64,000 nucleotides of DNA from Sphingobacteriales bacterium JAD_PAG50586_3 (GTDB lineage: Bacteria; Bacteroidota; Bacteroidia; CAMBQF01), in contig CP096135.1 in NCBI GenBank assembly GCA_023213195.1, positions 1,382,616-1,446,615 of the forward strand. The letters are read 5' to 3'. The translations under genes were made by a program, and so were the position numbers. Positions 1-64,000 of this stretch are shown piece after piece (within the stretch, counting starts at the first letter, position 1; each line of letters begins with the position of its first letter). Below the pieces are notes generated by a model that made no database searches, had not been told where the DNA came from, and was given only the letters and a program-made list of their open reading frames with translations.

Positions 1-1277
1 CAGCCGTTAGCATCGTTAATGCGTACCCAGTAGTTACCGCTTTCAGTAACAAACAGTGTATCATTTTCAGCACCGGTAATAAGGGTAGTGTCGTTATACC
101 ATTGGTGGCCTGTAGCAATAGAGCTTACAAGTATTACAGTATCGCCTGTACAAATAGAGTCTAAAGCGGTTACGTTAGTAATAGTAGGCATTGCCGGTGG
201 GGTGTAAACAAAAATAGTATCGGTATCGCTGTAGGTTTGTGCCACTTGCGATGTAATAACCGCATTACCAAAACCATGAGGTGTGGTAAAGTTGATAGTG
301 CCGGTGCCGGTTACGTTAGCGGCAAATGTACCTAAGTTGTCGTTTTGCGATACATCATCATCATCCCAAAAAGTAAGGGCGAATGTTGGAGTTTGTAAAA
401 CGCGGTTTAGGTTGCTAAATGTAGCTGTTGTGTTATTGCCTACCCAGTTGGTGGTAAAGGCATCAGAACCGTTTGAGTAATCAAAGAAAATATCGGGTGC
501 TCCCTGGCAAACGCCTATAAAGCTAATCTCCTCCACATCTCCACACCACTGGTTGGTAGTAGCAGTAAAGGTTACCGATTGTAATACGTAATCATAAGTT
601 TTGGTTTCAAGGGTTATAAAATGCTCGCCCGGAGTGTTAAAACACTGCACTGCCGGATTTTTAAGGGTGCTAACGTTGCCGTTGTCAAAAGTCCAGTTCC
701 ATGTAGTAGGTTTAACAGGATCTTCAATCAGAGCCTCAAACGTAACGCAAACAGAGTCGCAACCGCCCGGTGGGTTAAAAGAGAAGCTTGAGTTGCCTCC
801 TGCAGGTGGATTAATGCGTAACGGTATAATAAACGATTCTGGCTGGGTTACAGGGCCAAGCGGTGTGCTAACCTGTGCAACTACAGATACCACTACGTTG
901 TACTGGCCCGGAATAGTTGGTATACCGCAAATTTTAACACAGCCACGTTCTGTTGCCGGTGGGTTTTGCGATGGAAAATAAATACAGTTTGGTGCGCTAC
1001 AGGCAAAGCTTAAGCCTTGTGGAATACCTGTAATGCTGGTAACTGTAATCTGGTTTAAAGTAACATCAACCCCCGAAGTGTTAAATACAGCGGGCATATA
1101 AAAGGTGGCATCCTGGTCGTAAGCAACGCCTACGGTGCCATCTGGTAATACTGCAGGGCACAATTGCGGTGCAGCGGGGCTAATGGTACAGCCTGTGTTA
1201 ATTGTACACGCGCCACATTGGCTATACGCGTAATTTCCTGTTAAAGCTAACAAGCCTAATAATAAGATTTTCTTCAT
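1..1277 (-). CDS. Secreted PKD-like adhesin-type protein, 3' end beyond window
   Basis: An uninterrupted reading frame runs from ATG (1275-1277) off the left edge, giving at least 425 residues. It begins with a signal peptide (MKKILLLGLLALTGNYAYSQ) and continues with a Cys-rich start. A region beginning GVAYDQDATFYMP resembles Ig-like/cadherin-like modules of Bacteroidota surface proteins. A PKD-like stretch (TWNWTFDNGNVSTLKNP) and an Ig-like stretch ending GNYWVRINDANG follow. No catalytic motif is visible. A C-terminal T9SS sorting tail is expected but would lie outside the window. Composition (Thr, Asn, Val rich) fits an exported, possibly surface-attached protein. The specific role is unknown. 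Confidence 0.8.
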   Translation of the reverse strand, partial: MKKILLLGLLALTGNYAYSQCGACTINTGCTISPAAPQLCPAVLPDGTVGVAYDQDATFYMPAVFNTSGVDVTLNQITVTSITGIPQGLSFACSAPNCIYFPSQNPPATERGCVKICGIPTIPGQYNVVVSVVAQVSTPLGPVTQPESFIIPLRINPPAGGNSSFSFNPPGGCDSVCVTFEALIEDPVKPTTWNWTFDNGNVSTLKNPAVQCFNTPGEHFITLETKTYDYVLQSVTFTATTNQWCGDVEEISFIGVCQGAPDIFFDYSNGSDAFTTNWVGNNTTATFSNLNRVLQTPTFALTFWDDDDVSQNDNLGTFAANVTGTGTINFTTPHGFGNAVITSQVAQTYSDTDTIFVYTPPAMPTITNVTALDSICTGDTVILVSSIATGHQWYNDTTLITGAENDTLFVTESGNYWVRINDANG

Positions 1278-1352
1278 GTTTTAATTGCTACAAAATGGGT
1301 GACTATCTTACAAAGTAAACAATAATAAACCACTAAAACAAACACTTAAAAC

Positions 1353-2099
1353 CTAAGAAAAGGTAAGTAATTCAAGATTTTGACCGTCCCAAACGGCATA
1401 GGTGCGGTATTTTAGCCAGTCGCCAAGGTTTATGTAGCGGCTTTGCCCTATTGGGTGGTCTATTGGCAGGTGGCGGTGTCCAAATATAAAATAATCGGTA
1501 TGGGCTTTTTGTAGCTGCTCTTTAATGTAGATAATCAGCCATTCTTTATCCTCGCCCTCAAAATGCTCATCCGCCGTGCCGGTAGCTATGCGGCTGCGGC
1601 GAGATAAATACAATGCTAGCCCAGTGCCAAAATTAGGGTGCAGGCGGGCAAACAGCCATTTGCACAAAGGGTTGGCAAACACCTTTTTAAAAACTTGTAG
1701 CCATGGGTCGCTAGGGCCTAAACCATCGCCGTGGCCTATCATAAAGCTTTTGCCAAGCAGGTTTATGTTGATAGGCTCGCGGTGTACTATTAATCCTATC
1801 TCTTTCTCTAGGTAGTCAAAGGTCCACATATCGTGGTTGCCGGTAAAAAAGTGAATGGGTATGCCCTTATCTGTTAAGGTTGATAGTTTGCCCAACAACC
1901 TTGTAAACCCACGGGGTACAACTGTTTTATATTCAAACCAAAAATCAAAAACATCGCCTACCAAATAAATTTCGGCAGCATCATGTTCTATGCTATCCAG
2001 CCAACGCACAATAGCTTTTTCGCGTTCAAGGCTTTTCTCAAACGTGGGTACCCCCAAGTGGAAGTCGGAAGCAAAGTATATTTTTTTGCCCTCTGCCAA
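1353..2099 (-). CDS. lpxH: UDP-2,3-diacylglucosamine diphosphatase
   Basis: This is a 248-residue calcineurin-like phosphoesterase that removes UMP from UDP-2,3-diacylglucosamine in lipid A synthesis at the inner membrane. The metal-binding blocks are all present: DFHLG near residue 12, GDVFDFW near 47, GNHDMW near 86, GHGDGLGP near 121 and FGHRHLP near 205. The frame opens directly after the TAA stop of the upstream peptidase. No ATG precedes DFHLG, so TTG at 2099 is the most likely start, implying translational coupling to the peptidase gene. Length and motifs match Bacteroidota LpxH; a related LpxH-like phosphoesterase is the alternative. Confidence 0.85.
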   Translation of the reverse strand: MAEGKKIYFASDFHLGVPTFEKSLEREKAIVRWLDSIEHDAAEIYLVGDVFDFWFEYKTVVPRGFTRLLGKLSTLTDKGIPIHFFTGNHDMWTFDYLEKEIGLIVHREPININLLGKSFMIGHGDGLGPSDPWLQVFKKVFANPLCKWLFARLHPNFGTGLALYLSRRSRIATGTADEHFEGEDKEWLIIYIKEQLQKAHTDYFIFGHRHLPIDHPIGQSRYINLGDWLKYRTYAVWDGQNLELLTFS

Positions 2100-5087
2100 T
2101 TAAAAGTTAATGTTTTTAATCAACTCAAAAGGCTTAACCATGTTAAAGTTGATGGTAAAGCGGATACGTTCGTAGTATTTGTCTATGCCGTTAAGCGATG
2201 CGCCTTCCCTGAATACTTTAGAGGTAAATGCTGGGAAATAAATCTCTATAAAACGACCAAACGATAAATATGGGCCAACCTCAAAGGCTACGCTTTTGCC
2301 GCCGCCGTAAAGCTTATCGTATGTACCCATAGATGCGTACAGTTTAATAGGTAGTTTTTCTAACGTTTTACCCGGTAGAGGCGACCTTAGGTTGATAGAT
2401 GCAATCCACGAGTTGGTTTGCCCCAATGCCGACCACATTTTAAAGTTGCCATCGGTTTGAGTAAACTGGTTAAAGAAGAAGCCGCTACCCTCATTACGTC
2501 CAAGAAATATATTGTCGTACAAATAATCCTGAAACCTGTTTGGCCGCTTAGCCTAAAGCGGTAGTCGTTGGTAGGCGAGTTTGACTTGTATAAGAATGCA
2601 CCTGCAAATACACGTATCTCTAACCCCGATCGTTTACGCTCGCTGTAATTTAAAAAGTATTTAAACTCTGTAAATACCTTAGCCATATCTTTATTGTGTT
2701 GCAAATGTACTTCAAAGCCAAATGGCTGTATGGCGCGTTTGTTTTCAAACGTATAGGTATAATCAAACACGCCGTAGTTACGTTTGCCTTTTACATAGCC
2801 GCTATCGCTAAAGCTGTAGTTCATCACCTCTTTAAAAATATGCACGTAGCGTAAACGTATGCTTTGCTTAATATCGCTATTAGCGGGTTTCTTTTTAAAG
2901 TCGAATAAAATTTCGGGTGCTACTTTTATAAAGCGTAGGTTCTCGTCTGTGCCTAGCGCTCCGTTTTCGTAATGGTAGCTAGATGTGTAGTTGCGTAGCG
3001 TAATTTGGCGGAACACATTTTTAGGTAGTATGTTATAAGCTACAGAACCCTCGCCCACCAATGCCTTTGTACCGAAAGAATACATTGGCATAAGGGTATA
3101 TTCAAACTTACGCTGAGGTACAGTATGGTTGTAAAAAGCAAGGCCCAGCATAGCATGGTTGTAATAGTTCCACCCTACAATAGGGGCAACGTAAAGGTTA
3201 GTGGTGCGTGGGTCTTCAATACCTCCTAACAATTTTAGCCTTAATGGCTCTACACCTTTAAATATGCCTGTGGTGCGGGTAATATTGTTTTTGCGTTGCA
3301 CTTCGGGTATGCGCTCATATATATCTACCCTTACTTTATCAGCACCATCAGTATTTACCGGTATGGTCTTTTTGCCTTTAAAACCTTCGTGCTAAGGTAG
3401 TTTCTACAACCTTGCCATCTTTGGTAGTGGTAATAGGGAAAGGTCCGGCAATTTCGCCACGGTTGGTAACAATTACATTGCCCTTTTTACCCATGCGTAT
3501 TTTGTAGTCAACACGCTTGGTGGTATTAATCAAATCATCAAAAAACCAATCCAGTTTCTTGCCTGTTTCGTCTTCAAAAATCTTACGCAGGTCTTCGGGT
3601 TGGGGGTGTTTAAACTTCCATTTGTCGTAGTATTTATGCATACAATTATCAAAAGTGCTATCGCCTAAATAAGCCTTTAAATAATCAAACGCCGTAGCGG
3701 TTTTCATATACATAATAGTGGCGTAGTTTATCTGGGTAAAATCGGCAGAATGGGTTTGTATAGGTTGGTCAATATTCTGACGTTTGCTAAACAAATAAGC
3801 TAAATAATACTGGTAGCGGTTTTTTCGTCCGCCAAGGCCTGCTGCATTTAATATAGGTTGTGGTATACCAAGCTCAATTCCTTTTTCGGGGTATTTGGTG
3901 TAGAGGTAGCGCATCTCGTTAAAAGAGTTTATGCCTTCATCCATCCAGCCATGGTCACGTTCATTACTGCCTAGTATGCCATAAAACCAGTTGTGGCCCA
4001 CCTCGTGCATAATTACTGTTTCTAAAGAGAGATCAGAATTCATTGCCCCAATAACCGTTACATTAGGGTACTCCATACCGCCGCCTGCGCTAAGTGCCCC
4101 ATCTACTGCCGAGCAGTGGTTGTAAGGGTAGTCGCCATTCCATTTAGAGTAGTAGAAAACAGCATCGTTTATATAGGTAGGGGCCTTTTCCCATAGCTTT
4201 TTATACTTGCGGGTGTAGTAGGCGTATGTGTTTACGGTGCGTCCGCTGGCGGGCAGCTTAACCTCGCTTTTTGAAACCAAATAGGTATGGTCTGCAAACC
4301 ATGCAAAATCGTGTACGTTGGTTTGCTTGTAGGTAATGGTTTTATATTTTGATGATATGGTAGTATCAGGCTTAAAATCGGCACGCTGAGAGTCTTTAAC
4401 ACGTTGCTCCAGCCAATCCATCTCACTCTTTTCCTGCAAATCGCCGGTGGCAGCAACTACATAGTTATCAGGGACGGTAATCTTCACCTCAAAAGAACCA
4501 AACTCAGAGTAAAACTCGCCCTGGTTAAGGTAAGGCATCTCGTGCCAACCTTTGTTATCGTAAACAGCGGGTTTGGGGTACCACTGGGTTATTTGGTATT
4601 GCTTGCCAATATGGCCTAAACGAGAGAATATGCCAACAGGTACTTTAACCTTAAACGGGGTGCTAATCGTAACGCTTTCGCCCGGGGCTAAAGGCTTGGC
4701 TAAATGCACCTTGGCAATATCAATATGCTGCGGGTGGTACTCTAGTTTAAGGGCTATTCCGTTTGATGTAAAGTTTAACGAGTCTATATACCCACGGTCT
4801 TTATCTTCGGCATAATAAAACTTTGTATCGCCATCTAGCAAAAACTGCTTGGCAAGCGCTGTGCTATTGTCTTTGTAAGCATTTGGCCATAGGTGAAACC
4901 ATATAAATGTAAGCGTTTGGGTAGAGTTGTTTTTATACTCTATTGTTTCAAAAGCCGATAGTTCGTCTTTTGAGGTGTTTAGCTTAACATCTATTTTATA
5001 ATCTACCTCTTGCTGAAAGTAGGTTTGGGCCGATAAGCCTGCCGATAGGGCTAAGCCGGTTAAAAGCAATAATTTTTTCAATGCCAT
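2100..5087 (-). CDS. M1 family metallopeptidase (two frameshifts)
   Basis: This exported zinc aminopeptidase-like protein of about 995 residues is spread over three frames. It starts with a signal peptide (MALKKLLLLTGLALSAGLSAQ; an in-frame ATG 12 nt upstream is the alternative start). The M1 signature HEVGHNWFYG is followed by the third zinc ligand in GWMDEGINSF. The remainder is the large beta-rich C-terminal part seen in Bacteroidota members. Reading moves to a new frame near 3388 (one extra base, context ACGAAGG) and again near 2525 (one missing T). The protein sequence is sensible on both sides of each, so assembly error is more likely than decay. It abuts lpxH. Substrate unknown. Confidence 0.85.
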
Positions 5088-5117
5088 GGTTTTTATCAAA
5101 TCAAGGTTTTATATGCT

Positions 5118-5146
5118 AAAAAGACCCGCTTAAAACGGGTCTTTTT
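5118..5146 (-). terminator. Intrinsic terminator after TlpA-like gene
   Basis: An 11-bp perfect stem (AAAAAGACCCG / CGGGTCTTTTT) with a 7-nt loop lies between the end of the thioredoxin-like gene and the start of the M1 peptidase. Read on the minus strand, the stem ends in a run of T. Confidence 0.9.
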
Positions 5147-5151
5147 CAATT

Positions 5152-6306
5152 TTATTTGTTGATTAGTGTATCTGGTTTTTCAGCAGCTAAATAGTTTTCT
5201 ACCGCTTTATCCAAATCGGCGCCGCGTAGGTTGCGGTTTAGTATTTTGCCTTGGCGGTCTACAAGGTAGGTAGTGGGTATGCTGTTAAAATTATACAAAC
5301 CTGTAGCTACGGATTTCCAACCGGCTAAATCAGATACGTGTGTCCACGTAAGGCCATCTTTTTTAATAGCGCCCAGCCAAGCATCTTTGTCGGTGTCTAG
5401 CGACACGCTAAACACGGTAAAGCCTTGGTCTTTAAACCGGTTGTATAGCTTAACAACGTTGGGGTTTTCTTTGCGGCAGGGCAAACACCACGATGCCCAA
5501 AAATCTATAAGTACCAATTTGCCTCGTAACGATGATAGCGAAACACGTTCTCCAGTAGTATTCATCATGGTAATTTCAGGGGCAAGTGAGCCTATGGCAG
5601 TTTTTTTAGCAGACTCGATACCGGCTACAAAATTATCTACCTGAAATGATTTGGTATACGTCTTTTTTAAGTCCTTAGCCAACTTGTCAAGGGTAGGCAG
5701 GTGCTCGTCGGGGTTAAGCATATTCGCGCCATACAGGTTAGCGTAGGCGGTTGGGTTTTTCTCAATCAACGCTTTAACCGCAAGGGCATTTTTCTTACCA
5801 AACTCTAAATAACTTTTATCTAACCCACGGGCTAGAGAGTCTATATCTTTTAATGTAGAATCTTTTGCTTTAAAGTTTTTGAATATTAATGATAGCGAAT
5901 CAAACTTAGCACCCATGCCCATTTCTAAAGCATAATATTTACCCATTAATTCGTTCTCTGTAGAGTTGGTTACCTTGTAGTTTAATATCAAACTATCGGC
6001 AATAGCCTCTATGTTTACATGCTCTGTACTGTCTAGCACCAACACAATGTAGTTGCTTGGGCTAAGCCCCAGTTTGTAAAACCCTTTTTCTTTTATTTTA
6101 CCGTTGTAGGTAAAAGACTCATCATTATTTATTTTAATGGTACCAATACGCACACTTTGTGCCCCGTTTAAATCATCTAGATACAAGGTTTTACCGCCAC
6201 CGTTTTGTATGGTGCCCGATATTAGTGCTGAGTTGTTAACCTCTCCACTGCAAGCTGCAAGCAATGCGGGCAAGGCAATAAGAAAAAGTACTTTTAATAT
6301 TTTCAT
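5152..6306 (-). CDS. TlpA/ResA-type thioredoxin-fold lipoprotein with DUF4369-like N-terminus
   Basis: This is a 384-residue periplasmic thiol-disulfide oxidoreductase. The signal sequence MKILKVLFLIALPALLAAC ends in a lipobox, so it should be a lipoprotein. Residues about 22-100 form the DUF4369-type beta domain common in Bacteroidota (SGTIQNGGGKTLYLDDL). A helical linker follows, then from about residue 235 an AhpC/TSA-thioredoxin domain with active site FWASWCLPC and the cis-Pro region NSIPTTYLVD. It has its own downstream terminator. The probable job is reducing periplasmic cysteines; the client protein is unknown. Confidence 0.9.
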   Translation of the reverse strand: MKILKVLFLIALPALLAACSGEVNNSALISGTIQNGGGKTLYLDDLNGAQSVRIGTIKINNDESFTYNGKIKEKGFYKLGLSPSNYIVLVLDSTEHVNIEAIADSLILNYKVTNSTENELMGKYYALEMGMGAKFDSLSLIFKNFKAKDSTLKDIDSLARGLDKSYLEFGKKNALAVKALIEKNPTAYANLYGANMLNPDEHLPTLDKLAKDLKKTYTKSFQVDNFVAGIESAKKTAIGSLAPEITMMNTTGERVSLSSLRGKLVLIDFWASWCLPCRKENPNVVKLYNRFKDQGFTVFSVSLDTDKDAWLGAIKKDGLTWTHVSDLAGWKSVATGLYNFNSIPTTYLVDRQGKILNRNLRGADLDKAVENYLAAEKPDTLINK

Positions 6307-6322
6307 AGTATATATTTTAAAC

Positions 6323-6360
6323 TCCCCGCCCTGCGGGCACCCCCTCAGGAGGGGGATTGA
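6323..6360. repeat. Short GC-rich double hairpin, intergenic repeat family
   Basis: Two adjacent hairpins, GCCC/GGGC (6328-6338) and CCCCCTC/GAGGGGG (6340-6355), lie between the TlpA-like gene and gatB. The second resembles the CCCCTCC/GGAGGGG hairpins at 22.5-25, 32.15 and 42.75 kb. No T-run follows, so it is listed as a repeat rather than a terminator. Confidence 0.6.
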
Positions 6361-6405
6361 AGGCTTAAATTTTTAGTTTTTCATTGTTCGTTTTTCGTTA
6401 CGAGG

Positions 6406-7863
6406 CTATGCCTCTTCCAGCGCTTTCTTCACCATTTCGTTGGCTACTTTAGGGTCGGCTTTGCCCTTGCTCAGCTTCATTACTTCGCCCATAAACAGAC
6501 CTATTAAGCCCACTTTACCGCTTTTATATTCGGCAACCTTGTCTGGGTATTTGCTTAATGCTTCCTGTATTAATGGTAGTAAGCTACTGCTATCACTTTC
6601 TTGTAACCAGTTGTTTTCTTCGGCAATGGCCAGTGGCGATTTTTCAGGGCTTTGCACCAGCAACGGGAACACCTTTTGCGATGCTACCGAGTGGCTAATT
6701 TTGCTATCGTCAATAAGCTTTAACAGCGATGCTATAGCAGTAGGTTTTACAGGAAATTCGTCAATCTCCAAAGCATTCTCGTTAAGGTACGATTTGATGT
6801 TCCCCATTACCCAGTTAGCCGCGCTTTTGTAGTTGTTGGTTTTGGCAACAAGCTCTTCAAAATACAAGGCAATGCCTTTGGTATCAGTCAATACCTGCGC
6901 ATCGTATTCTGATAAGCCCATGGTTGATGTGTATTTTTTGTGCAGCTCATCGGGTAGGGCAGGCATCTCGGCCTTAATACTTGCAATATATTCCGGCGTA
7001 ACAATAACGGGCGGTAAATCAGGCTCGGGGAAATAGCGGTAATCGTTTGCCATTTCTTTGGTACGAAGAGAGAATGTAGTGCCCGTTCCGGCATCAAAGC
7101 TGCGGGTTTCATGGTCTACAATGCCACCGGCTTCAATAATATCAATCTGGCGTTTTATCTCGTGTTCAATAGCGGTGCGTACATTACGTACAGAGTTCAT
7201 ATTCTTAACCTCTGCCTTGCGGCCAAACTCTTTAACCCCTTTTAAGCGGACAGATACGTTAGCATCGCAACGCATAGAGCCTTCCTCCATGTTGCCATCG
7301 CAAATATCAAGGTAGCGCACAATTTTGCGCACCTCGGTAATGTATTTGTAAGCGTCTTCGGCGCTGTGTATTACCGGTTCGGTAACAATCTCCAGTAGCG
7401 GAACACCGGCACGGTTAAGGTCAATTAAAGAGTCGTACAAGTCTTGGTCGTGCATACTCTTGCCTGCATCTTCTTCCATGTGTATGCGGGTAAGCTCAAT
7501 GCGCTTCTCGGTACCATCATTTTCTTTTATGGTAACGTAGCCATTGGTACAAATGGGCGTTTTGTCTTGGGTAATCTGGTAGCCCTTGGGTAAGTCGGCG
7601 TAAAAGTAATTTTTACGGGCATATTGGTTTTCGCGGCGAATGTCGCAATTAAGGGCTAGGCCAAGCTTAACAGCATATTCTACCACCTTTTGGTTGGTAA
7701 CAGGCAATGTGCCGGGGTGGCCCAGGGTAATAACAGAAATGTTATGGTTGGGCGCGGCGCCAAAATCGGTAGGGTCAGAGCTATACGCTTTGCTTTTGGT
7801 AAGCAACTGAACGTGAACCTCTAAACCTATAACGGCTTCGTATTTTGAGTAAATATCAGACAT
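6406..7863 (-). CDS. gatB: Asp-tRNA(Asn)/Glu-tRNA(Gln) amidotransferase subunit B
   Basis: GatB binds misacylated Glu-tRNA(Gln) or Asp-tRNA(Asn) and, with GatA and GatC, converts it to the amide form. The N-terminal catalytic block YEAVIGLEVHVQL is typical, as are PKGYQITQ, EEDAGKS, DLNRAGVPLLEIVTEP and the C-terminal YqeY-like domain with GLFMGEVMK near the end. The start was set at 7863 (MSDIYSKYEAV) rather than a longer reading because a TATCTTTG -7 box lies only 6 nt upstream of this ATG. The full length of about 485 residues is normal. gatA and gatC are not in the window. Confidence 0.97.
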   Translation of the reverse strand: MSDIYSKYEAVIGLEVHVQLLTKSKAYSSDPTDFGAAPNHNISVITLGHPGTLPVTNQKVVEYAVKLGLALNCDIRRENQYARKNYFYADLPKGYQITQDKTPICTNGYVTIKENDGTEKRIELTRIHMEEDAGKSMHDQDLYDSLIDLNRAGVPLLEIVTEPVIHSAEDAYKYITEVRKIVRYLDICDGNMEEGSMRCDANVSVRLKGVKEFGRKAEVKNMNSVRNVRTAIEHEIKRQIDIIEAGGIVDHETRSFDAGTGTTFSLRTKEMANDYRYFPEPDLPPVIVTPEYIASIKAEMPALPDELHKKYTSTMGLSEYDAQVLTDTKGIALYFEELVAKTNNYKSAANWVMGNIKSYLNENALEIDEFPVKPTAIASLLKLIDDSKISHSVASQKVFPLLVQSPEKSPLAIAEENNWLQESDSSSLLPLIQEALSKYPDKVAEYKSGKVGLIGLFMGEVMKLSKGKADPKVANEMVKKALEEA

Positions 7864-7869
7864 GGTCCG

Positions 7870-7877
7870 CAAAGATA
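7870..7877 (-). promoter_or_regulatory. Bacteroidota -7 promoter box of gatB
   Basis: On the minus strand, TATCTTTG matches the TAnnTTTG -7 consensus and ends 6 nt before the gatB ATG. Transcription would begin at or just before the start codon, leaving almost no leader. No clear TTTG -33 element was found. Confidence 0.55.
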
Positions 7878-7967
7878 ACAAAATAGGGGCGAGGGGCGAG
7901 GGTTTAGGGTTGAGTTTTTTACCCGTGATGGTTGATAAGTACCTGAATGAAATCCTCTCAGATAGAT

Positions 7968-8962
7968 TTATTCTTTAACCTCTATATGCCCTGTAATTAA
8001 ATCGTCAACCGTAATCATCATCATATCATCAAAACCATCTTCGTAGTATTGGGTTTGGTCCCACCACATACCTGTGTCAACCAGTTTGTTATCAGCCTTA
8101 AAATTACAGTTGATATAGTCTAAAGCCCGCGGAAAATTATCTTCATGAAAAGTAAATTCCTGGCTGCCATTGCCTGTCCAATAAATATCTTCATAGTCAA
8201 TACTGTAACCATCTTCGGTTTCTTTATAAACGGTTGTGGTGTCTTTGTATTCTGTTTCACCTTCGCCTAAATCTACCTCTATTATTTTGCGTTCTTGTAA
8301 TAGCTTTCCTTTGCTATCAAAGGCTTTTATACTGTTTAAATACACAGCGGTATAGTCGCCATAATGGGGTATTAATGCTTCTGATTGCGACATGGCTTTG
8401 CCGTACACATATTTTATTTGGCTGGTAGTTTTTCCCTCCTTATCAAAGTAGATTTTTCTACCAGCTCTAACCCGCGCGAGTCTTCAGTACCCTGCACTTT
8501 AGTCTTGTGTATTTTGCGCAGTTTGTAAACTGTTTTAGAATCAATTTCTACGCCATAGCCATACTCTTTGGTTACCGTTAGGGCAGAGTCGCCTTTGTAT
8601 ACGTAAGTGCATTTAATTTCTAATTGGCGGTAGTTGTTATAATAGGCCTCTTCTATTTTGCGGCCCTCGCTATCATATTTATAGGTAAACTTAAAGTCAG
8701 CATCGGTGGTGTCGGGTTTTTTATACCAAGGCTTTCCAAAACCCTGGTAGCTGAGTTTAGAAACAGAAAGCAACCTGCCATCGGCATTGTATTGGTACCA
8801 GTAGGTATTATACACACTACTGGGAAACGAATGGTAGTTGCAAACCTCTTTTATCTTTCTGTCGGGTGTAAACAAAACGGTTTGCCGCTCAATACCACTG
8901 TAGGTTTGGGCATGTAAAGCAAGGCAAAAACTAAAAAGCAAAAGAGTAAAAATGTGTTTCAT
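7968..8962 (-). CDS. Secreted protein with YD/RHS-like beta strands, unknown function (frameshift)
   Basis: The protein has a signal peptide (MKHIFTLLLFSFCLALHAQ) and then strand-rich text with phrases such as WYQYNADGRLLS and FKFTYKYDSEGRKIEEAYY, which resemble YD-type repeats of Bacteroidota exported proteins. The frame changes at an A5 run (8452-8456). Restoring one A joins GLELVEK to IYFDKEGKTTSQIKY and gives a protein of about 331 residues. The C-terminus is acidic. No enzyme motif is visible. The start at 8962 was preferred over upstream ATGs because it places the signal peptide at the N-terminus. Confidence 0.65.
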
Positions 8963-8999
8963 GTAATATTGATGCTCAAGCCTTACATATTTCATATTG

Positions 9000-9524
9000 C
9001 TATGCGGCTTTTGCAATTTTTACATGCGCCAGATGGTGTTTGCCATGCCATGCGTAAGACCCAATGGTAAAGGCAATGCTTTGGGTGCGGTTGTGTTCGG
9101 GGTGTATAAAGGTGCGTTGTAGTTGGTCTGCGGTTAAGGTTTTTAGCAGCGCTGCCATGCGGGCATGTACCCCTTCCAATATATGCAACGATGAGCTAAT
9201 GGGCATATCTAACGTATCCGGTAATTCTGCCCACAAGCCTTCCATGTAAGGTTTTATGGTGGGATTGTCTTCTGTCAACGCCAGTTTAAAGCGGATATAA
9301 GCATTCATGTGGCTGTCGGCACAATGGTGCACCAGTTGCTGTATAGTCCACCCACCGGGGCGGTATGTTTGCTGCAATGCTGTAGCATCTAAACCATCAA
9401 CCTCTGTTTTTATCAGTTGTGGCAGCGTTTCAATATCTTTAATCCAGTCTGTAATTGTTTCTGCGGTAAATGCTTCGGGGGCTACATATTTACCTATCGG
9501 ATATCTTAGCTTTTCAATGTCCAC
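9000..9524 (-). CDS. YfiT/DinB-family putative metal-dependent hydrolase or thiol transferase
   Basis: This 174-residue four-helix DinB-superfamily protein carries the YfiT pattern: LRYPIGK at the N-terminus, RPGGWTIQQLVHHCADSH in the middle, IKPYMEGLWAELPD, and YAWHGKHHLAHV at the C-terminus. The three His residues in HHCADSH and HGKHH fit the metal site of the family. Bacillus members act as bacillithiol S-transferases or metal-dependent hydrolases. Which activity applies here is unknown. It overlaps the longer reading of the preceding gene, supporting the later start chosen there. Confidence 0.85.
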   Translation of the reverse strand: MDIEKLRYPIGKYVAPEAFTAETITDWIKDIETLPQLIKTEVDGLDATALQQTYRPGGWTIQQLVHHCADSHMNAYIRFKLALTEDNPTIKPYMEGLWAELPDTLDMPISSSLHILEGVHARMAALLKTLTADQLQRTFIHPEHNRTQSIAFTIGSYAWHGKHHLAHVKIAKAA

Positions 9525-9537
9525 AATGCTTAGCCAA

Positions 9538-9922
9538 TTAAGGTACTACAGTAAAATCTATTACGCGGTTTTTAAAATTATCGTGCACATCGCCGGTATA
9601 CAATATCAGTTCGTAGTGGCCGGTGTCTGCCATAATTTTGAACGTGTCTAGCGTAGCTGTAGACGAAGCGTTTATATATGGCGCGTAAGAGAATACATTG
9701 GTGTTTGTGTTTTTATTGGTGATGTTTGCCTTGGTAGTTAACAAGGTCAGAGTCATCAGTAAAATCTACTTTTATTATCAGAGAGTCGTTTACCTGTACC
9801 ACAGCATTATCTGTTGGAGAAAACACGGTAATTACCGGCTCATTCAATTCGGGTTTTTCCGTATCGCAGCTTGCTGTAAATATTGCAAATACAGCTAAGG
9901 CTAAAAACTTCGCTTTTTTCAT
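9538..9922 (-). CDS. DUF4625-like small lipoprotein (frameshift)
   Basis: The sequence begins MKKAKFLALAVFAIFTASC, a lipoprotein signal with the Cys at residue 19. An Ig-like beta domain follows, containing PVITVFSPTDNAVVQVNDSL and DFTDDSDLVNY, which resembles DUF4625 lipoproteins. Reading changes frame near 9735 at ACCAAGG, where removing one base restores continuity into ANITNKNTNTNVFSYAP. The joined length is about 128 residues. Function unknown; probably anchored in the cell envelope. Confidence 0.65.
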
Positions 9923-9938
9923 GCTATGCATTTAGTAA

Positions 9939-11218
9939 TTACTCGTCAGTATTAATAAAAAGTTTTACCTCTTCTATTTTGTTGCCCAATACACGGGTAA
10001 TAATAAACTTAAAGTCGCCAATGGTAATCTCCTCATCCGGGTGCGGAATGTCTTCGTGGTGGTTAAGGATAAAGCCGGCTAATGTTTCGTAATTCTCCCC
10101 TTCGCCAATGTTTAGCTTGTATTTATCGTTTAGATAATCAACCTTAATATGGCCCGAGAATATAAACTCTGTAGGCGATAGCTGCTTATCAGTAAACTCT
10201 TCCACATCGTGTTCATCGCTTATCTCGCCAAATATCTCTTCCATCACATCTTCCATTGTTATAATGCCCGATGTGCCACCAAATTCATCAACAACAACTG
10301 CCAGGCTTTTGCGCTCTTGTATAAAGCGGGTAAGCAATTGGTTAGCAGCCAATGTTTCAGGTATAATAATAATGGGCATTAATACCGAACGTATGGTTTT
10401 GGGTGAATTGAACATGGCAAACGAGTGCGCGTAGCCAATAATATGGTCAATGCTTTCGTGGTAAATAAGCATTTTAGATAAACCGGTATCAATGAATTTT
10501 TTGTGCAGTTCTTCAATGGGTTCGTTAACGTCAATGCCCTCTATCTGGGTGCGTGGCACCATGCAGTCGCGGGCCTTAACCTCTGAGAATTCCAACGCGT
10601 TTTGAAAAATTTGTATCTCGTGCTCAATATCCTCTTTACTGTCAATTTTTGATGTGTGCTCCCGTACGTAATTATCAAGGTCTATACGGCCAAATACGGG
10701 TTTGTCTTCAGAAAATTCAATCTTAAACCCACGCTTTAAAATAAACTCGGCAATGCCCATGGTAACAAATACAATGGGGTAGAGCAGGCCATAGAAAAAC
10801 GCTACCGGTATAGCAAAAATGCTAAGTACCCCGTTAGGGTTTATTCGGAATAAGGCTTTGGGAATAAACTCGGCAATTATTAAAATCAGTAGGGTTGATA
10901 CTACCGTTTGCAATAGTATAATTACAAAGTTGGGGGCCAACCATTTTAGCGATGTTATAAAGAACTGCCGCAGCGGTTCTTCTATAAGTTCTGCCATTTG
11001 AATACCATATACTACCAAAGCAATGTTACTGCCCAATAGCATGGCTACAATAAAGCGGCCGGGGTGTTTTAAAAGAAGGATATAATACGGGCCGATAGTA
11101 CCCCGTTTTTATTTTCTAACTCTATGCGCAGCTTGTTTGCCGATACAAACGCTATTTCTATGCCTGCAAAAAAACTGCATGCTATCAGGGTAATTACAAT
11201 TATAAGCCAACTGTCCAC
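9939..11218 (-). CDS. CNNM/CorC (HlyC-type) membrane protein with CBS pair (frameshift)
   Basis: The N-terminal DUF21 (CNNM) membrane domain starts at GTG 11218 (VDSWLIIVITLIACSFFAG) and continues after a frameshift near 11067-11076 (one base missing in TTTTAAAA) into HPGRFIVAMLLGSNIALVVYG. A CBS pair (CMVPRTQIEGIDVNEPIEEL and VVDEFGGTSGIITMEDVMEE) and a CorC_HlyC domain to the end follow. Family members are linked to Mg2+/Co2+ efflux or homeostasis; the older name hemolysin is misleading. It follows lptC and a small membrane protein on the same strand. Confidence 0.85.
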
Positions 11219-11226
11219 TATACTGG

Positions 11227-11433
11227 TTATGAGGGGTTTTTAGGATTGTTCTTTATTAAACGCAAACGGCTCCTACGGCGAATATAATACATAAGCAGCG
11301 ATATAGGCACTAAACACCAAAAAATGTAACTGTCGGCAGGGCGGTATCCTATGTAAAACGTAAGCGCAACAACTATTGATGCAAAGGTTATCAGCAGCCA
11401 TAAAATTTCCAATATATGGTAAAACCTAGCCAT
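11227..11433 (-). CDS. Small two-helix membrane protein
   Basis: This 68-residue protein has two predicted membrane helices (ILWLLITFASIVVALTFYIG and YIFWCLVPISLLMYYI) followed by a basic tail (RRRSRLRLIKNNPKNPS). It sits between lptC (gap of 2 nt) and the CNNM gene (gap of 8 nt), so all three are probably co-transcribed. No family recognised. Confidence 0.65.
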   Translation of the reverse strand: MARFYHILEILWLLITFASIVVALTFYIGYRPADSYIFWCLVPISLLMYYIRRRSRLRLIKNNPKNPS

Positions 11434-11435
11434 AC

Positions 11436-11993
11436 CTATTGTGGTTCTGCCGGGTTATTTTTAACGTTTATGGTGCCTTTAATTTTATTAATGCGGTATT
11501 TGGTAAAGTTTTGGTTACTCTCAAAACCTTCGCCAAAAATAATCTGGTCGGGCGTGGTTATTTTTACAAAAACATCAGAGTACAGCTTCTCGCTCCGCTC
11601 GTCCCAAAGCAATTGTTCGGTATTTAGGGTTTCGCCTTTAGAGTTGGTAACCACTACATTGTTACGGGCTTCCATAATACCATCTCGTTCTTTGCGTATA
11701 CCATATTTGGCGGTAAGGGTAGTTTCAGGCTGTTTTATAGAGTCGTAGAATATAACCTTCATACCCTGTGGCATTTCTACATACGGGTTATCACCTTCGT
11801 AATTGTCGCGCTTGGGTGCGGTAAGCTTGGCTTTAACACGGGCAGAGTCGCTATAGAGCATCTCAAACTCGTAACTGCTTACGGTTGGTAGTTTATCGTA
11901 GTCAGATATACCCTGTATCTCGCTCATCTTGTTTTCGCAGGCTGCGGCAAACAAGGTAAGTAAGGCTATTATAGTATACCAAAGGGGTTTCAC
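11436..11993 (-). CDS. lptC: LPS export periplasmic protein LptC
   Basis: LptC carries LPS from the LptBFG transporter to the LptA bridge. This 185-residue protein starts with a lipoprotein-type signal (ALLTLFAAAC) and shows the LptC/OstA-like beta strand pattern: SSYEFEMLYSDSARVKAKLTA, ERDGIMEARNNVVVTNSKGE, TLNTEQLLWDERSEKLYSD and IFGEGFESN. The start is GTG at 11993, only 4 nt after a TACCTTTG box, so the message may be leaderless. Bacteroidota LptC proteins are often lipoproteins, consistent with this one. Confidence 0.85.
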   Translation of the reverse strand: MKPLWYTIIALLTLFAAACENKMSEIQGISDYDKLPTVSSYEFEMLYSDSARVKAKLTAPKRDNYEGDNPYVEMPQGMKVIFYDSIKQPETTLTAKYGIRKERDGIMEARNNVVVTNSKGETLNTEQLLWDERSEKLYSDVFVKITTPDQIIFGEGFESNQNFTKYRINKIKGTINVKNNPAEPQ

Positions 11994-11997
11994 AATA

Positions 11998-12005
11998 CAA
12001 AGGTA
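11998..12005 (-). promoter_or_regulatory. -7 promoter box of lptC
   Basis: TACCTTTG on the minus strand matches TAnnTTTG and ends 4 nt before the lptC GTG. The predicted transcript start falls on or next to the start codon. Confidence 0.55.
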
Positions 12006-12029
12006 CGTAATTGTACTTCGTTTATTGTT

Positions 12030-12868
12030 TTAGCTGTTCAATACCTTTTCAAACCAGGCTTCTTCAAAAGCAAAAACCTCTTCTTTGCCAAAGTCGTTTT
12101 GGGTTTCGTGGTAGCGGCCTTGCCAGCCTTTAAACTCAGCCATGCCTTTGCTGGCGGCTACAAAAGCCTCAGAGCCTTGGTACGATATAAGCTTATCCCC
12201 GTCGCCATGAATAACAAGGGTAGGTATAGATAATTGCGATGCGTTTGCAATAGCATATTCCCCTGCGGCGCTAATATTTACAAAAAACGCGGCACTCATT
12301 TTATCGTGTACCAATGGGTCGCGTTTATATTTTTCTACCTCTTTCTCATCGCGCGATATGGTAGCAGCATCTAAACCCGTAGGTTGACTAAGGCTTGGGA
12401 TGATGCCGGCCATAAATTTACCTAACGACACTTTCCAGGCGGGTGGGTTAAATGCCAACCTAAAGTAGGGCGAACTAATTAGCAAACCTTTTAGGTTAGC
12501 TGGCTTGCGGCGTATAACATAGTTTGATGCTACGTTTCCACCCATACTATGCCCATACATAATCTTTGGTGTACCGGGGAATAGTGTTTCAGCCTCGGCC
12601 ATAAATTTATCCATGTCGCTCATCAAGCTATCGTAAGCAGGCATGTGTCCGCGTTGGCCCTTGCTTTTGCCGTGGCCGCGATGGTCTAGTGCAAAAACAG
12701 CATACCCTTGGGTACAAAGTATTCTACAAAATGAGGGTAACGCCCACCATGCTCGCCCATGCCGTGTACTATGCATATTACGGCTTTTGGGGTGGTGTTT
12801 GGTAGCCAGTACTGGCCAAATATATCTAGGCCGTCGGCCGATTTCCAGTTATGGGTTTTATGCTGCAT
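12030..12868 (-). CDS. Alpha/beta hydrolase, monoacylglycerol lipase/lysophospholipase type (frameshift)
   Basis: A serine hydrolase of about 279 residues. The oxyanion region is CIVHGMGEHGGRY, the fold marker FALDHRGHGKSKG, the nucleophile elbow GHSMGG, the acid LVIHGDGDKLIS, and the catalytic His lies in GRYHETQND. No signal peptide is seen, so it is probably cytoplasmic. The frame changes at 12704-12713 (context CCCAAGGG), where either one base is missing or two are extra. The family cleaves monoacylglycerols or lysophospholipids; substrate here is inferred. Confidence 0.85.
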
Positions 12869-12913
12869 CTGAGTAACAATTTGGTGTTAAAAGCTTTGCT
12901 ATAAAGCTAAACA

Positions 12914-12940
12914 TTTGTATAGCAAAGAAAGGTATTTTTG
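12914..12940 (+). promoter_or_regulatory. Candidate promoter of EEP-family gene
   Basis: TTTG (12914-12917) and TATTTTTG (12933-12940) resemble the Bacteroidota -33 and -7 elements and precede the ATG at 12959 by 18 nt. Confidence 0.45.
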
Positions 12941-12958
12941 AGTTAAAATTTACGGGTT

Positions 12959-14036
12959 ATGTTTTCTCTTATCAAACGTATTTTGTGGTTGGCGGCCTAT
13001 ATTGTAGGCGCCGTTGTATTGGTAGTTGCCGGGTTGCTGGCCTATTCTACCTATACAGATTATAAACCCGAAGCCAGCGAGGTGCTTAGTATAGAGGGGA
13101 AGGGTAAACAAATTGGCAACGACTCTACCTATAGCTTTATGATATGGAACGTAGGCTATTGCGGTTTAGGAAAAGAAATGGACTTTTTTAACGATGGGGG
13201 CAAAACCGTGCGTGCCGACCAGCCCCTAGCCGATAAATACCTTGCGGCTGTTACAGGCTATTTAGCTAGTATTGATACTGTTGATTTTATTATGCTGCAA
13301 GAGGTTGATAAAAACTCTAAACGCAGCTACAGTGTTGACCAGGAAGACCGTTTTGCGGCAGCCCTGCCAAACTACACGCATAGCTTTGCCTTAAACTATA
13401 GCTGCAAATTTGTGCCGGTTCCATTTCAATTTCCTTATACTCCTTATGGAAGAACGTATGGTGGCTTGGTAAGCTTCTCAAAATACACGCCTGTAAGCAG
13501 CACACGCTACCAATACCCCGGCGGGTTCGATTGGCCCACCAGTTTGTATATGCTAGACCGTTGTATGCAGGTGCTTACATATAAATTGCCTAATGGCAAA
13601 GAGCTGTTGGTTATTAATACCCACAATACGGCTTACGATGAAACCGGGGCTATTAAAAAGACCGAAATGGAATTTTTGAAGAAGTTTTTAGAAGGAGAAT
13701 CGGCAAAGGGTAATTATGTGGTAATAGGTGGCGATTGGAACCAAGGCACCTTCGGGCGTTGATGCCCTTAAGTTTAGCAAAAACATAGCGCCAGGTTATA
13801 CCATACAAAGCATTGGTGCTGATGTAATACCTAAAGAGTGGAATGTGGTATACGATCCATCTAAGCCTACCAACAGGGCAAATAAAACCGCCTATGTAGC
13901 TAACGAAACCTTTACTACGCTGATAGATTTCTATATGGCATCGCCAAACATTAAGATTATGGATGTACGTACTGTAGACCTTGGCTTTGCAAACTCAGAC
14001 CACCAACCGGTGTACTTAAAAGTGAAATTGAAATAG
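12959..14036 (+). CDS. Exported endonuclease/exonuclease/phosphatase family protein (frameshift)
   Basis: A protein of about 358 residues with an N-terminal membrane/signal helix (ILWLAAYIVGAVVLVVAGLLA) and an EEP catalytic domain. Visible metal and phosphate motifs are IWNVGYCG, IMLQEVDKNSKRS, LLVINTHNTAYD, GGDWNQ and the C-terminal FANSDHQPVYLKVKL. The frame changes near 13742 at ACCAAGG; removing one base joins GGDWNQ to APSGVDALKF, as in homologues that read GDWNQxPP. Membrane-anchored EEP proteins of this sort are common in Bacteroidota; the substrate (nucleic acid or phospholipid) cannot be told from sequence. Confidence 0.8.
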
Positions 14037-14040
14037 TTTT

Positions 14041-14110
14041 CAGTTCTCAGTTTCCGGTTGCCAGTAGTATTAATTCAGATTTATTGCTGAGAACTGGGAA
14101 CCGGAAACTG
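14041..14110. repeat. Inverted-repeat element, CAGTTCTCAG family
   Basis: CAGTTCTCAG (14041-14050) is the exact inverse of CTGAGAACTG (14087-14096), and TTTCCGGTT (14051-14059) of AACCGGAAA (14099-14107). A related copy is at about 41358-41407. It fills the convergent gap between the EEP gene and the 77-residue minus-strand gene. Confidence 0.65.
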
Positions 14111-14121
14111 CTAACTATTGG

Positions 14122-14355
14122 CTAACAAAAGCCTATTATATCTTCCTCGTCTGTAAGGTAATACAAGTCTTGTAGGTGGGCATCTATGTTTTTAACCATA
14201 GCAAGCTCATCGGCCGAAAGTTTGTTGTGGTCTACCACTTTGTTCTCTTTCAGGCTGGTGTAAGTTGCTTTTGCCACTACGGCTTTTACAACTTTTTTAC
14301 TGTTGTGTACAGACTGGTTGTGCGCCACTGCTGCTGCGTTTACGTTACGTTTCAT
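14122..14355 (-). CDS. Small basic/acidic protein of unknown function
   Basis: 77 residues: a basic, Ala/Val/Lys-rich N-terminal half (KKVVKAVVAKATYTSLKENK) and an acidic C-terminal tail ending LTDEEDIIGFC with a single terminal Cys. No signal peptide or membrane helix. It lies 56 nt downstream of the membrane histidine kinase on the same strand and may share its transcript. Not recognised. Confidence 0.5.
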   Translation of the reverse strand: MKRNVNAAAVAHNQSVHNSKKVVKAVVAKATYTSLKENKVVDHNKLSADELAMVKNIDAHLQDLYYLTDEEDIIGFC

Positions 14356-14411
14356 AATTGGGGTATTATTGGGTTAACTTTCAATTACTTTACTAAAACT
14401 CTACTATTATA

Positions 14412-16202
14412 CTATGCTGCCACTAAAAAGGTTTTACGGTGGGCCGCAGGGTCTTTTGCCATGGTAAAGAAGAAGGTGGTTCCTTGTCCTAACTCAGACT
14501 CTAACCATATTTTTCCGCCCATTTCATCTACTATTTTCTTTACAATTGCAAGGCCTACTCCTGTACTCTCGAACGTGTCGCGGGCATTTAATGTTTGAAA
14601 AATAACAAAAATTTTCTCGTGGTATTGGGGTTCAATGCCCGGTCCGTTATCTTGTACAGAGAATTTCCAGAATGCACCGTCATCTTCACAGTTTACTTTA
14701 ACAAAGCCTTCGCCTTCGGGTCTTTCGTTAAATTTAATGGCGTTAGATAACAGGTTCATAAATACTTGGTGTATTTTAGATTGATCGCCTTTTACAATCG
14801 GTAGTTCTGCTTGTATATCTATTTTGAAATCTTTAGGTACATCTATTAAATCAAGGCTGTCTTTAAGCTGTTTGTTAAGGTCAACATCAACAAAAACATC
14901 GTCTTTACGGTCAATTTTAGAGTATGCAAGTATACCTTCAATAAGGCTTTCCATGCGTAGTACACGTCCGCGTATACGGTCAAACATTTCACGCGCTTCG
15001 GTAGGCATTTGGTCGCCGTAGTCTTCGCTAATCCAGGTAGACAGGTTAAATATGGCACGCAGGGGTGCTTTAAGGTCGTGCGATACCACGTAAGCAAACT
15101 TATCAAGCTCTTTAAAGGCTTTCTCTAAGTTCTCGGTATATAGCCTCATTTTCTCTTCGGCTATTTTACGCTCGTTAATTTCTGAATTGATAAATACATA
15201 GCGGCTTACCTTGCCATCTTCATCGGCAATAGGGGTGGCGGTAACACCAATCCAGGTGTAATGGCCATCTTTATGCTTATGGCGGAACTCGCCCGAAAAG
15301 CTTTGGCCTTCGCTAATGCTGTTTTGTAAACGCTCTGTCTCAACAGTGTCAGTTTCTACACCGTTAAATACATCCCATGGTTTTTGTCCGTCTACTTCGG
15401 CAGATGTGTAACCTACCAAACGGGTTAAGCCGTCGTTACTATATTCTACAGTACCGTTTTTGTCAGTAATAAATACGCCATTATCTGTTTTACTGGCAAC
15501 AATAGATAGTTTTTCCAGCTCAATATTTTTCGCGGCCAATATGTCTCGCGATTCGGTAATACGTTCAATTACTATATTCTTCTTACTCTCTAAATAGTTG
15601 GCTAATACACCAATAAAAAATAAAGAGAGTATACCGGTAACTAAAAAGTCTTGTTTTATTTCGGCAGGTATGCCTTTAACCATGTATTGCTGGTCGGCTA
15701 TGCTGGGTACAAGTAGGTTTTGTATAATTCCTTCGGTAGTTTCGCCTAAAATGTAAAAATAGGCTATGCTAAAAATAAATAGCACGGTTGTAATATTACC
15801 CGCTTTGCTGCCCAATAGCATGTAGCAACATAAAATGGTAGCACCTAAATAAAACATATTAGAGCTAACCAAACCACCCGAATAATAAGTTAAAATATGT
15901 GTAGTGGTAAAGGTTAGGAATATGCTTATTGCATAGGCTGTAACGGTGTTTTGGGTTTTATTTAGAGCATAGTAGTTTATTACGTATGCTATGGCGGTAG
16001 CAACCAAAACAGCACCTAACAGGGGTACATTAAAGGTGTCGGCGGCTTGCGCGGCAACCAAAAGGCTTATTAAAGCCCCTGCCATAGAAAAGAACCGGAA
16101 TAGGTTATACCGCTGTTGCGATATTATATCATCTGCCGAAATGGTATCAAAGTACGAGCCCCTTGATCCAAATGGTAAATATTTTAATGCTTTCTTAAAC
16201 AT
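14412..16202 (-). CDS. Membrane PAS sensor histidine kinase
   Basis: 596 residues. An N-terminal block (about 30-215) holds roughly six hydrophobic helices, including YAISIFLTFTTTHILTYYSG and ILCCYMLLG. A coiled-coil linker (NIVIERITESRDILAAKNIELEK) leads to a PAS/PAC domain (about 235-355; GVFITDKNGTVEYSNDGLTRLVGYT). HisKA follows with phospho-acceptor His in FAYVVSHDLKAPLRAI, then a HATPase with NLLSNAIKF, DNGPGIEP and STGVGLAIVKKIV. There is no receiver domain. No response regulator is adjacent. The gene upstream encodes a CqsA-like PLP enzyme, separated by a strong terminator. Signal unknown. Confidence 0.9.
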   Translation of the reverse strand: MFKKALKYLPFGSRGSYFDTISADDIISQQRYNLFRFFSMAGALISLLVAAQAADTFNVPLLGAVLVATAIAYVINYYALNKTQNTVTAYAISIFLTFTTTHILTYYSGGLVSSNMFYLGATILCCYMLLGSKAGNITTVLFIFSIAYFYILGETTEGIIQNLLVPSIADQQYMVKGIPAEIKQDFLVTGILSLFFIGVLANYLESKKNIVIERITESRDILAAKNIELEKLSIVASKTDNGVFITDKNGTVEYSNDGLTRLVGYTSAEVDGQKPWDVFNGVETDTVETERLQNSISEGQSFSGEFRHKHKDGHYTWIGVTATPIADEDGKVSRYVFINSEINERKIAEEKMRLYTENLEKAFKELDKFAYVVSHDLKAPLRAIFNLSTWISEDYGDQMPTEAREMFDRIRGRVLRMESLIEGILAYSKIDRKDDVFVDVDLNKQLKDSLDLIDVPKDFKIDIQAELPIVKGDQSKIHQVFMNLLSNAIKFNERPEGEGFVKVNCEDDGAFWKFSVQDNGPGIEPQYHEKIFVIFQTLNARDTFESTGVGLAIVKKIVDEMGGKIWLESELGQGTTFFFTMAKDPAAHRKTFLVAA

Positions 16203-16335
16203 TGTAGTGGTGGTTGGTTGTATTACTAAACAAATCTACTTATGTGTTATTCCTCTAACAATATGATTAGCGCTGTTTTTAATCACATGTAAGGTTTTTA
16301 ATCAAATTAAATAATTACCCGTTGGTAATGGCTTA

Positions 16336-16375
16336 AAAACAAGAAAAGAGGATAATTATCCTCTTTTCTTGTTTT
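16336..16375 (-). terminator. Strong terminator downstream of the PLP enzyme
   Basis: A 40-bp perfect palindrome centred at 16355/16356, with arms AACAAGAAAAGAGGATAA and its complement flanked by A/T. It lies just beyond the stop of the 16404-17702 gene and before the kinase start. It may act in both directions. Confidence 0.85.
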
Positions 16376-16403
16376 ACTTAATATGTAAGAAATGTATACA
16401 CAC

Positions 16404-17702
16404 CTATTTTTTAAGTTTAAAAGCTTTATAAATGTCAGCCATTGTAAGTCCTGTATCGGCAAGTGCAAAAGGCAATTGCTCGGCTACGGCGGTTAACAAC
16501 CTTTCTATATCTTCGGTAGTGTGGTGTAGCGTAATTGGTATACGTAAACCTGTACGGTTGTACGATACGCTAGGGAATACCGAAATATTGATAAAGAACC
16601 CAATGTTTAACAAACGCTTAACCATATTGTAACCAGTGCCCGGCTGACCAACACCAATAAAGAATATGGGAGAGTTGGTTTCATTAATAATAGGTAACCC
16701 TAATTCGCGGCAACGGCGGTTAAAGTAATTTATCTTGTCTTGCAGCAGGTTTTGCTTAACATAAATTTCATCTGTTAAGTGGATTTTTGCTGACGCTATG
16801 GCTGAACCTAATACAGAAGGTTGTATAGGACCTGAGAATATAAATGTACCGCCACAGTTACGTACACGGTCGCGGGTGCGCTCATCGTTATAAACCATAA
16901 CACCACCACAGGCTCCAAATGCTTTTGCTAGCGATGTAGTTAAGAATAGCTGCGGGTGGTTTGTAAGGTGGCTGGCAACATACCCTGCCCCATTTGGGCC
17001 GCACCAGCTCATGCCGTGGGCACAATCAATATATAGGTTAAGCTGGTCGTATTTATTAAGAAGCGCGGTAATCTCTTCCATAGGGGCAAAATCTCCGTAC
17101 ATAGAATATACACCATCAGCAAAATACCATATTTTATTGTATTTGCCTTTTAACTCCTTAACACGGTCTTCCAGAATATCAATACGGTTGTGGCGCATTA
17201 GGTCTATTTGCACGCCACGTGCTTTTAAAAGTTGCACGGCTGTTTGTACAGAATCGTGCACTTGGCTGTCTAATATTACTGCATCATTATCACCAACCAA
17301 AACCGGGATGTTTGAAATATGGCCTAAGGTGGTGCTGTGTGATATGTTAACGTAGCCGTTAAATATCTTGCCCAGTAGGTATTCCAGTTCGGTGTAGAGA
17401 CCGCACGATACGTAAGCGCGGGAAGACGAGTACTGTGTGCCGTAGCGTCTAACAGCGTCTATTGATGCGTTAATTAAACGTTCATCCAGCTCCATGCCTA
17501 AATAACTGCAAGAGCCAAAGTTGACAAGTTGTTTCCCCTTAAGGGTGATAATTCTTCCATCATAAGATTCGTCTTCGGTATACTGTTTAGTAATACCTAA
17601 GGCAGAGGAGTTGGTCAGCACCCCATCAATAATGTCGAGAATTTGTTCGTGTTTGGTTACTAATGTTGGTTGGTGTTCAGTAGTAATAGTTTTATCTCCC
17701 AT
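16404..17702 (-). CDS. Alpha-oxoamine synthase family PLP enzyme, CqsA-like
   Basis: 432-residue fold-type I PLP enzyme of the family that includes 8-amino-7-oxononanoate synthase, serine palmitoyltransferase and the autoinducer synthases CqsA/LqsA. Visible features are NFGSCSYLGM (near 61), GDNDAVILDSQVHDSVQ (near 137), ADGVYSMYGDFAP (near 195), the cofactor-binding Asp226/His229 in YIDCAHG, and PLP-lysine Lys260 in TTSLAKAF. GPNGAG followed by SLAKxF matches my recollection of CqsA better than the GTFSK-type motif of serine palmitoyltransferases. An N-terminal extension of about 40 residues is present. It stands alone between two terminatory/intergenic gaps. Substrate unknown; acyl-CoA plus amino acid is the family chemistry. 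Confidence 0.75.
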   Translation of the reverse strand: MGDKTITTEHQPTLVTKHEQILDIIDGVLTNSSALGITKQYTEDESYDGRIITLKGKQLVNFGSCSYLGMELDERLINASIDAVRRYGTQYSSSRAYVSCGLYTELEYLLGKIFNGYVNISHSTTLGHISNIPVLVGDNDAVILDSQVHDSVQTAVQLLKARGVQIDLMRHNRIDILEDRVKELKGKYNKIWYFADGVYSMYGDFAPMEEITALLNKYDQLNLYIDCAHGMSWCGPNGAGYVASHLTNHPQLFLTTSLAKAFGACGGVMVYNDERTRDRVRNCGGTFIFSGPIQPSVLGSAIASAKIHLTDEIYVKQNLLQDKINYFNRRCRELGLPIINETNSPIFFIGVGQPGTGYNMVKRLLNIGFFINISVFPSVSYNRTGLRIPITLHHTTEDIERLLTAVAEQLPFALADTGLTMADIYKAFKLKK

Positions 17703-17815
17703 GTGCTAATTTGTTACTGCAATTTAAGCAATTTTAACGACATTTCCTAGGGGTGGGGTTTCGTTTTATAAACAATATTAAAGGCCCAAAATATTGGTAA
17801 TTATCAGATAGTTTT

Positions 17816-19333
17816 TTAGTTTTCCTGTAGCACTTTCATTTTGCTGATAAACGCGTTTAGCTCGGCTTCCAGCGTGTCTGTCTCTACTCTTTTGTTGTAG
17901 ATAACAGGCTGTGCTGCACGTACTTCGCAGTCAACTAATGAACATCTCTCGCACGATTCGTTAACCTGTTTAACAGCAATTGAATCGTCATTCCAGAACT
18001 TAATTCTCTTCTTTAGGTCGGCATTAAGTAAGAAGCCAATGGTAACACTTGAACTTAAATGGGGTTTGCGGTTAAGTGGTCTTGCCAGGGTAATGCACAA
18101 ATACTCATTTTTGCTATCAACATACTGAGAACGCTGTATACCGGCCAGTGGACGCGTATAATTGCCACTTTGGCTTAACTGTTTGGTTTGCTGCAACATG
18201 GTAAGAGAAATCCACCTGCGGCAGTAATGCTCATTAACCTGGTTTGCATGTGGGTTGTGCTTACCCGATAGGTGGAGCTCTTTTGTTAGGTAGTATTTGT
18301 TGGGTGTTTCGCTATCGTTAAAACGGAGGAAGAACATACTGTTTAACCCAAAATATTCTGGCAGTAAATTGGTTAAGCGGTGCAAAAATGTTTCGGGCGA
18401 TACGTAGTATTTAAGCATCAGGTCTACCAGTGCGTCGCCATCCCATTTTTCCTTGCTAAAGAACGCCTCTAAATCTGTCAGGAAAAGACCTTTGTTTAGC
18501 AGTAGCGCGTTGGCAAAGTACGATGCCTTAAAATTATTAAACACCTGCTCAAAGGTTGTAACCTTTACCCACGATGAAGTATAGGAGCGCTCCTTTATCT
18601 TCATGTAGTTAAAACCAATTTCTTTAGCTAACAGAAACCTGCGCTGGGTGCGGTTAAGGTTACCATTCATATAAAAACGGTTTTCTTCGCCGGGCACAAG
18701 TATGCTGCGGAAACCGTTTAGCTTGGGGTTATTGGTAATCTCTTCGCGGTCTATTATATAGTTGTACTTATTCTCTAGTATAGTAATAAGCTGGTCGGCG
18801 TTTATGGGCGGGGCGGGTTCAAAATCAAACTCCTTAATAAACTCTTCTACCTGTTTTTCAATATCTTCAAAGTAGTTGTTCTGCATCTCTTGGTAAGAGC
18901 GCAGCGCGGCAAAGTAAAAGTTTTCCTGCTTAAGGTTGTAGTTGCGGGCAATCTCGGCCAGTGTATTAATAAAGGCATTAACCTTTATTGGGGCCTCGGC
19001 AATCATACTTAACAGCTTGGATGAATCAATACCAAACATATCAAGCGGAAATTCTTTAAATATGGGAGAGTTTATAATCTCTATGGCAGGGGCAAGGGCT
19101 TTGTTTACTTTTAGAGAGACCAGATTCTCATAAGTAGTTCCTAATTCTTTGGCTAAACCCGTTACCTTATCGGGTTTAGGGTATTTTTTGCCTTTCTCAA
19201 TCTCATTAATATAGGATACAGCCATACCTACGGCATCAGCCAACTCTTGCTGAGAAAGTTCTTTGGCTTGCCGCAATTGTTTGATTTTCAATCCGAAAAT
19301 CAATTTTATACTATCCTCTTGTGTGAAATTCAT
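17816..19333 (-). CDS. RamB/ScfR-type XRE regulator with degenerate ImmA/IrrE domain
   Basis: 505 residues. Residues about 10-72 are an XRE helix-turn-helix (IKQLRQAKELSQQELADAVG, then SYINEIEKGKKYPKPDKV). A central ImmA/IrrE-like region follows, but the zinc motif HExxH reads KEIGF, so peptidase activity is unlikely. The C-terminal DUF2083-like part contains RRWISLTMLQQ and three Cys at about 461, 464 and 469 (CERCSLVDCE). The architecture matches short-chain fatty-acyl regulators such as RamB and PrpR of actinobacteria, which control acetate/propionate and glyoxylate genes. It is divergent from aceB-aceA, so it probably controls them. Its own promoter overlaps a candidate operator, suggesting autoregulation. 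Confidence 0.88.
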   Translation of the reverse strand: MNFTQEDSIKLIFGLKIKQLRQAKELSQQELADAVGMAVSYINEIEKGKKYPKPDKVTGLAKELGTTYENLVSLKVNKALAPAIEIINSPIFKEFPLDMFGIDSSKLLSMIAEAPIKVNAFINTLAEIARNYNLKQENFYFAALRSYQEMQNNYFEDIEKQVEEFIKEFDFEPAPPINADQLITILENKYNYIIDREEITNNPKLNGFRSILVPGEENRFYMNGNLNRTQRRFLLAKEIGFNYMKIKERSYTSSWVKVTTFEQVFNNFKASYFANALLLNKGLFLTDLEAFFSKEKWDGDALVDLMLKYYVSPETFLHRLTNLLPEYFGLNSMFFLRFNDSETPNKYYLTKELHLSGKHNPHANQVNEHYCRRWISLTMLQQTKQLSQSGNYTRPLAGIQRSQYVDSKNEYLCITLARPLNRKPHLSSSVTIGFLLNADLKKRIKFWNDDSIAVKQVNESCERCSLVDCEVRAAQPVIYNKRVETDTLEAELNAFISKMKVLQEN

Positions 19334-19350
19334 CTGGGGCTTAAACTATA

Positions 19351-19369
19351 CAAAGGTAGCAAACTTTGC
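19351..19369 (-). promoter_or_regulatory. Regulator promoter overlapping GCAAACTTTGC operator-like box
   Basis: The minus-strand TACCTTTG -7 box (19351-19358) directly abuts the near-palindrome GCAAACTTTGC (19359-19369), 18 nt from the regulator ATG. The box resembles RamB-type AAACTTTGCAAA sites known in corynebacteria. Binding here is inferred. Confidence 0.5.
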
Positions 19370-19382
19370 GCTTTAAAGTCAG

Positions 19383-19435
19383 TTTAGCGAAATTTTTAAT
19401 TTAGCGAAAATTTATTTTCAGCGAAATTTCGCTAA
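19383..19435. promoter_or_regulatory. Three TTTAGCGAAA-type boxes, candidate operator of aceBA
   Basis: TTTAGCGAAATTTTTA (19383-19398), TTTAGCGAAAATTTA (19400-19414) and TTCAGCGAAATTTCGCTAA (19417-19435) form a 17-nt-spaced direct repeat. The last contains the perfect 14-bp palindrome AGCGAAATTTCGCT (19420-19433). They occupy the gap between the divergent regulator and aceB, ending 15 nt upstream of the aceB -7 box. Confidence 0.6.
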
Positions 19436-19450
19436 TTCAAAAAATGTTTT

Positions 19451-19458
19451 TATGTTTG
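19451..19458 (+). promoter_or_regulatory. -7 promoter box of aceB
   Basis: TATGTTTG matches TAnnTTTG and ends 18 nt before the aceB ATG at 19477. This argues against the longer reading from 19444, which would begin upstream of the predicted transcript start. Confidence 0.55.
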
Positions 19459-19476
19459 TACTATAAAATTGGATTA

Positions 19477-21066
19477 ATGGAAACGGAAGTAACAAAAGGA
19501 TTGGAAATTAAAGCTGAGGTAACTCCCGCCTATGCTGAAATTTTAACCCCCGGTGCATTAGAGTTTGTAGTTAAGCTACACCGTGGCTTTAATGCCCGCC
19601 GCTTGCAACTATTGGCTAAGCGTGTAGAGCGCCAGCAGCAGATTAACAATGGTATTTTGCCCGATTTTTTACCTGAAACTACCCAGATACGCGCTACCGA
19701 TTGGGTTGTAGCTCCGTTACCGGCCGACCTTCTAGACCGCCGTGTAGAGATTACCGGACCTGTTGACCGTAAAATGGTTATCAACGGCCTTAATGCCGGC
19801 ACGCAGGTTTACATGGCCGATTTTGAAGATTCAAACTCACCAACATTTGCCAACTGTATAGAAGGCCAAATTAACCTTCGCGATGCTATTGCAGGTACTA
19901 TTACCTATAATAACAATGGTAAAGAGTATAAGCTTAACGAGAAAACAGCCGTGTTAAAGGTTCGTCCACGCGGTTGGCATCTTAACGAGAAGCACCTATA
20001 TATAGATGGCGAAATAGCCTCGGGTTCTTTAACCGATTTTGGCTTGTTCTTTTACCATAACGCAAAAGCCCTTATTGCTAAAGGCAGCGGCCCATACTTC
20101 TATCTTCCTAAACTGGAGAGTCATTTAGAGGCCCGCCTGTGGAACGATGTTTTTGTATTTGCCCAAAACGAATTAGGCATACCCCAGGGCACCATTAAAG
20201 CTACCGTGCTTATAGAAACCATTTTGGCTGCTTTTGAAATGGACGAGATTCTATATGAGCTTCGTCAGCACTCAGCTGGCCTTAACTGTGGCCGCTGGGA
20301 CTATATCTTCTCATACATCAAAAAGTTTCAAAAACGCCCCGAGTTTACTTTGCCAGAGCGTGCGCAGGTTACTATGACGGTGCATTTTATGAGCTCATAT
20401 TCACAACTAGTAATTAAAACCTGCCACCGCCGCAATGTGCATGCAATGGGCGGCATGGCTGCACAAATACCAATTAAAAATGATGAGGATGCTAATACTG
20501 CGGCTTTGGCTAAAGTACGGGCCGATAAAGAGCGCGAAGCGCAAAACGGCCACGATGGAACATGGGTTGCCCACCCCGGCTTAGTAAGTGTGGCTAAAGA
20601 GGTGTTCGACAAATACATGCCTACGCCTAACCAAATTGCCAACAAGCGTTTAGATGTTGAGGTTACTGCTGCCGATTTACTGCAGGTACCTACAGGCACC
20701 ATTACGCTGGAGGGTTTTAAAAACAACATAGACGTTTCTATACAATATATAGAAGCTTGGTTGCGTGGCAGCGGTTGTGTACCTATCTATAACCTTATGG
20801 AAGATGCCGCAACAGCCGAAATTAGCCGTGCGCAAGTATGGCAGTGGTTGCACAATGGTGCTGCCCTGACAGGTGGTACTGTAATAGACCGTGCCCTGTT
20901 TAACCAATGTGTTGCCGATGTTGTAGAGCAACTGAAAACCACCTTTGGCGAAGATAAATTTAACGCCGGCAAATACAAAGAGGCTACCACCATGTTTGTA
21001 GAACTGGCTACGGCCCCCGAGTTTTCAGAGTTCCTAACATTAAACGCTTACAATCAAATAGATTAA
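19477..21066 (+). CDS. aceB: Malate synthase A
   Basis: About 529 residues. It condenses glyoxylate with acetyl-CoA to malate in the glyoxylate shunt. Family blocks are VEITGPVDRKMVINGLNAG, MADFEDSNSPTFAN, VRPRGWHLNEKH, FYLPKLESHLEARLWND, ILAAFEMDEILYELR, GLNCGRWDYIFS, the CoA region NGHDGTWVAHPGLV, and the late catalytic region LMEDAATAEISRAQVWQWL. The start METEVTKG was chosen from the promoter position. aceA follows 41 nt later. Confidence 0.97.
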   Translation: METEVTKGLEIKAEVTPAYAEILTPGALEFVVKLHRGFNARRLQLLAKRVERQQQINNGILPDFLPETTQIRATDWVVAPLPADLLDRRVEITGPVDRKMVINGLNAGTQVYMADFEDSNSPTFANCIEGQINLRDAIAGTITYNNNGKEYKLNEKTAVLKVRPRGWHLNEKHLYIDGEIASGSLTDFGLFFYHNAKALIAKGSGPYFYLPKLESHLEARLWNDVFVFAQNELGIPQGTIKATVLIETILAAFEMDEILYELRQHSAGLNCGRWDYIFSYIKKFQKRPEFTLPERAQVTMTVHFMSSYSQLVIKTCHRRNVHAMGGMAAQIPIKNDEDANTAALAKVRADKEREAQNGHDGTWVAHPGLVSVAKEVFDKYMPTPNQIANKRLDVEVTAADLLQVPTGTITLEGFKNNIDVSIQYIEAWLRGSGCVPIYNLMEDAATAEISRAQVWQWLHNGAALTGGTVIDRALFNQCVADVVEQLKTTFGEDKFNAGKYKEATTMFVELATAPEFSEFLTLNAYNQID

Positions 21067-21107
21067 CCATACATCAATTATTAAAAACATAAAAAATCCC
21101 CCACACA

Positions 21108-22390
21108 ATGAATAAGCAAGCAAGAATAGACGCCCTTGTGGCCGACTGGTCTACCAACCCACGTTGGAAAGGTATTGAGCGCCCATACACTGCCGAAGAG
21201 GTAGTTAACCTATCAGGCTCTTACAAAATTGAGTACACCATTGCCAAACTTGGCGCTGAGCGTTTATGGACCAAACTTAACAGCCAGGATTGGGTTGCAG
21301 GCGCTTGGTGCTTTAACCGGTAACCAAGCCATTCAAGAGGTGCAAGCCGGTTTAGAGGCTATTTACCTTAGCGGCTGGCAAGTTGCTGCCGATGCTAACC
21401 TAAGCGGCGAAATGTACCCTGACCAAAGCCTTTACCCTGCTAACAGCGTACCTTCTGTAGTTAAAAAAATTAACCAAGGCGCTTCTTCGTGCCGACCAAA
21501 TTCAAACCCTTGCAGGTGTTGAAGATACTCATTACTTAGTGCCTATTGTTGCCGATGCCGAAGCCGGCTTTGGTGGCAACCTTAACGCCTTCGAATTAAT
21601 GAAGCAGATGATTGAGGCAGGTGCTGCTGGTGTTCACTTCGAAGACCAATTATCATCAGCTAAAAAATGCGGTCACTTAGGTGGTAAAGTATTGGTACCA
21701 ACCCAAGAGGCTATTGCTAAATTGGTTGCTGCCCGTTTAGCTACCGATGTTATGGGCGTTCCATCATTAATTATTGCCCGTACCGATGCCGAAGCTGCAA
21801 ACCTTATAACCAGTGATATTGACCCACGCGATGCCGACTTTATTACCGGCGAACGTACTGCCGAAGGTTTCTACTACGTTCGTAACGGCCTGGAGCAGTG
21901 TATTAACCGTGGCTTAGCTTACGCTCCATACGCCGACCTTATTTGGATGGAAACTGGCAAGCCTGATTTAGCTGAGGCTGCTGCTTTTGCAAAAGGTATC
22001 CACGCTGTTTACCCAGGTAAAATGTTGGCTTACAACTGTTCTCCATCATTTAACTGGGCTAGCAAATTAAGCGTTGCCGAGATGGAAACATTCCGCGAAG
22101 ACCTTGCTGCACTTGGCTTTAAATTCCAGTTTATTACCCTTGCAGGCTTCCACGCCCTTAACACCAGCATGTTCGAACTTGCCCTTAACTACAAAAAACG
22201 TGGTATGGCCGGTTACTCTCAACTGCAAGAGCGTGAGTTTGCCCTACAGGCTGAAGGCTTTAAAGCTGTTAAGCACCAGTCGTTTGTTGGCACAGGCTAT
22301 TTTGATGCCGTACAAAACACTGTTATGCAAGGCACTGCCTCTACAACCGCCCTTAAAGGTTCTACCGAAGAGGAGCAGTTTAACCACTAA
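21108..22390 (+). CDS. aceA: Isocitrate lyase (two frameshifts)
   Basis: Cleaves isocitrate to succinate and glyoxylate; with malate synthase it allows growth on acetate or fatty acids. The active-site signature KKCGHLGGK is intact. Other family blocks are [57 protein letters not shown] and YNCSPSFNW. The frame changes near 21295-21303 (GTTGCAGGCG) and near 21476 (ACCAAGG), each needing removal of one base. After correction the text flows as DWV-ALGALTG and [11 protein letters not shown]. The corrected length of about 426 residues is normal, so the enzyme is probably functional in the organism. Confidence 0.93.
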
Positions 22391-22503
22391 GAATATATTA
22401 ATGCTTCTGGTTGCTTTTGTGTCGGTTGGAACACAAGCGTCGGCAACCGAGGGTTGACAACATTAATTAGTATATCCAACCAAATCCATATCCAAAATCC
22501 GCC

Positions 22504-22532
22504 AAGAGCCACGCAGCAATGTGTGGCTTTTT
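22504..22532 (+). terminator. Terminator after aceBA
   Basis: AAGAGCCAC (22504-22512) pairs with GTGGCTTTT (22523-22531), with one G-T pair, followed by more T. A weaker hairpin GGTTGC/GCAACC (22409-22448) lies between it and the aceA stop. Confidence 0.7.
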
Positions 22533-22553
22533 GGCTTTTATAAATTCTATTAG

Positions 22554-22608
22554 CTCCCCTCCTGCAAAGGAGGGGTAATTCTGACTGTTAAGTCAGAATG
22601 GGGTGGTG
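22554..22608. repeat. Branched stem-loop repeat, copy 1
   Basis: Hairpin CCCCTCCT/AGGAGGGG (22556-22563 with 22568-22575), then ATTCTGACT/AGTCAGAAT (22578-22586 with 22591-22599), then GGGGTGGT. Nearly the same layout occurs at 24204-24258. Confidence 0.75.
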
Positions 22609-22617
22609 AATTGCTCT

Positions 22618-22680
22618 GTAACCGCTGCTACTCTCCCAAAGGGATGCCTTTGGCATAAATAAAAGAACGCGTTTTAAACT
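22618..22680. repeat. Repeat module B, copy 1
   Basis: A segment ending AAAAGAACGCGTTTTAAACT, with GGGATGCCTTTGGCATAAAT before it. Related segments occur at 22893, 24146, 24273 and 24429, each a short distance after a stem-loop repeat. No reading frame of note. Confidence 0.6.
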
Positions 22681-22694
22681 ATAAGTTTCATGTC

Positions 22695-22714
22695 ATTCCT
22701 GCGTAGGCAGGAAT
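22695..22714. repeat. ATTCCTGC/GCAGGAAT hairpin
   Basis: A perfect 8-bp stem with loop GTAG preceded by GTC and followed by CTCA. Similar GTCATTCCTGC hairpins are widespread dispersed repeats in many bacterial genomes. Only one copy is seen here. Confidence 0.6.
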
Positions 22715-22784
22715 CTCACCAAGCCCCACCTAAACTCCTTTCCATTGCAGCAAATTTTAACGTTTTTGCAATGCATTTATTTAA

Positions 22785-22862
22785 GGTCCCTCTCATTGAG
22801 AGCCTGTGCTGACATTAATCGTCAGTAGGGGGATGTCGCCAAATGCGACAGACGGGAGAGGG
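22785..22862. repeat. Branched stem-loop repeat with three inner hairpins, copy 2
   Basis: An outer stem CCCTCTC (22788-22794) / GAGAGGG (22856-22862) encloses CTC-ATT-GAG, CTGAC/GTCAG and TGTCGC/GCGACA hairpins, a cloverleaf-like layout. Copy 6 at 24503-24597 has the same outer stem and first hairpin with different inner arms. Confidence 0.7.
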
Positions 22863-22892
22863 TCTTTAAACCCAACATGGCTGACCCACGTG

Positions 22893-22935
22893 TAAACCCT
22901 GCGGCTGTAAGAAAAAATTACAAAATGAACCTTGA
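22893..22935. repeat. Repeat module B, copy 2
   Basis: AAACCCTGCGGCTGTAAGA followed by an A-rich stretch and AAAATGAACC. It follows stem-loop copy 2. A partial duplicate (AACCCAACATGGCTG) sits just upstream near 22869. Confidence 0.55.
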
Positions 22936-23054
22936 TTTTGAGCGTTTTCAATAGGCATATTTAGGTTTTTTAAAGAGCAGATTTTTAGTTTTTCACTTTT
23001 AGTTTTTAGTTCACTACAAAGATACAACCCCGCACCCCCTTTGTCAAGAAGAAG

Positions 23055-23349
23055 TTATCCGTGTTGGTTTATAATAGCCGTTAGCTGCGCGCCCGGCACC
23101 ACGCCCGATTGCCGCCACTTAATCTCCCCTTTTTAAAGAGTATAAGCGTAGGCACCCCTGTATTTGGTAATGCGCCGCCGCATTAGGGTTAGCGTCAACA
23201 TCTACCTTAATAATCTTCACCTTGTCGCCAAGCTGTTTGGCAACATCGCTAAGTATAGGTGCCTGTGTTTTGCATGGGCCGCACCAGGTAGCGGTAAAAT
23301 CTACCAATACAGGCACATCCCCATTAATCAAATCCATAAAAGCCGACAT
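23055..23349 (-). CDS. Thioredoxin (two frameshifts)
   Basis: A small cytoplasmic thioredoxin of about 99 residues. It contains VLVDFTATWCGPCKTQAPIL with active site WCGPC, KVDVDANP, and after correction VPTLILFKKGE and a C-terminal helix to GAQLTAIINQHG. Two G4 runs (plus-strand C runs 23155-23158 and 23126-23129) are each one base short; restoring both gives a complete protein ending in TAA at 23055. Without this correction the gene looks truncated. It is isolated within the repeat-rich stretch. Confidence 0.85.
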
Positions 23350-23496
23350 AATATAATGTGTTTATTTAACTACAAAATTAAGCACCATATAGTTTAAAGT
23401 ATGTAATGTATGTTACGTAAGCTATAATAAACCCCATTTAATTAGCTAAGCCCAATAATAGTGACTACCTCTGTAGCTTAACATAAAACACCTGCA

Positions 23497-24039
23497 ATGA
23501 AATACGCATTAACAATATTACTAGCCTCCATGCTCTTAACTTTTTCAGTTAACGCGCAAACCAAACAATGGCTCGATGCCGGTTTTAGGGTAACAGCTAA
23601 CGAGAAAGATGCCTCTTATTACCAAATTGTAAATAAAGATGGCACCTATAAAGTCTACTATACCAACGGTACCGTGCAGCAAGAGGGTAAGTTTATATCC
23701 TTTGCCGACCAATACATAAACGGCACCGTAAAGTTTTACGATGATAAAGGCATTTACCTGCGCAGCCGCGATTATGTGCGTGGCCTTATAAAGCCTGTAC
23801 CCATGCATACCGGCGATATTAAAGAACCCTATACCTACATAGGTTTAGTCTATCAATACGAGCAACCCGGAACAGCCCCAACAGCATACGACGATGCTAC
23901 CCGTTTAGGTATGGAAAACCTGGCCGAGAAGTGCCGCGATTTAGGTGCCGATGCTGTAATAAACACGCGCATAGAACTTAGCAAGCTTGATGCTACCCCG
24001 CGCATTACCTTATATGGCACAGCGGTAAAAATCAAGTAA
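23497..24039 (+). CDS. Secreted protein with YbjQ-like C-terminal part
   Basis: 180 residues with signal peptide (MKYALTILLASMLLTFSVNAQ). The middle (KDGTYKVYYTNGTVQQEGKF and GTVKFYDDKGIYLRSRDYV) resembles MORN/YwqK-like toxin-antitoxin-component repeats. The C-terminal part (DDATRLGMENLAEKCRDLGADAVINTRI) resembles the YbjQ/DUF74 pattern in which a LGADAV motif precedes a strand. No catalytic residues can be assigned. Flanked by repeats on both sides. Confidence 0.6.
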   Translation: MKYALTILLASMLLTFSVNAQTKQWLDAGFRVTANEKDASYYQIVNKDGTYKVYYTNGTVQQEGKFISFADQYINGTVKFYDDKGIYLRSRDYVRGLIKPVPMHTGDIKEPYTYIGLVYQYEQPGTAPTAYDDATRLGMENLAEKCRDLGADAVINTRIELSKLDATPRITLYGTAVKIK

Positions 24040-24054
24040 CATATTGCAGAATAT

Positions 24055-24137
24055 TTTAAGGTCTCCCTTTTAAAGCTTACAGTGCTGACCGTAAGCGTCA
24101 GTAGGAGTCCCCAATCGAAGACTGAGGGAGGGATTTT
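24055..24137. repeat. Branched stem-loop repeat, copy 3
   Basis: Starts GGTCTCCCTTTTAAAG, contains CTTAC/GTAAG, and ends GAGGGAGGGATTTT. It lies directly after the 23497-24039 gene and could also serve as its terminator. Confidence 0.6.
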
Positions 24138-24145
24138 ATCCTGTC

Positions 24146-24185
24146 TATAACCCTTGCGGCTGCAAGACAAAGCGCACGTTTTGAG
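24146..24185. repeat. Repeat module B, copy 3
   Basis: TATAACCCTTGCGGCTGCAA followed by AAAGCGCACGTTTTGAG. Same order relative to the stem-loop as the other copies. Confidence 0.6.
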
Positions 24186-24201
24186 TCTTTACTATTTCAA
24201 G

Positions 24202-24258
24202 TCCCCTCCTTTTTAAGGAGGGGTAATTCTGACTGCTAAGTCAGAATTGGGGTGGTTA
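24202..24258. repeat. Branched stem-loop repeat, copy 4
   Basis: CCCCTCC/GGAGGGG hairpin, then AATTCTGACT/AGTCAGAATT, then GGGGTGGT. Almost identical to copy 1 at 22554. Confidence 0.75.
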
Positions 24259-24272
24259 CATTTTTCATTTAG

Positions 24273-24316
24273 TTAAACCCCCCATGGCTGTAAGATAAAG
24301 AACGCGTTTTGAACTT
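24273..24316. repeat. Repeat module B, copy 4
   Basis: TTAAACCCCCCATGGCTGTA followed by AAGAACGCGTTTTGAACTT. The GAACGCGTTTT core is shared with copy 1. Confidence 0.6.
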
Positions 24317-24368
24317 CATTTTTAACTCTATCCCCTAAGTGGAAGTAGTTCCCTTCATAGGAAAAAAC

Positions 24369-24420
24369 TCTCCCTTTTAAAGGGAGTACCTCTGACCTTA
24401 GTCAGAGGGGAGGGATTTTT
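24369..24420. repeat. Branched stem-loop repeat, copy 5
   Basis: CTCCCTTTTAAAGGGAG hairpin, CTCTGAC/GTCAGAG hairpin, then GGGAGGGATTTTT. The same pattern occurs at 42745-42792. Confidence 0.7.
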
Positions 24421-24428
24421 ATCTATCT

Positions 24429-24490
24429 ATAACCCTTGTGGCTGTCCCGTAGGGATGCCCTTGGCATAAATAAAATCATCAAAATGAACC
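24429..24490. repeat. Repeat module B, copy 5
   Basis: TATAACCCTTGTGGCTG, then GGGATGCCCTTGGCATAAAT (shared with copy 1) and AAAATGAACC (shared with copy 2). It reads as a mosaic of copies 1 and 2. Confidence 0.6.
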
Positions 24491-24502
24491 CTTCTTTTGC
24501 AA

Positions 24503-24597
24503 GGTCCCTCTCATTGAGAGCCCGTCCGAATGGATAAATCCATTTATCCGGGCGGAGGTGGCCACGCCTGCGGCGTGGACGGGAGAGGGTATCCTGG
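24503..24597. repeat. Branched stem-loop repeat with three inner hairpins, copy 6
   Basis: Outer stem CCCTCTC/GAGAGGG, inner CTC-ATT-GAG, then GGATAAA/TTTATCC and CCACGCC/GGCGTGG hairpins. The inner hairpins differ in sequence from copy 2 while the outer stem is identical. Confidence 0.7.
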
Positions 24598-24735
24598 CTT
24601 TTTTACTTCTTAGTTTCTAAAACATACACCTTAACCCCTCTCTGTGGGGCAGAAAGGGGTTAAAGGCTAGTTAGTTTTTTATGTCTACTTCGGGGAGTGG
24701 GAGGGAGTTTCCTTTTCGACTTTATATAAACTATT

Positions 24736-24880
24736 TTTTTAAGTCTCCTCCTTTTTAAGGAGGAGTGTCCTTTAGGGCGAGGTGGTTAATTTCATTGTTT
24801 TCAAGCCTTCTTTACGACACGTACTTTACTTTTTAAAGCCCCTCTCCCTTGGAGGGAGGGGTTGGGGATGGGTGCTGCGC
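24736..24880. repeat. Two further stem-loop repeats (copies 7 and 8)
   Basis: CTCCTCC/GGAGGAG near 24742-24765 and CCCCTCTCCC/GGGAGGGG near 24839-24867. From 24600 to 25019 no gene was seen; the stretch also contains AACCCCTCTCTGTGGGG near 24644. Confidence 0.6.
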
Positions 24881-25019
24881 AGCATTTAATACTACTTGCT
24901 TTGCCTGAATAACCCATCAGGCTTGGGTGTCACATTTGTTAGTTTGCAAATAACAGTACAAAGATACAACCATAAAAAGCGTTTGTCAAGTGTTTTATAA
25001 AAATTATTAATAACTGCAT

Positions 25020-25532
25020 TTATTTGTTCCATGGGAAAGATTTATCTAAAGAGTCAAGATAGACATAGATTCTCTGCCACAACGTTTGCTTTGGCTTCTT
25101 GCTCTTAGGTGCAACAAATTCATATCGTTCATATTGATTAATGTCATCGGGAAAATCAGGATTTTCAATATACAACCCATCCCCATAATCTTGTGTGTGC
25201 CTTATGGTAGTTCTATTTTCTAAATGAAAAGTCAGTTGTTCGTCCTCATCTTTTGTTAGGTCTACTATTTTTTGCCCTTTAAAAACAAGGCCTTTGGGTA
25301 ACACCCAATTTTTACTTGTTACAGTAAGCAGAGGTTCTTCGTTATTCCATTCATTAATACAATCACTCCAAAAACAGTATTTTACCTTATTGTCTACTTC
25401 CATAATAGTAGCAAAATAATAGGCAGGCGCAATTCCCGGACAAAAGTCGTGAGGCCCGTTTTGCTCAGTATAATATAAGTTGCTAAGCGTGCGGCCTATT
25501 AATAACTCCTTGTATTTTTCAAATTCTGTCAT
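25020..25532 (-). CDS. Cytoplasmic protein of unknown function
   Basis: 170 residues without a signal peptide, aromatic and acidic. It begins MTEFEKYKELLIGRTLSNLYY and ends with a basic/aromatic tail (KKPKQTLWQRIYVYLDSLDK). Not recognised. It is the last of three small minus-strand genes that include a SUKH-family protein, a context in which small unknown proteins are often immunity proteins; that is inference only. Confidence 0.6.
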   Translation of the reverse strand: MTEFEKYKELLIGRTLSNLYYTEQNGPHDFCPGIAPAYYFATIMEVDNKVKYCFWSDCINEWNNEEPLLTVTSKNWVLPKGLVFKGQKIVDLTKDEDEQLTFHLENRTTIRHTQDYGDGLYIENPDFPDDINQYERYEFVAPKSKKPKQTLWQRIYVYLDSLDKSFPWNK

Positions 25533-25552
25533 TACTACAAAGATGGTAGTTT

Positions 25553-25945
25553 TTATTCCAGTTCAAATTGAATAAAGCCGCCATTGTTGCATGCCATCAT
25601 GTGCAACATGTATTTACCGGGCTTTAGGTTTGTAATGTCAAAATAAGGCAATACATCATCTCCTGCCCAATATTGTATCGCACCTAAGCTTTTTTCGCCA
25701 TCATATAATACAACATCCGTTTGGGTACCTCCACGTGCTACTTCCAGCTTATAGAATTTGGCTGTAGCATCGCGTTTTAGCTTTACGCTATAGCCATGTA
25801 TATCAATATCAGGTACAAGCTTTAGGTGGTAAGTAGCGGTATCGCCTTGAAAAGTTATTTTCCAATTATCAGCACTATTTGCCGTTTGCGCATGTAGCTT
25901 TCCAATAAATAAACAGACAAATACTATAAATAAAGTTTTCAGCAT
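25553..25945 (-). CDS. Small secreted beta-rich protein of unknown function
   Basis: 130 residues with a signal peptide (MLKTLFIVFVCLFIGKLHAQ). The rest is strand-rich, ending in KPGKYMLHMMACNNGGFIQFELE, which resembles the C-terminal strands of Ig-like/gliding-associated domains. No catalytic motif. 20 nt upstream of the 25020-25532 gene. Confidence 0.6.
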   Translation of the reverse strand: MLKTLFIVFVCLFIGKLHAQTANSADNWKITFQGDTATYHLKLVPDIDIHGYSVKLKRDATAKFYKLEVARGGTQTDVVLYDGEKSLGAIQYWAGDDVLPYFDITNLKPGKYMLHMMACNNGGFIQFELE

Positions 25946-25977
25946 AACGTTGATACGTAACCCATGATTGTATGGTT

Positions 25978-26358
25978 TTATAAGTGGCTTAAAAACTCTT
26001 CAAAAGTAGAACCCATCAATATAGTATCTAAGCCTATCCAATCCACCTCTAAAATATTTCCTGTTGTTTTATCAAAAGCATATCCACACATACCGCCATT
26101 ACTACCAAAAAACAGTAGAGAAAAGGTTCTCTCATCGTCAGCATAATAAGGGTTTAGCTTTATTACATCTTCAATACTCCACAGATAAATAAACGACTCT
26201 CCTACGAAGCCTCCTGCGCCATTATATTCTTTTATAAAAGATAAATAATTGGCATCTATAGTAAAGTCTATGCAATGCAATAGGTTTTCGTATAAAACTA
26301 CATCAGGTGTAGCATTTTTATCTAACTGTTGAATTAAATCGAGAATTGTTTGAGTCAT
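25978..26358 (-). CDS. SMI1/KNR4 (SUKH) family protein
   Basis: About 126 residues with the SUKH pattern: SFIKEYNGAGGF near the N-terminal third, YLWSIEDVIKLN, LLFFGSNGGMCGYAFD and a C-terminal TFEEFLSHL. SUKH proteins are commonly immunity proteins against secreted nuclease toxins, or housekeeping regulators. The start MTQTIL at 26358 is preferred because the longer reading enters a palindrome. No toxin gene is adjacent, so its target is unknown. Confidence 0.85.
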   Translation of the reverse strand: MTQTILDLIQQLDKNATPDVVLYENLLHCIDFTIDANYLSFIKEYNGAGGFVGESFIYLWSIEDVIKLNPYYADDERTFSLLFFGSNGGMCGYAFDKTTGNILEVDWIGLDTILMGSTFEEFLSHL

Positions 26359-26365
26359 TCCCACC

Positions 26366-26409
26366 ATGGCAGGTGTTTAGTCCCGAGACCTCGGGACGTC
26401 ACCTGCCAT
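26366..26409. repeat. 44-bp palindromic repeat
   Basis: ATGGCAGGTG (26366-26375) pairs with CACCTGCCAT (26400-26409), and GTCCCGAG (26380-26387) with CTCGGGAC (26390-26397). It abuts the SUKH gene start and may fold as a long hairpin. Confidence 0.75.
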
Positions 26410-26426
26410 CAAAACACCACAAAACA

Positions 26427-26458
26427 AAAAAGCCCCGACATTTCTATCAGGGCTTTTT
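26427..26458 (-). terminator. Terminator after the T9SS cargo gene
   Basis: AAAAAGCCC (26427-26435) pairs with GGGCTTTTT (26450-26458), with extra inner pairs. It lies 20 nt beyond the stop of the 26479-27411 gene. Confidence 0.85.
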
Positions 26459-26478
26459 ACTTTTAGAGGGGTAAATTA

Positions 26479-27411
26479 CTATTGTTTGTGTATTTGCTTA
26501 GTAGTAATAATGCCTTTAGCATTAGCAACCTGCACCCAGTAAGTACCTTGGGCAAGTGTGCTTACGTTTACAGCACTTGTAGTGCCATTAATGCTACCGT
26601 TAAGTACGGTGCGGCCTGCAAGGTCAATAATGCGGTAGGTAGTGCTTAGTTGGCCTTTTTCCAGGGTAATATTCAACACATCGGCTACAGGGCTGGGGAA
26701 CATTTTAACCTCTGGCTTAGCAGCATTCTCATCAATTGCGGTAGTAAAATCAAAACGCAGGTTGTCTACAGTTAACGCGCTGTTTACCTGTCCGGCAGAG
26801 TTGGTAAGGGTGCCAAAATCGTAACCGGCACTGGCTACACATAATAATGTGCAGGTGTCTGGGGTAACTTGAGAGTTATAAGTTAACGGAAACTCAAAGT
26901 TGGTGTAAGATGCTACAGCCGATAAGTGTTTTATATTGCCATAAGCAATAGTATCGCGGCTGGTACCGTTCCATTTGGTAAGTAAGCAAAACACCTCGGC
27001 AGAGTCGCCTGCAACAGGAGCGTATTTAGCGCAGTATTTAACTTTTAATGGCTTATCGGTATACGGTTTACCCAATTTAGCACCCGGAGGGGCTAAACTA
27101 ACATCAAAAGTACCCATAGCACCCGGTATAAATATACCTTGGAAAGATTTTGAAGTCATTAAAGCTCCAAAAGTACCATCGCAAGGGTCGCTAACTTTGG
27201 TGGTAGTAATAGGGCCAGGTCCACCAATAACTGCAGGCAGGTCGTATAAGCTGTTTAGTGTTTTTAAAAATGGTCCCGGAAGATCTTCGTAAGATCCGTT
27301 AGGGCCTGTAGGGTTAGCCCATGTTTCAAAACTACCGTTTGTTACCGGGGTTTGTGCAAACCCAAATGTGGCAGCCGTTAGTAGTGTTAGAGTAAAAATT
27401 ATCCTTTTCAT
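26479..27411 (-). CDS. Secreted protein with T9SS type A sorting domain
   Basis: 310 residues: signal peptide (MKRIIFTLTLLTAATFGFAQ), an N-terminal beta domain starting TPVTNGSFETWANPTGPNGS (carbohydrate-binding-like), and a C-terminal sorting domain from about residue 235 (VKMFPSPVADVLNITLE, YRIIDLAGRTVLNG, LAQGTYWVQVANAKGIITTKQI). It should be exported across the outer membrane by type IX secretion and trimmed. It lies 21 nt downstream of a TonB receptor and was probably transcribed with it. Confidence 0.88.
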   Translation of the reverse strand: MKRIIFTLTLLTAATFGFAQTPVTNGSFETWANPTGPNGSYEDLPGPFLKTLNSLYDLPAVIGGPGPITTTKVSDPCDGTFGALMTSKSFQGIFIPGAMGTFDVSLAPPGAKLGKPYTDKPLKVKYCAKYAPVAGDSAEVFCLLTKWNGTSRDTIAYGNIKHLSAVASYTNFEFPLTYNSQVTPDTCTLLCVASAGYDFGTLTNSAGQVNSALTVDNLRFDFTTAIDENAAKPEVKMFPSPVADVLNITLEKGQLSTTYRIIDLAGRTVLNGSINGTTSAVNVSTLAQGTYWVQVANAKGIITTKQIHKQ

Positions 27412-27432
27412 AGTTTTCCTTTTCTGTTTTTA

Positions 27433-29829
27433 TTATAGTTTGTAGCTTAATTGTAATGTGCTCAACCTTGGTGCTTCTAGGTTAAGCGGCCTTAGCGAGT
27501 ACTCTTTATTAAACAAGTTAGACATGATAAATGTTGCCCCCAGCGCTTTGTAAATTTTTACGCCTACGCGGGCATCAAACACATACATACCTTCGGTATG
27601 CGCCTCGCGGTATTCTGTAATGCCGGTATTTAATAAGCCCGGCTGGTCTAGTTGAATAAAGAACACATCAATATTGCGCATTTGGCTGTAGTAGCGTGCG
27701 CTAAAGCCAATCATAAGTGCTTTGTAGTTCAACTCAATATCAGCCTTGCCCAAATGCTCTATACGGTATTTAAGTACCCCGCTTTGGTCGGTAGATGATG
27801 AGCGGTAGGTATAAGCATTGTTGCCCTGCGCGTTTGAGTATGCATAAACCAAATCAGGCTTTAGGGTAATGGGGTGAGAATAGGTGTAACCTGCCAACAT
27901 AGTTATAGAAAGGTCTTTGGCAATCTCGCCCACGGCGCTAACAGAGAAGTCTATACCCGTAACACGGGCCGGGCCGGTGTTCAAGAATTTAAAGCCAATA
28001 TTATCGGCAAAGTTGGGCGATGTGCCCCACACGCCTGCATTAAACTCTATAAAGTTGTCGTATTACTGGTAAAAGGCTGCCACATCGGCAAAGCCTTTAA
28101 AGTCACGTATTTTAAAGAATTGCTTTAGGCCCGATTCTGCATTCCAACTGCTTTCTGATACTAAATCGTTGTTTGGGAAGAAACCAAAGCCACCCGACTG
28201 TGTCCTTATATAGCGTTCGCCAATACTAGGGAAGCGGAAGCCCTAGCCAAACGATGCACGGATATAAGTGCCTTCAGTTAGAGCGTAGTTAGCTCCGGCA
28301 CGGAATACGGGTTTGGTCTGGCGTTTTTTGTTAATCTCAAAATACTCAAAGCGCCCCCCGGCCGAAAGGTTTAGCCTGCCGAAGAATTTTTTATCAAACT
28401 GGGCATAGGCAGCCATATTATAAGAGTAGCTGTTGCCATTGCCTACTTCATTACCCGAGAATACCTGCCCGTTAGATTTTGTGTAAATGCTGGTAACACC
28501 CGCGGTAATGTAAAAATCGTCAATCTTTTTAACCTTATTTACGTGCTGGTACTCATTATATACCTGTATAGACGCGGTGTTTTGGTTATTATCGGCCTTG
28601 TTGTTGCTGTAAAACACACGGTTGCGCAAAACATGGCGGTGCCCGTTTGGGGTAAAGTATTGCACATAAGGGTCTACATACCACAACAACTCGTTAAAGT
28701 TGGTTATAGAACCCGGGAAAGCGCGGTATATGCTGGTATCTGAATTTGCCCAGAAAAATGCCTGCGCGTTTTTAGATGCCATGCCATTGGCATTAACACC
28801 ATAAAATAAACCCTCTACTTTTTTATTTTTTATGCGTACGCTAAAGTTTAAACGGCCACGACGGTCATATTCGCCCCTGTTTACTTTGTTTCCGTTTAGC
28901 GGGCTTACAGGCTCAGGACCAATATATCCATCATCCCTAAAAAAGTTGCCGCCAAATACAAAATCTACGTTTTTAACCCGGCGCGTATGTACAAAGCTCA
29001 TGCCCGATACCATTGGGTTTAAACCCTCCCAATAGGTAGCATAGCGGCGTTGTGGCTTGCTGTACATGCCGGTAAAGGCAAACATTTTAGTTTCTGGCTT
29101 ATCTTTAGCATAAGCGGTACGTATATTAATAGCACCGTTTAAGGCCGATGAACCGTAAAGTACTGACGATGCCCCTTTTAGCACCTCAATCTGCTCCACA
29201 TTTTCTACAGGTACAAGCGGCCATACAGGTCGGCCGGCATCGCCACGCAATAGGGGAATATCATCAATAATAAGCTGCACACGGCTACCCAGGCCAGAGC
29301 TAAAGCCGCTACCACCACGCACTTGTGGCTCATTGTCTACCACCGTAATACCGGGAGCAGACTCTATAGCCTTATCAATGCTGGTAGCGTTTTTATTCTC
29401 TATTATGTTGGGGCGGATAACCTCTACCGTTACGGTAAGGTCTTCAAACCGCTGGCCGTATTTGCTGCCTGCAACTATAACAGGGCCAAGGTCTTTAGCC
29501 GCTGGAGCCAGCCTGACGTTTATTTCAAGCGTAAGGGTGTCTTCCAGTTTTACCTTAAACGTGCGGTATTCCGTTTTATAGGTAAGCGATTTGTATTCTA
29601 CACGCCAGTCGCCTTCTTTTAAAGTCAGCTTATAAAAACCGTTAAAATCGGTTTGGGTGCCTATAGATGTACTAGGAACGGTAACTGCTGCAAAGGGTAT
29701 TGCGGCGTTAGTGTTTCCATCGGTAACAGTGCCCTTTATAGTTAAATTTTGGGCGTTTAGGGTGCCTGCTGTAACCACAAAAATCGCCATCAGCACAGTC
29801 AGCCACCGTAGGGGTAAAGTTTTGTTCAT
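27433..29829 (-). CDS. TonB-dependent receptor with two in-frame stop codons
   Basis: About 798 codons. Signal peptide, then a carboxypeptidase-regulatory-like domain (TIKGTVTDGNTNAAIPFAAV), plug (APGITVVDNEPQVRGGSGFS, LIIDDIPLL, VEQIEVLKGASSVLYGSSALNGAINI) and a barrel ending LSTLQLSYKL. Two stops interrupt one frame: TAG at 28243-28245 (SFG-stop-GFRFPSIGERY) and TAA at 28063-28065 (AFYQ-stop-YDNFIEF). In both places homologues would be expected to carry Gln or another residue, and CAG-to-TAG and CAA-to-TAA changes would explain them. It could be a recent pseudogene or consensus error. Substrate unknown. Confidence 0.85.
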
Positions 29830-29851
29830 ACCCGGTTGTTTATTTAATGTA

Positions 29852-29859
29852 CAAAGGTA
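29852..29859 (-). promoter_or_regulatory. -7 promoter box of the TonB receptor
   Basis: TACCTTTG on the minus strand, 22 nt before the ATG at 29829. It supports MNKTLP as the true start rather than an ATG 81 nt further upstream. Confidence 0.5.
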
Positions 29860-30069
29860 ATTATAATTTAACAAATGCTTTTGCGCCTTTACTGTAAAGG
29901 TTATTAACATTTTGGGTTAATTGTTTGATATTGTGATTGTTGCCTTAGCTTGTTTGCGGCCATTTATACCCCCGAAATGCTGTTTTTGTACCACTTTATC
30001 ATACTTGGTGCGTTATTTGTTGTAGTTTAACAGATGTTTGCCATGCCCATATTCCACAAATACCCGTTT

Positions 30070-31299
30070 ATGAAAGGCCCTATTAAGCTTAGTATACTTA
30101 TTGCCATAATTATTACAACATTGGTTTCTTGCTTTACGCAGGGGCGCATTTCGCAGCAAAACACCAACTGGACATATTCTAAAAGCATTACAGAACTAAA
30201 GCCGTTTTATAAGGTTTACCACAATACCGCCGACAGTAGCACCATCTACTTCGCTATAAAACCCAGCCGTTTACTATTTATCAACAGCCCGCAGGGGTTT
30301 GTAGCTAATGTAAAGGTCAGGTACTCTTTATTTAATACTATTGATGATAAACTACCGGTAGACACTGCAAGCTTTGCCTTTCAATACACCCAACCTGTTG
30401 ATACTACTAAGCTTATACAAGGCAGTATTAAGCTAAAAGCCCCCTTTGGGCGTAATTATGTGGCCGAGGTTATTTTTAGCGATGTAAATCGTAAAAAACA
30501 CAACACCAGCTTTTTAGAGGTGGAGAAATCCTATTTTACCTCAGAACAAAACTACATGCTCCGTGCCTATACAGATAGTATGCCGGTGTATACCAACTAC
30601 ATACGCAGCGATAAGGTGTTCTACATCAACACCAATAACAAAACGGCAACGACGGCCTTTGTAAAATATTACCGTAAAGAAACCGCCTTTCCACCGCCGC
30701 CTTTTACTAAAGGGGCTGTAATAGAAGTCCCCAGGCCCGATACTACCTTTAGCGTAGAACTGGCCGATGGAACCAGCGGTCCTTTGCAACTAACCCCTAC
30801 AGGCTTGTATGTTATTACTACCGATACTGCCAGTCGCCGTGGCTTGGTGGTGTTGCGTACTGATAACGACTTTCCCGAACTGACTAAACCCATGGATGTG
30901 CTACGCCCGCTACGTTATTTGGTATCGCAATGGGATTATGATAAAATGGCTGCCAAAGGCGATGTTAAAAAAGAGGTTGACGATTTTTGGCTGAAAACAG
31001 CGTCTAACAACAACAGCCGTGCCCGCGAGGTACTTAAAAACTACTATGGCGGGGTGCGCCTTACCAACGATTTGTTTACCACCACCCGCGAGGGCTGGAA
31101 AACCGACCGGGGCATGATTTTGATAATATTTGGGCAGCCGCTATCGGTTTTTAAGGGTAATAATAGTGAAACATGGCTCTACAGCACCAGTGGAAACAAC
31201 CCCGCCACCAGTTATGTTTTTGAGCGCAAACCCGATGGTATTGCAGGCTACGACTACTATTTGCGCCGAAACGATTTGCTTAAAATTGCCTTAGTATGA
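30070..31299 (+). CDS. GWxTD domain lipoprotein
   Basis: About 409 residues. The start MKGPIKLSILIAIIITTLVSC gives a lipoprotein signal at the N-terminus, favouring it over two earlier ATGs. A beta-rich N-terminal part follows and a C-terminal GWxTD domain (TTREGWKTDRGMILIIFGQP). Proteins with this domain occur next to rlmB in many Bacteroidota, as here. Biochemical function unknown; location probably periplasmic, membrane-anchored. Confidence 0.85.
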   Translation: MKGPIKLSILIAIIITTLVSCFTQGRISQQNTNWTYSKSITELKPFYKVYHNTADSSTIYFAIKPSRLLFINSPQGFVANVKVRYSLFNTIDDKLPVDTASFAFQYTQPVDTTKLIQGSIKLKAPFGRNYVAEVIFSDVNRKKHNTSFLEVEKSYFTSEQNYMLRAYTDSMPVYTNYIRSDKVFYINTNNKTATTAFVKYYRKETAFPPPPFTKGAVIEVPRPDTTFSVELADGTSGPLQLTPTGLYVITTDTASRRGLVVLRTDNDFPELTKPMDVLRPLRYLVSQWDYDKMAAKGDVKKEVDDFWLKTASNNNSRAREVLKNYYGGVRLTNDLFTTTREGWKTDRGMILIIFGQPLSVFKGNNSETWLYSTSGNNPATSYVFERKPDGIAGYDYYLRRNDLLKIALV

Positions 31300-31342
31300 T
31301 ATGGTAGAAAACTGGCGTAATGCCCGTTTAATTTATTGGTAT

Positions 31343-31350
31343 TAACTTTG
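31343..31350 (+). promoter_or_regulatory. -7 promoter box of rlmB
   Basis: TAACTTTG, 15 nt before the ATG at 31366. It lies in the short gap after the GWxTD gene, so rlmB may have its own start. Confidence 0.5.
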
Positions 31351-31365
31351 GGCAAAATTTAATTG

Positions 31366-32136
31366 ATGTACGAAGACCGCCCGCAATACCCAAAACGCCG
31401 CAGCGCGCCCGAAGGAATGTTATATGGAATGCACCCTGTTATTGAAGCCCTTAAAAGCGGAAAAATAATAGAGAAAGCCTTTGTGCAGGGCACTTTACGT
31501 GGCGAGCAAAGCGATGAGTTGTTCCGTCTTTTTAAAGAGCTAAACATACCCTATGTTAAGGTTCCTATTGAAAAACTTAACCAGTTTACCAATGCAAACC
31601 ACCAGGGCATTGTGGCCTTTACATCGCCTATTGAGTTTGATGATATTGAAGCCATAATACCCAAACTATACGAAGAAGGCAAGGTGCCTTTTATTTTGGT
31701 GCTAGACCGTATTACCGATGTGCGCAACTTTGGCGCCATAGCCCGTACTGCCGAGTGCTGCGGGGTTCATGCCATTGTTGTTCCGTTAAAAGGGGCTGCA
31801 CCCGTTAGTGCCGATGCCATGAAAACATCGGCCGGTGCATTAAACAACATACCCGTATGCCGTGCCAACAACCTGTTTATGGTGGCCGATTACCTTAAAA
31901 AATCGGGCTTGCAAATTGTGGCTTGTACTGAAAAGACCAACACAATGCTTTTTGAAGCCAAAATAGAAGGCCCTGTGGCTGTTATTATGGGTTCTGAAGA
32001 AGATGGCATATCTGAACAACTACTTAAAATAGCCGACCATAAAGTGAAGATACCTATGATGGGCGAAATAGGCTCCTTAAACGTATCGGTAGCTATGGGC
32101 GTAGTATGCTACGAGGTGGTAAGGCAGAGGAGCTAA
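31366..32136 (+). CDS. rlmB: 23S rRNA (guanosine-2'-O-)-methyltransferase RlmB-type, SpoU family
   Basis: A 256-residue SPOUT methyltransferase: N-terminal substrate-binding domain (LYGMHPVIEALKSGKIIEKAFVQ), then motifs LVLDRITDVRNFGAIARTAE, PVSADAMKTSAGALNNIPV and the SAM-binding knot VAVIMGSEEDGIS and IPMMGEIGSLNVSVAMGVVCYEV. It methylates 23S rRNA (G2251 in E. coli); it may alternatively be a related SpoU member. ATG at 31366 is preferred over the TTG just before it. Confidence 0.92.
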   Translation: MYEDRPQYPKRRSAPEGMLYGMHPVIEALKSGKIIEKAFVQGTLRGEQSDELFRLFKELNIPYVKVPIEKLNQFTNANHQGIVAFTSPIEFDDIEAIIPKLYEEGKVPFILVLDRITDVRNFGAIARTAECCGVHAIVVPLKGAAPVSADAMKTSAGALNNIPVCRANNLFMVADYLKKSGLQIVACTEKTNTMLFEAKIEGPVAVIMGSEEDGISEQLLKIADHKVKIPMMGEIGSLNVSVAMGVVCYEVVRQRS

Positions 32137-32153
32137 TTACTAGTTCTTTACCT

Positions 32154-32191
32154 GGCCCTCCCTTTCAGGGGGAGGGTTGGGAGGGGGTCTA
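32154..32191. repeat. Stem-loop repeat, GGAGGG family
   Basis: CCCTCCC (32156-32162) pairs with GGGAGGG (32170-32176), followed by TTGGGAGGGGG. It belongs with the 22.5-25 kb repeats and sits between rlmB and the CotH gene. Confidence 0.6.
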
Positions 32192-32211
32192 ATTAGTATT
32201 ACCTTTACCCC

Positions 32212-34560
32212 ATGCGTCCGGCAATAAAATATTCTCTTTTAGTAGTAGTAGGTCTTACGCTGGGCATTCTTATTCAACGCTACGGTATAGTTGGCAATTA
32301 CATTAAACCCCTGTTTAAACGTGCCCAACATGCAGCACAGGGTGGAAATGCCGGTTTCCCTAAGCTATCTGTTACCCTGAAAGAAAAAGATTGGAACACC
32401 ATATTGGCCTTTACCGATTCGGCCCGCATGCAGGGCATGATAGCCGATAAATACAAAACAGAATTTGCTGCCAAGGCTACCTATGCTGATGATAAAGACG
32501 CGGACTGTAAAGTGCGCCTAAAAGGCGATTGGACAGACCATGCCATGCGAGAAAAACCATCGTTGCGTGTTACCATGGGCGACAGTGTTTCTATTATGGG
32601 CATGCAACGTTTCTCGCTACAGCACCCCCGCAACCGCAATTATATATACGAATGGCTGTATCTGGAGGCTATGCACGATGAAGATATTCTTGCCCCCGCT
32701 ACATGTTTGTAGAGTTAGAGGTTAACGGAAAAAGCTACGGTACCTACGCTTTTGAGGAGCATTTTGATAAGATATTGGTAGAGAACCTGCACCGCAGGGA
32801 AGGCCCCATTGTTAAGTTTGATGAAAGTGCCCTATGGGCCGAGCGTGAGCGACATCCCTTTATGGAGGGCGACCCTACCGGGTTGCAAACCAGCGCTACA
32901 GCCCCCATTATTGCTTTTAGAGATGGCAAAATTTTGAAAGACAGCATGCTTACCGGCGAATTTTTAGCCGCACGCACCTTGCTTGAAGGCTTTAGAGACG
33001 GTAAATACACTGCCGATAAAGTATTTGATACTACCCGCATGGCTAAATACTTTGCCCTGTCAGAATTATTGGGAGGGCGCCACAGTAGCGGACGCTGGCA
33101 CAACCTGCGTTTCTACTACAACCCTATTACCGCCAAATTGGAGCCCATTGCATCGGAGGGCGATGCGGGCAAAGAAATTACTGATGTGTTTGGTATAGGC
33201 TCTCACCCAAAAGATTTGGATTTGTTTTACCAGCGCTTGTTTGACGATAGCCTGTTTTACCGTTGCTACTTGCATCAGCTGGAAAGGGTATCTAAAAGAA
33301 GCTACCTGGATAAATTATTGGCGAAGAAGAAACCAGAGTTAGAGAAGTTGCAAAAAAACTGGCTGTTGAGTTTATAGATGCAGAATATAGCGATAGCGCC
33401 TTTTACCAAAACATGCGCACCATTTGTTTGGCTGTCCATCCTGATAAATGCGTAAATGCCTATTTAAAGAAAAAATCAAAAGATAAACTAACCATAGAGT
33501 GGGCTACGGTGCAGCCATTAGGGGTAGAGGTAACCGGTTTGCAGGTAGATAAGCAGGTGATTAAACCTACAGCCAAACCCACGGCAAAAGGCATTTTACC
33601 GGGCTACCCTGCTACGTATCAAACAACAGATTTTAATGTTCCGGCCGATATGGCAATCAACCCAAAAACAAAAATGAAGTTGCTGTATAAAACTGCGGTA
33701 TTGGGTAATGATGGTAAGGATAAGGTGTTGGGCTTTGAAAGGATGGATGAAGATGCTGTGTTTTATAACCCGGCAAAAAGTAAATCCATTGTTAAAATGT
33801 TGCCCGGCATGCACGAACCCAAAGTTCATTGGCAGGATTTAGCCCCGATAAGTATCATGGTTTTTGGATAATTGAAAAGCCGTTACACCTTAAATTTAGC
33901 TATGGCTGGCATAACGATACTTATCCCGATGGCTTTTTAGTAATATCAGACAGTACATCAACCATAACAGATTATAAGTTTGCTAACGTTAAAGGTCGTG
34001 GAATTGATGCTAAAGGCCGTAACATTACCGGCTCGTTTACCTTCTACGGTGGCAAGGTTATAATAAAAGACTGCTTGTTCGAGAATATAACATCAGAAGA
34101 CGCGCTTAACCTTATCCGTTGCGACTTTGTGATGGAAAACTGCACCTTCCGTAACTGCACCAGCGATGCCTTTGATGCCGATTTTTGTACCGGCAAAGTA
34201 ATCAACTGCAAGGTAGAAAACTGCAAAAACGATGGTTTTGACATATCGGGCAGCAAAGTGGAGTTTATAAATTGCACTGTTACCAACGCCGGCGATAAAG
34301 GCATATCGGTAGGCGAGGGGTCAACAGCCACAATAACAGGCTTTACTGTAACCGGTGCCACCAGTGGTATAGGAATAAAAGACCTGTCGTATGCTAAAAT
34401 CAGCAACTCAACGTTAGTAAATTGTGCAACAGGCCTAAATTTGTACCGCAAAAAGCCCGAATTTGGCTATGCTAAAGCAGATGCAAACGGCATAAAGTTT
34501 GTTAACTGCACAAAACAATCTGCCACCGACATTGGTTCGGTGGTTAATATAAGCAAATGA
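32212..34560 (+). CDS. CotH kinase-like and right-handed beta-helix protein (three frameshifts)
   Basis: A protein of about 783 residues. An N-terminal membrane anchor (YSLLVVVGLTLGILI) leads to a CotH-like domain (KVRLKGDWTDH, VELEVNGKSYGTYAFEEHFDK, ASEGDAGKE, with the expected acidic residues) and then a right-handed parallel beta-helix (repeats such as IIKDCLFENITSEDALNL, VENCKNDGFDIS, NCTVTNAGDKGISVG). Frameshifts lie at a C5 run (32693-32697), near 33342, and at T3 (33838-33840); each needs one added base. Its stop overlaps the next ATG. CotH proteins include secretory protein kinases, while Bacteroidota members are uncharacterised. Confidence 0.8.
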
Positions 34561-35575
34561 AAAAGCATATAAGTACCGGCCTATTGTTGCTGGTTTTTTT
34601 GGTAAGCAGCGCTCAGCATACGTTTGTATCAGAGTTAAACCAGAAAACGTTCTCGCCCGACTCGTTAACCTACCCTTACAAGGTTATTTTTGCCGGGCAC
34701 CTGTATGGCAACCAAGATTCTGTTTCTAAGCCATATCTTTCATTATCAACATCTTTCAATAAAATAAACAACGAAAAAGCCAGCCTGTTTTTTCTCTGGG
34801 CGATGCCGTACGTAATGCCGATTTAGCATCGTACGATGTTTTTTCTGACCTAACCCAAAAAATTGATGCCCCCGTATTTACCGCCATGGGCAACCATGAG
34901 TGGACAGACCCTATTACATCGCAAATGTACCTGGGCTTTCCATACTATATTATAGAAGCCCCCGGTTCGGCATTTATTATCCTTAACAGCGAAGATTGGG
35001 GCAATAAAGAGCAAAAGGCTTTTTGGGATAAACAGCTTGGCGAATATATAAATAACGCAGCGGTTAAAAATATATTTATCCTTTCGCACAGGCTTATATG
35101 GGCAACAGGCAACCCTATGTTTGCCGATTTGTTGCAGCTAACCAACAGTCCCGAAATGCATACAGGCCAGCAGTTGATAGACCTTAACATGCTAAAACCC
35201 CATTTAGATAAGCAATTCTATTTCTTGTCGGGCGATGTTGGGTTGAACAATAAGCTGCCTTTCTTTTACCAGCGCGAGGGTAACATTACATTTATAGCTA
35301 CCGGTATGGGCGATTTGCCAACCGATGCTGTTATAGAGGCTACTGTTTATAAGGATAATATTGAATTTAAGCCCTTATACCTGGGTGCTGATAATTCAGC
35401 CAAATTAGCCGATTACAATATGACTAAAGTGGCACAATTGGTGCGCAAAACTGAAACTATTAATACCGCTGCACAGTTAAACAACTCTGTTGCAACAAAG
35501 GCTTTTGTACTAATTTTAGCTGCCTTTGCGTTTTGCACCGGATTGTTTTTGTTACTAGGAAAAAATGAGGTATAG
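34557..35575 (+). CDS. Calcineurin-like metallophosphoesterase, membrane-anchored (frameshift)
   Basis: About 340 residues: signal peptide (KHISTGLLLLVFLVSSAQ), phosphoesterase motifs AGHLYGNQD, LGDAVRN, TAMGNHEW, HRLIW and LSGDVG, and a C-terminal membrane helix (AFVLILAAFAFCTGLFLLLG). A T6 run (34788-34793) is one base short; restoring it joins KASLFFS to LGDAVRNADLASYDVF. ATG overlaps the CotH stop (ATGA) and its own end overlaps the TPR gene by 11 nt, indicating a three-gene operon. Confidence 0.82.
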
Positions 35576-37445
35576 CTACCATTTAACATTGGTTTGTGCA
35601 TGTATGCTGCTTTTTGCGGCTGTAGGTATGGCGCAACCCGGTGCCGATGCTGCTACGGCCACAGATACTATTGTTCCCCTGCCCGGTGGCAAGGTAGAAG
35701 AGCTGGCCGCCCACTATTACCTTAATGGCGAATACGATAAAGCTGCCGACCAGTACGAAAAGCTGTTTGATAAAACCCCCAACAGGTACTATTACAACTT
35801 TTTACTTAATTGCTACCTACAGCTTAAAGACTTTAAAAAAGGCGAAAAACTGGTAAACAAGCAAATAAAACGCTATCCAACAGAGCCGGGCTATACGGTA
35901 GACTTAGGGTTTATTTATGATAAGGGTGGTGATGCTGATAAGGCCAAAAAATATTGGGAAAACCTTATTAAATCTACCAAAACCACTAATCAGAATTACT
36001 ATGTTGATTTGGCCAACGCCTTTATAAACCGCGAACAGGTGCCCTTTGCGCTAACTGCCCTTAAACAAGGCCGCGATAACCTAAAAGGCTTTTATGGTTT
36101 TAATATAGAGCTGGCTTCCATATACAAGGCACAAAACAATCCCGGCGATATGTTTAAGGAATACCTTGACTATTTAAAGGAGAACCCCGAAAAACGCCCC
36201 GAGGTGCAAACCGAAATGCTGGATGTTATAGCCGACGATGCTACCGGCGACAAAGGCAAACAGCTAAAAGGGTTGCTGTTGGCCGAGATTACCAAACAGC
36301 CCGACAAGATTGTTTATCCTGAATTGTTAATATGGCTGCACATGCAGCTAAAAGAGTTTGATGCCGCCATTGTACAGGCCAAGGCGCTGGACAGGCGTTT
36401 TAAAGAAGACGGCTTCCGCCTTATGGAACTGGGCGATGTATGCGCCACTAACGATAATTACGATGCCGCCGCCCGCGCCTACCAATATGTGGTAGACAAA
36501 GGCACCTCGGGCCCTAACTACGTGCAGGCCAGGTTAAATATGCTAGATGTTCAGTACAAAAAGATAACCAATACCTACAGCTACACCCCAGCCGATTTAA
36601 CCCAACTGGAAACCAACTATAAGCAAACCCTTAATGAGTTGGGCCGCAACAACGGTACGTTAGATTTAATGCTGAACCTTGCCCACCTGCAGGCATTCTA
36701 CTTAAATAAGACCGATACCGCTGCTGCTTTGCTACAGGATGCGCTTAAAATACAAACCTTTAGGGATAAGACCACCGCACAGTGTAAACTGGAGTTAGGA
36801 GACATTATGCTGCTACAAGGCGATATTTGGGAGGCCAGCTTGCTATACTCTCAGGTAGAAAAAGCCTATAAAAACGAACCCATAGGGCAGGAGGCCAAGT
36901 TCCGTAACTCGCGACTGTATTATTATAAGGGCGATTTTCAATGGGCAAAGGCCCAATTGGATGTGTTAAAAGCCGCTACAGCTAAGTTTATATCTAACGA
37001 CGCAATGGATTTGTCGCTGTTTATATCGTCTAACATAGGTTCAGATTCGTTAACTACCCCGCTGGAGATGTTCTCCAGGGCCGATTTGTTGTACTTCCAA
37101 AACCGTTTTGATGAGTCGCAAAAGGTACTGGATAGCATAGCCTTTGTTTTTCCTGATAACGACCTTGCCGACGATATTATCTATCGCAAGGCCAACATAG
37201 CATACCGTACAGGCAATTTTACCAAGGCCGCTGATTTTTATAATGAGGTAGTTACCAAGTATGCCGAAGAGCTATTGGGCGATGATTCCCTATTTAAGTT
37301 AGCGTCTATCTATCAGTTTAACCTGGGCGACAATATAAAGGCCATGGATGCCTACCAAAAGCTAATGACTGATTTTCCCGGTAGCGTATATGTGGTAGAA
37401 GCCCGTAAACGCTTCCGCACCCTCAGAGGCGATAAGGTTAATTAA
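35565..37445 (+). CDS. Exported tetratricopeptide repeat protein
   Basis: 626 residues with a signal peptide (LTLVCACMLLFAAVGMAQ) followed by TPR units along the length, for example AAHYYLNGEYDKAADQYEKL, DLGFIYDKGGDADKAKKYWE, LGDVCATNDNYDAAARAYQ and IAYRTGNFTKAADFYNEV. It ends YVVEARKRFRTLRGD, typical of periplasmic TPR proteins of Bacteroidota. It is the third gene of the CotH operon and probably acts as an assembly scaffold. No partner can be named. Confidence 0.85.
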   Translation: MRYSYHLTLVCACMLLFAAVGMAQPGADAATATDTIVPLPGGKVEELAAHYYLNGEYDKAADQYEKLFDKTPNRYYYNFLLNCYLQLKDFKKGEKLVNKQIKRYPTEPGYTVDLGFIYDKGGDADKAKKYWENLIKSTKTTNQNYYVDLANAFINREQVPFALTALKQGRDNLKGFYGFNIELASIYKAQNNPGDMFKEYLDYLKENPEKRPEVQTEMLDVIADDATGDKGKQLKGLLLAEITKQPDKIVYPELLIWLHMQLKEFDAAIVQAKALDRRFKEDGFRLMELGDVCATNDNYDAAARAYQYVVDKGTSGPNYVQARLNMLDVQYKKITNTYSYTPADLTQLETNYKQTLNELGRNNGTLDLMLNLAHLQAFYLNKTDTAAALLQDALKIQTFRDKTTAQCKLELGDIMLLQGDIWEASLLYSQVEKAYKNEPIGQEAKFRNSRLYYYKGDFQWAKAQLDVLKAATAKFISNDAMDLSLFISSNIGSDSLTTPLEMFSRADLLYFQNRFDESQKVLDSIAFVFPDNDLADDIIYRKANIAYRTGNFTKAADFYNEVVTKYAEELLGDDSLFKLASIYQFNLGDNIKAMDAYQKLMTDFPGSVYVVEARKRFRTLRGDKVN

Positions 37446-37522
37446 CCCTTTTCAAACAAATTACTTTAATAGAGTGTTAGGATAGCAAAGTATTAGTGGT
37501 TATAGGTTTCCACTTCTACTTT

Positions 37523-37554
37523 AAAGCCCCATTCGTAACTGTTTGGGGCTTTTT
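37523..37554 (+). terminator. Terminator after the TPR gene
   Basis: AAAGCCCCA (37523-37531) pairs with TGGGGCTTT (37544-37552), followed by TT. Confidence 0.9.
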
Positions 37555-37570
37555 AATTAGCCGCCGGGGC

Positions 37571-37603
37571 AAAAAAACTCCCACCCTTTTGCAAGGATGG
37601 GAG
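37571..37603 (-). terminator. Terminator after rpmA
   Basis: CTCCCA (37578-37583) pairs with TGGGAG (37598-37603), with CCTT/AAGG extending it across a small bulge. Read on the minus strand it ends in seven T. Confidence 0.85.
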
Positions 37604-37626
37604 AAAAATAAAAAAATTAGAATGTC

Positions 37627-37896
37627 TTAAGCTACTGCTTCAGCAAAAGGAACAACCGATACAAACGATTTACCTTCTGCGCGCTTGCGGAACTCAACAG
37701 TACCGTCAACCAGTGCAAACAAGGTGTGGTCTTTACCAATACCTACGTTTGTGCCCGGGTGGTGTTTAGTGCCACGCTGACGTACAATAATGTTACCAGA
37801 GATAGCTGCCTGACCTCCGTATATTTTAACGCCTAAGCGTTTGCTATGCGATTCGCGACCGTTTTTAGAACTACCGACGCCTTTCTTATGTGCCAT
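37627..37896 (-). CDS. rpmA: 50S ribosomal protein L27
   Basis: 89 residues starting [24 protein letters not shown], with the conserved basic N-terminus that reaches the peptidyl transferase centre, then [17 protein letters not shown] and HTLFALVDG. There is no Firmicutes-type cleavable extension before the AHKKG motif. 23 nt downstream of rplU. Confidence 0.98.
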
Positions 37897-37919
37897 GGGT
37901 TATAAAAAATTTAATGCAA

Positions 37920-38231
37920 TTAAGCGTTAATACCTACAATTTGAATTTTTGATATAGACTGACGGTGGCCATTCCATTTTTGATAGCCTTTACGGCGTTT
38001 CTTTTTGAAAATGATTACTTTATCAGCTTTATCGTGTGTTAAAACAGTAGCAGAAACAGAAGCGCCGCTAACAGTAGGAGCACCTACAGTTACGCTGCCG
38101 CCGTTATCAACCAACAGTACGTTGTCAAACTTAACTGAGTCGCCTTCTTTAGCGTCTAAGCGGTTTACGTAAAGCTTTTGATCTTTCTCTACTTTATATT
38201 GGTGTCCACCAATGGTTACAATTGCGTACAT
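37920..38231 (-). CDS. rplU: 50S ribosomal protein L21
   Basis: 103 residues with L21 hallmarks: YAIVTIGGHQYKVEKDQKLYV, VLTHDKADKVIIFKKKRRKGYQKWNGHRQ and a final KIQIVGI. Co-transcribed with rpmA. The leader between the promoter at 38266 and the ATG contains GGCCC and GGGGC (38247-38263) able to form a small hairpin. Autoregulation of L21-L27 is possible but not shown by sequence. Confidence 0.98.
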   Translation of the reverse strand: MYAIVTIGGHQYKVEKDQKLYVNRLDAKEGDSVKFDNVLLVDNGGSVTVGAPTVSGASVSATVLTHDKADKVIIFKKKRRKGYQKWNGHRQSISKIQIVGINA

Positions 38232-38265
38232 AATAAAATTGTATTAGGCCCTAATTAAGGGGCTG

Positions 38266-38273
38266 CAAAGTTA
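38266..38273 (-). promoter_or_regulatory. -7 promoter box of rplU-rpmA
   Basis: TAACTTTG on the minus strand, 34 nt before the rplU ATG. Confidence 0.55.
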
Positions 38274-38357
38274 ACAACTTTTTGTTAATTACAAAGCCTA
38301 CCCTAAAATTTTTTATCAGGAATTGCAAAAATAAGCTTTTTAGCGCAGATTTGGGCC

Positions 38358-38900
38358 ATGGAACCTATTGTTATAAAGTATAATATACCCAAACACATCT
38401 TTTATTCATTTGTAAGCTTGCTATTTGTAGTTGGAGGTTACTTTATGTTGGGTAAAGAATCTGGCCGTTACCCTAAAGAGGTTTTGTATATAGTCAGTGT
38501 TATTTGTATGGTATTTGGCGCAATTGGTTTAGTGGTATTCTTAAAACGCATTTTCAGCAAAGACAAAACAGCTCTAGTAATTAATAGTAAGGGTATTACA
38601 GATAAAACTTCGGCGGTAAGCCGTGGCTTGGTGCCTTGGCAGGATATTACTAATGTACGCCTTACCACCATGCAGACACACCGGTTTAGTAAAACCCATT
38701 TTATTACTATTATGGTTAATAATCCCGACGAATATATTGCCAAAGGCAGAAACGTGGCGGCGCGCTATGCTATGCAGTGGAATACAGACAGGTATGGCAG
38801 CCCTATTAATATAGCGCCTTCTACTATAGGAATGAAACCCGAAGAACTGAAAAAGATAATGAAGGATGCTTTTGAGCAATATAAAACAACAGCTTTATGA
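38358..38900 (+). CDS. STM3941 family membrane protein
   Basis: 180 residues: two membrane helices (HIFYSFVSLLFVVGGYFML and VLYIVSVICMVFGAIGLVVFL), then a soluble domain (LVINSKGITDKTSAVSRGLVPWQDI) characteristic of the STM3941 family. Function unknown. It overlaps the next gene by 4 nt (ATGA). Confidence 0.75.
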   Translation: MEPIVIKYNIPKHIFYSFVSLLFVVGGYFMLGKESGRYPKEVLYIVSVICMVFGAIGLVVFLKRIFSKDKTALVINSKGITDKTSAVSRGLVPWQDITNVRLTTMQTHRFSKTHFITIMVNNPDEYIAKGRNVAARYAMQWNTDRYGSPINIAPSTIGMKPEELKKIMKDAFEQYKTTAL

Positions 38901-39550
38901 GAATTAGAAAAGTAAGAGGAGGAAGAAGGAAATTTAAAGAAATTGAACAGTGGAAGAACGAAAGCCTGCTACTATCAGATTATTGGATTAAAGAATATAA
39001 CTATCAAAGCGCAGATATTGTCGTACACCCTTGGTGCGACATTTCTATACTTAACTGCAAAATACCATCGCCCTATGGAAAGTGCCGTGCGCTAATAATT
39101 GAAGGACTTATTGAAATATATAAAAGTTGGAAAGTGCAATTAGATAAATTAGGTAAGCCCTATTACCTAAAGATATGGTTGCGGGACTCTAGAATTGAAA
39201 AATCTGAAGTAGTATGTGCTTTTAATGAACGTATTGAATGGTATGAAAATGTATTTACCAAAGCTAAAAAAAATGGGCAGCCTGGTCCAGTACACTTTGG
39301 TTCTGTAGCAAACAAACTAAATGAATTTAACTGGGATTTACATTTAGATGAGGAAACATATGATGATAGCGACTTGGCAGAACCTCATCAATACGAGTCA
39401 ATGGAGGATTATTACTATTCAGTGCGTTGGTTTAAGAAAATTAAAAAGAAAGCACGGATTGTAGAAGGTGTATATTCTAATGGAAATCCCTATAAAAACT
39501 ATAAGGTAAAAATGGGCAATCTATGGGTCGGCGAATTAACTAACCCCTAG
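38897..39550 (+). CDS. Protein of unknown function
   Basis: 217 residues, charged, no signal peptide. The N-terminus is basic (MRIRKVRGGRRKFKE), the middle has CDISILNCKIPSPYGKCR, and an acidic run (DLHLDEETYDDSDLAEPHQYE) precedes a basic C-terminal part. Translationally coupled to the STM3941-like gene. Base composition seems somewhat AT-richer than its neighbours. Not recognised. Confidence 0.6.
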   Translation: MRIRKVRGGRRKFKEIEQWKNESLLLSDYWIKEYNYQSADIVVHPWCDISILNCKIPSPYGKCRALIIEGLIEIYKSWKVQLDKLGKPYYLKIWLRDSRIEKSEVVCAFNERIEWYENVFTKAKKNGQPGPVHFGSVANKLNEFNWDLHLDEETYDDSDLAEPHQYESMEDYYYSVRWFKKIKKKARIVEGVYSNGNPYKNYKVKMGNLWVGELTNP

Positions 39551-39572
39551 CACCTAAAACCTAGTCCCTAGA

Positions 39573-40022
39573 TTAAGCCTTCTTTATTATATATAATACT
39601 ACACCCCAAACCTCAAACTTCATGTTATCGGTAATCTCCAGGGGCTTGTAGCTATCGTTCTCCGGCATAAGGAATAGCTTCCCATCAGCTTTGGTAATGC
39701 GTTTCACGGTAAAGTCGCCGTCTACCATAGCAATAACAATAGAGTTGTTTTGCGGCTGGCCTGCACGGTCTACAATAAGCATATCGCCGCTGTTAATACC
39801 TGCGTTTATCATAGATTGGCCTTTAACCCTTACACAAAAGGTAGTATCGGGGTGCTTAACCAAAAAGGTGTTAAGGTCAAGTTCGGCTTCAACAGCATTC
39901 TCAGCTACATTAGGAAAACCTGCCGAAACAGGGTTTTCGAACAAAGGCACTTTGGCTGCAATACTCTCAGTATCCAGTGTATATATTTCCAACTCGGGGC
40001 TGTCGTTTGTCTTTAAAAACAT
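39573..40022 (-). CDS. umuD: UmuD/LexA-like S24 peptidase
   Basis: About 149 residues. The likely start is MFLKTND. The self-cleavage site is in VSAGFPN (Ala-Gly), the catalytic Ser in VKGQSMINAGI and the Lys in FTVKRITKADG, with the family tail VWGVVLYIIKKA. It lacks the N-terminal winged helix of LexA, so UmuD fits better. UmuD' partners the translesion polymerase UmuC; no umuC is next to it. An ORF extending to 40148 enters palindromic DNA and is not preferred. Confidence 0.85.
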   Translation of the reverse strand: MFLKTNDSPELEIYTLDTESIAAKVPLFENPVSAGFPNVAENAVEAELDLNTFLVKHPDTTFCVRVKGQSMINAGINSGDMLIVDRAGQPQNNSIVIAMVDGDFTVKRITKADGKLFLMPENDSYKPLEITDNMKFEVWGVVLYIIKKA

Positions 40023-40119
40023 AATAACTCGTCTATAACCTAAAGATACGGCATAAAACAGTTTGGGGTTACTGCCCCAGGCCCGAGTTGTTAACGGCAC
40101 CTGTTGGTAAATTTTAAAG

Positions 40120-40145
40120 GTGTATACACATGCGTGTTTAAACAC
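40120..40145. promoter_or_regulatory. Paired GTGT...ACAC palindromes upstream of umuD
   Basis: GTGTATACAC (40120-40129) and GTGTTTAAACAC (40134-40145) are perfect palindromes sharing half-sites, in the divergent gap between umuD and the T9SS gene. A regulator operator, possibly SOS-type, is inferred only. Confidence 0.4.
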
Positions 40146-40232
40146 CAAAGTTTCCTGTAAATATTTGATTTTATTACTATATACAAGTATTTATATTTTG
40201 TAAGTTTACCCAAAACACTAACACTTTCGCTC

Positions 40233-41348
40233 ATGAATAAACTTCTACTTTCACTAACAATTGTACTACTGGCATTTAGCATAAAAAGCTTTAGTCAGGC
40301 CTGTCCCGGCAACCTTATTACTACAAACCCGGCCTTCGCGGCGGGCCTAACAGGGTGGAGCCAATATGGCAATACCACCACGGCCACTACATTAACTGCT
40401 ACCAATGGGTGCTTAAATAACTTTTTGGCACTTCAGGCAACAAATAATAGCGATGTTGGAATTAGCCAACCGGTAATAATTAAACAAGATAGTTGCTATG
40501 ATCTTTGCTATTGTGTTGAATTTCCATTTGTTGGAGCATTATTCAATACTAAATTGGTTATTGCTGTAACTAATGGGAGTATTACCTCTAGCCAATTGTT
40601 AAGCGGCGCGTTTACTGCTTCTCAAGCCCAAATCATTGATGTTATAACGGGCAATAATGGGTTTACCCCAATTGTACAATGTCCTGCTCAATTTACAGCT
40701 ACAGGTAACTTTACCCAATTTGTAGTAGTTAATCAAACCATTGGCAACTTAGGTACCGATGTTAGGGTAGATAATCTTTGCCTACAAAGCAGGCCTTGTC
40801 CAAACTCTTGTGCCGCATCCGGCTTAGTACCCGGTTTTACCTACACCCAAGGGCCGGGCCTTCAGGTAAACTTTACTAACACGTCAACAGTAAATTTAGG
40901 GTATACCATGTCCTTCAGTTGGGATTTTGGCGACCCCGGTTCGGGTCCTCTTAATACTTCTATCCTAACAAATCCTACCCATGTTTATCCTGCGCCTGCA
41001 ATTTATTTTGTGTGCTTGTATGTAACAGTAGTTGACCCTAACGGCTTAACATGCCCACCCGATACTTTTTGCACAGACGTAATTGTGCAGCCCACCGGCG
41101 TGGACGAAAATGCATTTGAGTCTTTAATAAATATACTGCCTAACCCCGCCAACGATATGGTTACCATTAAAAGCCTAGTGCCTATAACCGGTATACAGCT
41201 ATTTAATAGTGTAGGCCAAATGGTACATACTGAAAAGCTGCAAGGCACTACGTTTATCATACCTACCTATTTACCTGTGGGCGTATACTCTATGGTATTA
41301 CACACCGCTAAAGGGCAGGCGTATAAAAAACTGGTTATTAGCAGGTAA
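40233..41348 (+). CDS. Secreted PKD protein with T9SS sorting domain
   Basis: 371 residues: signal peptide (KLLLSLTIVLLAFSIKSFSQ), an N-terminal beta domain (ACPGNLITTNPAFAAGLTGWSQ, similar to carbohydrate-binding-type modules), a PKD domain (TYTQGPGLQVNFTNTST, FSWDFGDPGSG) and a C-terminal sorting domain (INILPNPANDMVTIKS, LPVGVYSMVLHTAKGQAYKKLVIS). Exported by type IX secretion. Ligand unknown. Confidence 0.88.
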   Translation: MNKLLLSLTIVLLAFSIKSFSQACPGNLITTNPAFAAGLTGWSQYGNTTTATTLTATNGCLNNFLALQATNNSDVGISQPVIIKQDSCYDLCYCVEFPFVGALFNTKLVIAVTNGSITSSQLLSGAFTASQAQIIDVITGNNGFTPIVQCPAQFTATGNFTQFVVVNQTIGNLGTDVRVDNLCLQSRPCPNSCAASGLVPGFTYTQGPGLQVNFTNTSTVNLGYTMSFSWDFGDPGSGPLNTSILTNPTHVYPAPAIYFVCLYVTVVDPNGLTCPPDTFCTDVIVQPTGVDENAFESLINILPNPANDMVTIKSLVPITGIQLFNSVGQMVHTEKLQGTTFIIPTYLPVGVYSMVLHTAKGQAYKKLVISR

Positions 41349-41357
41349 TGTAATAGT

Positions 41358-41407
41358 AAGTTCTCAGTTCCCGGTTGGCAGTATTCTAATAACCGGGAGC
41401 TGGAAAC
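41358..41407. repeat. Inverted-repeat element, CAGTTCTCAG family, second copy
   Basis: AGTTCTCAGTTCCCGGTT shares layout and most bases with 14042-14059. AGTTCCCGGTT (41366-41376) pairs with AACCGGGAGCT (41391-41401) with one G-T pair. Confidence 0.65.
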
Positions 41408-41478
41408 TATTTAATGGGTGTGACTATTTTCCCGACAAACCCCACAATTTGTTTCTGATAAAACTGTAGCGCCTTTTA

Positions 41479-41486
41479 TATATTTG
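41479..41486 (+). promoter_or_regulatory. -7 promoter box of the 41492 gene
   Basis: TATATTTG ends 5 nt before the ATG at 41492, implying an almost leaderless transcript. Confidence 0.5.
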
Positions 41487-41491
41487 GGTAG

Positions 41492-42717
41492 ATGAAACAC
41501 CCGCTACTCATACTCTTTCTTTTTGCAAGCCTTAGCATTATGGCTCAACGCCCTGTAAAAGCTGTGTTGCTCAATAAGGCCGATAAGCAGCCAATGCCCT
41601 ATGCCTGGGTTAAGATTGATAATGGGGCAGAGGTACAACTTACCGACTCGCTTGGCAGGTTTGGGTTTAAGGTAGCTGATACTACTAAACGGGTACAGTT
41701 AGAAATTGCCGACATTGGTTACCATGCTACTATACTATATGTATTAACTAAAGACAAGGTGCAAACCGTGTTGGTAGAAAAGCAAGCGTTAACCATTCCT
41801 ACAGTACAGGTAACAGGCATAACCGCCGCCCGGGTGGTTGAAAAAGCCATTGCTGAAATTCCTAATAACTACGCGTCATCAAGTTACTTTACCAATTCGT
41901 TTTTTAGGCAATACCATAAAGAAAATGGCAAGTTTGTAAAGCTGATAGAGGTGCAGGGCATAAATATGTTCAGGGTAGAAACCGTGCGCAAGCAGCTAAC
42001 CTGTAAAGATGCCGTGGCCCTGGTACAAATGCGCCGGGGCTATGATTATGAGGTAAACCGGCTGCCCCACCTCGACCATTTTTTCGATTTGCTAATAGAA
42101 AACCCGGTTTACCACCCCGTAAGCACGGTTCTTAACCCCGCTCGCTCGACTATTTTAAGTTTACATTTGATACTACCAACAAATCGGCAACAGATTATAT
42201 AATACTATACAAGTCGCTTGATTTTAATAAACCTGAGCTGTCGTCAGGAAAGATTACCATAGATAAAGAAACATACGCCATAAAGAAGATTGTAAACACT
42301 AACGAGAAAAATACCAATAGCGATTACCGTGGGGTGCTATCTGAAACCTACGGCACCGACTTTGTAAGCGGTTCATCGGTAACAGAATACAGGCAAATAG
42401 GCGATAAGTGGTACCTGAAGAAAATGCTGCGCGAGTATACCAATAATATATACTATAGGATTACGGGCATAACATCAAGTAACATTACCGAGTGTTTTGA
42501 GTGGTATGCCGATACTACGGTTACCGATAAAGTTGCCGCAGATTATGCCGATAAGTTTGTAAGCGATATAAACCTATACGGCTGCAAATATACCTACAAC
42601 CCTGCGGCATGGGAAGGCCCGTTGCCCAACTTTGTATACTTTACAAAAGACGAGGTTTATAAAAGTATGGCACGCAAAGAACCCATAGAAGAGCAGTTTA
42701 AAAAATCGGGCGAGTAG
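41492..42717 (+). CDS. Secreted carboxypeptidase-regulatory-like domain protein (frameshift)
   Basis: About 409 residues: signal peptide (LLILFLFASLSIMAQ), a carboxypeptidase-regulatory-like (CarboxypepD_reg-type) domain (VLLNKADKQPMPYAWVKIDN, LTDSLGRFGFKV) and a long unknown region that includes KFTFDTTNKSATDYIILY and YGTDFVSGSSVTEYRQIGD. The frame changes at a T4 run (42153-42156); restoring one T joins the halves. This layout (DUF5686-like) is common in Bacteroidota exported proteins. Role unknown. Confidence 0.7.
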
Positions 42718-42744
42718 CTTTGTTGCAGTATTTAATTTTTTAAT

Positions 42745-42792
42745 CTCCCTTTAAATAAAGGGAGTACCCGAGCTTGCTAGGGGAGGGATTTT
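42745..42792. repeat. Stem-loop repeat, CTCCC/GGGAG family
   Basis: CTCCCTTTA (42745-42753) pairs with TAAAGGGAG (42756-42764), followed by TACCCGAGCTTGCTAGGGGA and GGGATTTTTA. Matches copy 5 at 24369 in layout. It also lies where a terminator for the preceding gene would be. Confidence 0.65.
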
Positions 42793-42851
42793 TAGCTGAT
42801 AGACAAAGCATTTAAGCCTGAATTTTCTTATCTTTGTATGATTATTACCCA

Positions 42852-43485
42852 ATGCGCGACACAGCAAAAACCAAAGGAATATTTTTAGCACTAGGCATAC
42901 TTGTAGGTATGCTTGTGGCGTTTGGTATTGTATGGCTCGATTTTGGCCGTATATCGCAAAAAGTAATAGGCTAGAGTACAACAGGTGTTTTCTAACGATA
43001 AAACCAAGCACGACACCATTAAGATTATTGTAGAAAAAGAAGTCCCCGCCGTAGATTACACCTTAGACGATTCTGCCGTTGATACCTTGGCTACCGATAG
43101 TTCAGCCGTAGACAGCCTGGGCATGATGGTGAAAAAAGATGAGTTGCTGTATACCAAAAACATTAAGCTAATCTCGTTAAATAGAAACGGTGCCGTTATA
43201 GATAGTGCCATGGCCAATGCTGCCGATGTTGACCCATCGGGCCTGCCTGCGGTTTATTCGGTAGAGTTTTGGAAATCGCCCATAAACTACAAAGGCTACA
43301 AAATGGGGCGCGGCAAGCTGGCCCTGTTTGGCATTTACCAAAGCGATGATATAAGTCTTGTAGCATTAGGCAACAACCTGTTTTTAAAAAATAGGGATAT
43401 ATACTTCCGCTTAGAGCCCTCTGAAGATTTTTGCAGCTTTAGCCCGGTAACAGATAAAAATGTATTAGCCCAGTTAAGTCAGTAA
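42852..43485 (+). CDS. Membrane-anchored protein of unknown function (frameshift)
   Basis: About 211 residues: short basic start, one membrane helix (GIFLALGILVGMLVAFGIVW), an acidic, Ser/Asp-rich linker (DDSAVDTLATDSSAVDSL) and a globular C-terminal part (YSVEFWKSPINYKGYKMGRG). A one-base excess near 42969 (ATAGGCTAG) separates the helix from the rest. It overlaps dapF by TAATG, so the two are coupled. Not recognised, though the position before dapF may be conserved. Confidence 0.65.
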
Positions 43486-44279
43486 TGGATATTGAATTTT
43501 ATAAGTTTGAAGGTACGGGCAACGATTTTGTAATGCTTGATGGGCGCACAATAGATTATAGTTCTCTTACCCAACAGCAGGTTGAGCATTTATGCAACCG
43601 CCGTTTTGGCATTGGTGCTGATGGCCTTATTATACTTACCCCCGATGCGGAGTACGATTTCCGCATGGTGTATTATAATTCTGATGGCCGGTTAAGTACC
43701 ATGTGTGGCAACGGTGGCCGCTGCCTTACTGCTTTTTCTAACCTATTAAGCTATACAGGTAACAAAGCACACTTTATTGCAGTAGACGGCGAGCACGATG
43801 CTACCATTAACCTGCAAGAGGGTAAAGAATGGGAGGTAAGCCTTAAAATGATTGATGTAAATGGTTTTGAGAAAATTGGCGATGATTACTTCATCAATAC
43901 AGGCTCACCACACTACATAAGGTTTGTAAACAATACCGATGAGGTAGACGTTTATGCTGAAGGCCGTAAAATACGTTACTCAGACCGTTTTGCCGCGGAG
44001 GGTACCAACGTTAATTTTATAAGTCTTAGCAATGGTAAAATAAACGTGCGTACATACGAGCGTGGGGTAGAAGATGAAACCCTTTCTTGTGGCACCGGAG
44101 TTACCGCATCGGCCATTGCCGCAAAGCTGTTTGGAATGGAAGTAAGCGGCGGTATTTACCCCGTTGCTACAAAAGGAGGAAACCTTAACGTACGCTTTAC
44201 TTACAATAATGGGCAGTTCAGCGATGTTTGGCTTACGGGGCCCGCAAAATTTGTTTATAAAGGGTTGGTAGAAGTTTAA
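43485..44279 (+). CDS. dapF: Diaminopimelate epimerase
   Basis: 264 residues. Converts LL- to meso-diaminopimelate for lysine and peptidoglycan synthesis. Both catalytic Cys are present: MCGNGGRC (near residue 74) and SCGTGVTASA (near 203), with FYKFEGTGNDFVMLDG at the N-terminus and TGSPHYIRFV in the middle. ATG overlaps the upstream stop. Confidence 0.97.
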   Translation: MDIEFYKFEGTGNDFVMLDGRTIDYSSLTQQQVEHLCNRRFGIGADGLIILTPDAEYDFRMVYYNSDGRLSTMCGNGGRCLTAFSNLLSYTGNKAHFIAVDGEHDATINLQEGKEWEVSLKMIDVNGFEKIGDDYFINTGSPHYIRFVNNTDEVDVYAEGRKIRYSDRFAAEGTNVNFISLSNGKINVRTYERGVEDETLSCGTGVTASAIAAKLFGMEVSGGIYPVATKGGNLNVRFTYNNGQFSDVWLTGPAKFVYKGLVEV

Positions 44280-44348
44280 AGCAATGAAAACCAATTGTTA
44301 ATTTTAAGTTTACTTTGCAGTAATATATTAGCCGCAAAAATTTAACAC

Positions 44349-45031
44349 ATGAGCAACAACGCTAACTATCGTGTTTTAATTGTAGATGATGAACCGGATA
44401 TCCTGGAGTTTATCAGCTACAATCTTAAAAAGAAGGCTACGAAGTATATGTAAACAACAATGGCCGCGATGCTATTCAAACGGCTAAAAGGGTAAATCCA
44501 CATTTAATATTGTTGGATGTGATGATGCCCGACCTTGACGGTATTGAAACCTGCCGCATTATTCGCGAAGACAGTTCTTTAAAAGACACCATTATTGCAT
44601 TTTTAACCGCCCGAAACGAGGATTACTCGCAAATTGCAGGCTTTGATGCCGGTGCCGATGATTACATAAACAAACCTATAAAACCGCGTGTTTTAACTAG
44701 TAGGTTACAAGCCTTACTTCGCAGGCTTAGTGGGGATGATAAGAGCGGGCAGATTGATGTGGCTGGCCTTAGCATTAACCGCGAAAAGTATTTGGTAACG
44801 CAAGACGGGGTTGAACATAACCTGCCCAGAAAAGAGTTTGAGCTGCTATCGCTGCTGGCTTCTAAACCCGGCAAAGTGTTTACCCGCGATGATATTTTGA
44901 AACAGGTATGGGGCGGCCAGGTAGTTGTTGGCGACCGTACCATTGACGTACACATACGTAAGCTACGCGAAAAATTTGGTGAAGATTGTATCAAAACCGT
45001 AAAAGGCGTAGGTTACAAGTTTGAATTTTAA
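44349..45031 (+). CDS. OmpR/PhoB-family response regulator (frameshift)
   Basis: About 228 residues: a receiver domain (VLIVDDEPDILEF, phospho-Asp in LILLDVMMPDLDG, ADDYINKPIKP) and an OmpR-type winged helix (FELLSLLASKPGKVFTRDDI, DRTIDVHIRKLREKFGED, IKTVKGVGYKFEF). An A5 run (44427-44431) is one base short; correction gives NLKKEGYEVYVNNNG. Followed 8 nt later by its kinase. Confidence 0.92.
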
Positions 45032-45039
45032 TTAAATAA

Positions 45040-46094
45040 ATGGCATATTCAACCCCGCGCAGGTTTGCGCTTATATTAGCTTTGTGGGTATCGGTAACGG
45101 TAGCCGTAGTTGTTACAATAACATCGTTTGTTGCAGCCGGAGAGGCTATATGGTGGGTCCCGGTAGCATCGTTAACTACCACATTTATATTAACTTATTT
45201 TATTGCCGCCTTTGCGGTAGAGCGTTTTATATATGATAAGATAAAGGTTATCTATAAGCTAATACACAGCCAAAAGGTTAAAAAGGAGGATAAAACAAAA
45301 CCTACTGTAGACCTTGACCGCGATATTATTGGCGAGGTTAACAACGAGGTTGCCGAGTGGGCCAATGAGAGGGATAAGGAGATTGAATACCTGCGCAACC
45401 TGGAGAATTACCGTAAGGAGTTTGTGGGCAACGTATCGCACGAGCTTAAAACCCCAATTTTCAATATCCAGGGGTATGTGCTTACGCTGTTAGATGGGGG
45501 CCTTGAAGACCCTACTATCAACCGTAATTACCTGCAACGTGCCGAGGCTAGTATAGAGCGCATGATTAACATTGTGCAGGATTTAGAGTCTATATCGCAA
45601 TTTGAGAGTGGACAGTTGATACTGGATATTGAGCGTACAGATATTGTGCGGGTAGCCAATGAGGTTATTAGCGCCTTAGAACTTAAAGCCAAGAAAAAGG
45701 TATTAAGCTGGTGCTTAAAGAAGAATACGATCCTATTTATGTAATGGCCGATGGCGACCGCATTAAACAGTTACTTACCAACCTGTTTGAGAACTCTATT
45801 AAATACGGTAAACCTAACGGACGCACCAAAATATCGTTCTTTGATATGGACGAAAATATTTTGGTAGAGGTAACCGATGATGGTATTGGCATTGAAGAGA
45901 AACACCTTTCTCGCCTGTTCGAGCGTTTTTACCGTGTAGACAAAAGCCGCAGCCGCGAGGCGGGTGGTACAGGCTTGGGTCTTTCTATTGTTAAGCACAT
46001 TATAGAAGCGCACAACCAAACCATTACCGTGCGCAGCACTCCCGGTGTAGGCTCTACCTTTGGCATTACACTTAAAAAAGCTAAGCCTAACTAA
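45040..46094 (+). CDS. PhoR-like sensor histidine kinase (frameshift)
   Basis: About 351 residues: two membrane helices (FALILALWVSVTVAVVVTI and VASLTTTFILTYFIAAF), a coiled-coil/HAMP-like linker, HisKA with FVGNVSHELKTPIFNIQGYV, and HATPase with NLFENSIKYG, DDGIGIEE, FERFYRVDKSRSR and GTGLGLSIVKHII. A missing A in the A5 run at 45694-45698 restores KAKKKGIKLVLKEEYDP. It forms a pair with the upstream regulator; the resemblance to PhoR/PhoB suggests phosphate sensing, which cannot be confirmed here. Confidence 0.9.
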
Positions 46095-46103
46095 GGCAAT
46101 TGG

Positions 46104-46718
46104 TTAATTCCCTTTCAGCATAAACGTAAAGCCCTGCACTTCGGTAGCAGCCATGGCAGCCAGTTTAACTGTCCAGGTACTGCTGTTGTACTTATAGTTC
46201 TCGTTGGGTAATGTATTGTCAGCTTGTGGCAGTGTATCAAAACCATCGTATACTGCATGTATAGTATCGGTAGGTGTAATGTAGGTTAGCTCATAGCAGG
46301 TAGATTGCTTAGCAGTTACATTAATACGCTCCCATTTTTTCTTTTTCTTTTCAGATGGTTTGGCATATGTATAGGGCCTTACTATTTCAGCATCAACCTT
46401 TTTTAGGTTACTGCTAAATTGCTTTACAAATGCCGATTGCAGGTTGACTACCGGCTGATAGGTATAACAATTATCTACCCTTACAAGAGATGTGTTGCCT
46501 TTGAGAATATAATACAGAAAAAACACCCGGTTTTCATCAATACTGCATTCGGCAGTAGGGGGTAGAGCGGCCCTGTTAATGGTAGTTTTATTGTATACAA
46601 TAAAGGTGTCAATGCCTTGCAGCTTTAATTCTGCAATGGTATTGTATAAGCCGATTTTATTTTGGGCATAAACAGCGCTACCTATAATAGTTAAGAAGAG
46701 TAGCAGCAACTTACGCAT
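46104..46718 (-). CDS. Small secreted protein of unknown function
   Basis: 204 residues with a signal peptide (KLLLLFLTIIGSAVYAQ). It has two beta-rich halves separated by a Lys-rich stretch (PSEKKKKKWERIN). Five nt downstream of the corrected end of the S41 protease gene and likely in its operon. Not recognised. Confidence 0.6.
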   Translation of the reverse strand: MRKLLLLFLTIIGSAVYAQNKIGLYNTIAELKLQGIDTFIVYNKTTINRAALPPTAECSIDENRVFFLYYILKGNTSLVRVDNCYTYQPVVNLQSAFVKQFSSNLKKVDAEIVRPYTYAKPSEKKKKKWERINVTAKQSTCYELTYITPTDTIHAVYDGFDTLPQADNTLPNENYKYNSSTWTVKLAAMAATEVQGFTFMLKGN

Positions 46719-46723
46719 AGGAA

Positions 46724-48335
46724 TTACTGACCTGTTGTGTAGGCAATTTTCATCTTATCAAAGGTGTCGTCTTTAATAAGTTCTAACGCTTTTTTATAGG
46801 TAGGATTAAGGTCGTTTAGTACCTTAGTAATAGGCTGTAGAGTTAAACAACACATTAGCAATTATGGCCTTAAACTGGGTTTTAATAGCCACAGCCGATG
46901 TTTTCATGTCTACATCGTTACGTGGTATGCCATCTTTCTCGCCCATGGTTGCCAAGGTATTCATCATAGCATCGTCTACCCTAAAGTTGCGTTTAAACTC
47001 ATCTATGGTAGGGTAGCGCAATTTTAAGTCGGCGCGGTTTTTATCTACGTAAATATTGGCAAAGTTGCGTATGGTTGTTTTGCTGTATAGCTTTTGCAGG
47101 TAGGGGGTATTGTAGCTGGTATCAATAGGTACAAAAAAGTCGGGCATAATGCCGCCACCACCATAAACAAGGCGTTTTCCATCAGTAAAAAACTTTAACG
47201 AGTCGTTAGCTACGTGGATACTATCAGGGTTGGTAAGTTCCCCATTTTTGTAGCGCGAACGTAAGTCTCTGTAATAAGCATCCACACCATCTTTATAGGA
47301 GCGCTGTATGCACCGGCCCGATGGGGTAAAATATTTAGCAGTAGTAATACGCATGGCCGATCCATCTGGTAATAAATAGGTGTTTTGCACCAGGCCTTTA
47401 CCAAAAGAGCGTCGACCTACTACCAAAGCACGGTCATGGTCTTGCACGCAACCGCCTACAATTTCGCTTGCCGATGCTGAACCTTCATCAATAAGTACAA
47501 TCAGTTTACCGTTTTCAAACATACCGCCAATTTTAGAGTTTGACTCTTGCTTGGGGCTATGCACACCTTCGGTATATACAATCATTTTGTCTTTGCCCAA
47601 AAACTCATCGCAAAGGTCAATAGCGGTTTGTAGGTAGCCTCCTGAGTTGCCTTGCAGGTCAAGGATAAGGTTTTTCATGCCCTTGCCTTTAAGGTCGCTA
47701 AGCCCATCGCGGAATTCCTTCATAGTTGATGCACCAAAACGGTTTATTTTAATGTAGCCCGTTTCAGAATCAATCATATACGTAGCATCCACACTCAGAA
47801 TGGGAATTTTATCGCGGATAATGTCAAACTCCAACAGGTTTTTCTCGCCCCTGCGCAGTATCGATATTTTAACGCTGGTGCCTTTTTGCCCACGCAGCTT
47901 TTTCATTACAAAAGCATCGGTAATGGTTTTGCCTGTCAGGTTAGTAGTATCAACCTTAATAATTTTATCGCCGGCGCGTATGCCCAGTTTTTCTGATGGC
48001 CCGTTGCTTACTGCTGATATTACGGTAATGGTATCTTCAATTACATTAAACATAACCCCAATGCCCTCAAAATTGCCCTGTAGGGGCTCGTTGGCATCTT
48101 TCATTTCTTTAGGGGTCATGTATACGGTATGCGGGTCTAGCTTTTTAAGCATGCCGCGTATGGCGTGTTCAGTTAGTGCCTCTTGGTTAACGGTGTCTAC
48201 ATAAGCACTTTGCAGGTAAAACAATGCCGTACTGAACTTTTCAGTGGTCTTATTGCGTACATTTGGCGTGGGTTGCGCAAATGCCAACGTGTTAAGCATT
48301 ATTGTAAGGACAAAAAGTGTAAAAAGTTTCTTCAT
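46724..48335 (-). CDS. S41 family C-terminal processing peptidase (frameshift)
   Basis: About 537 residues after correction. Signal peptide, PDZ domain (QGNFEGIGVMFNVIEDTIT, IRAGDKIIKVD), and the S41 core with Ser in DEGSASASEIVGG and Lys in RRSFGKGLVQ. The apparent end at TAA 46824 is caused by an extra base at ACTAAGG; after removing it the protein continues VLNDLNPTYKKALELIKDD to TAA at 46724. Periplasmic or outer-membrane associated; cleaves protein C-termini. Confidence 0.92.
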
Positions 48336-48426
48336 AAAAGCCTACGCACTAGTATTATACACCATATAAGGCGCATTTATACGGTTAAATTAGTAAAATT
48401 GTTCCGCATACATCATATTAAGTGTT

Positions 48427-49037
48427 ATGAAAATAAAATCGGCGAAGTTTGTAATATCAGCATCGGAGTGGCAAGGTTGCCCTAAACCCACTATACCTGA
48501 GTATGCTTTTGTGGGCAGGTCTAATGTGGGTAAGTCGTCGCTAATCAATATGATTACCGAGAAAAAAGACTTGGCTAAAACATCAGGCACCCCCGGTAAA
48601 ACACAGCTTATAAACCACTTTTTAATTAATGAAAATTGGTATTTGGTTGATTTACCCGGCTATGGCTTTGCTAAAGTTGCTAAAACAGTTCGCGATACTT
48701 TTGACGACCTGATGAAGGGCTACATAGCCAACCGTACCAACCTGATGTGTGTTTTTGTGTTGGTAGATAGCCGTCTTGAACCCCAAAAAAACGATCTTGA
48801 TTTTATAAACTGGTTGGGCGATAATAGTGTGCCCCTAGCTATTATTTTTACTAAAGCCGATAAGCAAAAGCCACAGCATACCCAAGCCAATGTTGAAGTT
48901 TTTAAGAATGTGCTATTGCAGTATTGGGAGGTTATGCCTACTTACTTTATTACTTCAGCCGAAAAAAAGAAGGTGCCGAAGAAGTGCTAGACTTTATTGA
49001 AGAAGCTAATAAGGGGTTTGAAAAGTTTATAATTTAA
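48427..49037 (+). CDS. engB: Ribosome biogenesis GTP-binding protein YihA/YsxC (frameshift)
   Basis: About 203 residues. Essential GTPase in large-subunit assembly. G1 FVGRSNVGKSSL, G3 LVDLPGYGFAKV and G4 TKADK are intact. An A7 run (48962-48968) is one base short; restoring it gives EKKEGAEEVLDFIEEANKGF and a stop at 49037, overlapping the end of the convergent topoisomerase gene by 4 nt. Confidence 0.93.
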
Positions 49038-50095
49038 CTACACTCCGCCTTTATAAACTCACCAATCAAGCGTTCTTCTGCTTCTAATAGCTCAGTAGTG
49101 TTGCTACTGCCACGTAGCTTTTTAAGGCGGCCCACATATTGGTCAAACTTGCCATCTTCATAACGGCTAAGTAGGGTAGGGTGCACATAATATTTTTTAC
49201 ACACCGTCCGTGTGTTGCCCAGCTTACTCGCCACAAAATCTAATGTTTCTACTATGTTGCGCTTGGCTTCTGTTTCTGATGCATAGGGCAGTAACTCTGC
49301 CAACCTTGCTGCCGCTGTAACGGTACCCCACCAGGTGCGAAAATCCTTCGCGGTAAAGTCCTTACCGGATATACTTTTTAAATACGCATTCACATCGCCC
49401 GACTCCAAACTATGGCGGTTGCCATCTTTATCGTAGTATTGAAACAATTCCTGTCCCGGAATATCCTGTAGCTTTTTCATCAGCTTACTTAGGCGGGCAT
49501 GGGTTAAGGTTATTTCCTGAAACACACCTTTTTTGCCTACAAAAGCTACCTTCATGGTATTGCCCGATACTTTCAGGTGCCTGTCTCGTAGGCTGGTTAA
49601 ACCAAACGAGCCATACAATTTGGCGTATTCAGAATTGCCCACCCGTATATATGTTTTATCAATAACGCTAACAGCAATAGCCAATACTTTTTCTTTGGTT
49701 AGTTCTTTTATCCGTAAATCTTTTTCTACTTGCTCGCGGATAAGTGGTAATGCTTTGGCAAAATCGGCCATGCGGTTGTGCTTACGCTCGTTCCGTGCTT
49801 CAGACCATAGTTTGTGGTATTTGTATTGCTTGCGGCCTGCAACATCTATACCTGTAACTTGCAAATGGCCGTTGGGTTTGGGGCATATCCATACGCTTGT
49901 CCATGCCGGGGGAATAACTAACGAGCGGATACGTTTTATCTCCTCTTCATCGGTAATTTTATTGCCTGCTTTGTCAAGATATATAAAGCTGTCGCCTTTC
50001 TTCTCCCGTGTGTAGCCCGGTTTTTTGTCGGTTACATAGGCCAACTTCATCGCCTTTACTTCTTGCAATAATCCATCTAATGCTTCCGCTGTCAT
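49034..50095 (-). CDS. DNA topoisomerase IB (poxvirus-like)
   Basis: 353 residues. Relaxes supercoils through a 3'-phosphotyrosyl intermediate. N-terminal domain with IPPAWTSVWICP, GHLQVTGIDVAGRKQYKYH; catalytic domain with YIRVGNSEYA, HARLSKLMKKL, KDFRTWWGT and the nucleophilic Tyr in CKKYYVHPTLL. Length and blocks match bacterial type IB enzymes. Stand-alone gene with no repair partners adjacent. Confidence 0.92.
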   Translation of the reverse strand: MTAEALDGLLQEVKAMKLAYVTDKKPGYTREKKGDSFIYLDKAGNKITDEEEIKRIRSLVIPPAWTSVWICPKPNGHLQVTGIDVAGRKQYKYHKLWSEARNERKHNRMADFAKALPLIREQVEKDLRIKELTKEKVLAIAVSVIDKTYIRVGNSEYAKLYGSFGLTSLRDRHLKVSGNTMKVAFVGKKGVFQEITLTHARLSKLMKKLQDIPGQELFQYYDKDGNRHSLESGDVNAYLKSISGKDFTAKDFRTWWGTVTAAARLAELLPYASETEAKRNIVETLDFVASKLGNTRTVCKKYYVHPTLLSRYEDGKFDQYVGRLKKLRGSSNTTELLEAEERLIGEFIKAECS

Positions 50096-50166
50096 GGTTG
50101 GTTGTTTAAGTAATTGATTAATTAATCACCTAACTAACCATAATAAAATTGAAAAGGTTTGATTGC

Positions 50167-51423
50167 TTAATACACGGCTGCCGTATTAGTAAAAGCCGGA
50201 GCGTTTTCATTTTCTCCCAGCTCATAATTAAGCACCGCATCGTGCAGTATTACTGATGTATTTGCGCCATAGGTATTGGTAATCTTCTGTAAATTTTTAA
50301 GGCTGATAACTCCGCTTATATACCCCTGCTCGTTATTTAAGTACGACTCTTCTATACTATCAAAATATGTAGTAAGTACCAGTGCTTCTTCTTTTTTGTG
50401 GCGAAGAAAAACGTTCAGTAGGACATTATTATCTAATTCAAGCCCCTGCTGTTGTTGTAGTTTTTTATACTCATATTTATAATCATAGCTAAGGGCTGAA
50501 ATATCTGATATTACTGCCGATGCAGTGGGGTAGGCCCCTGCTCCCTTGCCAACAAAAAACTGCGTATCGGCAAAGCAGGTTTTGGTTATAACGCCATTAA
50601 AAACATCATCTACCTGGTATAGCTTGTTTGTGTTGCTTACAAACTTTGGCAATACAAAAGCGGCTACTTTATTGTCGGCAGTTTTAAATGCCTGCGCTAC
50701 CAGCTTAATCTTTAAGCCTTTTTCTTTAGCATATTTTAATTCCAGTTCGCCAATATTATCAATACCATAGTTAAAGATATCAGCAGGTATGGTTTTAATG
50801 CCAAAGGCGTGGGCCAGTAAAATTTGCAGTTTATATTTAGCATCAAAACCCCCGGTGTCTAATATTGGGTTACTTTCTGCATAGCCTTTCTCCTGGGCCT
50901 GTTGCAAGGCATTAGCATACGATAAATTTTCTGCAAATGTTTTGGTAAGTATGTAGTTGGTAGAGCCATTTACAATGCCCTCTACAGATTCTAACAGGTC
51001 GTTGTCATAATACTCCTCAAGATTGCGGATAATAGGGATGCTGGCGCAACAGGCAGCCTCGTAAAGTAAAGGCACGCCATACTGCTGCTGCAATAGCAGC
51101 AATTCTTCAAAGTGTTCGGCAATCATTTTTTTGTTGGCGGAAACAACAGCCTTTCCGCTTTTTATAGCAGCGGTAACTATTTCAAATGCAGCATCTGCAT
51201 CATCAATTAATTCTACTACTACGTTAATGTCTTCATTCAATAGAATATCGTCTTTGTCAAACGTAAAATTGTCGGCGCTAATGGGGCGTTGTTTGCCTTT
51301 GTTTTTAACGCATATTTTGCTTATTTGCGCGTTAAGGCTGGGTGTTTTGTGCAACACTTCGTACAAGCCATAGCCTACACAGCCAAAGCCAAACAGGCCT
51401 ATGTTTAAATTTTTCCTTTCCAT
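50167..51423 (-). CDS. hom: Homoserine dehydrogenase
   Basis: 418 residues. Reduces aspartate semialdehyde to homoserine for threonine and methionine. Rossmann start LNIGLFGFGCVGYGLYEVL, KAVVSANKKMIAEHF, VNGSTNYILTKTF, and GFDAKYKLQILLAHAFG with the catalytic Lys/Asp region. The C-terminal part is not a clear ACT domain. 12 nt downstream of the trans-sulfuration gene, both behind a SAM-I riboswitch, so this copy probably serves methionine synthesis. Confidence 0.92.
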   Translation of the reverse strand: MERKNLNIGLFGFGCVGYGLYEVLHKTPSLNAQISKICVKNKGKQRPISADNFTFDKDDILLNEDINVVVELIDDADAAFEIVTAAIKSGKAVVSANKKMIAEHFEELLLLQQQYGVPLLYEAACCASIPIIRNLEEYYDNDLLESVEGIVNGSTNYILTKTFAENLSYANALQQAQEKGYAESNPILDTGGFDAKYKLQILLAHAFGIKTIPADIFNYGIDNIGELELKYAKEKGLKIKLVAQAFKTADNKVAAFVLPKFVSNTNKLYQVDDVFNGVITKTCFADTQFFVGKGAGAYPTASAVISDISALSYDYKYEYKKLQQQQGLELDNNVLLNVFLRHKKEEALVLTTYFDSIEESYLNNEQGYISGVISLKNLQKITNTYGANTSVILHDAVLNYELGENENAPAFTNTAAVY

Positions 51424-51435
51424 GTTTTCTAATTT

Positions 51436-52617
51436 TTAAGCTGTAAATACCTGTTGTTTTGCGTTGTGATTTTTGGTTGCCAGTTCTATGGCTTGTTGCA
51501 GGTCGGCAATCAGGTCTTCAACATCTTCAATACCTACGGAAAGGCGTATTAAACTATCTGTAACACCGGCTGCATAGCGCTTTTCTACGGGTATTGATTT
51601 GTGTGTCATTTCGCAGGGCAGGCATAGTAAACTCTTAACGCCGCCAAGGCTCTCGGCTAGTTTAAAAAGTTTGGTATTACTAACAATATCGGTTGCAAGT
51701 TGCTTGTCGTCAATCTTTAAATCAAATGTAACTACACCTCCAAAGTATTTAAGCTGCTCAGCTGCAATAGCATGGTTTTTATGTGTTGGCAAGCCCGGGT
51801 AATACACATTTTTAATTAAGGGTTGTGTAGTTAAAAACTCGGCAATGGCTTGTGCGTTTTCGCTATGTTGTTTTATCCGCAGGCTAAGTGTTTCTATACC
51901 GCGGATAACAAGCCAGCTATCAAAAGGTGCCAGTATTGCGCCCGATGCGTTTTGGATGAATTTTATTTTTTCGCCTAATTCGGGCGTAGCGGTAACTACT
52001 AATCCGGCAATTAAATCGCTATGGCCGGCAAGGTATTTTGTAGCGCTGTGTACCACAATATCGGCACCATAGTTTATGGGCTTTTGTGCTGCCGGCGATG
52101 CAAATGTGTTATCTACACAAAGCAGTACATTACTTGCCTTGGCTATTTTACCAATGGCTTCAATATCTGATATTTTTAGTGTTGGGTTGGTTGGCGACTC
52201 TATCCAAATCAGCTTGGTTTTTGGCGTTATTGCATTCAGCACATTTTCAGCATCGGTAGTATCTACGTAGGTTACAGTTATACCAAACTTCTCATAAACA
52301 TGGGTAAACAGCCTAAAGGCGCCTCCGTAGATATCGTCAACAGCTACTATCTCATCGCCGGCCTGCAATAGTTTTATAACCGCATCAATAGCAGCCAAAC
52401 CGCTGGCAAAGGCATATCCGTTGGTGCCATTTTCCAGTTTGGCAATAAGGTCTTCTAATGCCTTGCGTGTGGGGTTGTTGCTACGGGCATAGTCGTATCC
52501 TTTGTTTACTCCGGGTGCGTCTTGAACGTAGGTTGATGTTTGGTAGATTGGTACCGATATGGCACCTGTTAATTCATCAACCGGAATGCTGTGTAGGATT
52601 GTTGTTTGCTCGCTCAT
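51436..52617 (-). CDS. metB: Cys/Met metabolism PLP enzyme (cystathionine gamma-synthase type)
   Basis: About 393 residues. Family blocks are PIYQTSTYVQDAPG, YDYARSNNPTRKALE, FASGLAAIDAV, VDDIYGG, WIESPTNPT, CVDNTFASPAAQKP, PLP-Lys in VVHSATKYLAGHSD, and RLSVGIEDVEDLI. Cystathionine gamma-synthase, O-acetylhomoserine sulfhydrylase and gamma-lyase are hard to separate by eye; the riboswitch and the linked hom favour a biosynthetic role, so the symbol is tentative. The start MSEQTTILH was chosen; the longer reading adds no conserved residues. Confidence 0.85.
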   Translation of the reverse strand: MSEQTTILHSIPVDELTGAISVPIYQTSTYVQDAPGVNKGYDYARSNNPTRKALEDLIAKLENGTNGYAFASGLAAIDAVIKLLQAGDEIVAVDDIYGGAFRLFTHVYEKFGITVTYVDTTDAENVLNAITPKTKLIWIESPTNPTLKISDIEAIGKIAKASNVLLCVDNTFASPAAQKPINYGADIVVHSATKYLAGHSDLIAGLVVTATPELGEKIKFIQNASGAILAPFDSWLVIRGIETLSLRIKQHSENAQAIAEFLTTQPLIKNVYYPGLPTHKNHAIAAEQLKYFGGVVTFDLKIDDKQLATDIVSNTKLFKLAESLGGVKSLLCLPCEMTHKSIPVEKRYAAGVTDSLIRLSVGIEDVEDLIADLQQAIELATKNHNAKQQVFTA

Positions 52618-52702
52618 TGTTTTGTAAAATTTAAGTGTTCGACATTTTTTTCGTTCATGCCGAACGCTTACCAAAACACACTTGTAGAAAGAGCCTTAAA
52701 AC

Positions 52703-52737
52703 AAAAAAGCTCTTCCGACAGGGTCAGAAGAGCTTTT
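52703..52737 (-). terminator. Riboswitch-controlled terminator in the metB leader
   Basis: On the minus strand AAAAGCTCTTC pairs with GAAGAGCTTTT (plus positions 52727-52737 and 52705-52715), followed by T6. It lies between the SAM-I aptamer and the metB start, the position of an expression platform. Confidence 0.85.
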
Positions 52738-52770
52738 AATATGTTAAATTATTAATTGCTGTAATCTGAA

Positions 52771-52876
52771 CTTATCTATCCCCGGTTGGGGCAGGATGTG
52801 GCACCTTTTTTACGCCTAAGCGTAACTAGGTTGTCAAGACATCATCGGGCCATTTCCCTCCGTCTTTCTTGATAAG
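52771..52876 (-). ncRNA. SAM-I (S-box) riboswitch
   Basis: On the minus strand the P1 helix CTTATC (52871-52876) / GATAAG (52771-52776) encloses the S-box core: TCAAGAAAGACGGAGGGA, TGGCCCGATGA, TGACAACC, then GGTGCCACATCCTGCCC and GGGGATAGATAAG. These match the SAM-I consensus in order. SAM binding should favour the downstream terminator and shut off metB-hom when methionine/SAM is plentiful. Confidence 0.95.
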
Positions 52877-52897
52877 AATTCGTCAAAGAACTTGCTG

Positions 52898-52905
52898 CAA
52901 AGTTA
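52898..52905 (-). promoter_or_regulatory. -7 promoter box of the riboswitch transcript
   Basis: TAACTTTG on the minus strand, 21 nt before the aptamer P1 5' strand; a TTTG about 21 nt further upstream could be the -33 element. Confidence 0.55.
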
Positions 52906-52978
52906 AAGCTAGAAAAATCAAACTACCAAATAAATTTTTAATAAATTTTACTTTTGGCTGATTTTAAAGGGTTGTAGC

Positions 52979-53656
52979 TTACTCGGAAAACACCTTGTCG
53001 TCAATATTTTTGTTTACCACATAGTTGGTAAAGGTAAATTTAACGTTGCCTGTGCCTTTGTTTTTGTTGTCGGCAGCCTTGGTTTTAGAGTTTATATCAA
53101 CAGCCACCGCTTTAGGCACTTTAAATTTAGCTACATCAAATGTAAGTTCCATTTTATCGGGCAATGCATTTTTTGCCATAGTGCCATAGGTGTAGTTGGT
53201 AACAAGTGTACCATTGGCTTGGGTAGTAATTTCTGACTTTAATACCAGCTTATTTACAGGGTCTATCCAAAATTTGCCCACAATAAAGTCGGCCTGCTTT
53301 TTAGGCAAAACATTTATCACCGTAGTTTTTACATTGCTTACTGTTTCGTCGGCCATTTTTACGGCAACATAGCTGTTGCTATCGCTAAGCAGCAATATAG
53401 CTTCGTAAGGATTTTGTTTAGGAAGAAATATGATGCCCTTTGTTTTAATCCTGAACTTTTTGGGTGCCTTGTAAAATACATTTCCATTAATTGGGTCAAC
53501 CTTTACGCCGGGTATATCAAACACTAAATTTAGCCCTGCACTGTAGGTTTTAACGGTAGAAAATTTTTTATTTACTTCCTGCAAAAGCCCGCTGGGGCTT
53601 TGCCCAAATGCAGGTAGTAGTATTACTATAAAACATACTATCAGTAAGTTTCTCAT
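52979..53656 (-). CDS. LolA-like outer-membrane lipoprotein carrier family protein
   Basis: 225 residues with a signal peptide (NLLIVCFIVILLPAFGQ) and the LolA/LolB-like beta pattern: VKTYSAGLNLVFDIPG, VFYKAPKKFRIKTKG, KFWIDPVNKLVLKSEI and MELTFDVAKFKV. It probably binds lipids or lipoproteins in the periplasm. It is encoded 5 nt after an ABC-2 permease gene and likely in its operon. Confidence 0.7.
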   Translation of the reverse strand: MRNLLIVCFIVILLPAFGQSPSGLLQEVNKKFSTVKTYSAGLNLVFDIPGVKVDPINGNVFYKAPKKFRIKTKGIIFLPKQNPYEAILLLSDSNSYVAVKMADETVSNVKTTVINVLPKKQADFIVGKFWIDPVNKLVLKSEITTQANGTLVTNYTYGTMAKNALPDKMELTFDVAKFKVPKAVAVDINSKTKAADNKNKGTGNVKFTFTNYVVNKNIDDKVFSE

Positions 53657-53661
53657 ATCGG

Positions 53662-54505
53662 TTAATTCTGTATATCTGTTCTGGTAAATTTATAATGGGC
53701 TATGCCTAAAAACAGCCCTATGTGGCCCATCAAAACGGCAATAGATTGTACTACCATTTCTTTGGGTACGGGATTGTCAAATAAGTTGCGCCATATTACC
53801 ATATGGGTGGTAAATAAAAAGGGTTTTATCTTATCAAACAAGGGCACCTCCATAGTGCCAATAATAGTAAAGAGCACTATTACACTCATAGCCATTATTA
53901 TAGGCCCTATAGAGTTATCGGTAAAGCACGATAGCATTAGCGAGAATGATGCTACAAGCAGCAGACTTACAAAGGCTACACCAAACGCGCTAATAAAACG
54001 CCATATTACATCGCTTTCCCTAAGTATAACCAGCTCATCTGTTTTAAGTACCGTTAAATCGCCGGTGCCAAAAAACAGCAAGCCGCCGCCCAGTGCCAGT
54101 AAACCCAGCCAAAATAGCAAAGCAAAAACGTAAATGCCACCGGCTAAAATTTTGCTCCACAGTATTTCCCCGCGCGATACAGGGCGTGTTGCTAATAGCC
54201 TTATTGTTCCCGATGCCATTTCGCCACTTATCAAATCGCCGGTAACAAGGGCAACCAATAGGGGCATTTGTATAATTAATGTTTGCAATATGATAAAACA
54301 TACTCAGGCTGCCGTTTAATATTTCGCCCTGTATGGTAACGGTTTGCTCCAGCGCCTGAAATATAAAGCCTATGTAATTTTTTCCATCAACATACAATGC
54401 AAATTCTATAAGCATTATAATGGTTGTAATAGCTAAAAAACCTATGTAACTACGCGGCTTTGCCAGTATTTTATATAATTCGTTAAGCGTAAGTTTTACC
54501 AGCAT
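53662..54505 (-). CDS. ABC-2 type transporter permease (frameshift)
   Basis: About 281 residues with roughly six membrane helices. Start KLTLNELYKILAKPRSYIGFL; after the shift LLVALVTGDLISGEMASGTIRLLATRPVSR is the characteristic NosY/ABC-2 segment. One T too many in TTTT (plus A4 at 54295-54298) breaks the frame; removing it gives SMFIILQTLIIQMPL. Works with the ATPase encoded upstream. Substrate unknown. Confidence 0.83.
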
Positions 54506-54525
54506 AGCTTATTTATGGGTTATTT

Positions 54526-55416
54526 TTAAAAAATAATCTTCCAGCCTTTTTTATAGTCTAACGCGTAAAAGGCAATACCCTTATCATTTAACCAACTTAC
54601 TAAATGCGGAATTTCTTGCTTAGCCAGTTTTAGCGCAGCTACGTTATGCTCTATTCCGGTTAATGCGGCTACAAAACCAGATTGACCAATTTCAGTATTA
54701 AACTTTTCAGTATCGGCCAGCTCTACATAAACAACAACATCATCATCGCCCAAAAGGCTGTTTACCTTGCCTTGTGCAACTGCTTTGCCGTTGTTTATTA
54801 TAACCATACTATCGGCTATCAGTTGTATTTCTGATAATATGTGCGATGAAAGCACTACTGTTTTGCCCTCGTTTTTCAGTTTTAAAATCAACTCGCGAAG
54901 TTCTATTATACCTTGCGGGTCTAAGCCTGTTGTAGGCTCGTCAAGTATAATAAGTTTAGGGTTGTGTAGCAATGCTTGTGCAAGGCCCAGCCGCTGTTTC
55001 ATACCGTGGCTGTATGTTTTTACTTTATCATTTTCGCGTCCGCTAAGGCCCACTTGTTGTATTACTTCCTGTATTCTTTTTGCACCAATATTTTGGTTAT
55101 ACATTTTAGATAATAACCAAAGATTTTGCTTTGCACTTAGGTACAGGTAAAAGTCGGGTTTTTCAATTATAGAGCCTGTTTCAGCAAGAATATCATTCCT
55201 GCTTTTATCAAGGCTTTTGCCCATAATTTCTATACTGCCTGCGGTGGGTTTTATTAGCGATAAAAGCATGCGAAGCGTAGTGCTTTTGCCGGCGCCATTG
55301 GGGCCTAAAAAACCATAAATATCCCCTTCATCAATAGTTAAGGATATTCCGTCTACAGCTTTAAATGTGCCGTACTGCTTATAAACACTGTCAATATTAA
55401 CAATAGGTTGTGCCAT
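54526..55416 (-). CDS. ABC transporter ATP-binding protein (ABC-2/NosF type)
   Basis: About 296 residues. Walker A GPNGAGKST, Q-loop region TGSIIEKPDF, signature YSHGMKQRLGLAQ, Walker B LIILDEPTTGLDP and the H-loop in VVLSSHILSE are all present. A C-terminal extension of about 80 residues is typical of NosF/DrrA-like proteins. The start is MAQPIVNI at 55416. Paired with the permease downstream; ABC-2 pairs often export lipids, drugs or polysaccharides. Confidence 0.93.
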   Translation of the reverse strand: MAQPIVNIDSVYKQYGTFKAVDGISLTIDEGDIYGFLGPNGAGKSTTLRMLLSLIKPTAGSIEIMGKSLDKSRNDILAETGSIIEKPDFYLYLSAKQNLWLLSKMYNQNIGAKRIQEVIQQVGLSGRENDKVKTYSHGMKQRLGLAQALLHNPKLIILDEPTTGLDPQGIIELRELILKLKNEGKTVVLSSHILSEIQLIADSMVIINNGKAVAQGKVNSLLGDDDVVVYVELADTEKFNTEIGQSGFVAALTGIEHNVAALKLAKQEIPHLVSWLNDKGIAFYALDYKKGWKIIF

Positions 55417-55454
55417 TGCATACACAACATATCAATAAATTAAATGTTTAGCAC

Positions 55455-57023
55455 TTATAATGTTAAAGCTATCGCGTCAGCTACCCTTATCCCATCCATA
55501 GCGGCAGATACAATTCCTCCGGCATAGCCTGCGCCTTCGGCACATGGGTATAGGTTAGTTATTTGCGGGTGATGAAGACGCTCATTGTCGCGCGGAATGC
55601 GTACGGGCGATGAAGTACGGCTTTCGGGGGCATGCAATACAGCATCGTTAGTATAGTAGCCATTCATTTTTTTACCAAAGGCTTTAAAAGCCCCTTGTAA
55701 ACTCTGGTGTATGAAAGCCGGAAAAACCTCTCTTAAATCGGTGCTGATAATACCAGGTTGGTACGATGTGTCGGGTAGCGTAGAAGATACCTTTCCGTTA
55801 ACAAAATCTACCATGCGCTGGGCAGGCACCACTTGCGAGCCACCACCTAATGTACAGGCCAACTGCTCTACACTTTGTTGAAATTTCATAGCCATTAGCG
55901 GGCCGTGTTTTTCAAAGTCTTTCATGTCTTCCAACCTCACTTCAACCACAATGCCCGAATTGGCAAACGGGTTGTTGCGTTTAGAGGGCGACCAACCATT
56001 GGTTACTACCTCGCCCGGATTGGTGGCGCAAGGCGCTATAATGCCTCCCGGGCACATGCAGAAAGAATATACCCCACGGTCGTTTATCTGCTCTACTAAA
56101 CTGTACGATGCAGGCGGCAAATAATCGCCACGCAAATCGCAATGGTATTGTATACTGTCTATTAATGTTTGGGGATGTTCAGCACGCACACCCAAGGCAA
56201 ACGGCTTTGCTTCAATTAATATGCCACTGGTATGCAATAACTCAAACACATCTCTTGCTGAATGGCCTGTGGCTAATATCAACGCTTCAGTATCTATACT
56301 TACCGGCGAAGTATCGCCCTGCTGAACGATTGTCTTTTTAAGGGTATCGCCTTGCTTTTCTAAGCCAATTAACTTCGTGTTAAAGTGTACCTCACCACCA
56401 TGGGCAATAATACACTCGCGCATATCGGTAATAATTTTAGGCAGTTTGTTGGTGCCTATATGCGGGTGTGCTTCTACTAAAATATTTTCATCAGCCCCAT
56501 GAAAGACAAACGATTCTAATACCTTTTGAATGTTGCCGCGCTTGTTAGACCGGGTGTATAATTTACCGTCAGAGTATGTGCCTGCGCCCCCTTCGCCAAA
56601 GCAATAATTGCTTTCTGGGTTAACGGTTTGCATACGGTTAATGGCAGCTAAATCTCTACGGCGGTCTTTTACATTTTTGCCGCGTTCTATTACTATGGGT
56701 TTAAAGCCAAGTTCTAAAAAACGCAAGGCGGCAAACAAACCCGCCGGGCCTGCACCTATTATTATTACGGGCTTTGCGTTGGCTACGTTTTTATATGTGG
56801 GGTTGGTAATACGTTGCGGAATAACATCCTCATTTACAAAAGCTTCTACCCGTAAACTAACTTTTACCTGGCGGCGGCTGCGTGCATCTATAGAACGTTT
56901 AAGCACACGTATTTTTAAAACGTCAGAATTTTTTAACCCTAAATCGCCATAAATGCGTTGGGCAATAAACTCTTCGTTGGCGGCCTCTTCTGGCAGCAAA
57001 ACAATATCAAGCGTTTTATGCAT
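55455..57023 (-). CDS. FAD-dependent oxidoreductase, COG2509 (BaiN-like) family
   Basis: 522 residues. An N-terminal domain (VLKIRVLKRSIDARSR), FAD-binding GxGxxG in VIIGAGPAGLFAALRF, YCFGEGGAGTYSDGKLYTRS, LATGHSARDVFELL, YSFCMCPGGIIAPCA and the final GAGYAGGIVSAAMDGIRVAD. These are the hallmarks of the widely conserved but uncharacterised COG2509 dehydrogenases. It is a stand-alone gene. Confidence 0.88.
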   Translation of the reverse strand: MHKTLDIVLLPEEAANEEFIAQRIYGDLGLKNSDVLKIRVLKRSIDARSRRQVKVSLRVEAFVNEDVIPQRITNPTYKNVANAKPVIIIGAGPAGLFAALRFLELGFKPIVIERGKNVKDRRRDLAAINRMQTVNPESNYCFGEGGAGTYSDGKLYTRSNKRGNIQKVLESFVFHGADENILVEAHPHIGTNKLPKIITDMRECIIAHGGEVHFNTKLIGLEKQGDTLKKTIVQQGDTSPVSIDTEALILATGHSARDVFELLHTSGILIEAKPFALGVRAEHPQTLIDSIQYHCDLRGDYLPPASYSLVEQINDRGVYSFCMCPGGIIAPCATNPGEVVTNGWSPSKRNNPFANSGIVVEVRLEDMKDFEKHGPLMAMKFQQSVEQLACTLGGGSQVVPAQRMVDFVNGKVSSTLPDTSYQPGIISTDLREVFPAFIHQSLQGAFKAFGKKMNGYYTNDAVLHAPESRTSSPVRIPRDNERLHHPQITNLYPCAEGAGYAGGIVSAAMDGIRVADAIALTL

Positions 57024-57206
57024 TATGCTGCAAATTTCGTATAAAAATGCATATTTAACAATATGAAAATTAATTGTCTGATAATGTGTTGTATGGCTTT
57101 TTTACAATTGCGTATAGTGTTATCAATTTAAATGTTATGTAGCTTTACACTGAGCATGATAATCTAGGCACTCCATTGCCTTAAGAATTGAACACAGTTT
57201 ATTGGT
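57024..57206. other. Short intergenic gap before the ethylene-receptor-like kinase
   Basis: 183 nt between divergent genes. No recognised operator or hairpin was seen; no TAnnTTTG box was found close to the kinase start. Confidence 0.4.
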
Positions 57207-58765
57207 ATGGACGAACTTGCCCATTTTTTTAGTAATCTATTAGACACTACAGACTGGCCACCGCGCTGGCATTGTGGCAAATGGACTGATTTTCATGGAT
57301 GGTTATACATTATTAGCGACCTGTTAATTTGGGCTGCTTATTTTGCTATTCCCTGGTTATTTTGAAGTTTATTGCCAAAAAAAATAATGCAAAATTCCCC
57401 CGCTTATATTTTCTGTTTGCTGCCTTTATTTTGGCTTGCGGGCTTACCCATTTGCTAGATGCTGTTGCGTTTTGGTTTCCCATGTACCGCTTAAATGCAG
57501 TAGTGCTTTTTATTACGGCAATTATAAGCTGGTTAACGGTTTACTTTTTATTTAAAACCCTACCTACCGCCTTTTCTTTAAAAACTGCTACAGAGTTTGA
57601 GGCTGAAATAGCCCAAAAAAATGCAGTAAAAAATGAATTAAGGGCTTTGAATGAAAAGTTAGAATACATGGTTGCTGAACGTGCTGCCGAAATTTCTGAC
57701 TATAAGCATGCACTAGATGAGGCGGCAATTGTAGCCATTACCGACCAAAAAGGAGTTATTCTTCATGTAAATGATAACTTCTGTAAAATATCAAAGTATA
57801 GCAGAGAGGAATTACTTGGCCAAGACCACCGCATTCTCAATTCTCAATTTCACCCTAAAGAATATATACGCGATTTATGGGTTACTATAGCTAACGGTAA
57901 TATTTGGAAAGGTGAGCTTAAAAATAAAGCCAAAGATGGAACCATTTATTGGGTTGATACCACTATCGTACCTTTTTTAAATGAATATGGAAAGCCCTAT
58001 CAGTACATGGCTATCAGGGCTGATATAACTAAAAGAAAAGAGGCCGAAGAAAGAGAAAAAGCACTAATTGAAGAGCTATTGCGGAACAATAAAGATTTGC
58101 AACAGTTTTCATTTATAACATCACACAATTTACGTTCACCATTAGCAAATTTACAGGCCTTGCTTGAGGCATACAACAAAGACAACCCCGCAGATGATTT
58201 TAATAAGGTTATTATTGATGGGATGGCCACAGCTACCAGCCAATTAAGTAATACGTTGAGAGACCTTACCGATGTTGTAACCATACGCAGCAACATGGGT
58301 ATAAAGCGCGAACAATTAGATTTTGAAACAGAATTCAATAAAATTGTGCAAAGTGTTTCAAATATTATTGAAGAGTCTGGTGCCGATATTGTAACAGACT
58401 TTAGCAAAGTACCAGTTATAAACTATAACAAGGTTTATATGGAAAGTATATTGCTTAATTTGCTTACCAATGCTATTAAATATAAATCAACAAACAGGCC
58501 TTTAAAAATCAATATTACAACTACTGTTATTGATGGTTATGTTGTGCTTGAATTTGCCGATAATGGTTTAGGCTTGGATTTACAACGTGTTAAAGACCGT
58601 TTGTTTGGCTTGTATCAGCGTTTTCATGGTAATAAAGATAGTAAAGGCCTTGGGTTATATATTGTTAACTCTCAGGTAATTGCCTTAGGAGGTAAAATTG
58701 AAGTAGAAAGCGCACCTGACAGCGGCGCGAAATTTATCTTATACTTAACTAAAACACATGAGTAG
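57207..58765 (+). CDS. Ethylene-receptor-like sensor histidine kinase (frameshift)
   Basis: About 520 residues after correction of a T4 run (57360-57363, one T short). Three N-terminal helices carry the ETR1 ethylene-binding pattern: Asp38, Tyr45 and Pro49 in SDLLIWAAYFAIP, then Cys78 and His82 in FILACGLTHLL. Spacing (7, 4, 29, 4) equals ETR1 D25, Y32, P36, C65, H69, where Cys and His bind Cu(I). A PAS domain (about 125-235; AIVAITDQKGVILHVNDNF), HisKA-type SHNLRSPLANL and a HATPase (NLLTNAIKY, DNGLGLDL, SKGLGLYIVNSQ) follow. The stop overlaps a CheY-like gene. Related bacterial example: Synechocystis Slr1212 (SynEtr1). Confidence 0.88.
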
Positions 58766-59153
58766 AATTTTAATTGTTGACGACGATCCCATTATCCCGC
58801 TTTTGCTTAAAAGGCATATTGCTGCTATTGCTGATAGCTATGTTGTAAATGTTGCTGATAATGGCAAAAATGCAATTGACATGGTTGACGAATGCCAAAA
58901 GCAGATTGATTGCATACCTGATTTTATTTTTCTGGATATTAACATGCCATTAATGAATGGCTTTGACTTTTTAGAAGAATGGGGTACACGGAATATGGCT
59001 GAAGTAAAAAAACCTGGATAGTTATTCTTTCATCATCTGTAGACCCCCGCGACTAAGGAGCGTGCTGCAAGTTTTGGCAGCGTTGCCGAGTTTAGGAGCA
59101 AACCATTGATGTCTGAAGACGTAAGGGATTTGTTTGATAAATATTTGAATTAA
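58758..59153 (+). CDS. CheY-like single-domain response regulator (two frameshifts)
   Basis: About 131 residues consisting of a receiver domain only: acidic pocket in ILIVDDDPII, phospho-Asp in FIFLDINMPLMNG, Ser/Thr region after correction in VILSSSVDP and the Lys in FRSKPLMSED. A7 at 59006-59012 is one base short and ACTAAGG near 59054 has one base too many; correcting both gives a stop at 59153. Translation overlaps the kinase by 8 nt, so it is the likely phospho-acceptor of the ethylene-receptor-like kinase. With no output domain, its effect must pass through another protein. Confidence 0.85.
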
Positions 59154-59200
59154 AGTGACTAAAGTGATACTGTGTACTCACTACCCAATAAAACACTAAA

Positions 59201-59220
59201 CCCCCAACTTGCGCCGGGGG
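59201..59220 (+). terminator. Weak candidate terminator after the CheY-like gene
   Basis: CCCCC (59201-59205) pairs with GGGGG (59216-59220) with a 10-nt loop; only CTTAATG follows, without a proper T-run. Confidence 0.3.
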
Positions 59221-59276
59221 CTTAATGACCAAAACATCAATTATTAATAAATCCCTCGGTAAGAGGTAAGAGTACT

Positions 59277-59726
59277 CTATTGCAATAAAGATTTTACTAC
59301 TTCAGATACGGCTTTGTTATCAGATTTGCCTGCCAGTTGTTTGCTGGCAACGCCCATAACTTTGCCCATATCTTGCGGGCCTGTTGCTCCTACCTGTGCT
59401 ATTATAGCTTTAATGGCTTCGGTAAGTTCTTCGCGGCTCATTTGTGCGGGTAAATAGCGTTCTATAACATCGGCTTGCAGGCTTTCTACTTTGGCTAAAT
59501 CGTCGCGGCCCTGGGTAACATAAATCTCGGCGCTTTCGCGGCGTTGTTTAACCAGTTTTTGTAGCAATTTAATCTCGGCTTCTTCCGTCATTTGTTCCGA
59601 TGCGCCTTTCTCGGTTTGTGCAAGCAATAGGGCTGATTTTACAGCGCGCAAAGCATCTAAAGAGTCTTTGTCTTTTGCCAGCATGGCCGTTTTTATATCG
59701 GCGTTTATTTTTTCCGCAAGGGTCAT
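59277..59726 (-). CDS. yqeY: GatB/YqeY domain protein
   Basis: 149 residues of the YqeY family: LAEKINADIKTAMLAKDKD, RAVKSALLLAQTEKG, VKQRRESAEIYVTQGR and PQDMGKVMGVASKQLAGKSD. Its fold equals the C-terminal domain of GatB, and it may bind tRNA. It starts 2 nt after the corrected ftsZ end and is the last gene of the division cluster here. Confidence 0.9.
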   Translation of the reverse strand: MTLAEKINADIKTAMLAKDKDSLDALRAVKSALLLAQTEKGASEQMTEEAEIKLLQKLVKQRRESAEIYVTQGRDDLAKVESLQADVIERYLPAQMSREELTEAIKAIIAQVGATGPQDMGKVMGVASKQLAGKSDNKAVSEVVKSLLQ

Positions 59727-59728
59727 AA

Positions 59729-61317
59729 CTAGTCTACGTTATCGTGTAAAAATGGATTGTTACGCTTTAATTCGGCAGTTTTATCGTTGCCTTCTTCAAG
59801 GGTGTAACGCGATACCTGCGACTCGTCTGACTTAGGAGTATTACCTAACTCAACACCGGCGCGTACATAAGCCGGAACGTTTTCCATCTCGCTAAGGCCC
59901 GATGATGTTTTCAGCTTTAAGCTCATCTCGCGCAGGCGGTTAATGCGTGCACGGTTAAAGTTAGCATCGTCAACATCGTTACCGGCAGGGGCGTTGCTGT
60001 TATTGTTGTTTACAAACGTAGGCTCAAGGTCTTTCTTAAGTTCGTTTGATGGGTAAACGGTGCGCACCAATTTCTCAGTCCTTATTTTATCGTCAAAGTT
60101 AATATCAAGCGCTTTGATAGAAGTGTTTTTTCTTCTGCCGGAGGAGTGGTAAACAAATCGGTAACGGTTGCTTTAGTTGTAGGCTCAGCTACATCCCACG
60201 ATTGGGTAACAGGAGTTTCTTCTACTTTAGTATTTACCGTTGTAGTAGTTGTATTATTAGTTGTTGTTGCAGCGCTAAAACCGGTGTTCTCCGTTTTCAA
60301 TACGTGAACAATTTTCTCAGGCTGGTTGCGGTTTTCAAACGGCAATAGCGGAGCGGTGTTAAAGCCTGTAGCAATAACGGTAACATTAATTTTGTCGCCA
60401 AGCTCTGGGTCGTGGCCGGTACCAAAAATAATGTTTGCAGACATGCCTGCTTCTTCTTGTACAAAGTCTGATATTTCAGAAACTTCGTCCATAGTAGCTT
60501 CAATATCGCCCGCAGTAATATTTAATAAAATGTGCTTAGCACCTTTAATGATGTTATCGTTTAATAGAGGAGATGACAAGGCTGATTCTATAGCACGTGC
60601 AGCACGGTTTTCACCTTCTGCAGATGCCGAGCCCATAATGGCTGAACCACCTTTGTTCATTACCGTACGTACGTCTTCAAAGTCAACGTTTATGTAACCG
60701 GTAACGGTTATAATTTCGGCAATGCCTTTAGCTGCAGTTGTTAATACATTATCTGCTTGTGCAAAGGCGTTAGATAACGATAGGTTACCGTACATCTCAC
60801 GAAGTTTATCGTTAGATATAACAAGTAACGTATCAACCGCGTTGCGCATTTCTTCAATGCCTTCTTCGGCTTGTTGGCGGCGGCGTTTACCTTCAAAGCT
60901 AAAAGGTAACGTAACAATGCCAACAGTTAAAATGCCCATATCGCGTGCTGTTTGCGCAACAATAGGTGCGGCACCTGTACCGGTGCCACCGCCCATACCT
61001 GCAGTAATAAAAACCATTTTAGTGGTTTCGCCCAGCAACGCTTTTATGTCTTCAATATTTTCTACGGCAGCATCTTTACCCACTTGTGGTAAAGAGCCTG
61101 CACCGCGGCCTTCGGTTAGTGTAGAGCCTAATTGTACCTTAGCAGGTATTGGGCTAAAGTCTAGGGCTTGTGCGTCGGTGTTGCACACAACAAAGTCAAC
61201 ACCTTTAATTCCCTGACGAAACATGTGGTTAACAGCATTGCTGCCACCGCCGCCTACGCCAATCACCTTAATGATTGATGCGTATTCTTTTGGAAGATTA
61301 AATCGAATAGTTTCCAT
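59729..61317 (-). CDS. ftsZ: Cell division protein FtsZ (frameshift)
   Basis: About 529 residues after correction. Tubulin-like GTPase that forms the Z-ring. GTP-binding text IKVIGVGGGGSNAVNHM and GGGTGTGAAP, T7-loop region near GIAEIITVTGYINVDFEDVR and GTGHDPELGDKINVTVIATGF. A long Thr-rich linker (about residues 330-390) follows, and the C-terminal peptide NNPFLHDNVD. The A6 run (plus T6, 60125-60130) is one base short; without the fix the conserved tail appears as a separate frame. The linker and tail are longer than in E. coli FtsZ (383 residues). Confidence 0.95.
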
Positions 61318-61364
61318 TATTTATTGATGTTTTGATGGGTTGGATTTCACTGTAAAATTCAAGG

Positions 61365-62671
61365 TTATTTCTCTTCGTCTGCAAGCCAGTTCTCAGCTTT
61401 TTTAAACAGGTTTTCAAAAAAGCTTCCTTTCTTGTCAGGGTTAGAGTGGGTTGTAATTTTTTCCTCTTTAATAGGTGCTTCAACAACAACCTGCTCAATA
61501 GGCATGTTTGCATACGTTTTCTCTGTACGCTCCATGCCTTTAATTAATAAGCCTACACCGGTTGCAAACATTGGGCTGGTCATTTCATCAACCATGCCTT
61601 TTGCAAGATGCTCGTTAGGGTAGCCAATGCGTGTAGCCATGCCGGTAGTATATTCAAACAACTGTGGCAAATTTTTCATTTGCGCGCCGCCGCCTGTTAC
61701 CACAATGCCAGCAATAAGCTTACGTTTAAAGCCTGAATTTTTTATTTCGTAATCAACATACTCTATAATCTCTGTCATACGGGCTTGTATAATGCGCGCC
61801 AAATTGAATTGCGAAATTTCTTTTGGTTCGCGGCCACGTAAGCCGGGTATAGATATCATTTGGTTCTCTAAATTCTCGTGCGCAAACGCAGAACCGAATT
61901 TTACTTTTAATGCTTCGGCTTGCAGTTTTATAATGCTGCAACCTTCCTGCACATCTTCGGTAATAACGTTGCCACCAAATGGTATTACAGCCGTGTGGCG
62001 AATGATGCCATCCTGGAAAATGGCAATATCAGTAGTGCCGCCGCCTATATCAACAAGCACAATGCCTGCTTCTTTTCTTCTTCACTTAGCACAGCTTCTG
62101 ACGATGCCAGAGGCTCAAGAATAATTTCAGACACATCAAGGCCCGCCTTCTCAACACATTTTTTAATGTTGTTGGCGGCAGTAACCTGGCCTGTAATTAC
62201 GTGGAAGTTAGCCTCTAAACGCACGCCCGACATGCCAATAGGTTTGGTAATGCCCTGCTCGTTATCAATAATATATTCCTGCGGAAGTACATGTATAATT
62301 TCTTCGCCCGGTTGCATAACCAGCTTGTACATATCTTCAATAAGCATGTCAATATCCGGTTGGCTAATCTCATCATCGTGGCGGTTACGTATACGTATGC
62401 CGCGGTGCTGGTAGCTGCGTATGTGCTGGCCTGCAATGCCTACGTTAACCACTTTAATGTCTACCCCGCTGCGGTTACTTGCTTCTTCAACAGCGCGTTT
62501 AATAGACTCTACAGTGCTTATGATGTTGGTAACAACACCACGCGATACACCTACCGAATCGGTTTTGCCATAACCCAAAATTTCTACTTTGCCGTGTTCT
62601 GTTCTACGACCAACAATACAAGCAATTTTGGTGGTGCCAATGTCTAAGCTGGCTACAATTTCATTTTCCAT
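61365..62671 (-). CDS. ftsA: Cell division protein FtsA (frameshift)
   Basis: About 436 residues. Actin-like protein that tethers FtsZ to the membrane. Blocks are VASLDIGTTKIACIVGRR, AGQHIRSYQHRG, VDIGGGTTDIAIF, GIVVTGGGAQMKNLP and the C-terminal amphipathic segment ENLFKKAENWLADEEK. One A is missing in the A4 run (plus T4, 62073-62076); correcting it joins SEEEK to EAGIVLVDIGGG. It lies 3 nt after ftsQ. Confidence 0.95.
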
Positions 62672-62674
62672 GGC

Positions 62675-63478
62675 TTACAATTTTTTAGTGCACACTACTT
62701 GGTTTTTAAATTTCAGGTTGATGGTTTGGTATACGTTAAGCGTGCCTGCACTTACCGCGTGCTTGTAAAATGCGCGCAGCTTAACAAATTTTTCCTGCAT
62801 ATCGTCGGCGGTGCCAAATAAAACAAGGCCGTTGCCTATTTTGGGTACCAGGTTAATCTCGCTATTGGGGGTTACATACAACTGGTCTATTTGCGAGTTC
62901 CACAAACTATCGGACCCCATAAATTTTGCCATGTTGTACAAATCATCCAGTATTGATGTTTTCTTCAGTTTCTCATCAGCTTCAATACCCTTAACACCAA
63001 ATTTGTAAAAGGCAGAGTAGCCCTCTGTTATTAAACCCGATGCAATGGGTACGTGCGCGGTGTAGCGGTCGCTAAGGGGCATAAGCTCGCCTTCATCATC
63101 TATGTAGTAACTATCACCGGTGTAGGTTATGATGCGCAAAATAGGTTGGCGCTCTTTCACCGTCATGGTTACTTTTCCGTTCATTGATGTAAACACTTGC
63201 GCGCTTTGTACATCGGCACGCTGTTTCAAAATGTCTTCCAGCTCTGCAACATTGATAGAGCTTAACCGTTCGCCCTGCAACGCAATGCGTTTATCGGCAA
63301 ACTGCTGTGTAATAACGGTACTGTCTAAAAAGCGGTTATCTACGTTACTGCGTTCAATATTTATTTTAACCGATGAGCATAGCGCAGCATGGCGTTGGTT
63401 GTTGGTAAAGGCCAACAAAAACACCAGGGCGGCACAAGCCGCTACCCAAGCTGATATGTTCAAAATTCGTTTTAACAC
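62675..63478 (-). CDS. ftsQ: Cell division protein FtsQ/DivIB
   Basis: 267 residues: short basic start, one membrane helix (ILNISAWVAACAALVFLLAF), a POTRA-like domain (SINVAELEDILKQRADVQSAQVFTSMNGKVTMTVKERQPILRI in part) and the FtsQ beta domain (YYIDDEGELMPLS, VPIASGLITEG). The start is GTG at 63478, overlapping the TAG stop of murC (TAGTG), indicating coupling. Confidence 0.92.
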   Translation of the reverse strand: MLKRILNISAWVAACAALVFLLAFTNNQRHAALCSSVKINIERSNVDNRFLDSTVITQQFADKRIALQGERLSSINVAELEDILKQRADVQSAQVFTSMNGKVTMTVKERQPILRIITYTGDSYYIDDEGELMPLSDRYTAHVPIASGLITEGYSAFYKFGVKGIEADEKLKKTSILDDLYNMAKFMGSDSLWNSQIDQLYVTPNSEINLVPKIGNGLVLFGTADDMQEKFVKLRAFYKHAVSAGTLNVYQTINLKFKNQVVCTKKL

Positions 63479-64000
63479 TAAACGCCGTGTTTGTTAGTTA
63501 GCATTCGTTTTATCGGTTCAACCAGTGTATCTATATCGCCGGCACCCAGCGTTACAATCACCTCGTTGTTTTCTTTTTCTAATTCGCTCACCAAATCTTT
63601 TTTGGTTGATAAGCGTTTGTTGTTGCTCTTCATCATACCCAGTAACATACCAGATGTTACCCCTCAATAGGTAATTCCCTTGCAGGGTATATGTCAAGCA
63701 AAATAGCTTCGTCCAGCATGTCTAAACTCTGCGCAAAGCCTTGTGCAAAATCGCGGGTGCGGGTAAAAAGGTGGGGTTGAAAAATGCCCGTTATTTTTTT
63801 ATCCGGGTATAACATCCTCACCGATTTAATTGCCGCGTCTAACTCGCTGGGGTGGTGGGCGTAATCGTCTATAAAAACTATTTGCGGTGTGCGCAAAATG
63901 TATTCAAAACGGCGCTTAGCACCTTTAAAGCTTTGCAGGGCTTCTTTAATACTAGTAAAGTTGGCACCGGCAAGGCTTGCTGCTGCGCATGCCGCAACGG
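63478..64000 (-). CDS. murC: UDP-N-acetylmuramate-L-alanine ligase, partial (frameshift)
   Basis: Only the C-terminal part (about 174 residues) is in the window; the start lies beyond the right edge. IKEALQSFKGAKRRFEYI, the ligase signature IDDYAHHPSEL, GIFQPHLFTRTRDFAQGF and ILLDIYPARELPIEG identify MurC. The G4 run (plus C4, 63660-63663) is one base short; after correction the tail continues VTSGMLLGMMKSNNKRL to TAG at 63478. Confidence 0.95.

Follow-up and report, generated by a model that had tools for sequence, protein, structure and literature searches.

The window, by which we mean the whole stretch of 64,000 nucleotides that was analysed, carries on its forward strand a histidine kinase gene starting at 57207 and, directly behind it, a gene for a receiver-only response regulator. 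The kinase is encoded in two pieces. The first (57207..57362) begins with M1, reads through to F52 and comprises the N-terminal C23 and the first membrane helix, in a frame that differs from the rest. The second (57329..58765), whose ORF start is mechanical, encodes helices 2 and 3 of an ethylene-binding domain, followed by PAS, HisKA and HATPase domains. The frame break between them lies at about 57360; the ORF of the second piece is open for 478 codons to 58765 with its motifs kept. The receiver ORF (58758..59153, forward strand) overlaps the kinase gene, stop codon included, by 8 bases, in agreement with an earlier note on this DNA, which had described an overlap with a receiver-only regulator. 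Two frame breaks, near 59010 and 59055, interrupt the receiver: the middle part (59015-59056) is read in a different frame, after which the first frame resumes to 59153. The extent given for the pair in the earlier note, up to 59153, was right, but the span is not a single open frame, as the receiver is broken twice. Residues of the kinase are numbered after an intact relative, P0002 (519 aa), to which each piece was aligned separately and which is 79% identical to the window protein over the searched region.

The N-terminus was compared with Pfam. The second kinase piece matched ETR1_N (PF25487) with 71.5 bits (E 7.2e-20, cut-off 27), which is far above chance; the match (57341..57577, forward strand) covers profile positions 18-96. 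The first piece alone scored 24.6 bits, below the 27-bit cut-off, while the intact P0002 reached 100.7 bits and AzoEtr1, the receptor of Azospirillum brasilense, 132.0 bits. This profile search had been set beforehand as the check on the proposed membership in the ethylene-receptor family, which it bore out: no family other than ETR1_N was returned at E <= 0.001, and an unrelated three-helix family could be ruled out. Three membrane helices had also been proposed, and these were supported by hydropathy, with 19-residue windows peaking at starts 39, 69 and 98 of P0002, and by a predicted model of the ethylene domain of a relative (L029), which showed long helices at 29-58, 65-88 and 94-124 (mean pLDDT 75.4, pTM 0.65).

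Seven residues of the kinase, spread over the two reading frames, correspond to residues of ETR1 at the spacing found there. D38, Y45, I48 and P49 in the first frame match ETR1 D25, Y32, I35 and P36; I75, C78 and H82 in the second, the last two within the motif C-G-L-T-H, match I62, C65 and H69. For ETR1, residues 1-125 were aligned. The earlier note had listed six of these matches, including the C-G-x-T-H motif, and was right in all six; it overlooked I48, the counterpart of I35. The residues essential in ETR1 for ethylene binding are named in PMC6586836, which also gives Cu(I) as the cofactor. Sequences of PDB chains gave no match to the ethylene domain better than E 0.72, and a Foldseek search with the predicted ethylene domain of a relative found no PDB match at E <= 0.001. 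This fits a fold without a solved example and is neutral on kinship. The sequence features by which bacterial ethylene receptors are recognised were all found, except for the output-linked basic residue considered below. We therefore regard the gene at 57207, as judged from its sequence, as a candidate bacterial ethylene receptor and not as a new kind of receptor.

The kinase core follows in the order PAS-HisKA-HATPase, as had been noted before. The PAS families and HATPase_c (58439..58753, forward strand; N box NLLTNAIKY, G boxes DNGLGL and SKGLGLY) exceeded their Pfam cut-offs. HisKA (58103..58291, forward strand), the dimerisation and phosphoacceptor region with the motif SHNLRSPL and the His codon at 58124, scored 23.3 bits, below the cut-off of 26.9. 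H, N and G boxes are all present and the receiver is adjacent, as expected for a two-component system; the first receiver piece scored 49.7 bits in Pfam. In its kinase part, a predicted model of P0002 (24-row alignment; mean pLDDT 76.6, pTM 0.42) resembles solved histidine kinases (4u7o, TMt 0.78).

The class of the PAS domain (57701..58057, forward strand) was absent from the earlier note. When compared with PDB sequences, its best match was MmoS (3ewk; 188.7 bits, E 2.5e-55), and further matches were Aer (81.0 and 71.8 bits) and NifL (66.0 and 64.7 bits). The domain keeps H, W, N and R (first bases of the codons at 57827, 57878, 57923 and 58016), corresponding to Aer H53, W70, N85 and R115. 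These four are among the residues that surround the flavin in Aer, and counterparts in MmoS are given for H53, N85 and R115 (PMC9668731). The same paper puts the flavin potential of MmoS and Aer near -290 mV. The Trp is described as the main determinant of FAD binding, together with the His and the Asn (PMC10468136). In our alignments, the counterpart of Aer R57 is Asn in the window and likewise in MmoS. By its sequence, the PAS domain thus belongs to the FAD redox class (MmoS/Aer/NifL) and is a predicted FAD binder.

Frame breaks occur in other genes of the window as well. FtsA is a core division gene; in the window (61365-62671) it is split at about 62050 into two ORFs, both matching FtsA families, whereas in both of two genus-mates (G001 and G002) the corresponding stretch, at 97% identity, has 440 open codons. 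An ABC permease (53662-54505) is split in the window, with 213 codons open, and has 281 open codons in G002; the copy in G001 ends at the contig end. A broken FtsA points to indel errors in the assembly. Since the receiver breaks twice more, and since FtsA is split here yet open in the genus-mates, the kinase frame break is probably an assembly error, and the same probably holds for the breaks in the receiver. Other broken genes of this genome should be read with caution, given the split FtsA. FtsZ (59729-61317) seems to have lost its C-terminal tail by a frame change: a tail-like end, NPFLHDNVD, stands in the next ORF, for which no Pfam match was obtained.

The closest known counterpart in layout is AzoEtr1 of Azospirillum brasilense, which binds ethylene directly, whose disruption alters biofilm formation and root colonisation, and whose gene is followed, with a small overlap, by that of the receiver-only protein AzoRRetr1 (PMC11819568). 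We read the AzoEtr1 ORF of strain Sp7 at L024:2998-4575 (525 aa). Like the window pair, it combines an N-terminal ethylene domain, one PAS, a kinase and an overlapping receiver-only gene, and its seven residues (D35, Y42, I45, P46, I72, C75 and H79) match the window set. It belongs to another phylum, and the identity of the ethylene domains is about one third. Its PAS scores best as PAS_4 and gave no match to the FAD-type PAS, in contrast to the FAD-class PAS of the window, and it has Lys98 where the window has Leu. SynEtr1 (Slr1212) of Synechocystis is described as an ethylene receptor that signals by phosphorelay and itself takes up a second input (PMC11819568); this second input is light, via a phytochrome-like domain, whereas in the window it would be a predicted flavin PAS. 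ETR1 of Arabidopsis shares the seven binding residues and their spacing, but has a GAF domain beside the membrane part, an output through CTR1 and N-terminal C4/C6 disulfides, where the window has one conserved Cys23. MmoS of Methylococcus capsulatus (3ewk), Aer and NifL share the PAS class and its FAD contacts with the window kinase; the available parts of their descriptions mention no ethylene domain, which the window kinase possesses.

In Bacteroidota, the ethylene domain has a wide but patchy distribution. Within the window's genus it was found in one of three genomes, the window's own, and the family and order sets consist of the same three genomes. Among 396 genomes of the window's class, drawn evenly from a larger group, 16 had a match above the cut-off and 20 at E <= 0.001, the window's own included. 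Two class genomes (G045 and G376) contained two matches each. A scan of named genome contigs yielded 243 relatives, the best 80 of which all carry Bacteroidota names, with a few genomes contributing more than one locus and with genera including Ferruginibacter, Puia, Niastella, Flavisolibacter, Mucilaginibacter and Dyadobacter. All seven residues were present in 65 of these 80 loci; in the 15 exceptions, I35 was replaced by Met (9) or Leu (3), P36 by Ser (1) and D25 by Glu (2). Cys and His were found in 80/80, partly by construction, as one of the two scan patterns contains both. Of the closest proteins besides the window's own, which were found without that pattern, 98 of 119 had all seven residues and 119 of 119 had Cys and His, the exceptions being I35 replaced by Met or Leu, two cases of Asp replaced by Asn and two truncated proteins.

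A Cys before helix 1 (C23) was found in 76 of the 80 loci, and AzoEtr1 has C20. Since C4 and C6 of ETR1 make dimer disulfides in the model of PMC6586836, C23 may, by analogy, be the bacterial counterpart of these cysteines. In most of the Bacteroidota domains seen, the segment before helix 1 (57207-57300 in the window) has the form W-P-P-R-W-H-C-G-x-W, while Azospirillum, Pseudanabaena and others have P-H-G-x-C; the cysteine of the Bacteroidota motif may form the dimer disulfide.

A tree was built from 40 domains. In it, the window domain joined those of P0002 and P0003 (100/98), and these fell within a clade of Bacteroidota type that comprised 35 rows (100/99). Outside this clade were Azospirillum, Pseudanabaena, Novosphingobium, Blastomonas and G071, a genome of the window's class; the outer order is unsure owing to long branches. 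The ethylene-binding site had been called 'plant-type' in the earlier note. This holds for the seven binding residues only, as the Bacteroidota-type domains form a clade separate from those of Azospirillum, Pseudanabaena and the sphingomonads, in a tree that has no plant row. Two ethylene-domain kinases lie on plasmids typed as conjugative and mobilizable, namely plasmid p2 of Novosphingobium sp. ES2-1 (L026) and a plasmid of Blastomonas sp. RAC04 (L027); in the former, a response regulator overlaps the kinase.

We also asked how constant the partners of the ethylene domain are. A receiver ORF lay directly downstream of the kinase in 33 of 76 assessable loci (the 80 minus four at contig ends or unclosed), with 132-206 aa by the earliest start, and in 12 of these 33 it overlapped the kinase by that same start. 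In the other 43 no receiver was found directly downstream; these counts use a profile grown from the window receiver, which may miss distant receivers. All four FAD contacts were present in nine of the best 80 of 243 related loci and in 43 of the 120 closest proteins, with the window's own counted, and five of the eight assessable loci among these nine had the receiver. No match to the window-type PAS was found in 53 of the 80 loci. Given these numbers, the ethylene domain does not always come with an FAD-type PAS; judging from the contact residues, this PAS is a recurrent but not universal partner. The layout of the window is repeated in a metagenome-assembled genome of Puia (L054), with an ethylene domain, one FAD-type PAS and a kinase (531 aa), and a receiver gene 20 bases downstream. 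Flavitalea sp. BT771 (L060) and Terrimonas pollutisoli H1YJ31 (L051) likewise have an FAD-type PAS and an adjacent receiver; both proteins are longer than that of the window.

One position of the third helix sets the window apart. For ETR1, a pairing is predicted between D25 and K91, a helix-3 residue involved in output that is equated with K98 of AzoEtr1 (PMC11819568). AzoEtr1 K98 aligns with window position 101, which is Leu. The link of this position to K91 rests on that paper, and a pairwise alignment with the ETR1 sequence placed T88 there. Position 101 is Arg or Lys in 192 of 199 relatives and Leu in seven (80 loci and 119 proteins, some of them in both sets). The output-linked basic residue of helix 3, a feature drawn from one paper and not a formal family rule, is thus replaced by Leu101 in the window. 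In two close relatives, P0003 and P0004, the essential Asp is replaced by Asn and the helix-3 base by Leu; they are the only two of the 199 with this Asn, and both belong to the seven with Leu. The two cases look like one event, but they hint that the acid and the base may vary jointly in the window branch, where the ethylene site may be drifting. Going by their residues, P0003 and P0004 are predicted to be natural variants that do not bind ethylene.

The gene pair sits in a stretch (57035..59187, assigned to neither strand) that is absent from the two genus-mates. When compared by blastn, the homology of the window to G001 and G002 ended at 57034 and resumed at 59188, so that 2153 bases here face 88-89 bases there. 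The flanking genes, for a FAD-dependent oxidoreductase and YqeY, are adjacent to each other in both genus-mates. The GC content of the pair is 36.5% compared to 42.0% in the window, and only 2 of 311 sliding windows were lower, those overlapping the pair included. Horizontal transfer is the probable origin of the pair, and we favour it over the alternative, loss in both sampled genus-mates. Of the direct-repeat families, 20 of 26 were inspected, together with 23 inverted pairs, and none of these marked both ends of the insert (57035 and 59187). Positions 57026 and 59063 share a 12-nt near-repeat, probably by chance. An operon with the flanking genes was ruled out, as both neighbours are on the opposite strand and are adjacent in relatives without the pair. 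The neighbouring oxidoreductase (55455-57023) is 95% identical to metagenome proteins, and its nearest organism-named matches are from Chitinophagaceae (63-65%), which hints at the lineage of this genome. A scan of ten ORFs in 53662-63998 brought up no plant- or copper-related gene. A link to ACC metabolism was looked for without success: no ACC deaminase in the genome scored above the cut-off, the model matched only a sub-cut-off fragment, and weak matches to this model also occurred in 6 of 14 control genomes.

What the DNA itself shows is the order of the domains, the presence of the seven residues and of the kinase boxes, the class of the PAS, a receiver gene that overlaps the kinase, and a site that is empty in both genus-mates. 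We propose, with somewhat better than even confidence, that the kinase senses copper(I)-bound ethylene and the redox state of a flavin jointly, and that the two together set phosphotransfer to the downstream receiver. By analogy with AzoEtr1 and ETR1, Cys78 and His82 would hold Cu(I), and ethylene would bind at this site. The PAS domain, like those of MmoS, Aer and NifL, would bind FAD and report the redox or oxygen state of the cell. The signal would pass by phosphorelay to the lone receiver, again as in AzoEtr1 and ETR1, and the receiver would act through protein contact, because no output domain was seen. That both inputs jointly gate the kinase is the least certain step. Counting against the proposal are Leu101, the Asn of P0003 and P0004, the many related loci that have no FAD-type PAS or no receiver directly downstream, the low HisKA score, the frame breaks in both genes, and the negative results for ACC deaminase and for plant- or copper-related neighbours. 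The output path from a lone receiver, called unknown in the earlier note, can be given a sharper outline: AzoEtr1, with the same kind of partner, affects biofilm formation and root colonisation (PMC11819568). Most likely, the system works like AzoEtr1 with an added flavin redox input. A broader version of this proposal falls somewhat short of an even chance; here, the two genes would form a cassette that spreads among Bacteroidota by horizontal transfer, the Cu(I)-ethylene site and the flavin PAS would act as a coincidence detector, and the output would be rewired through Leu101 in the window branch.

Alternatively, ethylene alone could control the kinase, with the PAS serving, as perhaps in AzoEtr1, as a linker that is structural or free of flavin. 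The lack of a match to the FAD-type PAS in AzoEtr1 and in the 53 loci, and the rarity of all four contacts (9/80), are in line with this, but conservation of H, W, N and R and a score of 188.7 bits against MmoS would be unlikely for a mere linker, and we consider a plain receptor unlikely, if the foremost of the alternatives. Less probable still, the Cys/His site could serve a sensor of copper or redox state for which ethylene is not the natural ligand. Such a sensor would agree with Cu(I) being the cofactor of ETR1 (PMC6586836), with the involvement of MmoS in copper-dependent regulation (according to the title of a reference in PMC9668731) and with a genome that has no ACC deaminase above the cut-off. 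However, I35, P36 and I62, which are essential for ethylene binding yet not named as copper ligands in the available part of PMC6586836, are kept here too, and no copper gene was found in the ten neighbouring ORFs. That the pair is a dead pseudogene system with genuine frame breaks is very improbable: one break in the kinase, two in the receiver and a possibly relaxed position 101 would fit it, but the rest of the kinase is open with intact motifs, and the splitting of FtsA and the ABC permease here, against open copies in the genus-mates (for the permease, in G002), makes indels a trait of the assembly.

By the account of PMC11819568, specific ethylene receptors of bacteria have been tied to physiology in two cases, SynEtr1 of a cyanobacterium and AzoEtr1 of a proteobacterium. 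Among the matches listed from the open-licence literature, we found no study of a Bacteroidota ethylene receptor or of ethylene binding in this phylum, and no report that combines an ethylene domain with a FAD PAS. The analysis adds three points to the earlier note: the FAD-class PAS, which AzoEtr1 lacks, the 2.15-kb AT-rich stretch absent in genus-mates and the Leu at the helix-3 output position. Bacteroidota are thus a third phylum with a large set of candidate receptors, some of them from organisms with rhizosphere or soil names, and the intact P0002 allows direct testing of both the ethylene and the flavin claims, the former by an assay that has served for AzoEtr1. If functional, the FAD-type PAS would let a single protein couple the sensing of a hormone to redox or oxygen state. 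If the Bacteroidota relatives do bind ethylene, a further major group of environmental bacteria would use this gas as a signal.
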